Assembly: GCA_947599965.1 (NCBI GenBank)
Contig: CANQFP010000004.1
Location: forward strand, 1 to 49,602
Source: an uncultured Atopobiaceae bacterium
Lineage (GTDB): Bacteria; Actinomycetota; Coriobacteriia; Coriobacteriales; Atopobiaceae
Length of the DNA: 49,602 bases
Reading direction: 5' to 3'
Shown: piece after piece, positions 1-49,602 of the stretch
Position numbering within the stretch: the first letter of the stretch is position 1
How the letters are laid out: every line of letters starts with the position of its first letter
The notes under the pieces: model-generated
Database searches by the model: none
The model's input: only the letters and a program-made list of their open reading frames with translations
Told to the model about the DNA's origin: nothing
Program-made: the position numbers and the translations under genes

Positions 1-88
1 CGCCGCTTTGCCGATGCGTCTCGCCGGGGGAGGCCCGGGACGGGTACCAACGCAGACGAATACCGCAGGCATCGCGAAGGGCACTTCC
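1..88 (+). other. Leader region upstream of nifJ, cut by the window edge
   Basis: No gene is visible in these bases. A small hairpin can form between 17-23 and 36-42 (one U-G pair) around a GC-rich loop. A purine-rich ribosome binding site (gaaggg) lies just before the nifJ start. Reading can be extended upstream in the nifJ frame to a start near base 8, but that extension has no PFOR homology. The promoter is probably outside the window or in the first bases. Confidence 0.25.
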
Positions 89-3000
89 ATGACCACCTTA
101 AGCGCAAACCAAAACGCGAGCGTCGACCTCGAGAAGACCACGAAGACCCCCGAGGGCCGGCGCGCCATGGACGGCATGACGGCCGCGGCCCAGGCGGCCT
201 ACGCCCTCTCCGAGGCGGCGGTGATCTTCCCCATCACGCCGGCCTCCCACATGGCCGAGACGGTGGAATCCTGGAGCGTCGCCGGGAAGAGGAACCTCCT
301 CGGCGAGACGGTCGACGTGAAGGAGATGCAGAGCGAGAAGGGCGTGGCCGGGTGCGTGCACGGCTGCCTCGCCGGCGGCGCCCTCACCACGAGCTTCACG
401 GCCTCCCAGGGTCTCATGCTCATGATCCCGAACCTCTACAAGATCTCGGGTGAGCTCCTGCCCGGCGTCTTCCACGTCACCTGCCGTTCGCTTTCGGCGC
501 ACGCCCTCTCGATCTTCGGCGACCACCAGGACGTGATGGCCGTGCGCCAGACGGGCTGCGCGATCCTCTTCTCCACATCGGTGCAGGAGTGCATGGACCT
601 CTCGCTCGTGGCCCACCTCGCCGCCATCGACGCGTCGCTGCCCGTCATCCACGCGATGGACGGCTTCCGCACCTCGGACGAGATCGAGACCATCGACGTC
701 ATCGACCCCGAGACCATGCGGCCGCTCGTGGATTGGGAGAAGGTGCGGGCCTTCCGCGACCGGGCCATGAACCCCGAGCACCCGATGATCCGCGGCACGG
801 CCCAAAACGGCGACGTCTACTTCCAGAACCGCGAGGCGCCGAACCGCTTCTACGACGCGTTGCCCGGCATCGTGCAGGCCGCGATGGATCGCGTGGCCCA
901 AGCGACGGGGCGGAGCTACCACCTCTTCGACTACGTGGGCGCCCCGGACGCCGAGCGCGTGGTCTGCTGCATGGGCTCGGCTGCGGACGTCTGCGAGGAG
1001 GTCGTGCACCACCTCTGCGCCAAGGGTGAGAAGGTGGGCCTCGTGAAGGTGCGGCTCTACCGGCCCTTCTCGGCGAAGGACTTCGTGGACGCCATCCCGA
1101 AGAGCGCGAGGGTCGTCTGCACGCTCGACCGCACGAAGGAGCCGGGCAGCCTCGGTGAGCCCCTCTTCCTCGACGTCGCCTGCGCCCTCGCCGAGGCTGG
1201 GCGCGGCGCGCGCGTGATCGGCGGGCGCTACGGGCTCTCCTCCAAGGACTTCACGCCCACGATGGTCGCCGCCGTCTTCGCCAACATGGCGGCCGACGAG
1301 CCCAAGCCGCGCTTCACCGTGGGCATCGAGGACGACGTGACCCATCTCTCGCTTCCCCTCGGCCCGCGCATCACGACCATCCCCAACGAGCCGCTCCAGT
1401 GCGAGTTCTGGGGCTTCGGCTCCGACGGCACCGTGGGCGCGAACAAGCAGGCGGCCAAGATCGTGGGCGACGAGACGGGGCGCTACGTGCAGTGCTACTC
1501 CTACTTCGACTCCCACAAATCGGGCAGCCTCACGATCTCCTACCTGCGCTATTCGAAGCAACCGATTCACTCGCCCTACCTCATCGACGAGGCCGACTTC
1601 GTCGCCTGCCACAAGAGCGCCTACGTCGAGCGCTACCCGGTGACGCGCGACCTCGAGGAGGGCGGCACGTTCCTCCTGAACTGCCCTTGGGGCGAGCGCG
1701 AGCTCGCCGAGAAGCTGCCCGCGGCCCTGCGCCGCGACATCGCCCGCAAGAAGGCGAGGCTCTACACCATCGACGCGGCGAAGATCGCCGCGGACGCCGG
1801 GCTCGCCGGGCGCATCAACATGGTCATGGAGACCGCGTTCTTCGAGCTTTCGGGCGTGATGGACGCCGACGAGGCCATCATGGCGCTCAAAGCCGACATA
1901 GAGCGGCTCTACGGCAGCCAGGGCAAAGATGTGGTGGCCGCGAACCTCGCCGCCATCGACGCCGCCCGTGGCGCCATCCGCGAGGTCGCCTACCCCGCCT
2001 CTTGGGCCCGCGAGAAGGTGGAGCCCGTTTCGAGGCCGGGCGAGAGCGCGTTCGCGCAGAAGGTCTTCTGGCCCATCGAGACCCTCGACGGCGACAGCCT
2101 CCCCGTCTCGGCGCTCGACCCCGCCGGCTTCACGCCGCCCGGCACGGCCGCCCTCGAGAAGCGCGCCGTGGCCGAGAACGTGCCGCACTGGGACAAGAGC
2201 ACGTGCATCCAGTGCTACCAGTGCTCGTTCGTGTGCCCCCACGCCTCGATCCGCCCCTACGTGGCCACCGACGACGAGCTTCGCGAGCGGCCCGAGAGCT
2301 TCGAGACCGTTCCCGCCAAGGCGCCGGCGCTCGCCGGGATGAACTTCCGGATCCAGGTCTATCCCGAGGATTGCCAGGGCTGCGGCTCCTGCGCCACGAA
2401 CTGCCCCGGCCACGCCCTCTCGATGCGCCCGCTCGAAGGCGAGATCGCGGTCCAGAAGGAGAACCTCGCCTTCGCCGAGGCCAACATCAGCCTGAAAGAC
2501 GAGGTCCTGCCCACGGAGAACGTCATGGGAAGCCAGCTCCAGCAGCCGCTCATGGAGTTCTCCGGCGCCTGCGCGGGCTGCGGCGAGACGCCCTACGTGA
2601 AGCTCCTCACCCAGCTCTTCGGCGACCGCCTCGTCATCGCCAACGCCACCGGCTGCTCCTCCATCTGGGGCGCCTACATGCCCGCCATGCCCTACACGAC
2701 GAACCGCCATGGGCGCGGCCCCGCGTGGGGCAACTCGCTCTTCGAGGACAACGCCGAGTACGGCTACGGCATCGCGAAGGCGATCCGGCTTCGCCGCGAG
2801 CGGCTCGAGCGCCTCGTCGGCGAGGCGATGGGGGATCCGAACCTCCCTCCCGAGCTCGTGGAGGCGCTCGGCGATTGGATGCGCGCCAAGGACGACCCCG
2901 CGATGTCCCTCGCGCTCGGCCAGGGCATCCGCGCGGCCCTCGCCGACCTTCCCTTCGCCGAGCAGACCCCGCTCGCCAGGGAGCTCCTCGCCGCGGGCGA

Positions 3001-3670
3001 TCTCTTCGGCTCCAAGAGCGTTTGGTGCGTCGGCGGCGACGGCTGGGCCTTCGACATCGACTTCGACGGCCTCGACGCGGTGCTCGCCTCGGGCGAGAAC
3101 GTGAACGTCCTCATCCTCGACACCGAGGGCTACTCGAACACCGGTGGCGAGCTCTCCAAGGCCACGCAGCTCGGCAGCGTCTCGGGCTTCTCCGCGAGCG
3201 GCAAGGACACGCCGAAGAAGAACCTCGCGCGCATGCTCATGCAATACGGCTACGTCTACGTGGCCCACGTGTGCTTCGGCGCGAACATGCAGCAGACGAT
3301 CGACGCGCTCGTGGAGGCCGAGAGCTATGACGGGCCGTCGGTGGTGGTGGCGCTCTGCCCCTGCATCTCCTGGGGGATCAAGGCCGGCATGGGCACGGTG
3401 GTGCCCGAGATGAAGCGGCTCGTGAAGGCGGGCTACTGGCCGCTCTACCGCTTCGATCCGCGCAAGGCGGCCTCCGGCGCAGACCCCCTCACCATCGACT
3501 ACCGCGCCCCCGATGGCTCGCTCGCCGACCTCCTGCTCGGCGAGAACCGCTTCGCCTCCCTCGCCCAGCGCGAACCCGAGCGCGCCCGCCAGCTGCGCTC
3601 CGAGCTCGCCAAGGAGGCCGATCGCTCCTTCACGGAACTCACGCGCGAAGTGGACGTCTACAAGCCCTAG
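89..3670 (+). CDS. nifJ: Pyruvate:ferredoxin (flavodoxin) oxidoreductase, single-chain
   Basis: This enzyme oxidatively decarboxylates pyruvate to acetyl-CoA and CO2 and passes electrons to ferredoxin or flavodoxin in the cytoplasm of anaerobes. The 1193-residue length is normal for the fused homodimeric form. The N-terminal pyrimidine-binding domain has the characteristic TAAAQAAYA...PITPASHMAE segment. Two ferredoxin-type cluster motifs follow: CIQCYQCSFVCP starting at Cys706 and CQGCGSCATNCP starting at Cys762. A further CAGCGE motif supports the proximal cluster, and the TPP-binding GDGW motif lies near residue 983, followed by DTEGYSNTGG. The ATG at 89 has a gaaggg ribosome binding site about 8 bases upstream and gives the family-typical N-terminus. 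The gene ends just before a hairpin and a dehydrogenase that may use the same pyruvate/malate pool. Confidence 0.97.
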   Translation: MTTLSANQNASVDLEKTTKTPEGRRAMDGMTAAAQAAYALSEAAVIFPITPASHMAETVESWSVAGKRNLLGETVDVKEMQSEKGVAGCVHGCLAGGALTTSFTASQGLMLMIPNLYKISGELLPGVFHVTCRSLSAHALSIFGDHQDVMAVRQTGCAILFSTSVQECMDLSLVAHLAAIDASLPVIHAMDGFRTSDEIETIDVIDPETMRPLVDWEKVRAFRDRAMNPEHPMIRGTAQNGDVYFQNREAPNRFYDALPGIVQAAMDRVAQATGRSYHLFDYVGAPDAERVVCCMGSAADVCEEVVHHLCAKGEKVGLVKVRLYRPFSAKDFVDAIPKSARVVCTLDRTKEPGSLGEPLFLDVACALAEAGRGARVIGGRYGLSSKDFTPTMVAAVFANMAADEPKPRFTVGIEDDVTHLSLPLGPRITTIPNEPLQCEFWGFGSDGTVGANKQAAKIVGDETGRYVQCYSYFDSHKSGSLTISYLRYSKQPIHSPYLIDEADFVACHKSAYVERYPVTRDLEEGGTFLLNCPWGERELAEKLPAALRRDIARKKARLYTIDAAKIAADAGLAGRINMVMETAFFELSGVMDADEAIMALKADIERLYGSQGKDVVAANLAAIDAARGAIREVAYPASWAREKVEPVSRPGESAFAQKVFWPIETLDGDSLPVSALDPAGFTPPGTAALEKRAVAENVPHWDKSTCIQCYQCSFVCPHASIRPYVATDDELRERPESFETVPAKAPALAGMNFRIQVYPEDCQGCGSCATNCPGHALSMRPLEGEIAVQKENLAFAEANISLKDEVLPTENVMGSQLQQPLMEFSGACAGCGETPYVKLLTQLFGDRLVIANATGCSSIWGAYMPAMPYTTNRHGRGPAWGNSLFEDNAEYGYGIAKAIRLRRERLERLVGEAMGDPNLPPELVEALGDWMRAKDDPAMSLALGQGIRAALADLPFAEQTPLARELLAAGDLFGSKSVWCVGGDGWAFDIDFDGLDAVLASGENVNVLILDTEGYSNTGGELSKATQLGSVSGFSASGKDTPKKNLARMLMQYGYVYVAHVCFGANMQQTIDALVEAESYDGPSVVVALCPCISWGIKAGMGTVVPEMKRLVKAGYWPLYRFDPRKAASGADPLTIDYRAPDGSLADLLLGENRFASLAQREPERARQLRSELAKEADRSFTELTREVDVYKP

Positions 3671-3678
3671 ATGCAATT

Positions 3679-3704
3679 CGGGGGTGAGGGCGTCCTCGCC
3701 CCCG
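3679..3704 (+). terminator. Strong hairpin after nifJ (terminator-like, no U-tract)
   Basis: An 11-bp stem pairs CGGGGGTGAGG (3679-3689) with CCTCGCCCCCG (3694-3704), with one U-G pair and a four-base loop. It begins eight bases after the nifJ stop. No T-run follows (acaaacg), so it may be a weak or factor-assisted terminator, or may protect the 3' end of the nifJ mRNA while allowing read-through. Confidence 0.5.
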
Positions 3705-3713
3705 ACAAACGCC

Positions 3714-3719
3714 TACCAT
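3714..3719 (+). promoter_or_regulatory. Candidate -10 box for the dehydrogenase gene
   Basis: TACCAT fits the TAnnnT pattern of an actinobacterial -10 and lies 41 bases before the downstream ATG, directly after the nifJ hairpin. No convincing -35 is seen at the expected distance, so this is tentative. Confidence 0.3.
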
Positions 3720-3760
3720 GCGAAACGAAATCGAAACACGACGCGACTGAGGGGGCGGCC

Positions 3761-4756
3761 ATGTCCGTCAACGGATTTCCCCTTACCGGCTTCACGTTCG
3801 GCAAGGTGGTCATCGTCGGCGCGGGGCACGTGGGGGCCCAGTGCGCCGCTCGCATGCTCGAGGCCAACGACGCCATGGAGATCGTGCTCGTCGACGTCGA
3901 CGAGCAGCGCGCGATCGCGCAGGCGGCCGACCTCGACGACCTCGGATTCGGCCTCGGGAGCGCGCCCATCGTGCGCGCCGGAAGCTGGGAGGACGTCGGC
4001 GACGCCCACATCCTCGTCATCACCGCCGGGCGCACTAGGAAGCCGGGCGAGACCCGCTACGACCTCCTCGACGGCACCATCGCCATCATGGAGAGCATCT
4101 GCGAGAACATCGAGCGCGTGGGCTTCAACGGCATCCTCGTCTCCATCTCGAACCCCGTGGACGCCGTGACCGACTACATGAAGCGGCGGCTGAACCTTCC
4201 GCGCGAGCGCTGCTTCGGCACGGGCACCGCGCTCGACACCTCCAGGCTCGCGCGTCTCATCGCCTGGCGGCTGAACGTCTCGCGTCGCGAGGTGCAGGCC
4301 ATGTGCCTCGGGGCCCACGGCGAGGAGATCTTCGTGCCCGTGACCCACACCTACGTGGGTGCCGTGCCCATCCTCGAATACCTCGCGATGCACCCCGCCG
4401 ACGCCAAGCACTTCTCGCTCGCCGAGATCGTCGCCGAGAACGAGGCCAAGGGCGCCCGCATCATCGCCGGCAAGGGCTCCACGGAATTCGGCATCTCGGG
4501 CGTCGTCTCCAACATCGTGACGACGATCATCGAGGACATCCGCCGCATGATGACGCTCACGGTGGAGCTCGAGGGCGAGTACGGCATCGAGGGCATCCCC
4601 TGCGGCGTGCCCTGCATCCTCGGCCAGGCCGGCATCGAGCTCGTGATGGACATCGATCTGAACCCGCGCGAGCGCGAGCTCTTCGACGAGGCGGTGAGCT
4701 CGATCCGCGGGACCGTCGAGCGCGGCCGCGCCCTCATGGACGGCGCGAGCTCCTAG
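3761..4756 (+). CDS. L-lactate/malate dehydrogenase family protein
   Basis: This is an NAD-dependent 2-hydroxyacid dehydrogenase of the LDH/MDH superfamily (331 aa), reducing pyruvate or oxaloacetate in the cytoplasm. Visible features are the Rossmann glycine motif GAGHVG (residues 20-25), the substrate loop TAGRTRKPGETR (88-99), SNPVD (130-134), the substrate-binding Arg in LDTSR (Arg162) and the catalytic His in GAHGEE (His186). The residue that separates LDH (Gln) from MDH (Arg) in this loop is Arg93 here, which argues for malate/oxaloacetate, although the following GETR is LDH-like. The ATG at 3761 is chosen over an upstream in-frame ATG at 3671 because gaggggg precedes it and the protein then starts at the family N-terminus. 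Substrate is not certain from sequence. Confidence 0.85.
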   Translation: MSVNGFPLTGFTFGKVVIVGAGHVGAQCAARMLEANDAMEIVLVDVDEQRAIAQAADLDDLGFGLGSAPIVRAGSWEDVGDAHILVITAGRTRKPGETRYDLLDGTIAIMESICENIERVGFNGILVSISNPVDAVTDYMKRRLNLPRERCFGTGTALDTSRLARLIAWRLNVSRREVQAMCLGAHGEEIFVPVTHTYVGAVPILEYLAMHPADAKHFSLAEIVAENEAKGARIIAGKGSTEFGISGVVSNIVTTIIEDIRRMMTLTVELEGEYGIEGIPCGVPCILGQAGIELVMDIDLNPRERELFDEAVSSIRGTVERGRALMDGASS

Positions 4757-4807
4757 ACCCCGCGCCGGCGTCCGCGCGCCTCGCTCGCGCGTTCACGGCA
4801 TGGAAAA

Positions 4808-4829
4808 GCCCCCGCCGGCCGGCGGGGGC
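4808..4829. terminator. Perfect palindrome terminator between convergent genes
   Basis: A 22-base perfect palindrome lies between the dehydrogenase stop and the mscL stop. On the minus strand the stem is followed by TTTTCC, making it a good intrinsic terminator for mscL. On the plus strand it is followed only by gttcg, so it may also slow plus-strand transcription but less efficiently. Confidence 0.75.
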
Positions 4830-4871
4830 GTTCGCATCGCGTGGGGGATTCGCAAAGATCGGGCGCCGGGC

Positions 4872-5294
4872 CTACTCGCGGTCGAGGAGGGCGTCGCGGA
4901 TCTCGGTGAGGAGCTTGACCTCCTCGGAGGGCTCGGGAGCCTCTTCGGCGGCCTCTTCCTCGGCCTCGTGCTTCAGCTTGGCCTCCATGGCGTCGTGGGC
5001 CGTGTTGATGGCCTTCACGATGCAGAAGATGACGATGGCCAGGATGAAGAAGTTGATGCACGCCTGGATGAAGTTGCCGTACATGATCTGCGCGCCCATG
5101 AAGCCGAACGAGAGCTGGGTGAAGTCCAGGCCGCCGAGGATGATGCCGATGAGCGGCATGACCACGTCGTTGACGAGCGAATTGACGATCTGCTGGAACG
5201 CGCCGCCGATGATGACGCCGACGGCCAGATCGATGACGCTACCGCGCGAGATGAACTCCTTGAATTCCTGTACGAAGCCTTTCTTTTCTGCCAC
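4872..5294 (-). CDS. mscL: Large-conductance mechanosensitive channel MscL
   Basis: MscL forms a homopentameric membrane pore that opens under hypo-osmotic shock. The 140-residue protein is the usual size. It has the N-terminal amphipathic helix (KGFVQEFKEFISRGSVIDLAVG), a first membrane helix with GVIIGGAF, and a second helix near residues 78-98 (NFIQACINFFILAIVIF), then a charged Glu-rich C-terminal helix ending in LLTEIRDALLDRE. Translation starts at a GTG with a clear AAGGAG five bases upstream. The gene stands alone, is convergent with the dehydrogenase gene, and ends 43 bases before a palindromic terminator. Confidence 0.95.
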   Translation of the reverse strand: MAEKKGFVQEFKEFISRGSVIDLAVGVIIGGAFQQIVNSLVNDVVMPLIGIILGGLDFTQLSFGFMGAQIMYGNFIQACINFFILAIVIFCIVKAINTAHDAMEAKLKHEAEEEAAEEAPEPSEEVKLLTEIRDALLDRE

Positions 5295-5488
5295 GAAAAC
5301 TCCTTCTCGAAGGGGGCTCGGCTTTGCCGTCCGAACATGGCCGCGGACGGGCCGAACGCTCGTCTCTCTAAGAGGGCCGGCAAGGCCCGTAGGCCATGAG
5401 GATAGAGCAAGGGTGAAGCGGGCGAGCCCCGATCGGGAGGGATTAAAGCAAATGGTTCAACCGACGGCTGAAGCGCCTTGCCGAGCCG

Positions 5489-7828
5489 CTAGGGCGTGCG
5501 CGGCGTGCCGTCCTTGATGGAGCGCAGGAGGTTCGCGAGATCGTCGCCGCCGAGCTCCGGGACGAGGATGCGCAGCCCCTGCCAGGTGGGGTCGAAGACG
5601 CCGAGGTCGGTGAGGGTGACGACGGAGCGGCCGAGGGTGGAGAGGAGCTCCATCGAGAGCGGCACCGGGATGCCCTCGGCCTCGAGGAGCACGCGCGCCG
5701 CCGGGATGGAGTACTCGCCGGAAAAACCGCAGGTCTCGCGCAGCTCGGCGAGCTCCATGGCCGCCTGGGGCCCCACGACGGGGTCTTCGGTGGCCACGAC
5801 GTAGGCGGCCTCGGCCGCTTGGGTGCGGTCGGTCCGCCAGAGGGCGAAGGCGAGCCGATAGAGGACGTAATCTGCCTCGGAGGGCGTGAGGATGAGCCCG
5901 AGGGAGCGAATGAGCTCGTCGGCGGCCTCGTCGTAGCGCTCGAGGCGCGCGTAGATGTCGGCGAGGGTGATGTGCGAGGCGGGCGAGGTGGGGGCGAGGC
6001 GCACGCACTCGCCGGCCGCCTCGAGGGCCCGGAGGCTGTCGCCGAGTTCGAGGTAGAGGCGGGCGAGCTGGAGCTTCGCCGCGTAGGTGACGTCGCGCAC
6101 GGCGTGGTAACGCGTGGTGGGCTCGCCGTCGGCGAGCGAGACGATGAGGCGATCGGACCCGCTCGAGCAGTAGAGCGGCTCGCGCGGGCCCTCCTCCGGC
6201 GTGTCCACGCGGGAGAGCAGGCCCTCGAGCTCCATCACGGCCACGAGGGCCGAATCGCGGTTCTCCTCGAGGATGCGGGCCACCTCGGAGATGAGCGGGT
6301 CGTGGCTCGTGGCGTAGACGTAGAGGTCGCTCACGAGATCGGCGCGCAGGAAGTCGGCGAGCGGCTGGGGGATGGGGCGATCGTCCATCGACTGCTCGCC
6401 GTGGCGTTCGGCGAGACCGAGCGGTTCGGCTTCGAAGAGCGTGGCTCCGAAGCGCAGCGCCCCGAGCTCCTCGAGGAGGAGCTCGAGCTCGGTCGGGCTC
6501 ACGCAGGCGAGCGCGTCGTCCTCGCGAAGGCGCGGGAGCACGCTCGCGGCGAAGTCGACGCGATCGAGGTCGAGCCCGAGGTAGGGGTCGCCCTCGAGGG
6601 TCTCCGAGAAGCAGTTCGCGCGCACGCGGGTGATGCCCACGGAGGCGCCGAAGCCCACGGAGCAGAGCACGAGCGCGAGGCGCAGGGCGTAGTCGAGCCG
6701 AAGCTCGCTTCTCGGCTCGCCTGCCGCAGAGCCGAGGAGGGCGGCCGCGGGCAGCGCGAACTCGAAGGTAGCCACGCCCGCCTCCACGTTGCAGTCGAAG
6801 CGGCACGGCAGGCGCGTGGGCAGCCTGAGCGCCTCCAGCATCTGCGCGATGCGGGAGCGCACGTCCCACTCGCCGCCGCGTTCTCCGCTCGTGCCGAAGA
6901 GCGAGCGGCGCGGGTTGCCCTCGCCGTGGGCGTTGAAGAGGACGGGCGCCTGGACGAGGATGCCCGTGACGGCGCGACGCTGGCCCTCGGCCCAGAGCTC
7001 CGCGTCGAGCGGGCGCGCGCCGAGGTCTTGGTCGAGGATCCAGGAGATGGCGAGGATCGCGCGGTTGACGGCGGCCTCCACCGCGAGGAGCGTCTCCTGC
7101 TCCTCGGCGCTCAGCCGCTCGTCGTCGAAGCGGATCCAGAAGAGATGGGTCGTGTGGAGGTAGACCCCCTCGGCGCCGTGGGTGGCGCAGATGCGCCGCA
7201 CCGAGGCGGCTCCGGCAGCTTCGAGCTCCTCGGCGAGGTGGGCGAGGGCCGGCTCGCGCTCGGCGCGCTTCGCGATGATGTCGAGGGCGTCGGGCAGCGA
7301 TTCCCGCGAGAGGATCGAGAGCGCGTCGGCGAAGGAGAGGGCGTCCACGAAGGCGGGACGCCCCTCGCAGAGCGCGACCCAGGCTACGGCGGCGAGCGTC
7401 CGAACGGAAAGCGAGGGCCGCGTCTTGGCGTAGGAGCCGATCACGGATTCGGAGAGCTCGAGGGAGAAGCGCATGAGGCGCTCGCCGGAGGTCCATCGGG
7501 CCACGTCGAGCGATCCGGTGCTCGCGAGGCGCACGACCCCCTCGCGGCTCGTCTGCGAATCCTTGAGGAACGTGAGGTCGGGCTCGCGACGCGGCTCCTC
7601 GGAAAGGGGCGTGTCGCAGGCCCAGAGGCTCATGCCCACCCTGATCCACGCCCGCACGATGACGGTGCGCGCCCCGACGATCTCCACCACGTAGCCGAGC
7701 CCGTTGGCGGGCTGGGGCAGCCCGTCGCCCACCACGCCGAAGATCCGGTTCGGATCTTGCCCGGGAAGCGGCAGGAGGCGCGTGAGGCGCGATGCGCGGG
7801 AAAGCGTGATGACGGTGGTCGTGCTCAT
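5489..7828 (-). CDS. Large protein of unknown function with C-terminal TPR-like repeats
   Basis: I do not recognise a named family for this 779-residue protein. It has no signal peptide or clear membrane segment and looks cytoplasmic. Roughly residues 590-690 contain helical repeats of TPR type (AAKLQLARLYLELGD, SHITLADIYARLERYDEA, VLYRLAFALWRTDRTQA), suggesting protein-protein contacts. The first 580 residues are a mixed, acidic region without a motif I can name; a long middle section reads like a conserved globular fold. The ATG at 7828 is preferred over a TTG at 7846 because AGGAACGAGG precedes it. It is transcribed alone, divergently from the nitroreductase gene, with 194 bases separating its end from mscL. 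It may be lineage-specific to Coriobacteriia; this is a guess. Confidence 0.75.
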   Translation of the reverse strand: MSTTTVITLSRASRLTRLLPLPGQDPNRIFGVVGDGLPQPANGLGYVVEIVGARTVIVRAWIRVGMSLWACDTPLSEEPRREPDLTFLKDSQTSREGVVRLASTGSLDVARWTSGERLMRFSLELSESVIGSYAKTRPSLSVRTLAAVAWVALCEGRPAFVDALSFADALSILSRESLPDALDIIAKRAEREPALAHLAEELEAAGAASVRRICATHGAEGVYLHTTHLFWIRFDDERLSAEEQETLLAVEAAVNRAILAISWILDQDLGARPLDAELWAEGQRRAVTGILVQAPVLFNAHGEGNPRRSLFGTSGERGGEWDVRSRIAQMLEALRLPTRLPCRFDCNVEAGVATFEFALPAAALLGSAAGEPRSELRLDYALRLALVLCSVGFGASVGITRVRANCFSETLEGDPYLGLDLDRVDFAASVLPRLREDDALACVSPTELELLLEELGALRFGATLFEAEPLGLAERHGEQSMDDRPIPQPLADFLRADLVSDLYVYATSHDPLISEVARILEENRDSALVAVMELEGLLSRVDTPEEGPREPLYCSSGSDRLIVSLADGEPTTRYHAVRDVTYAAKLQLARLYLELGDSLRALEAAGECVRLAPTSPASHITLADIYARLERYDEAADELIRSLGLILTPSEADYVLYRLAFALWRTDRTQAAEAAYVVATEDPVVGPQAAMELAELRETCGFSGEYSIPAARVLLEAEGIPVPLSMELLSTLGRSVVTLTDLGVFDPTWQGLRILVPELGGDDLANLLRSIKDGTPRTP

Positions 7829-8049
7829 GTCCTCGTTCCTACCCAACCGACGCGCGGGGATGGGCGCCGACGTGCCGCCCGTCCGCGGGCGTGGAGTAGA
7901 CTCAATCGATCTGGTGCGCGGTTCGAGCCGCCGGCGACGACCCTCGCCTCGGGCGTGGGTCGAATGGGTTTCGCATCATCCTATCGCCCCCGGCTCCGCC
8001 GGAACGCGCGAGATACTGGATCAATTGCACCACCGGGGGAGGGAACGTC

Positions 8050-8682
8050 ATGGGCGACAGGGAGACGCTTAGGCAGGCCAAGCTCTCGAGCGGTCTGCTC
8101 GACTTCGAGGATCTCGTGCGCGCGTGCAGGAGCTACCGGCGCTTCCGGGCCGACGAGCCGCTCGGCAGGGGCTTTCTCCTCGCGCTCGTGGACATTGCCC
8201 GCAAGTGCGCCTCCGCGGCGAATCGCCAGCCGCTTCGCTACGCCATCGTGGACGAACCGGCGGCCGCGGCCGAGCTCTTCGGCGGCCTTCGCTGGGCGGC
8301 GGCGCTCAAGGAGTGGAGCGGCCCCGTCGAGGGCGAGCGCCCGAGCGCCTACATCGTGATCTTCGCCGACGGCGAGCCCGGCAACTTCACCTGGTGCGAC
8401 TGCGGCATCGCCGCCCAGACCATCGCGCTCGCCGCCACCGAGGCGGGAGCCGGGCTCTGCATGCTCGCGAGCTTCGACCCCAAGGTCGTCCGGGCGGTCG
8501 TGGGCGAGGCGGCGGACGCGCTCACGCCGCTTCTCGTGCTCGCCCTCGGCGTGCCGGCCGAGACGTCTGTGCTCGAGACGGCCGCCTCCGGAGCCGACCT
8601 CGCCTATTGGCGCGGCCCCGACGACGTACACCATGTTCCGAAGCGCGCCCTTGCCGACGTGCTCGTTGCGAGTGGGGAGTAG
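8050..8682 (+). CDS. Nitroreductase-family flavoprotein
   Basis: This 210-residue protein belongs to the FMN-dependent nitroreductase-like superfamily, cytoplasmic enzymes that use NAD(P)H or reduced cofactors on varied electron acceptors. The N-terminal FMN-phosphate motif CRSYRRFRADEPL (about residues 26-38) matches the RRSxRxF pattern. The central dimer/FMN segment (CGIAAQTIALAATEAGAG) and the following LASFDPKVVRAV helix match the family. Length is typical. The start has gggaggg seven bases upstream. It ends five bases before leuA, whose ribosome binding site lies in its last codons, so the two are probably cotranscribed, although a role in leucine synthesis is not implied. The actual substrate cannot be told from sequence. 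Confidence 0.85.
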   Translation: MGDRETLRQAKLSSGLLDFEDLVRACRSYRRFRADEPLGRGFLLALVDIARKCASAANRQPLRYAIVDEPAAAAELFGGLRWAAALKEWSGPVEGERPSAYIVIFADGEPGNFTWCDCGIAAQTIALAATEAGAGLCMLASFDPKVVRAVVGEAADALTPLLVLALGVPAETSVLETAASGADLAYWRGPDDVHHVPKRALADVLVASGE

Positions 8683-8687
8683 CAGGT

Positions 8688-10229
8688 ATGACTCGCAAAA
8701 TCGCCATCTTCGACACCACCCTTCGCGACGGCGAGCAGTCGCCGGGCGCCTCCATGAACACCACCGAGAAGCTCGTCATCGCCGAGGAGCTCGTGAAGCT
8801 CGGGGTCGACGTCATCGAGGCCGGCTTCCCGGCCTCCTCGCCGGGCGATTTCACGAGCGTGCTCGAGATCGGGCGCCTCGCGGGGGATAGGGCCGTGGTC
8901 TGCGGGCTCACCCGCGCCGTCGACGCCGACATCGAGCGGGCCGCCGAGGCGCTCAAGACCGCGAAGCGCCCGCGCATCCACACCGGCCTCGGCGTCTCGC
9001 CCTCGCACCTCAAGGAGAAGCTCCGCCTCACCGAGGACGAGGCCGTCGAGCGCGCCGTCCACGCCGTGAAGCTCGCGCGCTCCTTCGTGGACGACGTGGA
9101 GTTCTACGCCGAGGACGCCGGCCGCGCCGACGAGGACTTCCTCGCCAGGATCTGCGAGGCCGCCATCGCCGCCGGCGCCACGGTGGTGAACATCCCCGAC
9201 ACCACGGGCTACAACCTGCCTTGGGATTTCGGCCAGCGCATCGCCCGGCTGCGCAATCGCGTGAAGGGCATCGAGGACGTCACCCTCTCCGTCCACACCC
9301 ATAACGACCTCGGCATGGCCACGGCCCTCGCGCTCGAGGCCGTGAAGGCGGGCGCCACGCAGGTGGAATGCACCATCAACGGCCTCGGGGAGCGCGCCGG
9401 CAACACGGCCCTCGAGGAAGTGGTCATGGCCATCCGCATGCACGGCGCGGAGCTCGACGCCCACACCGACATCGACACGCGGCGCCTCACCCAGGCGAGC
9501 CGCCTCGTCTCCTCCATCACCGGCATCGCCGTGCAGCCGAACAAGGCCATCGTCGGCGCCAACGCCTTCGCCCACTCCTCGGGCATCCACCAGGACGGCG
9601 TGCTCAAGGCCCGCGAGACCTACGAGATCATCAACCCCGAGGACGTGGGGGCCGGCGGCTCCCAGATCGTCCTCTCCGCGCGAAGCGGCCACGCGGCGCT
9701 TCGCCATCGCATGGCCGATCTCGGCTACTCCTTCGAGGACGCGGAGTTCGAGGACATCTACGACTCCTTCCTCGAGGTCGCCGACAAGAAGCGCCTCGTC
9801 TACGACGAGGATCTCGTGGCCATCGTGAACGAGCGCAAGCGCACCGAGACCGCGCTCTGGCGCCTCGCCGCGGTGCAGGTGTCCTGCGGTTTCCCGCTCA
9901 CGCCCACGGCCACCATCACGCTCCTCGACGAGAAGGGCAAGGAGCACAAGGAGGCGGCCTGGGGAAACGGCCCCGTGGACGCCGTCTACAAGGTGGTGGA
10001 CAAGGTCGTCGGCGTGAAGAACGACCTCTCCGAGTTCTCCGTGAAGGCCATCACCCGCGGCATCGACGCCCTCGGCGAGGTGACGGTGCGCGTCATCTCC
10101 GAGGACGGGCGCGTGTTCGTGGGGCGCGGCTCCGACAACGACATCATCGTGTCTTCGACGCGTGCCTATCTGAACGCCCTCAATAGATTGCTCGCGGCGG
10201 AGCGAGAACAACCGATTGAGCAACGTTAG
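8688..10229 (+). CDS. leuA: 2-isopropylmalate synthase
   Basis: LeuA condenses 2-oxoisovalerate with acetyl-CoA, the first committed step of leucine synthesis. The 513-residue length matches the bacterial type. The catalytic TIM barrel starts with FDTTLRDGEQSPG (residues 8-20, metal ligand Asp14). The metal-binding HTH is at His203/His205 (HTHNDLG), and INGLGERAGNTALEE follows near residue 231. The region after about residue 390 is the LeuA allosteric domain, which binds leucine for feedback inhibition in this family. The start is fixed by gggg/gcagg just upstream and the family-typical MTRKIAIFDTT N-terminus; longer in-frame readings upstream lie inside the nitroreductase gene. leuC follows after a 187-base gap with its own secondary structure. 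Confidence 0.96.
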   Translation: MTRKIAIFDTTLRDGEQSPGASMNTTEKLVIAEELVKLGVDVIEAGFPASSPGDFTSVLEIGRLAGDRAVVCGLTRAVDADIERAAEALKTAKRPRIHTGLGVSPSHLKEKLRLTEDEAVERAVHAVKLARSFVDDVEFYAEDAGRADEDFLARICEAAIAAGATVVNIPDTTGYNLPWDFGQRIARLRNRVKGIEDVTLSVHTHNDLGMATALALEAVKAGATQVECTINGLGERAGNTALEEVVMAIRMHGAELDAHTDIDTRRLTQASRLVSSITGIAVQPNKAIVGANAFAHSSGIHQDGVLKARETYEIINPEDVGAGGSQIVLSARSGHAALRHRMADLGYSFEDAEFEDIYDSFLEVADKKRLVYDEDLVAIVNERKRTETALWRLAAVQVSCGFPLTPTATITLLDEKGKEHKEAAWGNGPVDAVYKVVDKVVGVKNDLSEFSVKAITRGIDALGEVTVRVISEDGRVFVGRGSDNDIIVSSTRAYLNALNRLLAAEREQPIEQR

Positions 10230-10263
10230 GCTGCGGCGTCCCGGATGCACCCAATCTGCGCGC

Positions 10264-10308
10264 GATCTCGGGCGCTCGAGTAGCGAAGTACGCTACGCGC
10301 CCGAGATC
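10264..10308 (+). other. Stem-loop in the leuA-leuC intergenic region
   Basis: GATCTCGGGCG (10264-10274) pairs perfectly with CGCCCGAGATC (10298-10308), and an inner TAGCG/CGCTA (10281-10285 with 10291-10295) can extend it. The core ATCTCGGG appears again at 10315-10322. No U-tract follows. It may be a leuA 3'-end structure, an attenuation element or a DNA operator. The remaining gap to leuC is noticeably A+T-richer and ends with ctggag eight bases before the start. Confidence 0.4.
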
Positions 10309-10416
10309 CCCCGCATCTCGGGCACCCCGAAACGCCTCGCCCGACCTGATAGCCTTTACAGCTAGTACAACGAATGTGAACTACTTACTGGCCCTTGATT
10401 CACTGGAGTTTTCTTT

Positions 10417-11694
10417 ATGCCCAGACCCATGACCATCGCCGAGAAGATCCTCGCCTCGCACGCGGGTCTTCCCGAGGTCCATCCCGGCCAGCTCGTGGAG
10501 TGCGACCTCGACGTCGTGCTCGCGAACGACATCACGGCGCCCATCGCCATCCGCGTCTTCCGCGATCTCGAGGCCGAGCGGGTCTTCGACCCCACGGCCA
10601 TCGCGCTCGTGCCCGACCACTACGCGCCCAACAAGGACATCAAGAGCGCCGAGCAGACCAAGATCATGCGCGACTTCGCCCACGAGCAGGGCATCACGCA
10701 CTACTGGGAGCAGGGGAGAGCCGGCATCGAACACGCGCTCCTGCCCGAGCAGGGCGTGGTGGTTCCCGGCGACCTCGTCATCGGGGCGGACAGCCACACC
10801 TGCACCTACGGCGCCCTCGGGGCCTTCTCCACGGGCGTCGGATCCACGGACGTCGGCGTCGCCATGGTCACGGGGCGCGGCTGGTTCAAGGTGCCGGAGA
10901 CCATTCGCGTGGAGCTCGAGGGCGAGCTCGCCGAGGGTGTCTCGGGCAAGGACGTGATCCTCACCCTCATCGGCATGATCGGCGTCGACGGGGCGCTCTA
11001 CCAAGCGCTCGAGTTCGGCGGGCCGGGGCTTCGGGCGCTCTCCATGGACGACCGCCTCTCCATCGCCAACATGGCCATCGAGGCGGGCGGCAAGGCGGGT
11101 ATCTTCGAGGTGGACGAGCGGACGCTCGCCTACGTGGAGGGCCGTGCCGAGCGAGCGTGGACGGTGGTTTCCCCGGACGCCGATGCCGCCTACGTGCGCA
11201 CGCTCACGCTCGACCTCGGCGAGATCGTGCCCACCGTGGCCTGGCCGCACCTGCCTTCCGAGACGAGGCCGGCAGAACAGTCGCACGACGTCGTCATCGA
11301 CCAGGTGGTGATCGGCTCCTGCACGAACGGGCGCATCTCCGATCTGCGCGCCGCCGCACAGGTGCTCCGCGGGCGGAAGGTCGCCGATACGGTGCGCTGC
11401 ATCGTGATCCCCGCCACGCAGGCCGTGTGGCGCCAGTGCGTGGACGAGGGCCTCATGGACGTCTTCGTGGAGGCCGGCTGCGCCGTCTCGACGCCCACCT
11501 GCGGCCCCTGCCTGGGCGGCTACATGGGCGTGCTCGCGGCGGGGGAGCGCTGCGTCTCCACGACGAACCGAAACTTCGTCGGGCGCATGGGCGACCCCAC
11601 CTCGGAGGTCTACCTCGCGAGTCCCGCCACGGCCGCGGCGAGCGCCGTCCGCGGCTCCATCTGCACCCCCGCCGACCTCGCGCCGCTCGCCTGA
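10417..11694 (+). CDS. leuC: 3-isopropylmalate dehydratase, large subunit
   Basis: With LeuD this [4Fe-4S] enzyme isomerises 2-isopropylmalate to 3-isopropylmalate. The protein has 425 residues, the size of the shorter aconitase-superfamily LeuC type that is also seen in archaea and anaerobes. The three cluster cysteines are visible: Cys302 in GSCTNGRI, and Cys362 and Cys365 in PTCGPCLGG. An earlier GADSHTCTYGALGAFSTGVGS segment is the expected substrate/cluster neighbourhood. The start has GGAG eight bases upstream. leuD follows after 44 bases, so leuC, leuD and leuB form one transcript. Confidence 0.96.
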   Translation: MPRPMTIAEKILASHAGLPEVHPGQLVECDLDVVLANDITAPIAIRVFRDLEAERVFDPTAIALVPDHYAPNKDIKSAEQTKIMRDFAHEQGITHYWEQGRAGIEHALLPEQGVVVPGDLVIGADSHTCTYGALGAFSTGVGSTDVGVAMVTGRGWFKVPETIRVELEGELAEGVSGKDVILTLIGMIGVDGALYQALEFGGPGLRALSMDDRLSIANMAIEAGGKAGIFEVDERTLAYVEGRAERAWTVVSPDADAAYVRTLTLDLGEIVPTVAWPHLPSETRPAEQSHDVVIDQVVIGSCTNGRISDLRAAAQVLRGRKVADTVRCIVIPATQAVWRQCVDEGLMDVFVEAGCAVSTPTCGPCLGGYMGVLAAGERCVSTTNRNFVGRMGDPTSEVYLASPATAAASAVRGSICTPADLAPLA

Positions 11695-11738
11695 CGCGCG
11701 GCGCGCGACGTCGAACCCCGAACTCCCGAGGAGCACGC

Positions 11739-12248
11739 ATGATCGCAAACGGCAAGGTCTTTCGCTACGGGCGCGACGTGAACACCGACGTCATCATCCC
11801 CGCCCGCTACCTCAACACCTCCGACGCCGCCGAGCTCGCGGCCCACGCCATGGAGGATCTCGATCCCTCCTTCGCCGACGCCGTGAGGCCGGGCGACATC
11901 GTCGTCGCCGAGGAGAACTTCGGCTGCGGCTCCTCGCGCGAGCACGCGCCGGTGGCGCTCAAGGCCGCGGGCGTGGGCTGCGTCATCGCCAAGAGCTACG
12001 CGCGCATCTTCTATCGAAACGCCATCGACATGGGCCTCGCCATCCTCGAGTGCCCCGAGGCGGTGGACGCCATCGAGGCGGGCGACGTCGTCTCGGTGGA
12101 CACCGCGACGGGCGTCATCGAGGACGAGACCAAGGGCCTGAGCTTCACGGCCGAGCCCTTCCCGCCCTTCATCGCGGAGATCATCAGCGCGGGCGGGCTC
12201 GTGGAGCGCACGCGGGCGCAACTCGCGGCCCGGACGAAGGAGGCCTAG
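11739..12248 (+). CDS. leuD: 3-isopropylmalate dehydratase, small subunit
   Basis: LeuD is the swivel-domain partner of LeuC. The 169-residue length fits the short type that pairs with the 420-residue LeuC. Key signatures are GRDVNTDVIIPARYL near the N-terminus and FGCGSSREHAP, followed by the AKSYARIFYRNAIDMGL segment. The start has gaggag seven bases upstream. The stop is immediately followed by the leuB ATG, and the leuB ribosome binding site (aaggagg) lies in the last leuD codons, so translation of the two is likely coupled. Confidence 0.96.
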   Translation: MIANGKVFRYGRDVNTDVIIPARYLNTSDAAELAAHAMEDLDPSFADAVRPGDIVVAEENFGCGSSREHAPVALKAAGVGCVIAKSYARIFYRNAIDMGLAILECPEAVDAIEAGDVVSVDTATGVIEDETKGLSFTAEPFPPFIAEIISAGGLVERTRAQLAARTKEA

Positions 12249-13376
12249 ATGGCGAGCTATACGATCTGCTGCCTGCCCGGAGACGGCATCGGCCCCGAGA
12301 TCATCGCCGAGGCGAAGCGCGTGCTCGAGCGCGTGGCCGAGCTCGAGGGCTTCTCGCTCACCATGGAGGACCACCTCATCGGCGGCGCCGCCATCGACGC
12401 CTGCCTAGCGGCCGGCGAGCCGGCCACGGCCCTTCCCGCGGCTACGCTCGAGGCGGCCCGTGCGGCCGACGCCGTGCTCCTCGCAAGCGTGGGAGGCCCC
12501 GCCTGGGAGAGCGACGACCCTGCGGCGCCCCGGCCGGAGCAGGGGCTCCTCGCCATTCGCTCGGAGCTCGGCCTCTATCTGAACCTGCGCCCCGTGAAGG
12601 TCTACGCGCCGCTCAGGAGCGCCTCGGCCTTGAAGCCGGAGCTCCTGGAGGGCGTGGATCTCCTCATCGTGCGCGAGCTCACGGGAGGGCTCTACTTCGG
12701 CGCCAAGGAGCGCATCGAGGACGCCCCCGGCGCGGGCGAGGACGGCGCCTGCGGCGTGTGGTGCTCGGATGCCATGGAATACGGCGAGTGGGAGGTCGAG
12801 CGCGTGCTGCGCTGGGCCTTCGAATGCGCCTCGCGCCGCCCGCGCGGCCGCCTCACCTCGGTGGACAAGGCGAACGTGCTCTTCACGAGCCGGCTCTGGA
12901 GAGAGGTGGCGCACCGGCTCGCAACGGAGTGGCCCGAGGTGGACTACGAGGACCTCTACGTGGACAACGCCGCGATGCAACTCGTGGCCGAGCCCGCGCA
13001 CTTCGACGTCATCTGCACCGAGAACACCTTCGGCGACATCCTCTCCGACGAGGCCGCGCAACTCACGGGCTCGCTCGGCATGCTCGCCTCGGCCTCCCTC
13101 GGCCGCGGCACGCCGCTCTTCGAGCCGAGCCACGGTTCGGCGCCCGATCTCGCCGGGCGCGACGTGGCGAACCCGCTCGCCCAAATTCTCTCGGCGGCGT
13201 TGCTCCTTCGCCACGGGCTCCTCGAAGAAGACGCGGCTGCGCGCATCGAGCGCGCCGTCGAGCGCGTGCTCGAAGACGGCTGGCGCACCGCCGACATCGC
13301 CGACGAAACGACGCCCGCGGATCGCGTCCTCGGCACGCGCGCCATGGGGGATAAGGTCCTGGAAGCGCTCGTCTAG
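12249..13376 (+). CDS. leuB: 3-isopropylmalate dehydrogenase
   Basis: LeuB oxidises and decarboxylates 3-isopropylmalate to 2-oxoisocaproate with NAD+. The 375-residue protein has the expected start (CCLPGDGIGPEI), the substrate-arginine region NLRPVKVY, the ELTGGLYFG motif, the DKANVL segment and the NAD-binding EPSHGSAPDLAGRDVANP motif. It is the last gene of the leucine cluster and overlaps no other gene; it ends 13 bases from the stop of the convergent activase gene, leaving no space for a separate terminator, so the two transcripts may overlap at their 3' ends. Confidence 0.96.
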   Translation: MASYTICCLPGDGIGPEIIAEAKRVLERVAELEGFSLTMEDHLIGGAAIDACLAAGEPATALPAATLEAARAADAVLLASVGGPAWESDDPAAPRPEQGLLAIRSELGLYLNLRPVKVYAPLRSASALKPELLEGVDLLIVRELTGGLYFGAKERIEDAPGAGEDGACGVWCSDAMEYGEWEVERVLRWAFECASRRPRGRLTSVDKANVLFTSRLWREVAHRLATEWPEVDYEDLYVDNAAMQLVAEPAHFDVICTENTFGDILSDEAAQLTGSLGMLASASLGRGTPLFEPSHGSAPDLAGRDVANPLAQILSAALLLRHGLLEEDAAARIERAVERVLEDGWRTADIADETTPADRVLGTRAMGDKVLEALV

Positions 13377-13389
13377 CTCGGGGTTCGCG

Positions 13390-15144
13390 CTACGCGGCGG
13401 CCTCGCCCCGCAGGGCCTCGAGCCCGAGGAGAGCCGCGCCGAGCGCACCGCAGAGCTGGGAATCGCCTGAGGTTTGGATCGGCGAGCCGAGCACCTGCCC
13501 GATCGCGGTGACGACGCCCTCGTTCTTCGCGACGCCGCCCGTCATGAGGTAGGGCGCACTCGCCTTCACGCGCTTGGCGAGTGCGCTCACCTTGGCGGCC
13601 ACGGCCATGTCGAGCCCGTGGATGATGTCGGGCACGGCGGTGTCGTCGGCCACGAGGGAGACGACCTCGCTCTCCGCGAAGACCGTGCACATGGAGCTGA
13701 TCTTCACGTCCTTCTTCCAGGAGAGCCCCTCGGTGCAGAAGCGCTCGAGGTCCATCTCGAGCGTGTTCGCCATCATCTCGAGGAAGCGGCCGGTGCCGGC
13801 GGCGCACTTGTCGTTCATGACGAAGTTCTCCACCTCGCCGGCCTCGCCGAGCTTGATGACCTTGGAGTCTTGGCCGCCGATGTCGATGATCGTGGCGACG
13901 CCGGGAGCGAGCGCGCGGGCGCCGCGGGCGTGGCAGGTGATCTCGGTGATCTGCGTGTCGGCGTCCTGGATGGCGTCGCGGCCATAGCCGGTGGCCACGC
14001 AGAGGGTGATGTCCTCGCGCTTGAGCCCGGCCTTGGCGAGCACGAGCTCCATGACGCGGTGGGCGCTGCGCGTCGCCTTGGCGCCCGTGGGGATGATCTG
14101 CGTGGCGACGATCTTTCCCGCGCCGTCGACGATGACGGCATCGGTGGAGGTGGAGCCGCTGTCGACGCCCATCACGTAGACGGGGCCGCTCGAGACGCGC
14201 GCGCGAATGGTGTCGTTCATACCGACCAGCGTTTCATCGAAGGCTTGCAGACGGGTTCTCAGCTGGCCCGCGCTCTGGCGCGTGCCGTCGGTTTCCACTT
14301 TGAGGATGGGGATGCTCGAGCTGCGCTGGGCCTCGAGGTATTCGAAGCCGTAGTAGTCGCAGAACTTCATCGTGTGGTAGACGACGCCCGCCTGGCCGGT
14401 GGCGCCGATCTGGCCCGTGCGCGAGGAGACGTCGTTCATGCGCATGCAGGGCGTTTGGTGGAGGAGCGCCGGCGCGTACCAGTCGAGGAAGGCCTCGAGG
14501 GGGTCGGCCTCGTCTGCCGGGTGGGCGTCGCACGCCTCCTCGCACGCGGCTTCGCGTGGGGAGCGGCCGAGCTGGGGAGGGGGCGTGGGCAGGAAGCGCC
14601 CACCCGTGCACGTGAGGTTCTCCACGGGAAGCGAGAGCGAGGCCTCGGCCACCTCGAGGAGCGAACCCGGGCCGTGGGCGCCGAGGAGCGTCACGCGCGC
14701 GTCGTGGCGAAGGGTCGGCGGCTTGAAGGAGGCGAGCGCGCGTCCGACGTCGAACTCGGTGCCGGAATGGGCCTTCCAGCCGCGGGCGAGCCGTTCGAGC
14801 TCGCGCCGGAGCCTCGCCACCTCGCGCGGGCCCTGGAGGTGCGGCAGGTCGATGATCCAGAGGAAGTCGAGGCAGCGCTCCTCGGAGAGCACGTCGTAGA
14901 CCCGGCGCATCACGTCGCAGCAGGTCGTGAGGACGAGGGCGTGGACGTCGTCGCGGAGCGCGAAGGAGATGAGCGACTTGCCGAAGCCGCAGAGGTTCGG
15001 GTGGGCGAGGCGATCGGCGTCCTCGAAGGACTCGGCCTCGAAGCTCACCGCCTCCACACGCGCGCCGAAACCGGCCAGAAGCTCGGCCGGCACGTATTTG
15101 CACGGGTAGTAGACCGTGAGCTCGGTGTTCTCGGAGGGCGCCAT
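13390..15144 (-). CDS. 2-hydroxyacyl-CoA dehydratase subunit fused to its ATP-dependent activase
   Basis: This 584-residue protein joins two components that are usually separate. Residues about 1-315 resemble the HgdB/FldC-like dehydratase subunit: YPCKYVPAEL (Cys15), LCGFGKS (Cys52), TTCCDVMRR (Cys75/76) and a late FCDYYGFEYLEA (Cys262) followed by IPILKVETD. From residue 322 it is a BcrAD/BadFG-type activase: VMGVDSGSTSTDAV, TGYGRD, DIGGQDSKV and cluster cysteines Cys447 (NDKCAAGTG) and Cys486 (SSMCTVFAESEV), 39 residues apart as in HgdC. Activases use ATP hydrolysis to fire one electron into the dehydratase, enabling radical removal of water from 2-hydroxyacyl-CoA. It starts two bases after the other subunit gene, so the system is encoded by two polypeptides. 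Substrate is unknown. Confidence 0.85.
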   Translation of the reverse strand: MAPSENTELTVYYPCKYVPAELLAGFGARVEAVSFEAESFEDADRLAHPNLCGFGKSLISFALRDDVHALVLTTCCDVMRRVYDVLSEERCLDFLWIIDLPHLQGPREVARLRRELERLARGWKAHSGTEFDVGRALASFKPPTLRHDARVTLLGAHGPGSLLEVAEASLSLPVENLTCTGGRFLPTPPPQLGRSPREAACEEACDAHPADEADPLEAFLDWYAPALLHQTPCMRMNDVSSRTGQIGATGQAGVVYHTMKFCDYYGFEYLEAQRSSSIPILKVETDGTRQSAGQLRTRLQAFDETLVGMNDTIRARVSSGPVYVMGVDSGSTSTDAVIVDGAGKIVATQIIPTGAKATRSAHRVMELVLAKAGLKREDITLCVATGYGRDAIQDADTQITEITCHARGARALAPGVATIIDIGGQDSKVIKLGEAGEVENFVMNDKCAAGTGRFLEMMANTLEMDLERFCTEGLSWKKDVKISSMCTVFAESEVVSLVADDTAVPDIIHGLDMAVAAKVSALAKRVKASAPYLMTGGVAKNEGVVTAIGQVLGSPIQTSGDSQLCGALGAALLGLEALRGEAAA

Positions 15145-15146
15145 GG

Positions 15147-16529
15147 CTAGCTCTCGACGCCGAGGCCTTCGAGCTCGGCCGCGAGCGCCTCGGCCTCGGC
15201 GGCCTCGCGGGCGTCCTTCTTGGCGTGGAGCATCTCGAGGAAGGCGCCCATGCGCGTGGCGGCTTGGCCGCCGGGGAAGTTGGCGCGATCGCAGCCGTCG
15301 CCGTCGAGGGCGATGGCGGGGTAGCCGCTGCGCTCGAGCTCGCGCACGAGGAGCTGGGAGACGCCCAAGGTCTCCTTGCAGCCCCAGTGGCAGAAGATGA
15401 TGGCGCCGTCGGCCGAGGTCTGCTCGCAGAGCTCGATGAGGCGGTCGGCGCGGCGCTGGCCGGGGCCGTTGTAGGAGTTCTTGATGAGGCGCTCGGCCAT
15501 GGCGAGGTAGGGGTCGCTCGCATCGTGCTCCCAGCCGCTGAAGCTCACCTGGTCGAAGCACATGTCGGAGGCCACGATCTGCTGGTCGGTGTTCACGTCG
15601 ATGAGGCGCTGGAGCGGCACGCAGAAGAAGGGCGCCGCCGCGCTCCACACGACGTTCACGCCGTCGAAGGGCTCGGCCGTGAGGTAGTCGCGCACCATCG
15701 TGCGGGCCATGCGCTCGGTCTCCGGCTCGCCGAGGAGCACGTGGAGCGCGAGGCCGTACTGCATCTCGAGGCCCATGTTGTTCTTCACGAAGCGGCCCGC
15801 GCGCAGGCGCAGCGAGCGCGCCACGAGGTCGAGGGTGCGGATGGAGCAGGCCACCTTCTTGCGGAGGAGGTCCTCGTCGAGGCGCCGACCGTAGATCTCG
15901 GAGGCGGCCCGAGCGAGCTCGCGGAGCTGGTCGGCCACGTAGGCGCAGCCCTCCTCGTCGTAGCCCATGGGCACGTCGATGTAGACCTGGTCGGTGCCGA
16001 AGCGCGCGGAGAGGGTGCGAAACGTCAGGTTGTTCGCGTCGCAGGCCACCGAGCAGTTGGCGATGAGCTTGGGCATCTCGAAGATGTTCGAGAGGAGCGT
16101 GCCGAGGAGCACCCGGTGGTAGGAGCAGTACGTGTTCGGGATGCCCTCTCGCTCGGCGAAGCTGATGCAGCCGGCCTCCGCGTGGGCGCCGGCGATGAAG
16201 TCGCCGACGGCCTCGGCGATGAGCGGGCGCAGGCCGAGGGCGTGGAAGATCTCGTTCGGCATGAAGATGCTCGTGAGGACGCTCTCCTCGGGATGCTCGA
16301 GGGCCCCGGTGATGGCGCTCACCGCGAGGAGCTGCGCCTGCTGGGAGCTCTCGTGCATCCAGGCGTCCGGCAGGTATTCCGAGAGCGCCCGCTTGATCTG
16401 GAATGCCTTCACGAGCCAGTAGGCCGTGTAGTTGGGGCGCTCGTCGATCTGCGCGTCTATGCAGTTAGCCCAAAAGTCGAGGATGCGTACGCCGAGCTTG
16501 TCGCCATCCGATTTCGTCGTGGCCGGCAT
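15147..16529 (-). CDS. 2-hydroxyacyl-CoA dehydratase subunit (HgdA-like)
   Basis: This 460-residue protein is a dehydratase-type [4Fe-4S] subunit. Visible cysteines in family positions are Cys135 (YCSYHRV), Cys159 and Cys163 (NCSVACDANN), and Cys380/Cys384 (FCHWGCKETLG), with the C-terminal ALDGDGCDRANF segment that matches the conserved LDxDxxD region. A MPNEI motif lies near residue 90. It should pair with the N-terminal half of the downstream fusion protein. The start at 16529 has ggggggagac upstream and lies inside the end of the preceding metallopeptidase gene. Known members dehydrate hydroxyglutaryl-, lactoyl- or phenyllactyl-CoA during amino-acid fermentation; which of these applies cannot be decided here. 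Confidence 0.82.
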   Translation of the reverse strand: MPATTKSDGDKLGVRILDFWANCIDAQIDERPNYTAYWLVKAFQIKRALSEYLPDAWMHESSQQAQLLAVSAITGALEHPEESVLTSIFMPNEIFHALGLRPLIAEAVGDFIAGAHAEAGCISFAEREGIPNTYCSYHRVLLGTLLSNIFEMPKLIANCSVACDANNLTFRTLSARFGTDQVYIDVPMGYDEEGCAYVADQLRELARAASEIYGRRLDEDLLRKKVACSIRTLDLVARSLRLRAGRFVKNNMGLEMQYGLALHVLLGEPETERMARTMVRDYLTAEPFDGVNVVWSAAAPFFCVPLQRLIDVNTDQQIVASDMCFDQVSFSGWEHDASDPYLAMAERLIKNSYNGPGQRRADRLIELCEQTSADGAIIFCHWGCKETLGVSQLLVRELERSGYPAIALDGDGCDRANFPGGQAATRMGAFLEMLHAKKDAREAAEAEALAAELEGLGVES

Positions 16530-19461
16530 CGTCGTCTCCCCCCGTGCCGCCGTTGATGAGTGGTTCGGCGACCGCTCCCACGCTCGAGGCCTCGATGAGG
16601 GATCGCTCGCCTAGGCAGCAGATACCCGCTTTGGCTATGAGCCTTTCCAGCGGCTCCGCCAGAGCACGCAGCTGCTCGGGGGTTGTGGCGAGGATCTCGG
16701 CGCGATGGAGCGCCCGGGCGTCCGCGGGCTCCTCGGCGATGCGGGCGACGTCGAGGCGACGGAGCATCGCCCGAGCCCTGAGGGGTTTGTCGACGGATCC
16801 GATGCAGGCGACGATGTAGCCGTCCACGTCCTCGGCGCTGAGCGGGGTTTCGGCGAGCCAGCGCGCCGAGGCGCGGTAGCGCTCGAGCGTGGGATCCACG
16901 GCCGGGTCGCGGAAGGAGTAGAAGCCGCACACCTCGCCGCCGCCGGCGCGGCAGCCGGAGCCGTAGGCGCCGCCGAGCACGCGCACCTCGCGCCAGAGGT
17001 AGTCGTAGGTGAGGGCGCGGGCGGCCACGCTCACGCAGCCGGAGCCGCCGAGCGAGGCGTCCTCGAAGCCGCCTCCGAGCGCCACGTAGGCGACGCCCGC
17101 GGGCACGTAGTAGGCTTCGACGTCCGTTGCGGGGGGCTCGATCGCGAGCGAGCCCGTGCGCGGCGAGGAGGCGGGGAGGCCCGCCACCGGATCCTTCTCC
17201 CAGAAGGTCCTCGCGTCGGGGCCGCAGGCGACGACGGTCAGCCGATCGGCCGTGAAGACGCGCTTCGCGAGGGAGGCGAGCTTCGCCGCGAGGGCGTCGA
17301 ATCGCTCGTCGAAGTGCTCGATGAGCTCGCCCAGCCAGCGGTAGAACTCGATGCCGGCCGTGGCTTGGGAGATGCGAGCCGCGAGCGAGGTGCGCATGGC
17401 GGTGCGCGTGAGCGCGACCGCGTGGCCGCCCGAGACCATGGCCTGCTCCATGGAGAGCTTGCGCTGGCTCAGGATGGCGAGGATGCGCTCGGGCTCGTAG
17501 AAGTTCGTCTCGAGCCAGATCTCGCGGGTGAGCTCGATGAGGGCGTCCACGTTCTCGGGCAGAACCGCGCAGAACGTGGCGAAGTTCGTCTTCGCCCGCT
17601 CCGCCCGGTGCCAGAGCGGTGTGGCGTCGACGGCGAAGGCGAGGTCGCCGAGCTTGGATTCCACGAGCGTGTCGAGCTCGTCTGCCGTGTGGCGCTTGGT
17701 GGGGAGCTTGCCGAGGAGCTCCGAGAGGATGGAGAGCAGCGGCAGCTCGGAGGCGTCGGTGCCCTCGAGATCGAAGTCGTAGACGAGGTAATCGATGCCG
17801 TGCGTCTCGAGGTCGGCGACGAGAAGCGGCGCTCCGGAGACGGGCTCGAGCTCGGGATCTGCCGGCGCGTCGCCGATCTCATCCGGCGTGAGGCGCGGGA
17901 GCGTGGCCAGGGCCTCCGGGGTGTCGGGCGCGGCTTGGAGCTCGTGGAGCCGCTTCGTCTCGGCCACGATCTCCGCCACCTGCGCATCGGTGAGCGTGGC
18001 CTTGAGGGCCGCGAGCTCGGCGTCCTCGCTCGCGAGCGCGCCGTCGCCCTCGGGCCTGAGCTCCACCACGCAGGCGTGGTCGCAGGCGAGGAACTCCCCG
18101 AGGAGCTCCTCGTAGAGCCCGGTTTCGAGGCCCTCCTTGAGATCGGCGAGCGCCTCCTCGTAGCGCAGGTAGGAGAGGGGGTCCGCCTCGTCGTAGAGCC
18201 AGCTCGCGAGGCTCGCCATGGCGTGGGCGATGCCGAGCGGATAGGAGCTCTCGCCCTCGCGCAGCGCGAACTCGGCGCCCGCGAGGGCCGCCTCGAGGCG
18301 CTCTCTCGGGATGCCCTCGTCTGCGAAGCCCGTGAGGCTCTCCACGAGGAGCTCGCGGAAGGGCTTTGCGGCGCCCGCCTCGGCACCCTTGAGCTCGAAG
18401 AGGAGGAAGGGCTGCGCGCAGCCGTCCACGACGTAGCAGATGAGGTCCTTGCCGAGGCCGCTTTGGAGCACGGCGCGCTTGAGGGGCGCCTCGTTGGAGC
18501 CGGCGAGGGCGTCGAGGATGATGTCGGCGGCGAGGATGCGCTCGCGGTCGCTCGAGGTGGCGAAGACGAGGCCGACGGCCACGGAGGCGTTCTCGGGCGA
18601 GGTGGCCATGGTCTTCACGGCGCTCGTCCAGCCCGTGGGCCGCTGGAGCGCGAGCGGATTCGGCTCGCCCGCGCCCTCGAGGTCGAGCGCCGCCAGATGC
18701 TCGTCGAGGAAGGCGAGCTCGCGCTCGAGGTCGAGGTCGCCGTAGAAGACGGCGTGGGCGTTCTCGGGGCGGTAGTGGCGCCTGTGGGCGTCGCAGTAGG
18801 CCTCGTAGGTGAGGCTCGGGATGGCCGCGGGATCGCCGCCCGATTCGAAGCGGTAGCACGTATCGGGGAAGAGTGCCTGCTTCACGCCCAGGTAGAGCAC
18901 GTCGCTCGGGTCGGAGAGCGCGCCGCGCATCTCGTTCAAGACGACGCCGTTTCGCTTGAGGGGCGCGTCGGCGCCCTCGAGCTCGAGGTGCCAGCCCTCC
19001 TGCTCGAAGATCTCCGGGCGCCGGTGCAGGTCGGGGTGGAAGACGGCGTCGAAGTAGACGTCGATCAGGTTCTCGAGGTCGTCCACGTTCGTGGTGGCCA
19101 CGGGATACATCGTCTTGTCGGGGAAGGTGAAGGCGTTCAGAAACGTCGCCATGGACGTCTTCAGCAACTCGACGAAGGGCTCCTTCACCGGGTAGCGCGC
19201 CGATCCGTCGAGGACCGAGTGCTCGAGGATGTGGAAGACGCCGGTGTCGTCGGCGGGCGGCGTCTTGAAGGAGATGGAGAAGGAGCGCTCCACGTCGTCG
19301 TTGGCGAGCCAGAGGAGCCGAAGCCCCGTGGGCTTGTGGGTGAAGACGAGCGCCTCACCCGAGATCTCGGGGACGCTCTCGATGGATTCGAGTTCGAAAC
19401 CGGAAAAAACCGCCCCGGGGATCACGTTCGGATCCGTGGACGGCAGGCCGTGGAGGGGCAT
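16465..19461 (-). CDS. M16C family metallopeptidase (presequence protease-like)
   Basis: This 998-residue protein resembles the single-chain M16C (PreP-type) zinc peptidases that degrade short peptides in a closed chamber. The inverted zinc motif HXXEH is present as HILEH near residue 75, followed by VLDGSARYPVKEPF, and the C-terminal half has the LGGAYGSGCRAGGGE segment typical of the family. No signal peptide is visible, so it is probably cytoplasmic. The ATG at 19461 gives the family-typical start, with aaggaag about ten bases upstream. The last 35 or so residues look unrelated to the family and overlap the next gene by 65 bases. Its connection to the downstream dehydratase genes is unknown. 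Confidence 0.85.
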   Translation of the reverse strand: MPLHGLPSTDPNVIPGAVFSGFELESIESVPEISGEALVFTHKPTGLRLLWLANDDVERSFSISFKTPPADDTGVFHILEHSVLDGSARYPVKEPFVELLKTSMATFLNAFTFPDKTMYPVATTNVDDLENLIDVYFDAVFHPDLHRRPEIFEQEGWHLELEGADAPLKRNGVVLNEMRGALSDPSDVLYLGVKQALFPDTCYRFESGGDPAAIPSLTYEAYCDAHRRHYRPENAHAVFYGDLDLERELAFLDEHLAALDLEGAGEPNPLALQRPTGWTSAVKTMATSPENASVAVGLVFATSSDRERILAADIILDALAGSNEAPLKRAVLQSGLGKDLICYVVDGCAQPFLLFELKGAEAGAAKPFRELLVESLTGFADEGIPRERLEAALAGAEFALREGESSYPLGIAHAMASLASWLYDEADPLSYLRYEEALADLKEGLETGLYEELLGEFLACDHACVVELRPEGDGALASEDAELAALKATLTDAQVAEIVAETKRLHELQAAPDTPEALATLPRLTPDEIGDAPADPELEPVSGAPLLVADLETHGIDYLVYDFDLEGTDASELPLLSILSELLGKLPTKRHTADELDTLVESKLGDLAFAVDATPLWHRAERAKTNFATFCAVLPENVDALIELTREIWLETNFYEPERILAILSQRKLSMEQAMVSGGHAVALTRTAMRTSLAARISQATAGIEFYRWLGELIEHFDERFDALAAKLASLAKRVFTADRLTVVACGPDARTFWEKDPVAGLPASSPRTGSLAIEPPATDVEAYYVPAGVAYVALGGGFEDASLGGSGCVSVAARALTYDYLWREVRVLGGAYGSGCRAGGGEVCGFYSFRDPAVDPTLERYRASARWLAETPLSAEDVDGYIVACIGSVDKPLRARAMLRRLDVARIAEEPADARALHRAEILATTPEQLRALAEPLERLIAKAGICCLGERSLIEASSVGAVAEPLINGGTGGDDDAGHDEIGWRQARRTHPRLLG

Positions 19462-19499
19462 GGGCACCCGACTTCCTTTCGGGGTTCTACCTTGGGAAA

Positions 19500-19520
19500 G
19501 GGGAGCCTGCTCGGCTCCCC
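19500..19520 (-). terminator. Intrinsic terminator of the wall-hydrolase-like gene
   Basis: On the minus strand, GGGGAGCC and GGCTCCCC form an 8-bp stem with a 5-base loop, followed by TTTCCC. It lies eight bases beyond the stop of the upstream secreted protein gene and separates it from the metallopeptidase gene, which therefore probably has its own promoter in the short gap or relies on read-through. Confidence 0.75.
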
Positions 19521-19528
19521 CTCGGATT

Positions 19529-20638
19529 TCAGATCTTGGCCATCTCGCTTGCCGTGGCAATGTACCAATCCTGCCACGTCGGCGGACAGTATTTCTGTGC
19601 CGCGGCTTGGGAGATGGTGTAGCCGTAGCCCTGGGCGAGGCCGCGCACGTGAGCGCGGATGGCGGTGTCCCAATCGGGCCAGGAGGCCTGCCCCCATCCC
19701 CAGGCGTTGTGGGGCAGGAAGCACACCGCGCCCTTGGAGCTCTCGGTGTTGGAGATGGCGGGGGACCAGCGGGGATCCACGCCGTAGTCGCAGGCGGCCT
19801 CGGCGAAGGCGTAGCCGTAGCCCGCGAGGGGCGAACCCGCGAGGTAGGCGTCGATGCGCTGGGTCCATTCGGAGATGAAGGCCTCGCGGTCGCCTTCGCC
19901 CGCCTCCGGGGCGGGCTCGGCCGGGGCGACGGGCGCTTCGGGGGCCTGGGGTTCGGGGTTCGTGGCCGGCGGCTGGTTCTGGGGCTTCGTGGACTGGATG
20001 GCGTCGTCGAGGGCGGCGGTGTCACCCGTCACCACGGCCTGCTGGGCGGCCGTCTTCGCGGCCGCGCGGGCGGCCTCCTCGGCGGCCTTGCGCCTGGCCT
20101 CGGCGATGGCCTCGTCCCGGGCCTTCTCGGCCTCCTCGAGGGCGTCGTCGGCGATCTTGCGCTGCTCCTCGGCCTCGGCCTTCTGGGCCTCGATGGTCTG
20201 CTGCGTGCGCTGGAGCTCGGCCTTCAGCTCGACGAGGCGGTTGGCCTCGTCGGCGTTGGCCTCTTGGATCGCGGCCATGTAGTTCACCATCGAGATGAAG
20301 GAGTTGAAGTCGTCGGAGGAGAGGATGAGCTCGATGAGGCCGTTTCTGTTCTGCTCGAGCTTGTAGAGGCGACGCACGGCGTCGGCGCTCTTGGCCTTCT
20401 GATCGGGGATCTGCGCCTCGATGGCGCTGATCTTCTGCTGGTTCTCGGCCGCCGAGGCCTCGAGCGCCTCCACCTTGGCCATGGCGTCTTCGTAGGTCTT
20501 GCCCGCCTCGCCCACGCGCTGCTCGAGCTCCTCGATCGAGGTGGCCGCGGCCGGCGTGGCGAGCGCGAAGGAGAGCGCGCAGACGCAGGCCACGGCGCCT
20601 GCGAGGAGGGCGCTGAGCTTTGCTTTGGGGTCCTGCAT
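19529..20638 (-). CDS. Secreted coiled-coil protein with lysozyme-like C-terminal domain
   Basis: The 369-residue protein begins with a signal peptide (KLSALLAGAVACVCALSF, cleavage likely after ATPAAA near residue 32). Residues about 33-200 form a long coiled coil like the N-termini of NlpC/P60 wall hydrolases and EnvC/CwlO proteins. A Pro/Ala/Glu-rich linker (220-250) leads to a C-terminal domain (about 252-369) with SNTESSKG and HNAWGWG. This resembles lysozyme/lytic-transglycosylase folds, with Glu299 as the likely catalytic acid; no NlpC Cys-His pattern is seen. It probably acts on extracellular peptidoglycan. The ATG at 20638 has aaagga thirteen bases upstream, a long spacing; upstream in-frame reading has no homology. 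Confidence 0.75.
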   Translation of the reverse strand: MQDPKAKLSALLAGAVACVCALSFALATPAAATSIEELEQRVGEAGKTYEDAMAKVEALEASAAENQQKISAIEAQIPDQKAKSADAVRRLYKLEQNRNGLIELILSSDDFNSFISMVNYMAAIQEANADEANRLVELKAELQRTQQTIEAQKAEAEEQRKIADDALEEAEKARDEAIAEARRKAAEEAARAAAKTAAQQAVVTGDTAALDDAIQSTKPQNQPPATNPEPQAPEAPVAPAEPAPEAGEGDREAFISEWTQRIDAYLAGSPLAGYGYAFAEAACDYGVDPRWSPAISNTESSKGAVCFLPHNAWGWGQASWPDWDTAIRAHVRGLAQGYGYTISQAAAQKYCPPTWQDWYIATASEMAKI

Positions 20639-20688
20639 GGTGCTTGGGCGGGTCCTTTCGAAGGGGCCGGTTCTGCGCCGGGAGATCC

Positions 20689-20709
20689 GTTGAGATCTCA
20701 ACCTTAAGG
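20689..20709. promoter_or_regulatory. Palindromes in the leader of the wall-hydrolase-like gene
   Basis: A perfect 14-base palindrome, GTTGAGATCTCAAC (20689-20702), abuts a CCTTAAGG palindrome (20702-20709). They lie about 50-70 bases before the start codon of the secreted protein and just downstream of a candidate -10 box, which is where a repressor operator or an mRNA hairpin could act. Confidence 0.4.
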
Positions 20710-20730
20710 AATTCTCAAGGCGGGAAGGAA

Positions 20731-20736
20731 AGTCTA
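20731..20736 (-). promoter_or_regulatory. Candidate -10 box for the secreted coiled-coil protein gene
   Basis: On the minus strand TAGACT would direct a start near 20724, giving a leader of about 85 bases that contains the palindromes. No clear -35 is seen. Confidence 0.3.
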
Positions 20737-20819
20737 GCCCCTTGGGGAGGATTTCGCACCGCGGGCGCGAAACACGAGTGGAATTCCTCCGAGAACCACC
20801 ACATCTTGGGGAAGCCGAT

Positions 20820-20847
20820 GAGCGGCACCCCAAACGGGATGCCGCTC
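20820..20847 (-). terminator. Hairpin downstream of the UspA gene
   Basis: GAGCGGCA (20820-20827) pairs with TGCCGCTC (20840-20847), and CCC/GGG in the loop can pair too. It lies 30 bases past the stop of the universal stress protein gene on the minus strand. A T-run is missing, so termination strength is uncertain. Confidence 0.45.
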
Positions 20848-20876
20848 ACCAAGGCGAGGTCGAAGCGGGGGAGGTG

Positions 20877-21332
20877 CTACTTGACGACGAGGATGTCGCA
20901 CTCGCAGTTGCGCAGGAGGAACGTGGAGATGGAGCCGAGGAGCGCGTACTTGATGTTGGAGAGGCCGCGCGCGCCGCAGAGCACGAGATCGGGCTTGATG
21001 ACGTCGAGCATCTTCTCCTTGAGGGTCTCCCGGACGCGACCCTCCTCCTGCACGACCTCCACGCTCGGGATGGTGCCGAGCGACTTGGCCTGGGCGAGCG
21101 GCTCGGCGATGGATTCGAGGAAGGCCGACTTCATCTGCTCGACGGCGCCCTCGGGCACCTTGTTGCCCGCCGCCTCGAGGGCGGAGACGTCGATGACGTG
21201 GCCGATGACGAGCTCGGCGCCGTTGTTGTCGGCGACGGTGATGGCGCGGTCGAGGACCATGTACTGCTGCTCGCTGCCGTCGAGCGAGACGAAGATCTTC
21301 TTGTAACCGAAGTCCTTGTAGGTGGAGACCAT
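20877..21332 (-). CDS. Universal stress protein (UspA family)
   Basis: This 151-residue single-domain protein has the UspA fold signatures: KKIFVSLDGSEQQ at the N-terminus, the central VIGHVIDVSALE strand, and the C-terminal LVLCGARGLSNIKYALLGS segment, which corresponds to the GxRGxxxxxxLLGS nucleotide-binding loop, followed by CDILVVK. Members with this loop usually bind ATP and help cells survive stress or growth arrest. The ATG at 21332 has gaagggg six bases upstream; a much longer in-frame reading further upstream runs antisense into uppP and is rejected. It is monocistronic and divergent from uppP. Confidence 0.93.
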   Translation of the reverse strand: MVSTYKDFGYKKIFVSLDGSEQQYMVLDRAITVADNNGAELVIGHVIDVSALEAAGNKVPEGAVEQMKSAFLESIAEPLAQAKSLGTIPSVEVVQEEGRVRETLKEKMLDVIKPDLVLCGARGLSNIKYALLGSISTFLLRNCECDILVVK

Positions 21333-21366
21333 GGCAACCCCTTCACGTGGCGATGATTGTGTGGTT

Positions 21367-21372
21367 AGTGTA
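21367..21372 (-). promoter_or_regulatory. Candidate -10 box for the UspA gene
   Basis: Minus-strand TACACT sits 35 bases before the uspA-family start, with a poor GGTTTG 17 bases further upstream as a possible -35. Tentative. Confidence 0.3.
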
Positions 21373-21461
21373 GCCCGAGCTCGGCGCGCCAAACCATGTT
21401 TCTCGCGCGCGGCGGTGCGGGTCTGGCGGACGCGCCGAGCGGCTCCGACCCTCGGATGCGC

Positions 21462-21467
21462 TATCAT
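21462..21467 (+). promoter_or_regulatory. Candidate -10 box for uppP
   Basis: TATCAT lies 58 bases before the uppP GTG start in the divergent region between uspA and uppP. No good -35 at 17 bases; tentative. Confidence 0.3.
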
Positions 21468-21524
21468 GGAGACGGGTGCCATGGGGCCGGTCGGCGGCCG
21501 GGCGATCTCGCGAGGGGAGGCGTC

Positions 21525-22451
21525 GTGGAGGTCATCGAGCTTCTGAAGGCGGCGCTCTTCGGGCTCGTCGAGGGCGTCACCGAATGGCTGCCCATCTCCT
21601 CGACGGGGCATCTGCTCCTGCTCGACCAGTTCGTCACGCTCGACGTGAGCCCCGAGTTCTGGGACCTCTTCCTCGTCGTGGTGCAGCTGGGGGCGATCCT
21701 CGCCGTCTGCGTGCTCTTCTTCTCGCAGCTGAACCCCTTCGCTCCCTCCAAGGGCAGGGAGGGGCGCCGGGCCACCTGGACCCTCTGGGGAAAGATCGTC
21801 GTCGCCTGCATCCCGGCGGCCGTCATCGGCATTCCGCTCGACGACTGGATGGAGGAGCACCTCTCGGGGCCCTTCACCATAGCGGCCGCGCTCATCGTCT
21901 ACGGCGTCGTCTTCATCGTGATCGAGGGCGTGCGCGAGCGCCGGGCTCGCCGGCTCGTCTCGGGCTCGGGGACAGGCGCGCCTCGCCACCTCGCGATTCC
22001 CGCCGAGGAGAACCTCGCGGCGCTCGCCGACGCAAAGGCGCCCTGCCAGAGCGTGGAGGAGCTCGGGTGGGGCCGCGCCATCGGCATCGGCTGCTTCCAG
22101 GTGCTCTCGCTCGTGCCCGGCACCTCGCGCTCCGGCTCCACGATCATCGGCGGCCTTTTGCTCGGCTGCACGCGCACCGTGGCGGCCGAGTTCACGTTCT
22201 ACCTGGCCATCCCCGTCATGTTCGGGGCGAGCCTTCTTCGGACCGTGAAGTTCTTCCTCGAGGGGATGAGCCCAACCTCAGGCGAGCTCGCGATCCTCGT
22301 CGTGGGGTGCGCGGTGGCCTTCGTCGTCTCCATCCTCGCGGTCCGCTTCCTCATGGCCTTCGTGCGCCGCCACGACTTCAAACCCTTCGGGTGGTATCGC
22401 ATCGCCCTCGGCGTCATCGTGATCATCTACTTCGCCACGCTCGCGGCCTAG
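21525..22451 (+). CDS. uppP: Undecaprenyl-diphosphate phosphatase
   Basis: UppP (BacA) is an integral membrane phosphatase that recycles undecaprenyl diphosphate to the monophosphate lipid carrier for peptidoglycan and other envelope polymers; its overproduction is known to give bacitracin resistance. The 308-residue protein carries the first catalytic motif EGVTEWLPISSTGH (Glu16, Glu20, Ser26, His29) and the second, PGTSRSGSTI. Several hydrophobic segments follow. A hydrophilic stretch of about 55 residues precedes the second motif and is longer than usual. The start is a GTG with gaggggagg four bases upstream; the longer reading to 21396 has no homology. Confidence 0.95.
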   Translation: MEVIELLKAALFGLVEGVTEWLPISSTGHLLLLDQFVTLDVSPEFWDLFLVVVQLGAILAVCVLFFSQLNPFAPSKGREGRRATWTLWGKIVVACIPAAVIGIPLDDWMEEHLSGPFTIAAALIVYGVVFIVIEGVRERRARRLVSGSGTGAPRHLAIPAEENLAALADAKAPCQSVEELGWGRAIGIGCFQVLSLVPGTSRSGSTIIGGLLLGCTRTVAAEFTFYLAIPVMFGASLLRTVKFFLEGMSPTSGELAILVVGCAVAFVVSILAVRFLMAFVRRHDFKPFGWYRIALGVIVIIYFATLAA

Positions 22452-22511
22452 GCGCCTCGAGGCCCTGAGCTCGTATGACGGAGGGCGCGAATTGTTGTGA
22501 CGACGCCCCTC

Positions 22512-22517
22512 TACAAT
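22512..22517 (+). promoter_or_regulatory. Candidate -10 box for pcrA
   Basis: TACAAT is a near-consensus -10 in the uppP-pcrA gap and lies 39 bases before the pcrA start. GAATTG at 22489-22494 has the right 17-base spacing but is a weak -35. Confidence 0.45.
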
Positions 22518-22555
22518 GGCCGAGGCGTATATCGATCGGCTTTGAGGAGGTGCCC

Positions 22556-24931
22556 ATGGGCGAGGGGGGCGAGCGCGGGGTCGGCGCGTCGGCGCTTGAT
22601 CTCGGGAGCTTGAACGAGGCCCAACGCGAGGCCGTGCTCTCAACGGAGGGCCCGCTGCTCGTGCTCGCGGGCGCCGGCTCCGGCAAGACCCGCGTGCTCA
22701 CCTATCGCATCGCGCACCTCGTGGCGGATCTCGACGTCGCCCCCTGGCGCATCCTCGCCATCACCTTCACGAACAAGGCGGCTCAGGAGATGCGCGAGCG
22801 CCTCCTCCAAACGGTTCCCGGTGGCATCCGCGGCATGTGGGTCTGCACGTTCCACGCCATGGCCGTTCGCATGCTTCGCGAGGACGCCGAGCTCGTGGGC
22901 TTCGGCGAGAACTTCACCATCTACGACGACGGGGATTCGCGCGCCCTCCTGCGCCGCCTCGCCGACGAGGAGCACCTCGACCAGAAGCGCTGCCCGCTCG
23001 CGCGCATCCGCTCGCGCATCTCCACCGCGAAGATGGCGCTCGTGGATCCCTCGCAGTTCCTCGCCCGAGCCGCGAAGGGCGAGGATTTCCCCATCGCGCG
23101 CATCTACGAGCGCTATCAGGCGGAGCTCCTGCGCACGAACGCGATGGACTTCGACGATCTTCTGGTGAACGCCTATCGGCTGCTCTCGCGCCACGAATCG
23201 GTGCTCGCGCGCTATCAGGAGCGCTTCCGCTACGTCTCGGTGGACGAGTACCAAGACACGAACCGCGTGCAGTACCTCATCACGAACCTCCTCGCCGCGG
23301 GTTCGCGCAATCTCATGGTCGTGGGAGACGACGATCAATCCATCTACTCCTGGCGCGGGGCGGATATCCAAAACATCCTCGATTTCAAGCGCGACTACCC
23401 CGAGGCCACGGTCGTGAAGCTCGAGCGCAACTACCGCTCCACGGCCCACATCCTCGAGGCCGCGAACGCCGTCGTGCGCCACAACCTGCGTCGCGAGCCG
23501 AAGCATCTCTACACCGAGGGCGGTGCGGGCGAGCTCATCGGCGTCTATCGCGCCACGGACGAGCAGGACGAGGGCCGCTGGATCGCCTCGGAGATCGAGC
23601 GGCTCCACCGTCGCGGGCTCTCCTACGACGACGTCGCCGTCTTCTATCGCACGAACGCCCAGAGCCGCACCATCGAGGACATGTTCCTGCGCGCCGGCGT
23701 GCCCTATAAGATCGTCGGCGGCACGCGGTTCTTCGATCGCGCCGAGGTGCGCGACGTCATGGCCTACCTGCGGCTCGTCGTGAATCCGGCCGACGACGTC
23801 TCGGCCCGGCGCGTGGTGAACGTGCCGCGGCGCGGCGTCGGCGAGAAGTCCATGGCCGCGATCGATGCCGTGGCAGCCCGCTACGGCGTCTCCTTCTTCG
23901 AGGCCGCCCAACTCGCCGTCGGCGGCGAGGGCGAGCTCACCCCGCGGGTGCGCGAGGCCCTCGGCGCCTGGACGAGCGCCATCGAGGAGGCGCGCCGCTA
24001 TACGGGCGAGCTCTCGCGCGTGGTGGAGATGATCATCGCGAAGTCGGGCATGCTCGAGGAGCTCGAGAACACCGGCACGCCCCAGGCGCTCGCCCGGGCC
24101 GAGAACATCCGCGAGTTCTTCCTCATCGCCGAGGAGTTCGACGAATCCCACGAGGTATCGCCCGCGGCGCTTCTGGCGGTGGACGATCTCGAGGCCGGCC
24201 CGGCGGAGGAGGCCGCCTTCGCGCCCGACGCCGTGAGCTCGGAGAAGCTGCCCGCCTTCCTGGAATGGCTTGCGCTCAGGAGCGATCTCGACGCCCTCTC
24301 GGGCCAGACGAGCGCCGTCACGCTCATGACCGTCCACGCAGCCAAGGGCCTCGAGTTCCCCGCCGTCTTCGTCGCCGGGCTCGAGGAGGGGCTCTTCCCG
24401 CACCGCGGCCCCCAGGCCGAGCAGAAGGACGTCGAGGAGGAGCGCCGCCTCGCCTACGTGGCCATCACGCGCGCCCGCCGGCGCCTCTACCTCACCTACG
24501 CCGAGAAACGCCGCACGTGGGGCTCCACCCAGGCGTCCGCGCCGAGTCGCTTCTTGAAGGAGATCCCCCGCGAGCACCTGCGCTCGGAGGGCACGGGCTC
24601 CCTCGGCTTCGAGGGCACGGGCTGGGAGAAGCGCGGGGATCGCCACGGCACCTTCGGCTCGGGCACCGGCTCCTACGCCTGGGGCGCCAGGAGCACGACG
24701 GCGGGCAAGGTCACGCCGAAGGCCCCGGCGGCGGCCACGTTGCGCAGCGCCACGCGCGCGTCGAAGCCCTCCTTCGCGGTGGGGGATGCGGTCGCCCACA
24801 AGACCTTCGGCCAGGGCACGGTGCTCGCAGTCGAGGGCGACATCGTGGAGGTGCGCTTCAAGGGGCTGGGCGCCTCGAAGCGCCTCATGCTCGGGTTCGC
24901 GCCGCTCGTGAAGGTGGACGACGCCTCGTAA
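22556..24931 (+). CDS. pcrA: ATP-dependent 3'-5' DNA helicase PcrA/UvrD
   Basis: PcrA is an SF1A helicase used in nucleotide excision repair, removal of RecA filaments and replication-fork rescue. The 791-residue protein shows the Q-motif region LNEAQREAV, Walker A AGAGSGKT (38-45), motif Ia TFTNKAAQEMRER, motif II VDEYQDTN, motif III VVGDDDQSIYSWRGA, motif IV ERNYRS, motif V TVHAAKGLEFPAVF with GLEEGLFPH, and motif VI AYVAITRARRRLYL. The C-terminal KTFGQGTVLAVEGD region is the PcrA Tudor-like domain that contacts RNA polymerase. The ATG at 22556 has gaggagg six bases upstream. It ends six bases from the stop of the convergent degV gene. Confidence 0.97.
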   Translation: MGEGGERGVGASALDLGSLNEAQREAVLSTEGPLLVLAGAGSGKTRVLTYRIAHLVADLDVAPWRILAITFTNKAAQEMRERLLQTVPGGIRGMWVCTFHAMAVRMLREDAELVGFGENFTIYDDGDSRALLRRLADEEHLDQKRCPLARIRSRISTAKMALVDPSQFLARAAKGEDFPIARIYERYQAELLRTNAMDFDDLLVNAYRLLSRHESVLARYQERFRYVSVDEYQDTNRVQYLITNLLAAGSRNLMVVGDDDQSIYSWRGADIQNILDFKRDYPEATVVKLERNYRSTAHILEAANAVVRHNLRREPKHLYTEGGAGELIGVYRATDEQDEGRWIASEIERLHRRGLSYDDVAVFYRTNAQSRTIEDMFLRAGVPYKIVGGTRFFDRAEVRDVMAYLRLVVNPADDVSARRVVNVPRRGVGEKSMAAIDAVAARYGVSFFEAAQLAVGGEGELTPRVREALGAWTSAIEEARRYTGELSRVVEMIIAKSGMLEELENTGTPQALARAENIREFFLIAEEFDESHEVSPAALLAVDDLEAGPAEEAAFAPDAVSSEKLPAFLEWLALRSDLDALSGQTSAVTLMTVHAAKGLEFPAVFVAGLEEGLFPHRGPQAEQKDVEEERRLAYVAITRARRRLYLTYAEKRRTWGSTQASAPSRFLKEIPREHLRSEGTGSLGFEGTGWEKRGDRHGTFGSGTGSYAWGARSTTAGKVTPKAPAAATLRSATRASKPSFAVGDAVAHKTFGQGTVLAVEGDIVEVRFKGLGASKRLMLGFAPLVKVDDAS

Positions 24932-24937
24932 GGGCCG

Positions 24938-25891
24938 CTACGAGCTCCCAGAGGGCCTCTTCGTGAACCTCCCACCACCCTCGCGGCTCGCCGCCTGCGA
25001 ACCCGACCGTTGCCCGAACCAACGGGTCATCTCCTCCGTCGCCGGCTGCACGGCCATGCCCACGAGCGTGGGGCCCGTGTGCACGATGAGGTCGGCCGTG
25101 ATGCCGGAGCGAAGGAGGCCGATCTCGTTCGGCACGCGCTGGCGGAGGTTGCGCTCCCAGGTGTCGACGGGAGCGTGCGGATCCGCGCTGCAAATCGCCA
25201 GCGTCACGGCATCGTAGGCCCGTGAGCGCGTGACGATGAGGTCCTCGATGGCGGAAATGGCCTTCGCCAAGCCGCGGGACTTCTTGACGATGCGATAGCG
25301 GCCGTCGCCGTCGCAATCGAAGACGGGCTTGATGTTGAGCGCGGAGCCGAGACGGTAGACGGCCTCGGAGATGCGACCGCCCTTGCGCAGGTAGACGAGC
25401 TCGTTCACGCAGAAGAGCACGAGGGTCTCCTCGGAGAGCTCGGTGAGGCGATGCTCGAGCTCCTCGAAGGGCACGCCCGCCTCGACCATGAGCGCGGCGT
25501 TCATGGTCACGAGCCCGGCGGCGACGCCGATGGACTTCGTGTCGATGACGGCCACGGGGAAGTCCTCGATCTGGTTCGCGACGAGGTGGACGGTCTCGTT
25601 CGTGGAGGAGAGGCCGGAGCTGATGGTGACGAAGACGGCCTTCTCGTAGCCCTCGGCGCGGCAGCGCTCGAGGATGTCGAGGAGCGTGGAGGGGGAGGGC
25701 AGCGAGGTGCTCGGGATCTCCTCGGGCAGGCGTCGCACGACGTCTTCCGTCGTGATGTCCACGTCGGTGTGATACGTGCCGTCGCTGAAATTGATGACGA
25801 GCGGCACGATCTTCACGTCGTGGGCCGCTGCGAAGTCCAGCGGCGTGTTCGTCCCCGAATCGGTGAGGACGGCGATCTTCTGCTCGTTCAT
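24938..25891 (-). CDS. DegV family protein (fatty-acid-binding)
   Basis: DegV proteins bind a fatty acid and in Gram-positive bacteria act with a fatty acid kinase (FakB role) to supply acyl-phosphate; cytoplasmic. The 317-residue protein has the N-terminal IAVLTDSGTNTPLD, the SDGTYHTDVDIT segment, TISSGLSSTNET (fatty-acid carboxylate pocket) and VYLRKGGRIS followed by LNIKPVF, all family hallmarks. About 30 C-terminal residues are polar and beyond the usual end. The start has ggggg upstream. No fakA-like kinase is in this window, so its partner must be elsewhere. It is convergent with pcrA and divergent from ppaC. Confidence 0.92.
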   Translation of the reverse strand: MNEQKIAVLTDSGTNTPLDFAAAHDVKIVPLVINFSDGTYHTDVDITTEDVVRRLPEEIPSTSLPSPSTLLDILERCRAEGYEKAVFVTISSGLSSTNETVHLVANQIEDFPVAVIDTKSIGVAAGLVTMNAALMVEAGVPFEELEHRLTELSEETLVLFCVNELVYLRKGGRISEAVYRLGSALNIKPVFDCDGDGRYRIVKKSRGLAKAISAIEDLIVTRSRAYDAVTLAICSADPHAPVDTWERNLRQRVPNEIGLLRSGITADLIVHTGPTLVGMAVQPATEEMTRWFGQRSGSQAASREGGGRFTKRPSGSS

Positions 25892-26020
25892 GGAACCCCC
25901 GAGCCGTGCATGGAAGAAGCGTACGACTCTCTACCCGAATCGCATGATGCGCGATCGGGGTTCGGCGGGCAGTTCGGCGAGCTTGCGCGCCACCTCGGGG
26001 GAATGGCGGAGGTTCTCTAC

Positions 26021-26026
26021 TACAAT
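26021..26026 (+). promoter_or_regulatory. Candidate -10 box for ppaC
   Basis: TACAAT lies 52 bases before the ppaC start in the divergent degV-ppaC region. No recognisable -35 at the usual distance. Confidence 0.4.
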
Positions 26027-26077
26027 CGGATCGGTATGCCAGCTGCGTGATGCGGCAGTCCTCGTGAAGGAGCCCCC

Positions 26078-27022
26078 ATGAGCACCGTCTTCGTCTTCGG
26101 CCACAAGCACCCCGACAACGATTCGATCCTCGCATCGGTCATGCTCTCCCAGCTCATGAACACCCTGGAGGACGGCAACACCTACGTGCCGAAACGCCTC
26201 GGCGAGATGCCGTTGGAATCCGCCGCGATCCTCAAGAGCTGGGAGTTCGCCGAGCCGGAGTATCTCGACGAGATCCCCGCGCCCGAGCCCGGCCAGGAGC
26301 GGCAGAAGGTCATCCTCGTCGATCACAACGAGGAGGTGCAGTCGGTCCACGGGCTCTCGAACGCCGAGATCGTGGGCGTCGTCGACCACCACCGCATCGC
26401 CGACTTCTCCACCCACAAGCCGATCTTCTTCATCACGCTGCCCTGGGGCTCCACGGCGACGATCATCCTCTACCTCTTCCACGCCTACGAGATCACGCCG
26501 ACGGTGGCGCAGCTCTCCTGCCTGCTCTCCGCGATGATGACGGACATGGTGATGATGAAGAGCCCCACCACCACCGACATCGACCGCCAGTTCGTGGAGA
26601 ACGTGGGCGAGATCCTCGGGCTCGACCCGGTGGACTTCGGCATGAACATCTTCACGAACCGCGCCACGGACAAATACACGCCGGACGAGATGGTCGCCCA
26701 CGACATCAAGGGCTTCGTCATCAACGGCAAGCGCGTCTTCATCGGCCAGTACGAGACCGTCGACAAGAACATCGCGCTCAACCGCGTCTCCGAGCTGCGC
26801 GAGGCGATGGAGAACTTCCGCAAGGAGAAGAACGCCGACACGCTCGTGCTCGCCGTGACGGACATCATGGAGGAGGGCTCGCAGATCCTCATGTGCGGCG
26901 ACAAGCGCCTCCCCGAGCGCGGCCTCGGCATCACCGACGAGCCGGGCGGCGTCTGGCTGCCGGGCGTGCTCTCCCGCAAGAAGCAGATCGCGGCGCCCAT
27001 CCTCGCGGCGGCCCACGACTAG
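26078..27022 (+). CDS. ppaC: Manganese-dependent (family II) inorganic pyrophosphatase
   Basis: This cytoplasmic DHH-family enzyme hydrolyses pyrophosphate to drive biosynthetic reactions. The 314-residue protein contains the metal-binding motifs FGHKHPDNDS (His9, Asp13, Asp15), VDHNE (Asp82) and VDHHR (Asp103-Arg106), and the C-terminal DHHA2 domain with the SRKKQIAAP substrate-binding segment at its end. It lacks CBS domains, so it is the short, non-nucleotide-regulated type. The start has aaggag six bases upstream. nhaA follows after 16 bases, so the two may be cotranscribed. Confidence 0.96.
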   Translation: MSTVFVFGHKHPDNDSILASVMLSQLMNTLEDGNTYVPKRLGEMPLESAAILKSWEFAEPEYLDEIPAPEPGQERQKVILVDHNEEVQSVHGLSNAEIVGVVDHHRIADFSTHKPIFFITLPWGSTATIILYLFHAYEITPTVAQLSCLLSAMMTDMVMMKSPTTTDIDRQFVENVGEILGLDPVDFGMNIFTNRATDKYTPDEMVAHDIKGFVINGKRVFIGQYETVDKNIALNRVSELREAMENFRKEKNADTLVLAVTDIMEEGSQILMCGDKRLPERGLGITDEPGGVWLPGVLSRKKQIAAPILAAAHD

Positions 27023-27038
27023 CCCTCCAAGCCCCTCG

Positions 27039-28505
27039 ATGGCGGAGACGGAAAAGCAGCTCGAGAGCGAACCCAAGGCCTCCGAGCAAGCGGCCTCGAT
27101 CATCGCGTATCCCGAGGTCAAGCAGCGCATGGCCATCCGCAGGCGCGCCGGGCGCGTCTTCGGCGACGGCACGATCGCCGCGGCGGTCATGGTCTTCGCG
27201 GCGCTGCTCGCCGTCGTCATCGCCAACACCGACGCCTACGAGGCCGTCCACGCGTTCCTCGAAACGCCGCTCTCGGTGGGCTTCGGCTCGTTCACGGCGT
27301 CGATGTCGGTCGAGGCCTTCGTCGACGACTTCCTCATGGCGATCTTCTTCTTGCTCGTGGGCATCGAGCTCAAGTACGAGGTGACGGTGGGGGAGCTGCG
27401 CCAGCCGCGCCAAGCGGCGCTGCCGATGCTCGCCGCGGTGGGCGGCGTGGCCATGCCCGCCGTCATCTACCTCGCGGTGAATGCCGGCGGCGCCACCCAG
27501 GGCTGGGCCGTTCCCATCGCGACGGACATCGCGTTCGCCCTCGGCGTCATGTCGCTTCTGGGCGATCGCGTGGCGCCGGCCACGAAGGTCTTCTTCTCCA
27601 CGCTCGCCATCGCGGACGACATCCTCGCGATCATCGTCATCGCCGTCTTCTACGGGAAGACGCCGAGCATCCCCTGGCTCGCGGCGAGCGGCATGTGCAT
27701 CGTCGTCCTCGCCATCATGAACAAGCGCAAGGCGTTCCAGGTGCGCCACTACCTGCTCGTGGGCCTCGTCCTTTGGGTCTGCGTCTACGACTCCGGCATC
27801 CACGCCACGCTCGCCGGCGTGATCCTCGCGTTCTTCCTGCCGGTGAAGAGCGAGGTGCGGCTCTCGGCGCTTCGCCCCTGGCTCTCCAGGAAATCGCACG
27901 AGCTCGACGAGACCTACGACGACAACATCCACGTCCTCGGCCAGCACCGCTTCACGCGCATCGCCGGTGACGTGGAGCGGATCATGCACCACGTCACCCC
28001 GCCCTTGGAGCGCATGGAGCGCGCCATCACCGTGCCCGTGAACTTCGTGATCCTGCCGATCTTCGCCTTCGTGAACGCGCAGGTGCGGCTCGTGGGCGTG
28101 GACATCCTCGGCATCGTCACCGATCCCATCACCGTGGGCGCCTACGTGGGCGCCGTGCTCGGCAAGCCCATCGGCATCATCGGGGTCACGGTGCTCCTCG
28201 TGGCCATCCGCTTCGCGAAGCTTCCCGAGGGCGTGGACTGGATCCAGATCGTGGGCGTGGGGCTCATGGGCGGCCTCGGATTCACCATGTCGATCCTCAT
28301 CGCCGGCCTCGCGTTCTCCGACCCCGCCGAGGTGCTCGCGGTGAAGTGCGCCATCCTCGCGGGCTCGCTCACGGCCGCCTTCATCGGCTCGATCTTCCTC
28401 TTCCTGTTCAGCAGGCGGGGGAAGGGCGATGGCGAAGCAGAGGAGGCCGCGGAGGAGGCCGAGGACGAGGCGCTCCTCGAAGCCGCCATGGAGAGGGGCG
28501 CCTAG
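27039..28505 (+). CDS. nhaA: Na+/H+ antiporter NhaA
   Basis: NhaA is an inner-membrane antiporter that exports Na+ (or Li+) for protons and controls internal pH and salt. The 488-residue protein has about a dozen hydrophobic segments, with the ATDIAFALG motif (Asp163) and the AIADD pair (Asp193/Asp194) at the ion-binding site. The N-terminal 40 residues and the Glu-rich C-terminal 30 residues extend beyond the E. coli protein. No good ribosome binding site precedes the ATG at 27039 (ccctccaagcccctcg); translation may be coupled to ppaC, or the true start may be the in-frame ATG at 27129. It is convergent with a small minus-strand gene. Confidence 0.93.
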   Translation: MAETEKQLESEPKASEQAASIIAYPEVKQRMAIRRRAGRVFGDGTIAAAVMVFAALLAVVIANTDAYEAVHAFLETPLSVGFGSFTASMSVEAFVDDFLMAIFFLLVGIELKYEVTVGELRQPRQAALPMLAAVGGVAMPAVIYLAVNAGGATQGWAVPIATDIAFALGVMSLLGDRVAPATKVFFSTLAIADDILAIIVIAVFYGKTPSIPWLAASGMCIVVLAIMNKRKAFQVRHYLLVGLVLWVCVYDSGIHATLAGVILAFFLPVKSEVRLSALRPWLSRKSHELDETYDDNIHVLGQHRFTRIAGDVERIMHHVTPPLERMERAITVPVNFVILPIFAFVNAQVRLVGVDILGIVTDPITVGAYVGAVLGKPIGIIGVTVLLVAIRFAKLPEGVDWIQIVGVGLMGGLGFTMSILIAGLAFSDPAEVLAVKCAILAGSLTAAFIGSIFLFLFSRRGKGDGEAEEAAEEAEDEALLEAAMERGA

Positions 28506-28520
28506 GGCGCAGGGAGCTCG

Positions 28521-28787
28521 CTACTCGACGAGCCCGATGCGCCCACTCCAACCGTGCGCCGTGATCGTCGAGTTCAGCTGCGTGGTGAGCTGCACGCGGG
28601 TGTAGCGTGCGGTCGGCAACGCCTCCACGATCTCGAGCACGTCCTTGCCGGCGTCGAAGGCGTCGGCCAGGGTGAGCACGTCATCCCTGTCCACGACCTT
28701 CGCGTGGGCGAAGAGCGCGTCGACGAGGCGCTGGAGCTCGCCGTCGTCGAAGAGGGGCTCGTAGCGTTCGCCGTGCGATCCGGCCAT
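28521..28787 (-). CDS. Small hypothetical protein
   Basis: I do not recognise this 88-residue protein. It is soluble, acidic in its first half (EPLFDDGELQRLVDAL, VVDRDDVLTLADAFDAG) and ends TAHGWSGRIGLVE. No Cys, no membrane segment. The ATG at 28787 has gaggg six bases upstream; a longer reading to 28841 is possible but lacks such a site. Codon use looks like that of neighbouring genes, so it is probably real. It lies between the convergent nhaA end and a divergently transcribed aminotransferase gene. Confidence 0.6.
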   Translation of the reverse strand: MAGSHGERYEPLFDDGELQRLVDALFAHAKVVDRDDVLTLADAFDAGKDVLEIVEALPTARYTRVQLTTQLNSTITAHGWSGRIGLVE

Positions 28788-28934
28788 CTCCCGCCCTCGC
28801 TTTCGATCATGGTTACGAGCTCGCTGCCGAGGCGCGCTCAAGCCCCCGCGGTTTCCCGGGGAGCCTTAGCATAGGGCTCGAGCGCGCGCCCGCGCGTGCG
28901 CGATCCGCCGGTTGCACGAGAGAGGGGCCGCCCC

Positions 28935-30221
28935 ATGGCGCCGAACTTCGCTTTGCTTTCCGATGAGGAGCTCGCGAGCGCGCTCGCGGCCGCCGAGGCC
29001 GAGGTGGCCGAGCTCAAGAGCCGCGGCATCTCCCTCGACATGGCGCGCGGAAAGCCGAGCCCGGAGCAGGTGGCCCTCTCGAGGCCGATGCTCGACGTCG
29101 TGAACTCGCTCTCCGAGCTCGCCGACGACGGGGTCGACGCGTCCAACTACGGCGCCCCGTGGGGCCTCCCCTCGGCCAGGCGGCTCATGGCCGAGATCAT
29201 GGGATGCGCGCCCGAGCGGGTGGTGGTTGCCGGTTCCTCCAGCTTGAACCTGCAGTTCGACTGCCTCGTGCACGCTTGGGTGCGCGGCGTTGCCGGCGAG
29301 GCGCCGTGGAGCCGCGCCGAGCGGGTCGTCTTCCTCTGCCCGAGCCCGGGCTACGATCGCCACTTCGCCATGACGGCGCATTTCGGCATCGAGAACGTCG
29401 CCGTGCCCATGACGCCCGAGGGCCCCGACATGGACATCGTGGAGGAACTCGTGCGCGACCCCGCCGTGAAGGGGCTCTGGGCCGTGCCGAAGTACCAAAA
29501 CCCCACGGGCATCACCTTCTCCGACGAGGTGGTGCGCCGGATCGCGCGCCTCGAGCCGGCGGCTCAAGATTTCCGCGTCTTCTGGGACAACGCCTACGCC
29601 GTCCACGACCTCTACGACGAGGGCGACGAGCTCCTCGAGATCTTCGGCGCCATCGAAGGGGAGCGGGGGCGCGACCTCGTCTACGAGTTCGCCTCCACCT
29701 CCAAGATCACCTTCCCCGGTTCGGGCATCGCCGCCCTCGCCGCCTCGCCGGCCGACCTCGCCGACCTCGAGGAGACCTTCGCCATGGAGCGCGTGTGCCC
29801 GGACAAGCTGAACATGCTCCGCCACTCCCGCTACCTGCCGGATCTTGCCGCCGTGAAGGCGCACATGGCCGAGCTCGCCGAGCTCATGCGCCCGCGCTTC
29901 GAGCTCGTGGACGAGAAGCTCCGGAAGGGGCTCGGCAGCGCCTCCGGCTGCACGTGGACCACGCCGCGTGGCGGCTACTTCGTGAGCTTCAACGGGCCCG
30001 TGGGGAGCGCCAAGGCCATCGTCCGGCTCTGCCGCGAGGTGGGGGTCACGCTCACCGGCGCCGGCGCCACGTGGCCCTACGGCGAAGATCCCGAGGATAG
30101 GAACATCCGCATCGCGCCCACGTATCCCTCGCTCGGGGAGCTCGCCCAGGCGCTCGAGGTCTTCTGCGCCTGCACGCGTCTCGTCTGCTTGCAGCTGGCC
30201 GCGGCCGAGCGCGGAATCTGA
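28935..30221 (+). CDS. Aminotransferase, AspT-like class I (putative aspartate aminotransferase)
   Basis: This 428-residue PLP enzyme matches the AspT/alanine-glyoxylate-like group (Corynebacterium AspT type): the LDMARGKPSPEQVALS segment near residue 35 is diagnostic. The PLP-binding lysine is in the STSKITFPGSG segment, PKYQNPTG lies upstream, and the substrate-carboxylate Arg is probably in the late NIRIAPTYPS segment. It likely moves amino groups between aspartate and 2-oxoglutarate, although alanine use is possible. The start at 28935 has gagaggggcc upstream; a longer in-frame reading to 28896 is not supported. It stands alone, divergent from a small hypothetical gene. Confidence 0.82.
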   Translation: MAPNFALLSDEELASALAAAEAEVAELKSRGISLDMARGKPSPEQVALSRPMLDVVNSLSELADDGVDASNYGAPWGLPSARRLMAEIMGCAPERVVVAGSSSLNLQFDCLVHAWVRGVAGEAPWSRAERVVFLCPSPGYDRHFAMTAHFGIENVAVPMTPEGPDMDIVEELVRDPAVKGLWAVPKYQNPTGITFSDEVVRRIARLEPAAQDFRVFWDNAYAVHDLYDEGDELLEIFGAIEGERGRDLVYEFASTSKITFPGSGIAALAASPADLADLEETFAMERVCPDKLNMLRHSRYLPDLAAVKAHMAELAELMRPRFELVDEKLRKGLGSASGCTWTTPRGGYFVSFNGPVGSAKAIVRLCREVGVTLTGAGATWPYGEDPEDRNIRIAPTYPSLGELAQALEVFCACTRLVCLQLAAAERGI

Positions 30222-30280
30222 GCATTCGAGGCGGGCGTGGACGATTCGCGATGTCGCGCGCGGATTGCCCACGAGAGGCG

Positions 30281-30305
30281 CCAAACGTGTACGCTACTCG
30301 TTTGG
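30281..30305. other. Stem-loop upstream of the TPR protein gene
   Basis: CCAAACG (30281-30287) pairs with CGTTTGG (30299-30305) around an 11-base loop holding tacgct, a possible -10. It lies between the aminotransferase and the TPR gene. It could be a weak terminator or an operator overlapping the downstream promoter. Confidence 0.3.
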
Positions 30306-30369
30306 ACTTTGCACACGCCTTGCCGGGGCTCGATGAGCTCGGGCCCCATGGAGAAGGGTTCACGAACCT

Positions 30370-31218
30370 ATGTCTACGAAGCGCCCCAAGAAGCGCAACA
30401 AGCAGACCGTCGCCGCACAGCGCGCCCGCTACCAGAAGCAGCAGGAGGAGCTGGCCGCCGCCAAGAGCGGCAAGCGCAAGCGCGACGCCAAGGAGATCGC
30501 CGTCATCGTGATCTCCGTCATCGTGGCGCTCGGCCTCATGCTGCCGTCGCTCGCGCAGATCTTCGCGCAGCCGCAGACGCAGTCGATCCCCACCACGATC
30601 GAGGGCTATCAGGAGCGCTACCAGCCACTCGTCGACCAGCTCCAAGGTGAGCTCGAGGCCGATCCCACCAACGCCGACGCCGAGCTCCAACTCGCGAACA
30701 CCTACTTCGAGTGGGGCAGCTACGCGCGCATGTTCGCCGGCGACGACGAGTTCCGCGCCGAGGTCGAGCGCGTCTTCGGCGAGGCCAAGAGCGCCTATGC
30801 GAAATACGTCGAGCTCCTCGGTTCCACGGATTCCGAGGAGGCCAAGCAGGCCGAGGTCTCCGAGGCGCTCTGCTCCTACTACACGGGAGACACCGGCACG
30901 GCCATCAAGGACCTCACCGAGCTCGCCGAGAGCACGGACTTCGCGCCCGCGTGGGCCAACCTCGGCATGATCTACGCCGCCGAGGGCGCCACGAACACGG
31001 CCATCGAGTGCTATGAGAAGGGCGCCGCCGCCGACCCCGACAACGCGCTCGACGTGAAGGAGTACTGCGAGCAGCAGATCGAATCCCTCACCGCCTCGGC
31101 CGACGAGGGCGAGACGACCGATGACACCTCCGCGGACGGTGGCGATTCCGCCGCAGACGATGGTTCTTCGACCACCGATGGATCTGAATCCGGGGGAAGC
31201 GACGGCGAAGCCTCATAA
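30370..31218 (+). CDS. Membrane-anchored TPR protein
   Basis: The 282-residue protein has a Lys/Arg-rich N-terminus (about 1-40), one membrane helix (about 42-62, AVIVISVIVALGLMLPSLA), and an extracytoplasmic region. That region holds TPR-type repeats (DAELQLANTYFEWGS; APAWANLGMIYAAEGATNTAIECYEKGA) in roughly residues 95-225. It ends in a Ser/Asp/Gly/Thr-rich low-complexity tail. By positive-inside logic the repeats face outside the membrane. Similar proteins tether envelope complexes, but no specific role can be given. The ATG follows gagaaggg at a somewhat long distance. Confidence 0.7.
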   Translation: MSTKRPKKRNKQTVAAQRARYQKQQEELAAAKSGKRKRDAKEIAVIVISVIVALGLMLPSLAQIFAQPQTQSIPTTIEGYQERYQPLVDQLQGELEADPTNADAELQLANTYFEWGSYARMFAGDDEFRAEVERVFGEAKSAYAKYVELLGSTDSEEAKQAEVSEALCSYYTGDTGTAIKDLTELAESTDFAPAWANLGMIYAAEGATNTAIECYEKGAAADPDNALDVKEYCEQQIESLTASADEGETTDDTSADGGDSAADDGSSTTDGSESGGSDGEAS

Positions 31219-31294
31219 ACCTTAAAATGCTTTCAGACTGAGGCAGGCAGCGCCACATGCGTCTCGTGAGCTGGGATGGAAGGGGTTGGATACG

Positions 31295-31609
31295 ATGAGC
31301 CTCACCATTGAGACCAAGACCGCGGACAATCTGACGAGCGTCAACGTCGCGGGCGAAGTGGACGTCTCGAACGCTTCCGAACTCTCCGCCGTCCTCGCCG
31401 AGCTCATCGAACAGGGCGCGAAGAGCATCGACGTCTCCCTGGCCTCCGTCCCCTACATCGACTCCACCGGGATCGGTGTGCTCGTGGGCGCTGCCCACAA
31501 GGTTTCCGAGGCAGGCGGCGAGATGACCCTCTCCAAGCCGCAGCCCAACGTGCTCCGCGTGCTCACCCTCCTGGGCGTCGGCACGGAGTTCCACGTCCAG
31601 GAGAGCTAA
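31295..31609 (+). CDS. STAS-domain anti-anti-sigma factor (SpoIIAA/RsbV-like)
   Basis: This 104-residue single STAS domain resembles SpoIIAA and RsbV, which bind and neutralise an anti-sigma kinase when unphosphorylated. The conserved phosphorylation loop is present as YIDSTGIGVL, with Ser57 as the expected phospho-site. The N-terminal GEVDVSNASEL segment is typical. The ATG at 31295 is preferred over a TTG three codons earlier because aagggg sits nine bases upstream. No anti-sigma kinase or sigma factor is next to it, so it acts with partners encoded elsewhere, or in a partner-switching module unrelated to sigma factors. Confidence 0.88.
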   Translation: MSLTIETKTADNLTSVNVAGEVDVSNASELSAVLAELIEQGAKSIDVSLASVPYIDSTGIGVLVGAAHKVSEAGGEMTLSKPQPNVLRVLTLLGVGTEFHVQES

Positions 31610-31649
31610 CTCCCCCAACCTCATCGAGGCGAAACGGCGCCAAGTGCCC

Positions 31650-31655
31650 TACACT
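31650..31655 (+). promoter_or_regulatory. Candidate -10 box for tatA-tatC
   Basis: TACACT lies 90 bases before the tatA start. No clear -35. Tentative. Confidence 0.3.
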
Positions 31656-31744
31656 TCTCTTTTCGGAGAAGATCCGTCGTCCACGGCCCGGCACCGCGTC
31701 CTCGGCGGTGGGCGCGGCCGCGCGAGGCGAAGAGAGGGGGAGCG

Positions 31745-32329
31745 ATGTTCGGAATCGGCGACACCGAGTTCGTCCTCATCCTGATCTTCGCGTTCCTGCT
31801 CTTCGGCCCCGACAAGCTGCCGTCGATGGGTCGCACCATCGGGCGTGGCATCCGCCAGTTCCGCCAGGCCTCCGATAGCGTCACAAAAGTGGTGAAGAGC
31901 GAGGTCCTGGACCCCATCACCCAGTCCGCGAACGCCACCGCCGGTGCCGCCACGGGCGTCGCCGCAGGCGCGGCCGCGGCTCCCGTCACGCCCGAGGAGG
32001 ACCAGGCGGCCCTCGCCGAGCGGCCCAAGGAGACCTTCGCCGAACGCAGGGCGCGCCTCGCCGCCGAGAAGGCGGCTCACGAGTCCGAGGCGGCGGGCGA
32101 CGAACCCCCCGAGACGGGCGCGGTTGCCCCGGTCGCATCCGAGGCCGAGGTCGTGGAGGTCGAGGAGAGCGAGCCCGTGGCTCCCACCATCGCCTCGATG
32201 TGGGGCCTGAGCTCGTCTGCGCCCGAAGCCGCGCCTGCGCCCGAAGCCGCGTCTGCGCTCGAGCCCGTCGCGAGCGAACCCGCGCCCGAGGCGGCGGAAG
32301 TCGGCGACGCGTCGTCCGAGGAGGCCTAG
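31745..32329 (+). CDS. tatA: Sec-independent protein translocase TatA/TatB family
   Basis: TatA-type proteins form the transport pore of the twin-arginine pathway with TatC. The 194-residue protein has an N-terminal membrane helix (about residues 8-20), the hinge FGPDKLPSMG and an amphipathic helix (RTIGRGIRQFRQASDSVTKV). The remaining 130 residues form a long Ala/Glu/Pro-rich acidic tail. Since only one TatA/B gene is next to tatC, it may serve both the TatA and TatB roles, as in other minimal systems, but another copy could exist elsewhere. The start has gagaggggg upstream. tatC begins three bases after the stop. Confidence 0.9.
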   Translation: MFGIGDTEFVLILIFAFLLFGPDKLPSMGRTIGRGIRQFRQASDSVTKVVKSEVLDPITQSANATAGAATGVAAGAAAAPVTPEEDQAALAERPKETFAERRARLAAEKAAHESEAAGDEPPETGAVAPVASEAEVVEVEESEPVAPTIASMWGLSSSAPEAAPAPEAASALEPVASEPAPEAAEVGDASSEEA

Positions 32330-32332
32330 GCC

Positions 32333-33124
32333 ATGCCCATCGGACCAGCGCGCATGCCCCTCATGGATCACCTCGGCGAACTCCGCCGCCGGGTGACCAT
32401 CATCATCGTCGCCGTCATCGTCTGCGCCGTCATCGTCTACATGGCCACGCCGACCATCATCCAGATCTTCATTGATCCCGTGCGGCAGTACCTGCCGGGC
32501 GACGGCCAGCTCGCCGTCTTCAGCTCCCTCGGCGGCTTCACGATCCGCTTCAAGGTGGCGCTCTTCTGCGCCGTCATCATCTGCTCGCCGATCATCATCT
32601 GGGAGGTCATGGCGTTCTTCCTTCCCGCGCTCAAGCCCAGCGAGCGGCGCTGGGTGGTGCCCACGGTGGCGGCCCTCGTCGTGCTCTTCTTCATCGGCAT
32701 GGTGTTCTGCTACTTCGTCATCCAGCCCGCGGCGTTCGGCTGGATGATCGACCAGTCCTCGGCCATCGCCACGGTCATCCCCAACGCGGAGGACTACCTG
32801 AACATCATGATGTTGCTCGAGCTCGGCTTCGGCGTGGGCTTCGAGCTGCCGCTCGTGATCTTCTACCTCTCGATCCTCCACATCGTGCCCTACAAGTTCT
32901 TCCGCGAGAACTGGCGCTTCGTCTACGTGGGCCTGCTCATCCTCTCGGCCTTCACGACGCCGGACGCTTCGCCCGTGACCATGTTCTTCATGTTCGCCGC
33001 GCTCGTGCTCCTCTATGAGATCTCACTCGCCGTCGCGCGCTACATCATCGTGGCGAAGGACGGCAAGGAGGCGCTCAAGTGGACCCGCGACGACTACGCG
33101 AACCGCGACATCGAGGCTGCGTAG
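32333..33124 (+). CDS. tatC: Sec-independent protein translocase TatC
   Basis: TatC is the membrane receptor for folded proteins with twin-arginine signal peptides. The 263-residue protein has the N-terminal HLGELRRR signal-recognition motif, six predicted membrane helices, and a C-terminal SAFTTPDASPVT segment that corresponds to the conserved TPPDPxSQ region. A ccgaggagg ribosome binding site lies within the end of tatA, three bases before the start, so the two are cotranslated. The C-terminal cytoplasmic tail is short and charged. Confidence 0.95.
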   Translation: MPIGPARMPLMDHLGELRRRVTIIIVAVIVCAVIVYMATPTIIQIFIDPVRQYLPGDGQLAVFSSLGGFTIRFKVALFCAVIICSPIIIWEVMAFFLPALKPSERRWVVPTVAALVVLFFIGMVFCYFVIQPAAFGWMIDQSSAIATVIPNAEDYLNIMMLLELGFGVGFELPLVIFYLSILHIVPYKFFRENWRFVYVGLLILSAFTTPDASPVTMFFMFAALVLLYEISLAVARYIIVAKDGKEALKWTRDDYANRDIEAA

Positions 33125-33200
33125 GGGGGCTTTCCCGCCGCTCGTCGTCGAGAGCCGGGCTCGGCCGAATCCGACGTATCGATAGTGTTCAATCAAGCGT

Positions 33201-33243
33201 TGCCAGCTTGTTTGCCCACATGTGGTCGGAACAAGCGCTGGCA
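33201..33243. promoter_or_regulatory. Nested inverted repeat upstream of topA
   Basis: TGCCAGCTTGTT (33201-33212) is repeated inverted as AACAAGCGCTGGCA (33230-33243), with two unpaired bases. A CCACATGTGG palindrome (33216-33225) sits in the loop. The whole element lies just upstream of a candidate -10 for topA, the place for an activator or repressor site. Confidence 0.45.
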
Positions 33244-33265
33244 GTGCCACCCCTTGACGAGTGGG

Positions 33266-33271
33266 TATAGT
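33266..33271 (+). promoter_or_regulatory. Candidate -10 box for topA
   Basis: TATAGT is close to consensus and would give a start near 33278, 75 bases before the topA ATG. The -35 region overlaps the inverted repeat and is weak (cagtgc), which suggests an activator might be needed. Confidence 0.4.
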
Positions 33272-33352
33272 AAGGCGCGCCGAAGACGGCGTCGAGACGA
33301 TGCGTCTCCGCCGACCTCGGCCACCCATACGAGCAACCAACGAAGGAGCTTC

Positions 33353-35866
33353 ATGCGCCTCGTCATCACCGAGAAGAGCGACGCGTCCCGCCAGATTTCG
33401 CGTCTCCTCGCCCAGGGTGCGAAGCCGAAGCAGGACAGCGTCTACGGCGTGCCCGTCCAGCGCTTCGAGCGCGACGGCGAGGAGTGGGTGACCATCGGCC
33501 TCAAGGGCCACATCCTGGAGCCCGACTTCCCCGAGGAACTCAAGTTCACCGACACCGAGGGCTGGTTCTGCGTGGACGAGGAGGGCGAGATCCTGCCCGC
33601 CGACCTGCCGGACGGCCTCAGGCATCCGCCCTTCGATTCCAAGCGGCGCCCCTACCTCGAAGACGGCGTCTCGCTCAAGAGCTGGACGATGGATTCGCTT
33701 CCCTACCTCGTCTGGTCGCCGGTGGAGAAGAAGCCCGCGGAGAAGCAGATCATCCGCGCCCTCAAGAACCTGGCCGGCAAGGCCGACAGCGTGATCATCG
33801 CCACCGACTTCGATCGCGAGGGCGAGCTCATCGGCGCCGACGCGCTCGATCAGGTGCACGAGGCGGCCCCGGGGCTGCCCGCGGAGCGCGCCCGCTACTC
33901 CGCCTACACGAAGGCCGAGATCGAGCACGCCTTCACGAACCTCGTGGACGTGGACGAGAACCTCGCCGCGGCCGGCGAGAGCCGCCAGGAGATCGACCTC
34001 ATCTGGGGCGCCGTCCTCACGCGCTACCTCACCGTGGCCAAGCGCGGGGGGTTCGGCAACGTCCGGAGCGCCGGACGCGTGCAGACCCCCACGCTCGCGC
34101 TCGTGGTGGAGCGCGAGAAGGAGCGCCTCGCCTTCGTGCCCGAGGACTACTGGATCATCCAGGGTGAGGCCGCCAAGGAGGGGGAGGCCTTCCGCATCTC
34201 CCACAAGCAGGGCCAGTTCAAGGACGAGGCCCGGGCGAAGGCCGCCTTCGAGGCCGTGAGGGACGCCACCACGGGCACCGTGACCTCCGTGGCCAAGAAG
34301 AGCCGCACGCAGCGCCCGCCCGCGCCCTTCAACACGACCTCGCTCCAGGCAGCGGCGGCTGCCATCGGGATCGCGCCGGGTCGCACGATGCGCCTCGCCG
34401 AATCGCTCTACATGGACGGCCTCATCTCCTACCCGCGCGTGGACAACACGGTCTACCCGCCCTCCCTCGATCTCGCGGACTGCGTCCGCACGCTCTCGAA
34501 GGTGGGCGCCTACGCCGACGTATGCCACGCGATCCTCGGCCAACCGAAGATCACGGCCACCCGCGGCAAGCAGCAGACGACCGACCACCCGCCCATCTAT
34601 CCCACGGCGGCGGCCGATCGCGGCAAGCTCGGAGGCCAGGAGTGGAGGCTCTACGACCTCATCGCCCGACGCTTCCTCGCAACGCTCATGGGCCCCGCCA
34701 CCATCGAGGGCACGACGGTGGAGCTCGATGTCTCCGGCGAGCCGTTCCGCGCCAAGGGCGACGTGCTCAAGGTGGCCGGCTATCGCGCGATCTATCCCTT
34801 CGGTCAGAAGAAGGACGAGATCCTGCCCGAGCTCGCCGAGGGCGACGTCGTGGAGGTCTCCGGGCTCACCCTCGAGGCGAAGCAGACCGAGCCGCCGCCG
34901 CGCTATTCCCAGGGCCGCCTCATCCAGGAGATGGAGAAGCGCGGCCTCGGCACGAAGTCCACGCGCGCCTCCATCATCGATCGCCTCATCGCCGTGAACT
35001 ACCTGAAGGACGACCCGCTCGTGCCGAGCCAGCTCGGCATGGCCATCATCGCCGCGCTCGATTCCTACGCGCCGAGGATCACGACGCCCACGATGACGAG
35101 CGAGCTCGAGGATTCGATGACCGAGGTGGCCGACGGCAAGGACACCGAGGAGCGCGTCGTGGAGACCTCGCGCGAGCTCCTCGCCGCGCAGCTCGCCGAG
35201 CTCATCACCCACAAAGACGACCTCGCGGCCTCCATCGCGGACGCCGTCACGGCCGATGCGCGCGTGGGGGCCTGCCCCAAATGCGGCAAGGATCTCGTGG
35301 TGAAGAACTCGCCCAAGACCAAGAGCCGCTTCATCGGCTGCATGGGCTGGCCTGACTGCGATGTGACCTACCCCGTGCCGAACGGACGCATCGAGCCGCT
35401 CGACGAGCCGTGCCCGGAGTGCGGCGCGCCGCGGGTGCGCGTGCGGCCGTTCCGCTCGAAGCCCTACGAGACCTGCGTGAATCCCACGTGCGCCACGAAC
35501 CGCGAACCCGACGTGGTGGTGGGGGAGTGCCCCACCTGCGCCGCCGAGGGACGCCACGGCCATCTCATCGCCCACAAATCCGAGCGGACGGGCAAGCGCT
35601 TCATCCGCTGCGAGAACTACGACGAGTGCCACATCTCCTACCCACTGCCGGCCCGAGGCGCCCTCTCCGCCACCGGCAAGACGTGTCCGGCTTGTGGTGC
35701 GCCGATTGTTTCGGTGCAAACCGATCGCGGACCATGGGAGCTCTGTCCTAATCTAGAGTGTCCCGATCGCGAGAAGCGCACCGCCAAGCGTCGCGGTGGC
35801 GCGCGCGGGGGCAGGGGCGGCCGTTCTCGGGCGTCCACGGCGTCGTCTCGAAGGCGACGCTCCTGA
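33353..35866 (+). CDS. topA: DNA topoisomerase I, archaeal-like type IA
   Basis: This 837-residue enzyme relaxes negative supercoils by passing a strand through a transient break. The Toprim motif is MRLVITEK plus ATDFDREGE (about 150-158). The active tyrosine is Tyr360 in GLISYPRVDNTVYP. The FNTTSLQ and LISYPR wording is that of archaeal TopA/Topo III-type enzymes rather than the LITYMRTDS of bacterial TopA. Residues after about 640 hold four zinc ribbons (CPKCGK, CPECGAP, CPTCAAEG, CPACGAP, each with a later Cys pair) and an Arg/Gly-rich tail (RRGGARGGRGGRSR). The ATG has aaggag four bases upstream. tmk follows after 22 bases. Confidence 0.93.
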   Translation: MRLVITEKSDASRQISRLLAQGAKPKQDSVYGVPVQRFERDGEEWVTIGLKGHILEPDFPEELKFTDTEGWFCVDEEGEILPADLPDGLRHPPFDSKRRPYLEDGVSLKSWTMDSLPYLVWSPVEKKPAEKQIIRALKNLAGKADSVIIATDFDREGELIGADALDQVHEAAPGLPAERARYSAYTKAEIEHAFTNLVDVDENLAAAGESRQEIDLIWGAVLTRYLTVAKRGGFGNVRSAGRVQTPTLALVVEREKERLAFVPEDYWIIQGEAAKEGEAFRISHKQGQFKDEARAKAAFEAVRDATTGTVTSVAKKSRTQRPPAPFNTTSLQAAAAAIGIAPGRTMRLAESLYMDGLISYPRVDNTVYPPSLDLADCVRTLSKVGAYADVCHAILGQPKITATRGKQQTTDHPPIYPTAAADRGKLGGQEWRLYDLIARRFLATLMGPATIEGTTVELDVSGEPFRAKGDVLKVAGYRAIYPFGQKKDEILPELAEGDVVEVSGLTLEAKQTEPPPRYSQGRLIQEMEKRGLGTKSTRASIIDRLIAVNYLKDDPLVPSQLGMAIIAALDSYAPRITTPTMTSELEDSMTEVADGKDTEERVVETSRELLAAQLAELITHKDDLAASIADAVTADARVGACPKCGKDLVVKNSPKTKSRFIGCMGWPDCDVTYPVPNGRIEPLDEPCPECGAPRVRVRPFRSKPYETCVNPTCATNREPDVVVGECPTCAAEGRHGHLIAHKSERTGKRFIRCENYDECHISYPLPARGALSATGKTCPACGAPIVSVQTDRGPWELCPNLECPDREKRTAKRRGGARGGRGGRSRASTASSRRRRS

Positions 35867-35888
35867 GCACGCCGTAGGGGAGGTGGCC

Positions 35889-36521
35889 ATGGCGCGCGGA
35901 AGCTTCGTCAGCTTCGAGGGAATAGACGGGTGCGGCAAATCCACCCACATCCGGCGCCTGGCCGAGGCACTCGAGGCCGAGGGGCTCGAGGTGGTGCTCG
36001 TGCGCGATCCCGGCACGACCCGCCTCTCCGAGGCCATCCGCGCGCTGCTCCTCGACCCCGCCAACACCGACATGGCCAAGGAGTGCGAGCTCTTGCTCTA
36101 CGAGGCCGCCCGCGCCCAGCTCGTGGCCGAGATCATCGAGCCGGCGCTCGCGCGGGGCGCCTGGGTGCTCTCCGATCGCTTCCTCGATTCCACCACCGCC
36201 TACCAGGGCGGCGGCCGTGCCATCTCCGATCGCTTCATCACCGAGGCCAACGCGCTCGGCTCCCTCGGGCTCACGCCGGATCTCACCCTCGTCTTCGACC
36301 TCGACGTGGAGGAGGCGGCGCGGCGGCGCTGCGCCGATCCCGATCGCATCGAGCGCGAGGGAGACGACTTCGCCCGATCCGTGCGCGAAGCCTACCTCGC
36401 GCTGGCGGCCTCTGAGGCCCCGCGCGTGCGCGTGATCGACGCCTCGGGGACGAAGGGGCAGACGTTTGCGCTGGTGAGGGATGCCATCGAGGCCTATCGA
36501 GCGGAGCCTTCCCATGGCTAG
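35889..36521 (+). CDS. tmk: Thymidylate kinase
   Basis: Tmk phosphorylates dTMP to dTDP for DNA synthesis. The 210-residue protein has Walker A FEGIDGCGKST (9-19), a RDPGTT segment in place of the usual REPGGT, and the SDRFLDSTTAYQGGGR segment that corresponds to the DRYxDSSxAYQG motif. The ATG at 35889 has ggggagg six bases upstream; a longer in-frame reading lies in the topA end and is rejected. Its stop overlaps the holB start by eight bases, so translation of the two is coupled. Confidence 0.95.
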   Translation: MARGSFVSFEGIDGCGKSTHIRRLAEALEAEGLEVVLVRDPGTTRLSEAIRALLLDPANTDMAKECELLLYEAARAQLVAEIIEPALARGAWVLSDRFLDSTTAYQGGGRAISDRFITEANALGSLGLTPDLTLVFDLDVEEAARRRCADPDRIEREGDDFARSVREAYLALAASEAPRVRVIDASGTKGQTFALVRDAIEAYRAEPSHG

Positions 36522-37647
36522 CCCCTCCCTCGCAGAAGCCCTGGCGGGCCAGCCGCGCGTGCTCGCCTACCTCGAGCGATCGCTCGCACAGGACGCCGCC
36601 CGTGCGGGCGCGGCCGGCGTCTCCCACGCCTACCTCTTCTGCGGAACCGCCGCCGTGGAAAGCGCGGCCCTCGCGTTCGCCACGGTGCTCGTGCACCCGG
36701 CCGATGACGGCGCCTACGAGGCCCTCTTCGATCGCATCGAGCGAAACGCGCATCCCGACGTGGCGGTGCTCGAGCCCCAGTCGGCGCGTCAGGGCTATCT
36801 CCTGGAGCAGATCCACGAGGTCATCTCCGACGCGGCCCTCACGCCCGTCGAGGCGTCTCGGAAGGTCTACATCCTGAAGAACGCCGAGAGCCTCGGCATC
36901 CAATCCGCAAACGCACTGCTCAAGACCCTCGAGGAGCCGGCATCGGACGTTGTCTTCATCCTCCTCGCCCCCTCGGCCGGCTCGGTGCTCCCCACCATCG
37001 CGAGTCGCTGCTCGGTGGTGCCCTTCGCACTCGCCGACCCGAGCGCCGCGGACGTCCTCGTGCGCGACGGGTGGGACGGCGAATCGGCGCGCGCGGCCCT
37101 CGCCATCACCTCGTCCGTCGGCGCCGCCCGCGCCTACCTCGAAAGCGAGGTGCGCCAGGAGAACCGCTCCGCCATCTGCGCCTTCCTCGCGAGCCCGGAG
37201 CCCCCGGGCGATTGGGATGCACTCTCGCTCGCCATCGAGGTGGTCCGGCGCGTCCAGGAGGAACGCAAGGAGGCCGCCCGCGGCGAGGCGGAGGCCATCC
37301 CCGAGGAGTTCCTCACGAAGACGGCGCGTCAGGCGATCGACGCCGCGAAGAAGCGAGCCGAGGCGGCTTGGGAGCGCGAGGCCCTGCGCGAGGCCGTGCG
37401 CGTGGTCGAGACGCTCCTGCGCGACGCGCTCGCCGAGCTCTCCGGCTCCGCGGAGCCCCCCTTCAACGCCGATCGGCGCGAGCTCGTGGACGCCCTCGCC
37501 GCTCGCGGCGAGGCGGCCGTGCTCTCGGGCCTTCGCGACTGCGCCCGCGCCTCCGAGCACCTGCACCGCGCCACGACGCCCGTGCTCGTCTTGCAAGTCC
37601 TCTTCCTCTCCCTCAAGGAGTCCCTATGGCGACCGTCTGCCCGGTGA
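36514..37647 (+). CDS. holB: DNA polymerase III delta' subunit
   Basis: Delta' is a clamp-loader subunit that helps place the sliding clamp on DNA. The 377-residue protein has the SHAYLFCG segment, ILKNAESLGIQSANALLKTLEEP and ASRCSVVPF (SRC motif), all clamp-loader hallmarks. Walker A is degenerate (GTAAVESAA, no GK), consistent with delta' not hydrolysing ATP. The zinc-binding Cys cluster common in delta' and gamma/tau subunits is absent. It sits between tmk (8-base overlap) and ricT (22-base overlap), the usual order in Gram-positive genomes, which supports the assignment. Confidence 0.88.
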   Translation: MASPSLAEALAGQPRVLAYLERSLAQDAARAGAAGVSHAYLFCGTAAVESAALAFATVLVHPADDGAYEALFDRIERNAHPDVAVLEPQSARQGYLLEQIHEVISDAALTPVEASRKVYILKNAESLGIQSANALLKTLEEPASDVVFILLAPSAGSVLPTIASRCSVVPFALADPSAADVLVRDGWDGESARAALAITSSVGAARAYLESEVRQENRSAICAFLASPEPPGDWDALSLAIEVVRRVQEERKEAARGEAEAIPEEFLTKTARQAIDAAKKRAEAAWEREALREAVRVVETLLRDALAELSGSAEPPFNADRRELVDALAARGEAAVLSGLRDCARASEHLHRATTPVLVLQVLFLSLKESLWRPSAR

Positions 37648-39269
37648 AATTCCCCTACGCGGCGCGCGACCTCTGGTTCGACGCCTCTGGCCTCGAGATT
37701 CGTCGAGGCGATCCGCTCGTCTGCTCCACCGCCCGCGGCACGGAGTTCGGCATCGCCACCGGCGAGCCCGAGGAATGGGACGAGGAGCGCGTCGACGAGA
37801 CCCTCGGCGGCGAGGCGCTCTCCCCCGTCCTTCGCCACGCCACGCCCGAGGACGAGGCCCTCGCAGCCGATCGAGACGAGCAGGGCAGGGAGGCCATGCC
37901 CGTCTTCCAGGAGGCCATCGTCGCCCACGGGCTGCCGATGAAGGCCGTGGGGGTCGAGTACCTCTTCGGGCTGGAGCGCGTGATCTGCTACTTCGTGGCC
38001 GAGGGGCGCATCGACTTCCGCGCGCTCGCCCGCGACCTCTCCCAAAAGCTCGAGTTGCGCGTCGACATGCACCAGCTCGGCCCCCGCGAGCAGTCCTCGA
38101 TCATGGGCGGCATCGCCCATTGCGGCCAGGAGTTCTGCTGCTCGAGGCTCGGCCAGGGCTTCGGCACGGTGACCATCCGCATGGCCAAAGACCAGGATCT
38201 CCCGCTCTCCTCGCCCAAGATCAGCGGCGCCTGCGGGCGGCTCATGTGCTGCCTGCGCTACGAGAACGAGGCCTACCGCGACTTCAAGGGCCGCGCTCCG
38301 AAGAAGAACGCCCGCATCGACACGCCGATGGGGGAGGCGCGCGTGACGGAGCTCGACACGCCGCGCGAGGCCGTGACGCTTCGGCTCGAAAACGACAAGT
38401 CGTTCAGGGTGCCCGTGGCCTGCATGGAGTGCAGCGAACGGGCTCGGGAGACGGCTGAGCGAAACGGCAGCCCCTGCCGCCCCGACCGGGTGACGAGGGA
38501 CGCCCTCGAGGCCCTCGACTCACCCCAGGTGCGCCTCGCGCTCGCCCAGCTCGAGGCCGATGAGGAGCTCGAGGCGGAGGCGCTCCTGCCGCCCGAGGAC
38601 ATGCTCATCGAGGAGCCGTCGCGTCCCGTTCGCCGCCGCAGGCGCTCCGGCGCGGCCGAGTCCGAGAAGGGCGAGCACACGTCCGAGGCCACCGAGGCGG
38701 CTCCGCGGCGCCGCCGTCGCAGACGTTCGCGTACGACGGAGGGCTCCGAGGCCCCGACCGGTGCGGCGGGCCCCGAGAACGCAGCGGATGGGAAGCCCGC
38801 GCGTTCGAGGAGACGGCGTCGGGGCAGCGGTCGCGCCCAGGCCGCGACGGCATCCGCTCCCCAAGGCTCCGTGGAGGAGGCCGCGCCCGAGCAGAGGCGA
38901 AGCAACCGTCGGCGCCGCCCGCGCAAGGACGCGGCGCGCCCCGAGGGCGAGGCTCGGGCCCCGAAGCCGCAAAAGACCACGCCTTCAGGAGACGAGGCGG
39001 CCGAGAAGCCGAAGCGCCGGCGCTCCAGGCGGCGCGGCGGCAGGGGTCGGGGGCGCTCCAAGGCCCAGGGCGCCCAAGCCCGGGCCTCCCAGGCTCAGAC
39101 CCAAGCTCGGGGTGGCGCTTCCAAGCCCGCCAAGGAGAGCTCGAACGGCCGCGGCGGCTCCGGCGCCTCCGCGGGTGACGCGCGCCCCGGTCGCAGCCGC
39201 AGGCGCCATCGCCGCGCAGGCTCCGGCGGTGGGGGTGGCACCACGCCGCCCGCTGCGGACGCCTCGTAG
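37626..39269 (+). CDS. ricT: PSP1-domain protein RicT (YaaT family) with long Arg-rich tail
   Basis: RicT/YaaT proteins (PSP1 domain) in Bacillus act with RicA and RicF in RNA maturation and stimulate sporulation and competence. The first 300 residues carry the family signatures: HCGQEFCCSRLGQGFGTVTIRMA, SPKISGACGRLMCCLRYENEA and the following DTPMGEARV. The remaining 230 or so residues are a low-complexity tail with repeated arginine clusters (RPVRRRRRSG, RRRRRRRSR, RSRRRRRGSG, KRRRSRRRGGRGRGRSK, RSRRRHRRAG). Total length is 547. AAGGAG lies five bases before the ATG, which overlaps the holB end by 22 bases. The tail could bind RNA or nucleoprotein; this is inference. Confidence 0.9.
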   Translation: MATVCPVKFPYAARDLWFDASGLEIRRGDPLVCSTARGTEFGIATGEPEEWDEERVDETLGGEALSPVLRHATPEDEALAADRDEQGREAMPVFQEAIVAHGLPMKAVGVEYLFGLERVICYFVAEGRIDFRALARDLSQKLELRVDMHQLGPREQSSIMGGIAHCGQEFCCSRLGQGFGTVTIRMAKDQDLPLSSPKISGACGRLMCCLRYENEAYRDFKGRAPKKNARIDTPMGEARVTELDTPREAVTLRLENDKSFRVPVACMECSERARETAERNGSPCRPDRVTRDALEALDSPQVRLALAQLEADEELEAEALLPPEDMLIEEPSRPVRRRRRSGAAESEKGEHTSEATEAAPRRRRRRRSRTTEGSEAPTGAAGPENAADGKPARSRRRRRGSGRAQAATASAPQGSVEEAAPEQRRSNRRRRPRKDAARPEGEARAPKPQKTTPSGDEAAEKPKRRRSRRRGGRGRGRSKAQGAQARASQAQTQARGGASKPAKESSNGRGGSGASAGDARPGRSRRRHRRAGSGGGGGTTPPAADAS

Positions 39270-39343
39270 AACCTCCGCATCGATCTCAACGCCCGCCATC
39301 GACCATCGGCGGCCGTGGAGGGGGCCGGGCTCCCGCGGCTCAC

Positions 39344-39349
39344 TAGAAT
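39344..39349 (+). promoter_or_regulatory. Candidate -10 box for the aminotransferase-ddl-nagA operon
   Basis: TAGAAT lies 57 bases before the first gene of the operon. No good -35 is seen 17 bases upstream. Confidence 0.35.
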
Positions 39350-39405
39350 GAGCGCAGACGCGCCCTGCGCAAGGGCGCTTCCATCCGCGTGAAGGAGCCC
39401 CGCCC

Positions 39406-40674
39406 ATGCCCACATCGAGACTGGCCTTCGACGAGTTCGAGGAACACTACGCCACCCGGCTCGAATCGCTTCGGCGAAGCGCCGTCCGCGACCTCTTCGC
39501 CGCCATCTCCCGCCCCGGCGTCATCGGCCTCTCCGGCGGCATGCCCGACATCTCCTCGCTTCCCCTCGACGAGGTCGCCGAGTGCGCGAAGCGCGCCATC
39601 CTCGACGAGGGTCTGAAGGCGCTCCAGTACGGCGGATCCGACGGTCGCGTGGAGATGCGGCAAACCGTCTGCGATCTCGTGAGCGACTTCGACATCAACG
39701 TGGACCCGGACGAGGTCTTCATCACCGCCGGCTCCCAGCAGGCCCTCGACTTCATCGGTCGCGTCTTCATCAACCCGGGCGACCACATCATCGTCGAGGG
39801 GCCGAGCTACCTCGGGGCCCTCCAGGCCTTTTCCGCCTACGAGCCCACGTTCGAGGTCGTGGAGCTCGACGAGGAGGGCATGCGGATGGACCTCCTCGAG
39901 GCCAAGCTCGCCGAGCTCGGCCGTGGCGTGGCGAAGTTCATCTACACCATCCCGAACTTCCAGAACCCGGCGGGCGTGACCATGAGCCTCGAGCGCAGGA
40001 AGCGCCTCCTCGAGCTCAGCCATGAATGGGACGTGCCCGTCATCGAGGACGATCCCTACGGGCGCCTGCGCTTCGAGGGCGAACCGGTGCCCTGCATGCG
40101 CTCGATGGACGATAGCGTGATCTACCTCGGCACCGTCTCCAAGACGCTTGCGCCGGGCCTGCGCATCGCGTGGATGATCACCCCGAAGCCGCTCATCGCG
40201 AAGCTCAACCTCTGCCTCCAGGGCGCGGGCCTCTGCGTCTCGGCCTACAACCAGGTCTTCTGCGAGCACTACTTCCACGACGTGGACTGGCGGAGCGTGC
40301 TCGACAAGACGGTGGTGAAGTACCGCGAGCGCAGGGACGCCATGATCGCCGCGCTCGAGGAGTTCTTCCCGCCGGAGGCGAAGTGGACGCACCCCGAGGG
40401 CGGGTTCTTCCTCTGGATCGAGCTCCCGCCCTACTTCGACACCGAGCAGATGCTCGCGACGGCCCTCGAATCCGGCGTCGCCTACGTGCCCGGCACGAAC
40501 TGCTACCCCGACGGGCGCGGGCGTTCGGCCATGCGCGTGAACTTCTCCTACGAGACCCCCGAGAACATCCGCGAGGCCATCCATCGTCTCGCGGACGCCA
40601 TCGACGAGCGCATGGAGCTCTATCGCGCGATGCTCTCCGCGGGCGTGCTCGCGGAGAACCCGCTCGAAGGCTGA
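39406..40674 (+). CDS. PLP-dependent aminotransferase, class I/II (LysN/MocR-like fold)
   Basis: This 422-residue fold-type I aminotransferase resembles 2-aminoadipate/aromatic aminotransferases. Signature segments are LSGGMPDISSLPLDE, LQYGGSDGR, the NPAGVTMS segment, IEDDPYGRLRFEG, the SKTLAPGLRIAW segment with the PLP-binding lysine, and the late RVNFSYETPENI with the carboxylate-binding Arg. The substrate is unknown. It is the first gene of a five-gene run (gaps 33, 2, 3 and 9 bases). Adjacent genes act in amino-sugar and D-alanine metabolism, so a link to alanine or glutamate pools is plausible but not proven. aaggagc precedes the ATG. Confidence 0.82.
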   Translation: MPTSRLAFDEFEEHYATRLESLRRSAVRDLFAAISRPGVIGLSGGMPDISSLPLDEVAECAKRAILDEGLKALQYGGSDGRVEMRQTVCDLVSDFDINVDPDEVFITAGSQQALDFIGRVFINPGDHIIVEGPSYLGALQAFSAYEPTFEVVELDEEGMRMDLLEAKLAELGRGVAKFIYTIPNFQNPAGVTMSLERRKRLLELSHEWDVPVIEDDPYGRLRFEGEPVPCMRSMDDSVIYLGTVSKTLAPGLRIAWMITPKPLIAKLNLCLQGAGLCVSAYNQVFCEHYFHDVDWRSVLDKTVVKYRERRDAMIAALEEFFPPEAKWTHPEGGFFLWIELPPYFDTEQMLATALESGVAYVPGTNCYPDGRGRSAMRVNFSYETPENIREAIHRLADAIDERMELYRAMLSAGVLAENPLEG

Positions 40675-40707
40675 GAGCCGGCGCCAGTGCCGGAGAAGGG
40701 ACCAGCG

Positions 40708-41700
40708 ATGCCCACACCGAAGATCGCCGTCATCATGGGAGGCTCCTCCTTCGAGCGGACCTTCTCGCTCGCGAGCGGGCGCCACGTCTGCCGCGCGCTC
40801 GAGGATCTCGGCTACGACGTGCTGCCGCTCGACGCCACCGAGCACCTCGTCGACACCCTGCGCGCCGAGCGGCCCGACGTGGCCTGGGTGGCGCTCCACG
40901 GCAAGGGTGGCGAGGACGGCGCGGTTCCCGCGCTCCTCGAGTTCCTCGGCATCCCCTACGTGGGCTCGACGCCGCCCGTCTGCCGCACCACGTGGTCGAA
41001 GGCCGAGCTCCCCTTCATCATGCAGCGCATGGAGGACGACGCCCCCGTCGACTGGCCGCCGCAGGTGGCCCTTCCGCTCGACGCCTTCAAGGATCTCGGC
41101 GCCGCCAAGGCGCTCGACCTCGTGACCAAGCGTCTCGGCGTCGACTTCCCGCTCGCGGTGAAGCCCGCCAAGGGCGGAAGCGCCATGGGCCTCACGAAGG
41201 TGGAGGGCCAGGGGGAGCTCGGCGAGGCCATCATGGCCGCACTCGCCTTCGACGACGTGGTGGTCATCCAGCAGTGGGTGGAGGGCGTGGAGCTCTCGCT
41301 CACGGTCATGGGCACGCCGGTCAACGAGCTCGTGCTGCCGCCCGTGGAGATCCGCCCGCTCGAGGGCTTCTTCGACGTCAAGGCGCGCCAGGATCCCGAT
41401 GCCGTGCGCTACTACTGCCCGCCCAACCCGGGCGATCTCGCGGACGACGCGGGCGAGGAGGCTCGCATCCAGGAGAGCTGCATGGCGGCGGCGCGGCTCG
41501 TCTATCGCGCCTTCCGGTGCCGCGACCTCGCGCGCGTGGACATGGTATGGGACGGGCATCGCCCGCTCGTGCTCGACCTCAAGGTGTTCCCCGGAATGAC
41601 CGAGACCTCGCTCGTGCCCATGGCACTCGACGGGGCGGGGATCTCGTTTACCGATTTCGTCGACGGCCTCGTGAAGAAGGCCATGGAAAGGGGCGTGTAG
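40708..41700 (+). CDS. ddl: D-alanine--D-alanine ligase homologue with altered metal site
   Basis: Ddl enzymes join two D-alanines for peptidoglycan, using ATP and Mg2+. This 330-residue homologue has the N-terminal GGSSFERTFSLASG, LHGKGGEDGAVPALLE, KPAKGGSAMGLTKV, the central QWVEGVELSLTV and LARVDMVW. In normal Ddl the C-terminal motif is E-V/I-N-T-x-P-G-M-T; here it reads DLKVFPGMTETSLVPMA, so the conserved metal ligand Asn is Lys292 and the Glu is Asp290. The loss of the Asn suggests changed activity or a different ligase. It lies in the operon with a ROK kinase two bases downstream. The ATG at 40708 follows gagaaggg. Confidence 0.78.
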   Translation: MPTPKIAVIMGGSSFERTFSLASGRHVCRALEDLGYDVLPLDATEHLVDTLRAERPDVAWVALHGKGGEDGAVPALLEFLGIPYVGSTPPVCRTTWSKAELPFIMQRMEDDAPVDWPPQVALPLDAFKDLGAAKALDLVTKRLGVDFPLAVKPAKGGSAMGLTKVEGQGELGEAIMAALAFDDVVVIQQWVEGVELSLTVMGTPVNELVLPPVEIRPLEGFFDVKARQDPDAVRYYCPPNPGDLADDAGEEARIQESCMAAARLVYRAFRCRDLARVDMVWDGHRPLVLDLKVFPGMTETSLVPMALDGAGISFTDFVDGLVKKAMERGV

Positions 41701-41702
41701 CT

Positions 41703-42647
41703 ATGGCGGAGAAAGACCTGCTCGTTGGCATCGACATCGGAGGTACGACCGTCAAGGCGGCGCTCATCTCCATGGATGGCGAGATCATCTCCCAGACCGC
41801 CGTGCGCACGGGCGTGATGCAGTCGGAAGACGAGCTCGCGAAGGTGGCACAGTCGATTCTCGCCGTGGCGGGCGACGACGCCGATCGCGTGGCCGATGTG
41901 GGCCTCGCCGTGCCCGGCGTGGTCTCGCCTGACGACAAGCTCACCAACGCCCCGAACATCTCGCTCGACCTCGAGGGGCTCATGGCTGAGCTCGAGAAGG
42001 TCTTCCCGGGCTGCGGCATCTGGCCCGTGAACGACGCGAACGCCGCCGCGCTCGGCGAACTCTGGAAGGGCGCCGGCGCGGGCTCCGAGAACCTCGTCTT
42101 CATCACGCTCGGCACGGGCGTGGGCTCGGGCATCGTCATCGACGGCAAGATCGTCGTCGGAGCGCACGGTGCGGGCGGCGAGCTCGGCCACACGAACGTC
42201 GTCGAGGACGGCCGCCAGTGCAACTGCGGCCTCAAGGGCTGCCTCGAGATGTACGCCTCCTCGCGTGGCCTCGTGCTGAACTACAAGGAGCACTGCGAGG
42301 CACTCGGCGTGGAGCCCGTGAAGCTCGACCACGAGGCCCACGCGCTGCCGATCTTCGAGGCCGCTCGCGCGGGCGACGCCGCCGCGACGGCCGCCGTGGC
42401 CGATCTCGCGCACTACCTCGCGCGCGCCCTCTCGAACGTCGCCATGACCATCGACCCCGGCGTGTTCGTCATCGGCGGCGGCATGAGCGGCGCCTTCGAC
42501 CTCTTCGGGCCGTATCTGCGCGAGCACTACGTGGAGTGGAGCATCCCCGCGTGCCAGAACACGCAGATCCTGCCCGCCTCGCTCGGAAACGACGCCGGTG
42601 CCCTCGGCGCCGCCTACCAGGCTCTCACCAAGGGAAGGGCGCGCTAG
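41703..42647 (+). CDS. ROK-family sugar kinase
   Basis: ROK kinases phosphorylate glucose, N-acetylglucosamine or N-acetylmannosamine with ATP in the cytoplasm. The 314-residue protein has GIDIGGTTVKA (ATP phosphate motif), VNDANAAALGE (catalytic Asp111), LGTGVGSGIV, GGELGHT (sugar-binding Glu160 and His163) and the zinc motif CNCGLKGCLE (Cys173, Cys175, Cys180). There is no N-terminal helix-turn-helix, so it is a kinase and not a repressor. Position directly upstream of nagA suggests it makes GlcNAc-6-phosphate, although glucokinase activity is possible. It starts two bases after the ddl stop. Confidence 0.92.
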   Translation: MAEKDLLVGIDIGGTTVKAALISMDGEIISQTAVRTGVMQSEDELAKVAQSILAVAGDDADRVADVGLAVPGVVSPDDKLTNAPNISLDLEGLMAELEKVFPGCGIWPVNDANAAALGELWKGAGAGSENLVFITLGTGVGSGIVIDGKIVVGAHGAGGELGHTNVVEDGRQCNCGLKGCLEMYASSRGLVLNYKEHCEALGVEPVKLDHEAHALPIFEAARAGDAAATAAVADLAHYLARALSNVAMTIDPGVFVIGGGMSGAFDLFGPYLREHYVEWSIPACQNTQILPASLGNDAGALGAAYQALTKGRAR

Positions 42648-42650
42648 GCC

Positions 42651-43802
42651 ATGGCCCACTTCGCACTCAAGGCGCAGCGCTTCTTCCTGCCCGCCGGGCC
42701 ATGCGGCCCCGGCTACCTCGAGATCCGCGATCGCGCCTTCGGACGCTTCACGAAGGAGGCGCCCGAGGGCGTCGAGGTCCGCGACCTCGGAGGAGCGTGG
42801 GTGGCTCCCGGGCTCGTGGACGTGCACATCCACGGCTACCTCGACCACGACGTGATGGACCTTTCGGAGGAGGGTCTCTCGGCCATGGCGGCCGGGCTGC
42901 CGAGGACGGGCACCACGTCCTTCCTCGCCACCACGCTCACGGCTCCCGTGGACGAGACCACCGAGGCCTGCGTCGTCATCGGCAACCACGTGGACGCCCC
43001 CAAGGCGGCCAAGGTGGAGGGCGTGCACCTCGAGGGCCCCTTCTTCACGGAGAGGCACAAGGGTGCCCAGAACGGCGCCTACCTCATCGACCCCTCCATC
43101 GAGCTCCTCGAGACCTGGATCGACGCCTGCGCCGGCAAGGCCGTGAAGACCGATCTCGCCCCCGAGCGCCCCGGCGCGCCGGCGTACTGCGCCAAGGCCG
43201 TCGAGCTCGGCTGCGTCGTCGCCATCGGCCACTCCGATGCCACGTATGAGCAGGCCAAGGCCTGCGTCGACGCCGGCGCGACCGTCTTCGTGCACACCTA
43301 CAACGGCATGAGCGGCTTCACGCACCGCGAGCCGGGCATGGTGGGCTGCGCGCTCTCGACTCCTTCGACCTACGCCGAGCTCATCTGCGACGGCCACCAC
43401 GTGCACCCCGCCGCGGCGCGCGTCCTCATCGACGCGAAGGGCGTGGACCACGTGGTCCTCATCACCGACTGCATGCGCGCGGGCGGCATGCCCGAGGGCG
43501 ATTTCAAGCTCGGCGAGCTTCCCGTGATCGTGAGGGATGGCACGGCGCGCCTGAGGGACGGCGGAAACCTCGCCGGATCCATCTTGGAGCTCGACCGCGC
43601 CGTGAGGAACGTCGTGGATTGGGGCCTCGCCACACCGGCCGAGGCCGTGCAGATGGCGACGCTCAACCCCGCCCGCTCGGCGGGCATCGAAGATGTATGC
43701 GGGCAGATCCTTCCCGGCCGAGACGCCGATCTCTGCGTCTTCTCGCCGACGATGGAGCACCTCGCCACCTACGTGGCGGGCGAGCTCGCCTGGGAAGCCT
43801 GA
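42651..43802 (+). CDS. nagA: N-acetylglucosamine-6-phosphate deacetylase
   Basis: NagA removes acetate from GlcNAc-6-phosphate, giving glucosamine-6-phosphate for glycolysis or wall synthesis. The 383-residue amidohydrolase has VDVHIHG (His59, His61), HLEGPFF (Glu128), AIGHSDAT (His194), HTYNGMSG (His215), DGHHVHP and ITDCMRAGG (catalytic Asp273). Metal-binding residues are complete. Asp273 is followed by Cys rather than the Ala of E. coli TDA. The gene begins three bases after the ROK kinase and is followed by a flavodoxin gene. No nagB is visible, so deamination must be encoded elsewhere. Confidence 0.95.
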   Translation: MAHFALKAQRFFLPAGPCGPGYLEIRDRAFGRFTKEAPEGVEVRDLGGAWVAPGLVDVHIHGYLDHDVMDLSEEGLSAMAAGLPRTGTTSFLATTLTAPVDETTEACVVIGNHVDAPKAAKVEGVHLEGPFFTERHKGAQNGAYLIDPSIELLETWIDACAGKAVKTDLAPERPGAPAYCAKAVELGCVVAIGHSDATYEQAKACVDAGATVFVHTYNGMSGFTHREPGMVGCALSTPSTYAELICDGHHVHPAAARVLIDAKGVDHVVLITDCMRAGGMPEGDFKLGELPVIVRDGTARLRDGGNLAGSILELDRAVRNVVDWGLATPAEAVQMATLNPARSAGIEDVCGQILPGRDADLCVFSPTMEHLATYVAGELAWEA

Positions 43803-43811
43803 GGAGATTCC

Positions 43812-44306
43812 ATGAGCGCAAAGACATTGGTCGCGTATTTCTCCGCGAGCGGCACCACCAAGCGCATCGCGGAGGCGGTGGCGAAGGCCGCGAATGCCGA
43901 TCTCTTCGAGATCAAGCCGCGCGAGCTCTACACGCCGGCCGATCTCAACTGGCAGGACAAGCAGAGCCGGAGCTCGCTCGAGATGAGCGATCCCACGAGC
44001 CGCCCCGCGCTCGACCACGACCTCGTGAACGTCGCGGATTACGAGGCCGTCATCCTCGGCTTTCCCATCTGGTGGTACACGGCGCCGCACATCATCGAGA
44101 GCTTCCTCGAGGGCCACGACTTCGCCCGCAAGACGATGATCGTCTTCTGCACCTCGGGCTCGAGCGGCCTCGGCGACACCATCCCCACGCTGCAGCGAAG
44201 CGTCTCCTTCGACACCCGCTGGCGCCCCGGCATGCGTTTCGCCGCGAACGCGACGGATGAGGAGATCGGCGCCTGGGTGGCCACGCTCGGCCTTCCCGAG
44301 GCGTAA
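43812..44306 (+). CDS. Flavodoxin-family protein
   Basis: This 164-residue protein is a flavodoxin-type FMN electron carrier or NAD(P)H:FMN-like reductase. The FMN-phosphate loop is YFSASGTTKRIAE near the N-terminus, followed by the FPIWWYTAPHIIESFLE segment and FCTSGSSGLGDT, as in the YcfX/flavodoxin-4 type. It could take electrons from nifJ or ferredoxin, but the operon position next to nagA does not show its role. The ATG follows gaggag six bases upstream. It ends the five-gene operon, with a strong terminator 44 bases downstream. Confidence 0.88.
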   Translation: MSAKTLVAYFSASGTTKRIAEAVAKAANADLFEIKPRELYTPADLNWQDKQSRSSLEMSDPTSRPALDHDLVNVADYEAVILGFPIWWYTAPHIIESFLEGHDFARKTMIVFCTSGSSGLGDTIPTLQRSVSFDTRWRPGMRFAANATDEEIGAWVATLGLPEA

Positions 44307-44349
44307 AACCGAAGCGCAGGCGCCGCCCTGCGCCACGTGCGCAACGACG

Positions 44350-44389
44350 CGGGGCTCGCGGCCGAGGAGGCTCGCGGGCCCCGATTTTT
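44350..44389 (+). terminator. Terminator of the nagA operon
   Basis: CGGGGC (44350-44355) pairs with GCCCCG (44378-44383), and inner CGCG segments extend the stem. The stem is followed by ATTTTTG, a clear U-tract. It lies 44 bases after the flavodoxin stop. Confidence 0.8.
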
Positions 44390-44427
44390 GGCGGGGAGCC
44401 CTCGCGCTCCCGAGCCCGTCGTTGGGC

Positions 44428-44433
44428 TAGACT
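44428..44433 (+). promoter_or_regulatory. Candidate -10 box for the pheST leader
   Basis: TAGACT would start RNA near 44440, just upstream of the T-box stem I base at 44454. A -35 is not clear. Confidence 0.45.
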
Positions 44434-44453
44434 TTGGGCCTTGAGGCGATGAC

Positions 44454-44714
44454 GGAGAGGGTGCGGATCTAGCGTAGGGCCCGGACAGAGCGGAAACCCA
44501 CGGGCTGAGAGGTTTCCACGGGCCTTGGAACCGCACGTTCACTCCACCAGCCGCGACCTGAACGACCCCGCGCCCGCGGGGCGCCAGTAGGGAAGCCGGT
44601 CGCCCCCCGACATCGGGGCGGAAAGCGGGCCTTCGGGAGAGACAACCCGAGGGCCAACCAAGGTGGTACCGCGGATTCGTCCGTCCTTGCGTTCAGGGGC
44701 GGGCGATGTTCTTT
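44454..44714 (+). promoter_or_regulatory. T-box riboswitch upstream of pheS (phenylalanine specifier UUC)
   Basis: The conserved T-box sequence AAGGTGGTACCGCG is at 44660-44673. Stem I is supported by GGAG/CTCC (44454-44457 with 44542-44545) and GTGCGG/CCGCAC (44461-44466 with 44531-44536). Between these helices on the 3' side lies TTC (44538-44540), a Phe codon in the expected specifier position. After the T-box an 11-bp terminator stem (44678-44688 with 44695-44705, wobble pairs allowed) is followed by ATGTTCTTT. Uncharged tRNA-Phe should pair with UUC and with TGGT in the T-box bulge to stabilise the antiterminator and let pheS-pheT be transcribed. No gene lies in this 422-base gap. Confidence 0.88.
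44678..44714 (+). terminator. Intrinsic terminator of the T-box leader
   Basis: CGTCCGTCCTT (44678-44688) and AGGGGCGGGCG (44695-44705) form an 11-bp stem with three U-G pairs and a six-base loop, followed by ATGTTCTTT. This is the structure formed when tRNA-Phe is charged; it competes with the T-box antiterminator. Confidence 0.75.
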
Positions 44715-44728
44715 GGAGGGAAGAGACG

Positions 44729-45796
44729 ATGGCGGCTTTGCAAGAGCTCCACGAGATCGGCTCCGAGGCGCTCGCGTCCATCGGTCGGGCGGCGAGCCTC
44801 GCCGACCTCGACGCCGTGCGCGTGGCGGTCCTCGGAAAGAAGGGCTCGCTCACGCGGATCCTGCGCTCCATGGGCTCGCTCGCCCCGGAGGAGCGGCCGC
44901 TCGTGGGCAAGGCTGCAAACGACGTGCGCGGCGAGGTGGAGGCCGCCCTCGCCGAGCGCAAGGGCGCGCTCGAGGCCGAGGCGCTCAGGAGCAAGATCGC
45001 CGCGAGCGCCATCGACGTCACGCTACCCGGGCGAGCCCCGCACGTGGGCACCCAACACCTCATCTCGGCGATCGTCGAGGAGATGGAGCAGGTCTTCATC
45101 GGCATGGGCTACGACGTCATCGACGGCCCCTATGTGGAGACCACCTACTACAACTTCGACGCGTTGAACGCCCCGGCCGATCACCCGAGCCGCTCGCCGC
45201 GCGACACCTTCTACGTGGCCGATCCCGTCCACGGCGACCCCGCGCGCGAGGCTCGCGCCGAGAGCGGGCTCCTGCTTCGCACGCAGACCTCGCCCGTGCA
45301 GGTGCACGCGATGGAGGCGGGCAAGCCGCCGATCTACATGATCAGCCCGGGACGCGTCTTCCGCCCCGACACCGCCGACGCCAACCACCTGCCCCAGTTC
45401 ACGCAGATCGAGGGCCTCGTCATCGACGAGGGCATCACCTTCGGCGATCTCAAGGGCACCCTCGACCACTTCACCCGCGCCATCTTCGGCGCCGACCGCG
45501 CCACCCGCTACCGCCCGCACTTCTTCCCCTTCACCGAGCCCTCGGCCGAGGTGGACGTGTCGTGCGGCGTCTGCGGTGGGAAGGGCTGCCGCTTCTGCAA
45601 GGGCACCGGCTGGCTCGAGATCCTCGGCTGCGGCATGGTGGATCCGAACGTGCTCGAGATGAGCGGCATCGATTCCGAGCGCTACACGGGCTTCGCCTTC
45701 GGCATCGGCGCGGAGCGCGTGGCGTGCCTGCGCTACGACCTGCCCGATCTGCGCATGCTCATGACCGGCGACATGCGCTTCCTCGCCCAGTTCTAG
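44729..45796 (+). CDS. pheS: Phenylalanine--tRNA ligase alpha subunit
   Basis: PheS carries the class II catalytic core of the (alpha-beta)2 enzyme that charges tRNA-Phe. The 355-residue protein has the N-terminal coiled coil (VAVLGKKGSLTRILRSMGSL), motif 1 region GMGYDVIDGPYVETTYYNFDALN, motif 2 region TQTSPVQVHAM and FRPDTADANHLPQFTQIEGL, the FPFTEPSAEVDVSC segment and motif 3 FGIGAERVA. A cysteine set (CGVCGGKGCRFCKGTGW) is present, as in many bacterial PheS. The ATG at 44729 has ggaggg eight bases upstream. Expression is controlled by the T-box upstream. Confidence 0.97.
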   Translation: MAALQELHEIGSEALASIGRAASLADLDAVRVAVLGKKGSLTRILRSMGSLAPEERPLVGKAANDVRGEVEAALAERKGALEAEALRSKIAASAIDVTLPGRAPHVGTQHLISAIVEEMEQVFIGMGYDVIDGPYVETTYYNFDALNAPADHPSRSPRDTFYVADPVHGDPAREARAESGLLLRTQTSPVQVHAMEAGKPPIYMISPGRVFRPDTADANHLPQFTQIEGLVIDEGITFGDLKGTLDHFTRAIFGADRATRYRPHFFPFTEPSAEVDVSCGVCGGKGCRFCKGTGWLEILGCGMVDPNVLEMSGIDSERYTGFAFGIGAERVACLRYDLPDLRMLMTGDMRFLAQF

Positions 45797-45850
45797 CGCT
45801 TCTTCAAGCCGCGAGCGCTCCCGATTGATCGAACGCGAAAGGATGTGACC

Positions 45851-48286
45851 ATGCGCGTCTCCCTCGAATGGTTGAAGACGATGGTGGATGTGCCCGAGGA
45901 TCCGCTGGATCTCGTGGCGGAGCTCGTGCGCACGGGCACGGAGGTCGAGGCGGTGGAGACCGCCGGCCAGGCCCTCGATCACGTGGTCACGGGCTACATC
46001 GAGAGCTGCGAGCAGCACCCCAACGCCGACAAGCTCCACGTCTGCATGGTGGACGTGGGGGCCGAAAGACCGCTCCAGATCGTCTGCGGCGCGCCGAATG
46101 TGGCCGCCGGCGAGCACGTGGTGGTGGCCCTCGAGGGCGCCGTCTTGCCGGGTGACGTGAAGATCAAGCGCTCGAAGCTCCGCGGCGTCGAATCCCAGGG
46201 CATGAACTGCTCCGAGCGCGAGCTCGGCCTCGGCGACGACCACTCCGGGATCATGGTGCTTCCCGAGGATGCGCCCATCGGCGTGCCCGCGGCGCTCTAC
46301 CTCGGCCTCGCCGACACGGTCGTGGATTGCGAGATCACGCCGAACCGCCCCGACTGCCTCTCCATGACGGGGTTCGCCACCGAGGTCTCCGCGGACTTCG
46401 ACGTGAGCACCCACATCGAGCTTCCGAGCGTCGGGCACGAGGAGGGGCCGAGTGCCTCGGAGCTCGTGGACGTGGCCATCGAGGCCCCCGAGCTCTGCAG
46501 CCGCTACGTCGCGCGCGTGGTGCGCGGCGTGAAGATCGGCCCGAGCCCCGCCTGGCTCGCCCGGCGCGTGCAGGCGGCGGGCACCCGCGCGATCAACAAC
46601 GTCGTGGACGTGACGAACTACGTGATGTATCTCACGGGCCAGCCGCTCCACGCCTTCGATCTCGGCAAGCTCAAGGATCGAGCCGGGAAGCGCTCCATCG
46701 TCGTGCGCGCCGCCGAAGAGGGCGAGAGGCTCACGACCCTGGACGGCGTCGAGCGCACCCTCGAGGCCGGCATGGCCGTGATCACGGACGGCGGCGAGGA
46801 GGCCGTGGCGCTTGCGGGCGTCATGGGCGGCCTCGATTCCGAGATCGACGAGGGGACCGTGGACGTCCTCCTCGAGAGCGCCTGCTTCGCGCCCGGCTCC
46901 ATCTCCCACACGAGCCGCGACCTCGACCTCATGAGCGAATCCTCGCTGCGCTTCGAGCGCGGTGTCGACGCAAGCCGCTGCGCCAGCGTGGCCGACGTCG
47001 CTGCGGCCCTCTTCGAGGCCTGCTGCGGAGCGACCGTCTGCCCGGGCGCCGTGGACGTCTACCCCGTTCCCGTGGAGCCGGTGCGCGTGCGCCTGCGCCC
47101 GGAGCGCGCCTGCGCCGTCATCGGCGCCGAGATCCCCGCGAGCTTCATGGCAAAGCGCCTCGAGCGCCTCGGCTGCGAGGTCTCGGACGATGGCGAGGGC
47201 GCGTTCTCGGTCCTCTGCCCCACGAATCGCCCCGACCTCACCCGCGAGGCCGACCTCATCGAGGAGGTCTGCCGGCTCTGGGGGATGGATCGCGTGGAGG
47301 CGACGATCCCCGCGGCGCGCAACCACACGGGCGGCCTCACGAAGGCCCAGGCCCGCGCCGAGGCCATCGGGCGCATCCTGCGCGCCTCGGGGCTCTCCGA
47401 GACCATCAACTACAACTTCGCCGAGAAGGGCGACCTTGCGCGACTCGGCCGCGATGACGTGGGCCTCGGCATCCCCGTGCGCATCCTGAACCCGCTTTCC
47501 ATGGATCAGGGCGAGATGCGCCGCACGATGCTGCCCGGCCTTCTGCGCTCGGTGGCCTACAACCTCGATCACGGCGTTCCCAACGTGACCCTCTACGAGC
47601 AGGGTCGCGTGCTCCTCGGCGATCCCGAGGCCTCCCAGCCCGCCGAGCCCGATCGCGTGGCCGGCGTGCTCTCGGGCTCCTGGAGCGACCAGACGTGGTA
47701 CGAGAAGGCCCGCGAGCTCGACTTCTTCGACGCCAAGGGCATCATCGAGGAGCTCCTGGCCGAGCTTCGCGTGGAGCGCGTGCACTTCGTGGCCGCCTCG
47801 CCCGAGCGCTACGGCTGGCTTCTGCCCGGGCGCGCCGCCGAGGTGCGCGCCGGCAAGCGGCGCTTGGGCTGGGTGGGCGACGTGCACCCCGAGACCTTGA
47901 AGCGCTTCGGCATCTCCCAGGCGGTCGTGGCCTTCGAGCTCGACCAAGACAGAATCATCGAGCTCGCCCACGACGAACTGCCGTTCAAGGACATCCCGCA
48001 GCTTCCCGGCGTCGACGTGGACCTCGCGCTCGTGGTGGCGGACGACGTCTCCTACGAGACCTGCGTCCAGCGCCTCGATTCAGCGGGCGGGCGCCTGCTC
48101 ACCGAGATCGAGCTCTTCGACGTCTACCGCGACCCCGTGCGCGTGGGGGAGGGCAAGAAGTCCATGGCCTTTCGCCTCACGTTCCGCGCTCCCGATCGCA
48201 CGCTCACGACGGAGGAAGTGGACGCGGTCATGGGCAAGCTCATCAAGAAGGTGGGCACGTCGCTCGGCGCCGAGGTCCGCGGGTAG
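45851..48286 (+). CDS. pheT: Phenylalanine--tRNA ligase beta subunit
   Basis: PheT provides tRNA binding and editing for the PheRS heterotetramer. The 811-residue protein has an N-terminal SLEWLKTMVDVP segment and a tRNA-binding (EMAP-like) domain with HPNADKLHVCMVD (about 50-65) and SQGMNCSERELGLG. The B3/B4 editing domain holds ANNVVD-like INNVVDVTNYVMYLTGQPLHAFD and the SSLRFERGVD segment; B5 and the core follow with RPDLTREADLIEEV. The C-terminal FDX-ACB anticodon-binding domain is FRLTFRAPDRTLTTEEVD. The ATG at 45851 is preferred over a GTG two codons earlier because aaagga spaces better. It is cotranscribed with pheS. Confidence 0.97.
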   Translation: MRVSLEWLKTMVDVPEDPLDLVAELVRTGTEVEAVETAGQALDHVVTGYIESCEQHPNADKLHVCMVDVGAERPLQIVCGAPNVAAGEHVVVALEGAVLPGDVKIKRSKLRGVESQGMNCSERELGLGDDHSGIMVLPEDAPIGVPAALYLGLADTVVDCEITPNRPDCLSMTGFATEVSADFDVSTHIELPSVGHEEGPSASELVDVAIEAPELCSRYVARVVRGVKIGPSPAWLARRVQAAGTRAINNVVDVTNYVMYLTGQPLHAFDLGKLKDRAGKRSIVVRAAEEGERLTTLDGVERTLEAGMAVITDGGEEAVALAGVMGGLDSEIDEGTVDVLLESACFAPGSISHTSRDLDLMSESSLRFERGVDASRCASVADVAAALFEACCGATVCPGAVDVYPVPVEPVRVRLRPERACAVIGAEIPASFMAKRLERLGCEVSDDGEGAFSVLCPTNRPDLTREADLIEEVCRLWGMDRVEATIPAARNHTGGLTKAQARAEAIGRILRASGLSETINYNFAEKGDLARLGRDDVGLGIPVRILNPLSMDQGEMRRTMLPGLLRSVAYNLDHGVPNVTLYEQGRVLLGDPEASQPAEPDRVAGVLSGSWSDQTWYEKARELDFFDAKGIIEELLAELRVERVHFVAASPERYGWLLPGRAAEVRAGKRRLGWVGDVHPETLKRFGISQAVVAFELDQDRIIELAHDELPFKDIPQLPGVDVDLALVVADDVSYETCVQRLDSAGGRLLTEIELFDVYRDPVRVGEGKKSMAFRLTFRAPDRTLTTEEVDAVMGKLIKKVGTSLGAEVRG

Positions 48287-48304
48287 GCCGGGGAAAGCGG
48301 CGAG

Positions 48305-49183
48305 CTAGCCGGCCCGAAAGCGCGTCCCATCGGCGTTGAGGTCGAGGGGCGCGTCGGCGTCCGCCGCTTGGGCGTTCTTCGCGAGGAGGATCGCGGGGCG
48401 CGGCCCGACGGGAAACGCCTTGCGCTTCGGCCGGCGCGCGGGCGCCGGGGCGGCGGGATCGCCGCCGGCGGCCTTGAGCTCCGCCACGTAGCGGGTGAGG
48501 CCGGATCGGATGGCCGCGTCGGTGGCGTCGAAGGCACCCTCGAGAAACTCCGGCGAGAGCAGGAGGTAGCCGCCGGAGGCGGTTTCCGCGGGCTCAACGA
48601 CGAGATCGCCGTCGGTGCCCGAGATGGTGTCCTCGCCCTCGGGATCGAGGAGCCCGGCGGCGGCCTTGACGGCCTTCCGCGCGTCATCTGCGTCTATCGC
48701 ATAGGGGCCGAAGTTCTCGCAGGCGGCGAGCAGCTCGGGCGTGGCCTCGACGGAGAGCCGCGGTGCGAGCAGCTTCCCGAAGCGCGCGAAGTCCTTCTGC
48801 TTGCGGATGCGGGTGAGCGTGCCCGCGGGGATGCCGTGCTCGGCGTTGAAGCCGCGCACGAGGGCGTTGTAGCTGTGATCGGCCGTGAGGTGCGCCCAGA
48901 CCCCGAGCGTGAGATCGTCCACGCCGCCCGAGGTGATGTAGGGCGCGATGTAGTCGCCCCAAAACTCGTCGGCGCCCGGAAGCGGGATGGCGTGGGGCGC
49001 GGTCACGTGGGTGTCGCAGTAGCGCAGCGTGTGGCTCACATCGCCCACGAGGTAGCCCACGTAGACATCCGGCGCGAAGTTGCCGAAGAGGAAGACGTTG
49101 GCGTCGCGAATGCCGAGCTCCGGCGGCTCACCCTCGCGAAGAAGGCGCTCGACGTGGGCGGCATGGATGTTCCAAGAAGGCAT
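48305..49183 (-). CDS. Zinc-dependent phospholipase C-like protein
   Basis: This 292-residue protein resembles the zinc-dependent phospholipase C/S1-P1 nuclease-like family found as a hypothetical in anaerobic Firmicutes and Coriobacteriia. Candidate metal residues are His near the N-terminus (PSWNIHAAH), Asp in FGNFAPDVYVGY, HTLRYCDTHVTAPH and the GVWAHLTADHSYN segment. No signal peptide is present, so it is probably cytoplasmic and phospholipase activity is doubtful. The last third is Ala/Pro/Lys-rich and less conserved. It starts directly at the position where a TACAAT-driven transcript should begin, with no ribosome binding site, so its mRNA is likely leaderless. It is convergent with pheT. 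Confidence 0.65.
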   Translation of the reverse strand: MPSWNIHAAHVERLLREGEPPELGIRDANVFLFGNFAPDVYVGYLVGDVSHTLRYCDTHVTAPHAIPLPGADEFWGDYIAPYITSGGVDDLTLGVWAHLTADHSYNALVRGFNAEHGIPAGTLTRIRKQKDFARFGKLLAPRLSVEATPELLAACENFGPYAIDADDARKAVKAAAGLLDPEGEDTISGTDGDLVVEPAETASGGYLLLSPEFLEGAFDATDAAIRSGLTRYVAELKAAGGDPAAPAPARRPKRKAFPVGPRPAILLAKNAQAADADAPLDLNADGTRFRAG

Positions 49184-49189
49184 GGGGGC

Positions 49190-49195
49190 ATTGTA
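49190..49195 (-). promoter_or_regulatory. -10 box of a likely leaderless transcript
   Basis: TACAAT on the minus strand ends six bases before the ATG at 49183. Transcription would normally begin about seven bases past the -10, at or next to the A of this ATG, so the mRNA would have no leader. No ribosome binding site lies between the box and the ATG. Confidence 0.5.
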
Positions 49196-49209
49196 GCCCG
49201 CGACAGGGT

Positions 49210-49336
49210 GAAGCCCGGAGGCCAGCGGAGAGAGGAGAGAAAATGAGAGAGATGCGCTGGCATCCGGGCTTCCGATGAAGGACTGCGGCTTCCCGATGTG
49301 GGCGGGGGAGGAGAAGCCGCCTGCGTGTCGTCCTTC
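49210..49336. other. Two tandem long hairpins in a non-coding region
   Basis: Between 49184 and 49574 no gene is supported. Two strong imperfect hairpins are seen. Hairpin A: GAAGCCCGGA (49210-49219) with TCCGGGCTTC (49263-49272) and inner CCAGCG/CGCTGG (49222-49227 with 49255-49260) around a purine-rich loop. Hairpin B: GAAGGAC (49277-49283) with GTCCTTC (49330-49336) and inner GCGGCTTC/GAAGCCGC (49285-49292 with 49313-49320). They could form a small RNA on either strand, or be DNA sites. On the minus strand they lie directly upstream of the promoter of the phospholipase-like gene. Confidence 0.45.
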
Positions 49337-49412
49337 GCTGGCCAGTACATTCCCACTTTTCGAGCGCTCTGGCGGCGAGTAATCGGTGTACACAACCTCT
49401 TCAAGAAACCTG

Positions 49413-49443
49413 CCGCTTGCGGTCGCGAAACGACCGTTTGCGG
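49413..49443. other. Third hairpin in the same intergenic region
   Basis: CGGTCG (49420-49425) pairs with CGACCG (49431-49436) around CGAAA, and CCGC/GCGG (49413-49416 with 49440-49443) closes it across an internal loop. No U-tract follows on either strand, so it is not a standard terminator. Confidence 0.35.
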
Positions 49444-49518
49444 CGAATTACCGCGGGCCGTGCATACGCGAGCGGCGCTGAATGGCGGCGAGCGGTGGAG
49501 GGCGCGACGAAAGGAAAA

Positions 49519-49549
49519 CGCGGCGAGCCCCCGGGGGAGGCCCGCCGCG
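49519..49549 (-). terminator. Terminator of a minus-strand gene entering from beyond the window
   Basis: On the minus strand an 11-bp stem (49539-49549 with 49519-49529, one A/C mismatch) is followed by TTTTCCTTT. It lies 25 bases past the stop codon of the partial minus-strand gene at the right edge. Confidence 0.7.
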
Positions 49550-49574
49550 CGAAGGTGCGGATGACGGTGCTCGC

Positions 49575-49602
49575 CTAACTCACTTGCGCGACCATCATCA
49601 TG
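49575..49602 (-). CDS. C-terminal end of a minus-strand gene (partial)
   Basis: Only the last eight codons are inside the window: the minus strand reads MMMVAQVS then TAG (49575-49577). The run is too short to name. The strong terminator 25 bases downstream makes it credible that a real gene ends here; another minus-strand frame stays open, so the frame choice is inferred from terminator position. Confidence 0.4.

Follow-up and report, generated by a model that had tools for sequence, protein, structure and literature searches.

On the minus strand of a 49,602-nucleotide stretch of DNA from an uncultured Atopobiaceae bacterium, which was analyzed as a whole and is called the window here, one gene appears to join a subunit of a 2-hydroxyacyl-CoA dehydratase (HAD) to its own activase. 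Is this fusion real, is it as unusual as the initial annotation held, and is the enzyme a dehydratase at all?

A D-component-type subunit and a complete activase in one frame

The fusion gene (positions 13390..15144; all features given here are on the minus strand) encodes 584 amino acids plus the stop codon and was delimited by its open reading frame, Pfam, TIGR00241, and an orthologue alignment. When the protein, termed N-A, was searched with PF06050 and PF01869, as had been proposed, both domains were found: HGD-D from residue 15 (2e-31), followed by BcrAD_BadFG at residues 326 to 574 (4e-59). TIGR00241 was matched with 239.9 bits (cut-off, 125.4 bits). Indeed, a subunit of the D-component type and a complete activase share one covalent chain, and the fusion is part of a two-gene unit. 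The N domain (residues 1 to 306; 14227..15144) is an HGD-D domain of the double-cubane type from which most of the helical intermediate domain is absent, a linker (residues 307 to 321; 14182..14226) follows, and the A domain (residues 322 to 576; 13417..14181) is an activase of the HgdC/HadI type.

The partner gene, H (15147..16529), encodes an HgdA/BzdO-like catalytic subunit of 460 amino acids with one HGD-D domain (PF06050, 1.7e-51). The initial annotation had it start 2 bases upstream of the fusion gene; the spacing was right, but it is the stop codon of H that lies 2 bases before the ATG of N-A (tag-cc-atg), and the start of H is at 16529. In nearly all members of the family, H is found immediately upstream of N-A. 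In the window, leuB converges on N-A from the downstream side and ends at 13376; on the upstream side, the end of a peptidase M16C-like frame, at 16465, overlaps the first possible start of H by 65 bases. An M16C-type protease, again upstream, was the sole conserved neighbor of the unit in the Coriobacteriales, and the low-GC loci with H and N-A had no clear common neighbor gene. Neither aromatic-degradation genes nor any other pathway genes pointing to a substrate were found among the conserved neighbors when these loci were compared. The other neighbor clusters were mostly antisense frames of high-GC genes.

Fusion is the rule in a widespread family

The draft source assembly is fragmented into 96 contigs, and a missed stop or frameshift near position 14180 had been named as a way in which assembly or sequencing could have produced the fusion. 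However, the junction is in frame, with a linker of equal length, in an orthologue of the same genus (G005) that is 86% identical, and in-frame fusions occur throughout the order as well as in named genomes such as that of Clostridium carboxidivorans P7. We therefore rejected the artefact reading, whose probability is practically negligible.

Among 297 Coriobacteriales genomes from 107 genera, the N domain is present in 50 genomes from 29 genera. Examined locus by locus, 48 of these 50 carry N and A in one frame; in the two exceptions, the locus runs off its contig (L185) or the frame is broken inside N (L191). A separate activase was found in none of the 50, and H was found in all 52 such genomes examined. 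The unit of H and N-A is also encoded in about 30 Clostridia, including Lachnospiraceae, Oscillospiraceae, and C. carboxidivorans P7, in a Spirochaetaceae genome, and in a Thermotogota genome. In a tree of activases, all N-A fusions form one clade (97 for 85 rows), which the Thermotogota row joins at 82, and the three seemingly separate members within it turned out to be two contig-edge fragments (L113 and L114) and a frame-broken copy (L115). Thus, the survey overturned the view that the fusion is unusual, and it did so by the very finding that the initial annotation had named as a refutation: N-A is real, and a widespread uncharacterized family normally has this form. Operons with unfused N, H, and A exist in Desulfobacterota, archaea, and Bacillota.

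Proteins from Planctomycetes and Scalindua (L121, L124, L133, and L147) also combine activase and HGD-D in one chain, and as beside N-A, a full-length H gene adjoins them where the contig allows (L124 and L147), but their domain order is the reverse, A-N. Since they form a separate, supported clade (98) in the activase tree, they are the result of an independent fusion event. A description of the N-A architecture was not found in the open literature searched for activase fusions. A covalent activase fusion as such is not unprecedented, and neither is a lasting association with the activase, for which no precedent had been assumed. The BCR- and MBR-type class I benzoyl-CoA reductases bind their activase module permanently (PMC11971306), and PlsA of the plasmalogen synthase PlsA/PlsAR is a natural fusion of activase and HGD-D-superfamily parts that is active on expression in Escherichia coli (PMC12838417). 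PlsA, however, is a chain of about 1550 amino acids with two activase domains and DUF2229, whereas N-A has one activase domain, no DUF2229, and a separate H. The source genome has, at another locus, a PlsA-like protein in which DUF2229 is likewise combined with two activase domains.

The N domain retains the six ligands of a double cubane

Six cysteines of the N domain are conserved without exception in its family (each in 36 of 36 aligned sequences): Cys15 (15100..15102), Cys52 (14989..14991), Cys76 (14917..14919), Cys179 (14608..14610), Cys233 (14446..14448), and Cys262 (14359..14361). In a profile alignment they match, one for one and in this order, Cys36, Cys73, Cys100, Cys263, Cys293, and Cys327 of BzdN, which are the ligands of its [8Fe-9S] double-cubane cluster (PMC11971306), and they also align with six cysteines of DCCP (6eno/7yyl). 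HadC, in contrast, is devoid of the first and the fourth of the six. The N domain is thus predicted to hold an [8Fe-9S] double cubane, although conserved cysteines are no proof of cluster type. Such a cluster has been reported only for DCCP and class I benzoyl-CoA reductase and has a defined role only in the latter (PMC11971306).

The closest relative of N depended on the measure. Its profile gave 113 bits against DCCP, the best match, and 73 and 68 bits against HadC and BzdN, but the fold search did not separate the three (Z scores of 24.9 for DCCP [7yzm], 24.8 for BzdN, and 23.7 for HadC). The model for double-cubane reductases, NF040772, matched 32 of 32 fusions tested, with 63.7 bits for the one in the window, which is below the equivalog cut-off of 350. 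The AlphaFold (AF2) model of N-A has a pLDDT of 88.5. N is shorter than its relatives: by the domain limits of BzdN (PMC11971306), a helical segment of about 57 residues that corresponds to BzdN 171 to 228, most of the intermediate domain, is missing. The loss of this segment in a fused N domain is a new observation.

The H subunit resembles HadB and BzdO alike

Exactly three cysteines of the H subunit are invariant, as is a glutamate, each in 40 of 40 sequences. Cys135 (16125..16127) and Cys384 (15378..15380) align with the cluster ligands Cys95 and Cys380 of BzdO, and Cys163 (16041..16043) is the equivalent of Cys128, with an ambiguity of one residue in the HMM alignment, since BzdO has CC there. 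Glu106 (16212..16214) aligns with Glu55 of HadB and, by homology, with Glu65, the catalytic acid of BzdO (ligands and acid of BzdO, PMC11971306). The position of BzdO His131, subject to the same one-residue ambiguity, is taken by an invariant Asn166, and reduction of an aromatic ring is therefore not implied. The AF2 model of H (pLDDT, 94.1) matched 3o3m chain C best (Z, 39.2), and the folds of HadB and BzdO were on top of the list.

Could H and N-A be a true HAD with a fused activase, in which a one-electron activation is recycled over many turnovers without net reduction? PF06050 is found in both H and N, and the H profile is about equally near HadB (96.5 bits) and BzdO (91.5 bits), which have the same three cysteines and the glutamate. 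Like HadBC/HadI and HgdAB/HgdC, the system thus consists of two HGD-D subunits, the alpha subunit with three cysteine ligands and the active-site glutamate being matched by H, and an activase. The beta subunit of HAD, however, is reduced to a single cubane, [4Fe-5S], as in HadC, whereas N keeps all six cysteines; the activase of HAD is a separate protein; the NCBIfam equivalog models for HadC and HadB gave only 28.2 bits (cut-off, 700) and 49.1 bits (cut-off, 750); and HAD-operon genes, that is, CoA-transferase and hydroxyacid dehydrogenase families, were not found as conserved neighbors of the unit. We therefore regard a genuine dehydratase as unlikely, and the identity given in the initial annotation as a probable misannotation that is corrected here.

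The missing CoA-pathway neighbors would fit an enzyme that resembles DCCP and acts on small or non-CoA substrates, with H now forming the other half of the dimer. That DCCP is the top profile match of N and that NF040772 matched all fusions tested point in this direction, too, and both systems have the six cysteines and an ATP-driven partner of the activase fold. But DCCP is a homodimer encoded by one gene; it contains two double cubanes, and its reductase, DCCP-R, is a protein of its own, whereas here H differs from N and the activase is part of the N chain. Of the six double-cubane ligands, H has only three, it retains the [4Fe-4S] site and the catalytic glutamate of enzymes acting on CoA esters, and its AF2 model still shows the helical intermediate region, which in BzdO lines the CoA channel (PMC11971306). 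A DCCP-like enzyme for such substrates is thus quite unlikely.

The activase domain and its probable tether

The A domain is 46% identical to 1hux (Z, 37.9), with HgdC and MbdQ as the best folds; its identity to HadI/HgdC is 45 to 46%, and that to MbdQ is 45%. As had been noted, its two cysteines, Cys447 (13804..13806) and Cys486 (13687..13689), are spaced by 39; both are invariant and, by homology to HgdC, ligate the [4Fe-4S] cluster at the homodimer interface. No HgdC-type activase other than the fused domain was found in the source genome, which is 96% complete; two further activase matches are both inside the PlsA-like protein.

A covalent link had been thought to force a fixed stoichiometry and to keep the activase from dissociating. 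The former likely holds, but the latter is not implied, since the linker is variable. It is 15 residues long in the window gene and longer in some relatives, its identity to orthologues is 0 to 67% (53 to 91% in A), and the AF2 model shows a dip to low confidence there. The lowest conservation of the whole protein and a length that varies fit a flexible tether, by which the activase could dock and undock, better than a rigid lock.

The linker could also harbor a second start of translation, so that one gene would yield N-A and free activase and, from these, N-A:A heterodimers with one activase dimer per H-N pair. Many Clostridia and a few Coriobacteriales (for example, L057, L059, and L102) indeed have, 4 to 13 codons before the activase, an in-frame ATG accompanied by a Shine-Dalgarno-like sequence, and strong Shine-Dalgarno pairing was seen at 26% of linker ATGs versus 4% of other internal ATGs. 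Most of this excess, however, is explained by linkers rich in Lys, Glu, and Gly: with synonymous codons reshuffled, 37% was observed versus 25% expected (z -2.3, with relatives that are not independent). The window gene is devoid of such a site. A dual-product gene is therefore improbable.

A proposed ATP-driven double-cubane enzyme

Since the unit fails the criterion for a HAD beta subunit as well as the equivalog cut-offs for HAD, BCR, and DCCP, we assign it to an uncharacterized subfamily of the BCR/HAD superfamily. Most likely, with a probability of roughly 60%, H and N-A are an ATP-driven double-cubane radical enzyme of the reductase type, and the best reading is that its working principle resembles that of class I benzoyl-CoA reductase and DCCP. 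With the former (BzdNOPQ, MbdONPQ, and BcrABCD) it shares the six [8Fe-9S] ligands of BzdN in N, the three [4Fe-4S] ligands and the glutamate of BzdO in H, and the similarity of the activase domain to MbdQ. Class I benzoyl-CoA reductase, however, has two different activase subunits (P/Q or A/D), whereas N-A has one type, covalently fused, and the missing segment in N and the exchange of His131 for Asn in H are further differences.

In the proposed mechanism, two fusion chains would dimerize by their activase domains around one shared [4Fe-4S] cluster. The activase dimer would accept an electron from a low-potential carrier, ferredoxin or flavodoxin, and ATP hydrolysis would drive it into the [8Fe-9S] double cubane of the attached N. 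N would hold low-potential electrons and then hand them to the [4Fe-4S] active site of H, where the substrate, probably a CoA thioester, would be reduced or reductively dehydrated. The apparent retention of both cubanes points to storage of more than one electron, which has also been proposed for BzdN, and thus argues for a net reduction and against the recycling of a single electron seen in dehydratases. Held by the linker, the activase could dock and undock without leaving. Moreover, an activase dimer with two N domains would face two H-N pairs with one docking face, which would call for alternating docking or shared use.

One fusion may serve two H subunits

Two H genes but only one fusion are present in 11 of the 52 genomes, which is a new observation. 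In 7 of these 11, the second H lies apart from the fusion; among them is the source genome, with H2 on a contig of 3.3 kb (C91). In the six of these seven genomes in which the surroundings of the second H were examined, no N or A was found beside it, and every catalytic residue checked is kept in H2 and its relatives. From this gene content, and because the only HgdC-type activase of the source genome is fused, we tentatively consider it possible that N-A is a shared hub for electron delivery that dimerizes via its activase and serves two different H subunits. If this is true, a particle of the composition (H.N-A)2 or H1.NA:NA.H2 with alternating docking would be a new organization for the BCR/HAD superfamily. 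With pump and store in one polypeptide at a fixed ratio, docking of the activase, which is hard to follow when transient, becomes directly testable, and the putative double-cubane system of gut Coriobacteria and Clostridia, self-contained in two genes, lends itself well to study.

Genomic context of the H and N-A genes

The gene of an M16C-type peptidase (window 16465-20025) overlaps the start of H, the HgdA/BzdO-like catalytic subunit, by 65 bases. A frame related to this peptidase lies upstream of the unit of H and the N-A fusion at about 20 Coriobacteriales loci, and the linkage of peptidase and unit is conserved. At five loci (L051, L052, L081, L082 and L171), a single fusion is preceded by two H genes in tandem. 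The window's own genome also encodes a second H paralogue, an orphan of 435 aa (contig C91, locus L009, 1958-3262, plus strand), which has 33% identity to the protein P0002 and keeps every catalytic residue. Neither N nor an activase adjoins it on its 3.3-kb contig; orthologues were found in the genomes G005, G002, G027, G071, G025 and G007.

Domain fusions related to N-A

In many fusions, a Shine-Dalgarno-like sequence and an in-frame ATG are present in the linker immediately before the activase (L057, L059, L099-L102, L104, L107, L108 and others). These Shine-Dalgarno-like sequences are mostly accounted for by Lys, Glu and Gly codons; some loci (L083, L102 and L105) nevertheless stand out.

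In Planctomycetes/Scalindua (L121, L124, L133 and L147), the order is reversed, with the activase followed by the HGD-D domain; this is a separate fusion event, independent of N-A. The window's genome also encodes a protein like the plasmalogen synthase PlsA (contig C1, locus L010, 1063-5721, minus strand) with a DUF2229 and two activase domains, a known natural fusion from a superfamily common to it and N-A. Similar frames of about 1550 aa were found in most of the Coriobacteriales searched.

The TIGR03286 profile (methanogenesis marker 15) aligns to residues 273-573 of the N-A fusion (window 13390-15144, minus strand) and matches the activase plus about 50 residues at the end of the N domain. 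Since the match extends into N, it hints that Mmp15 may retain a remnant of the N/activase domain pairing.
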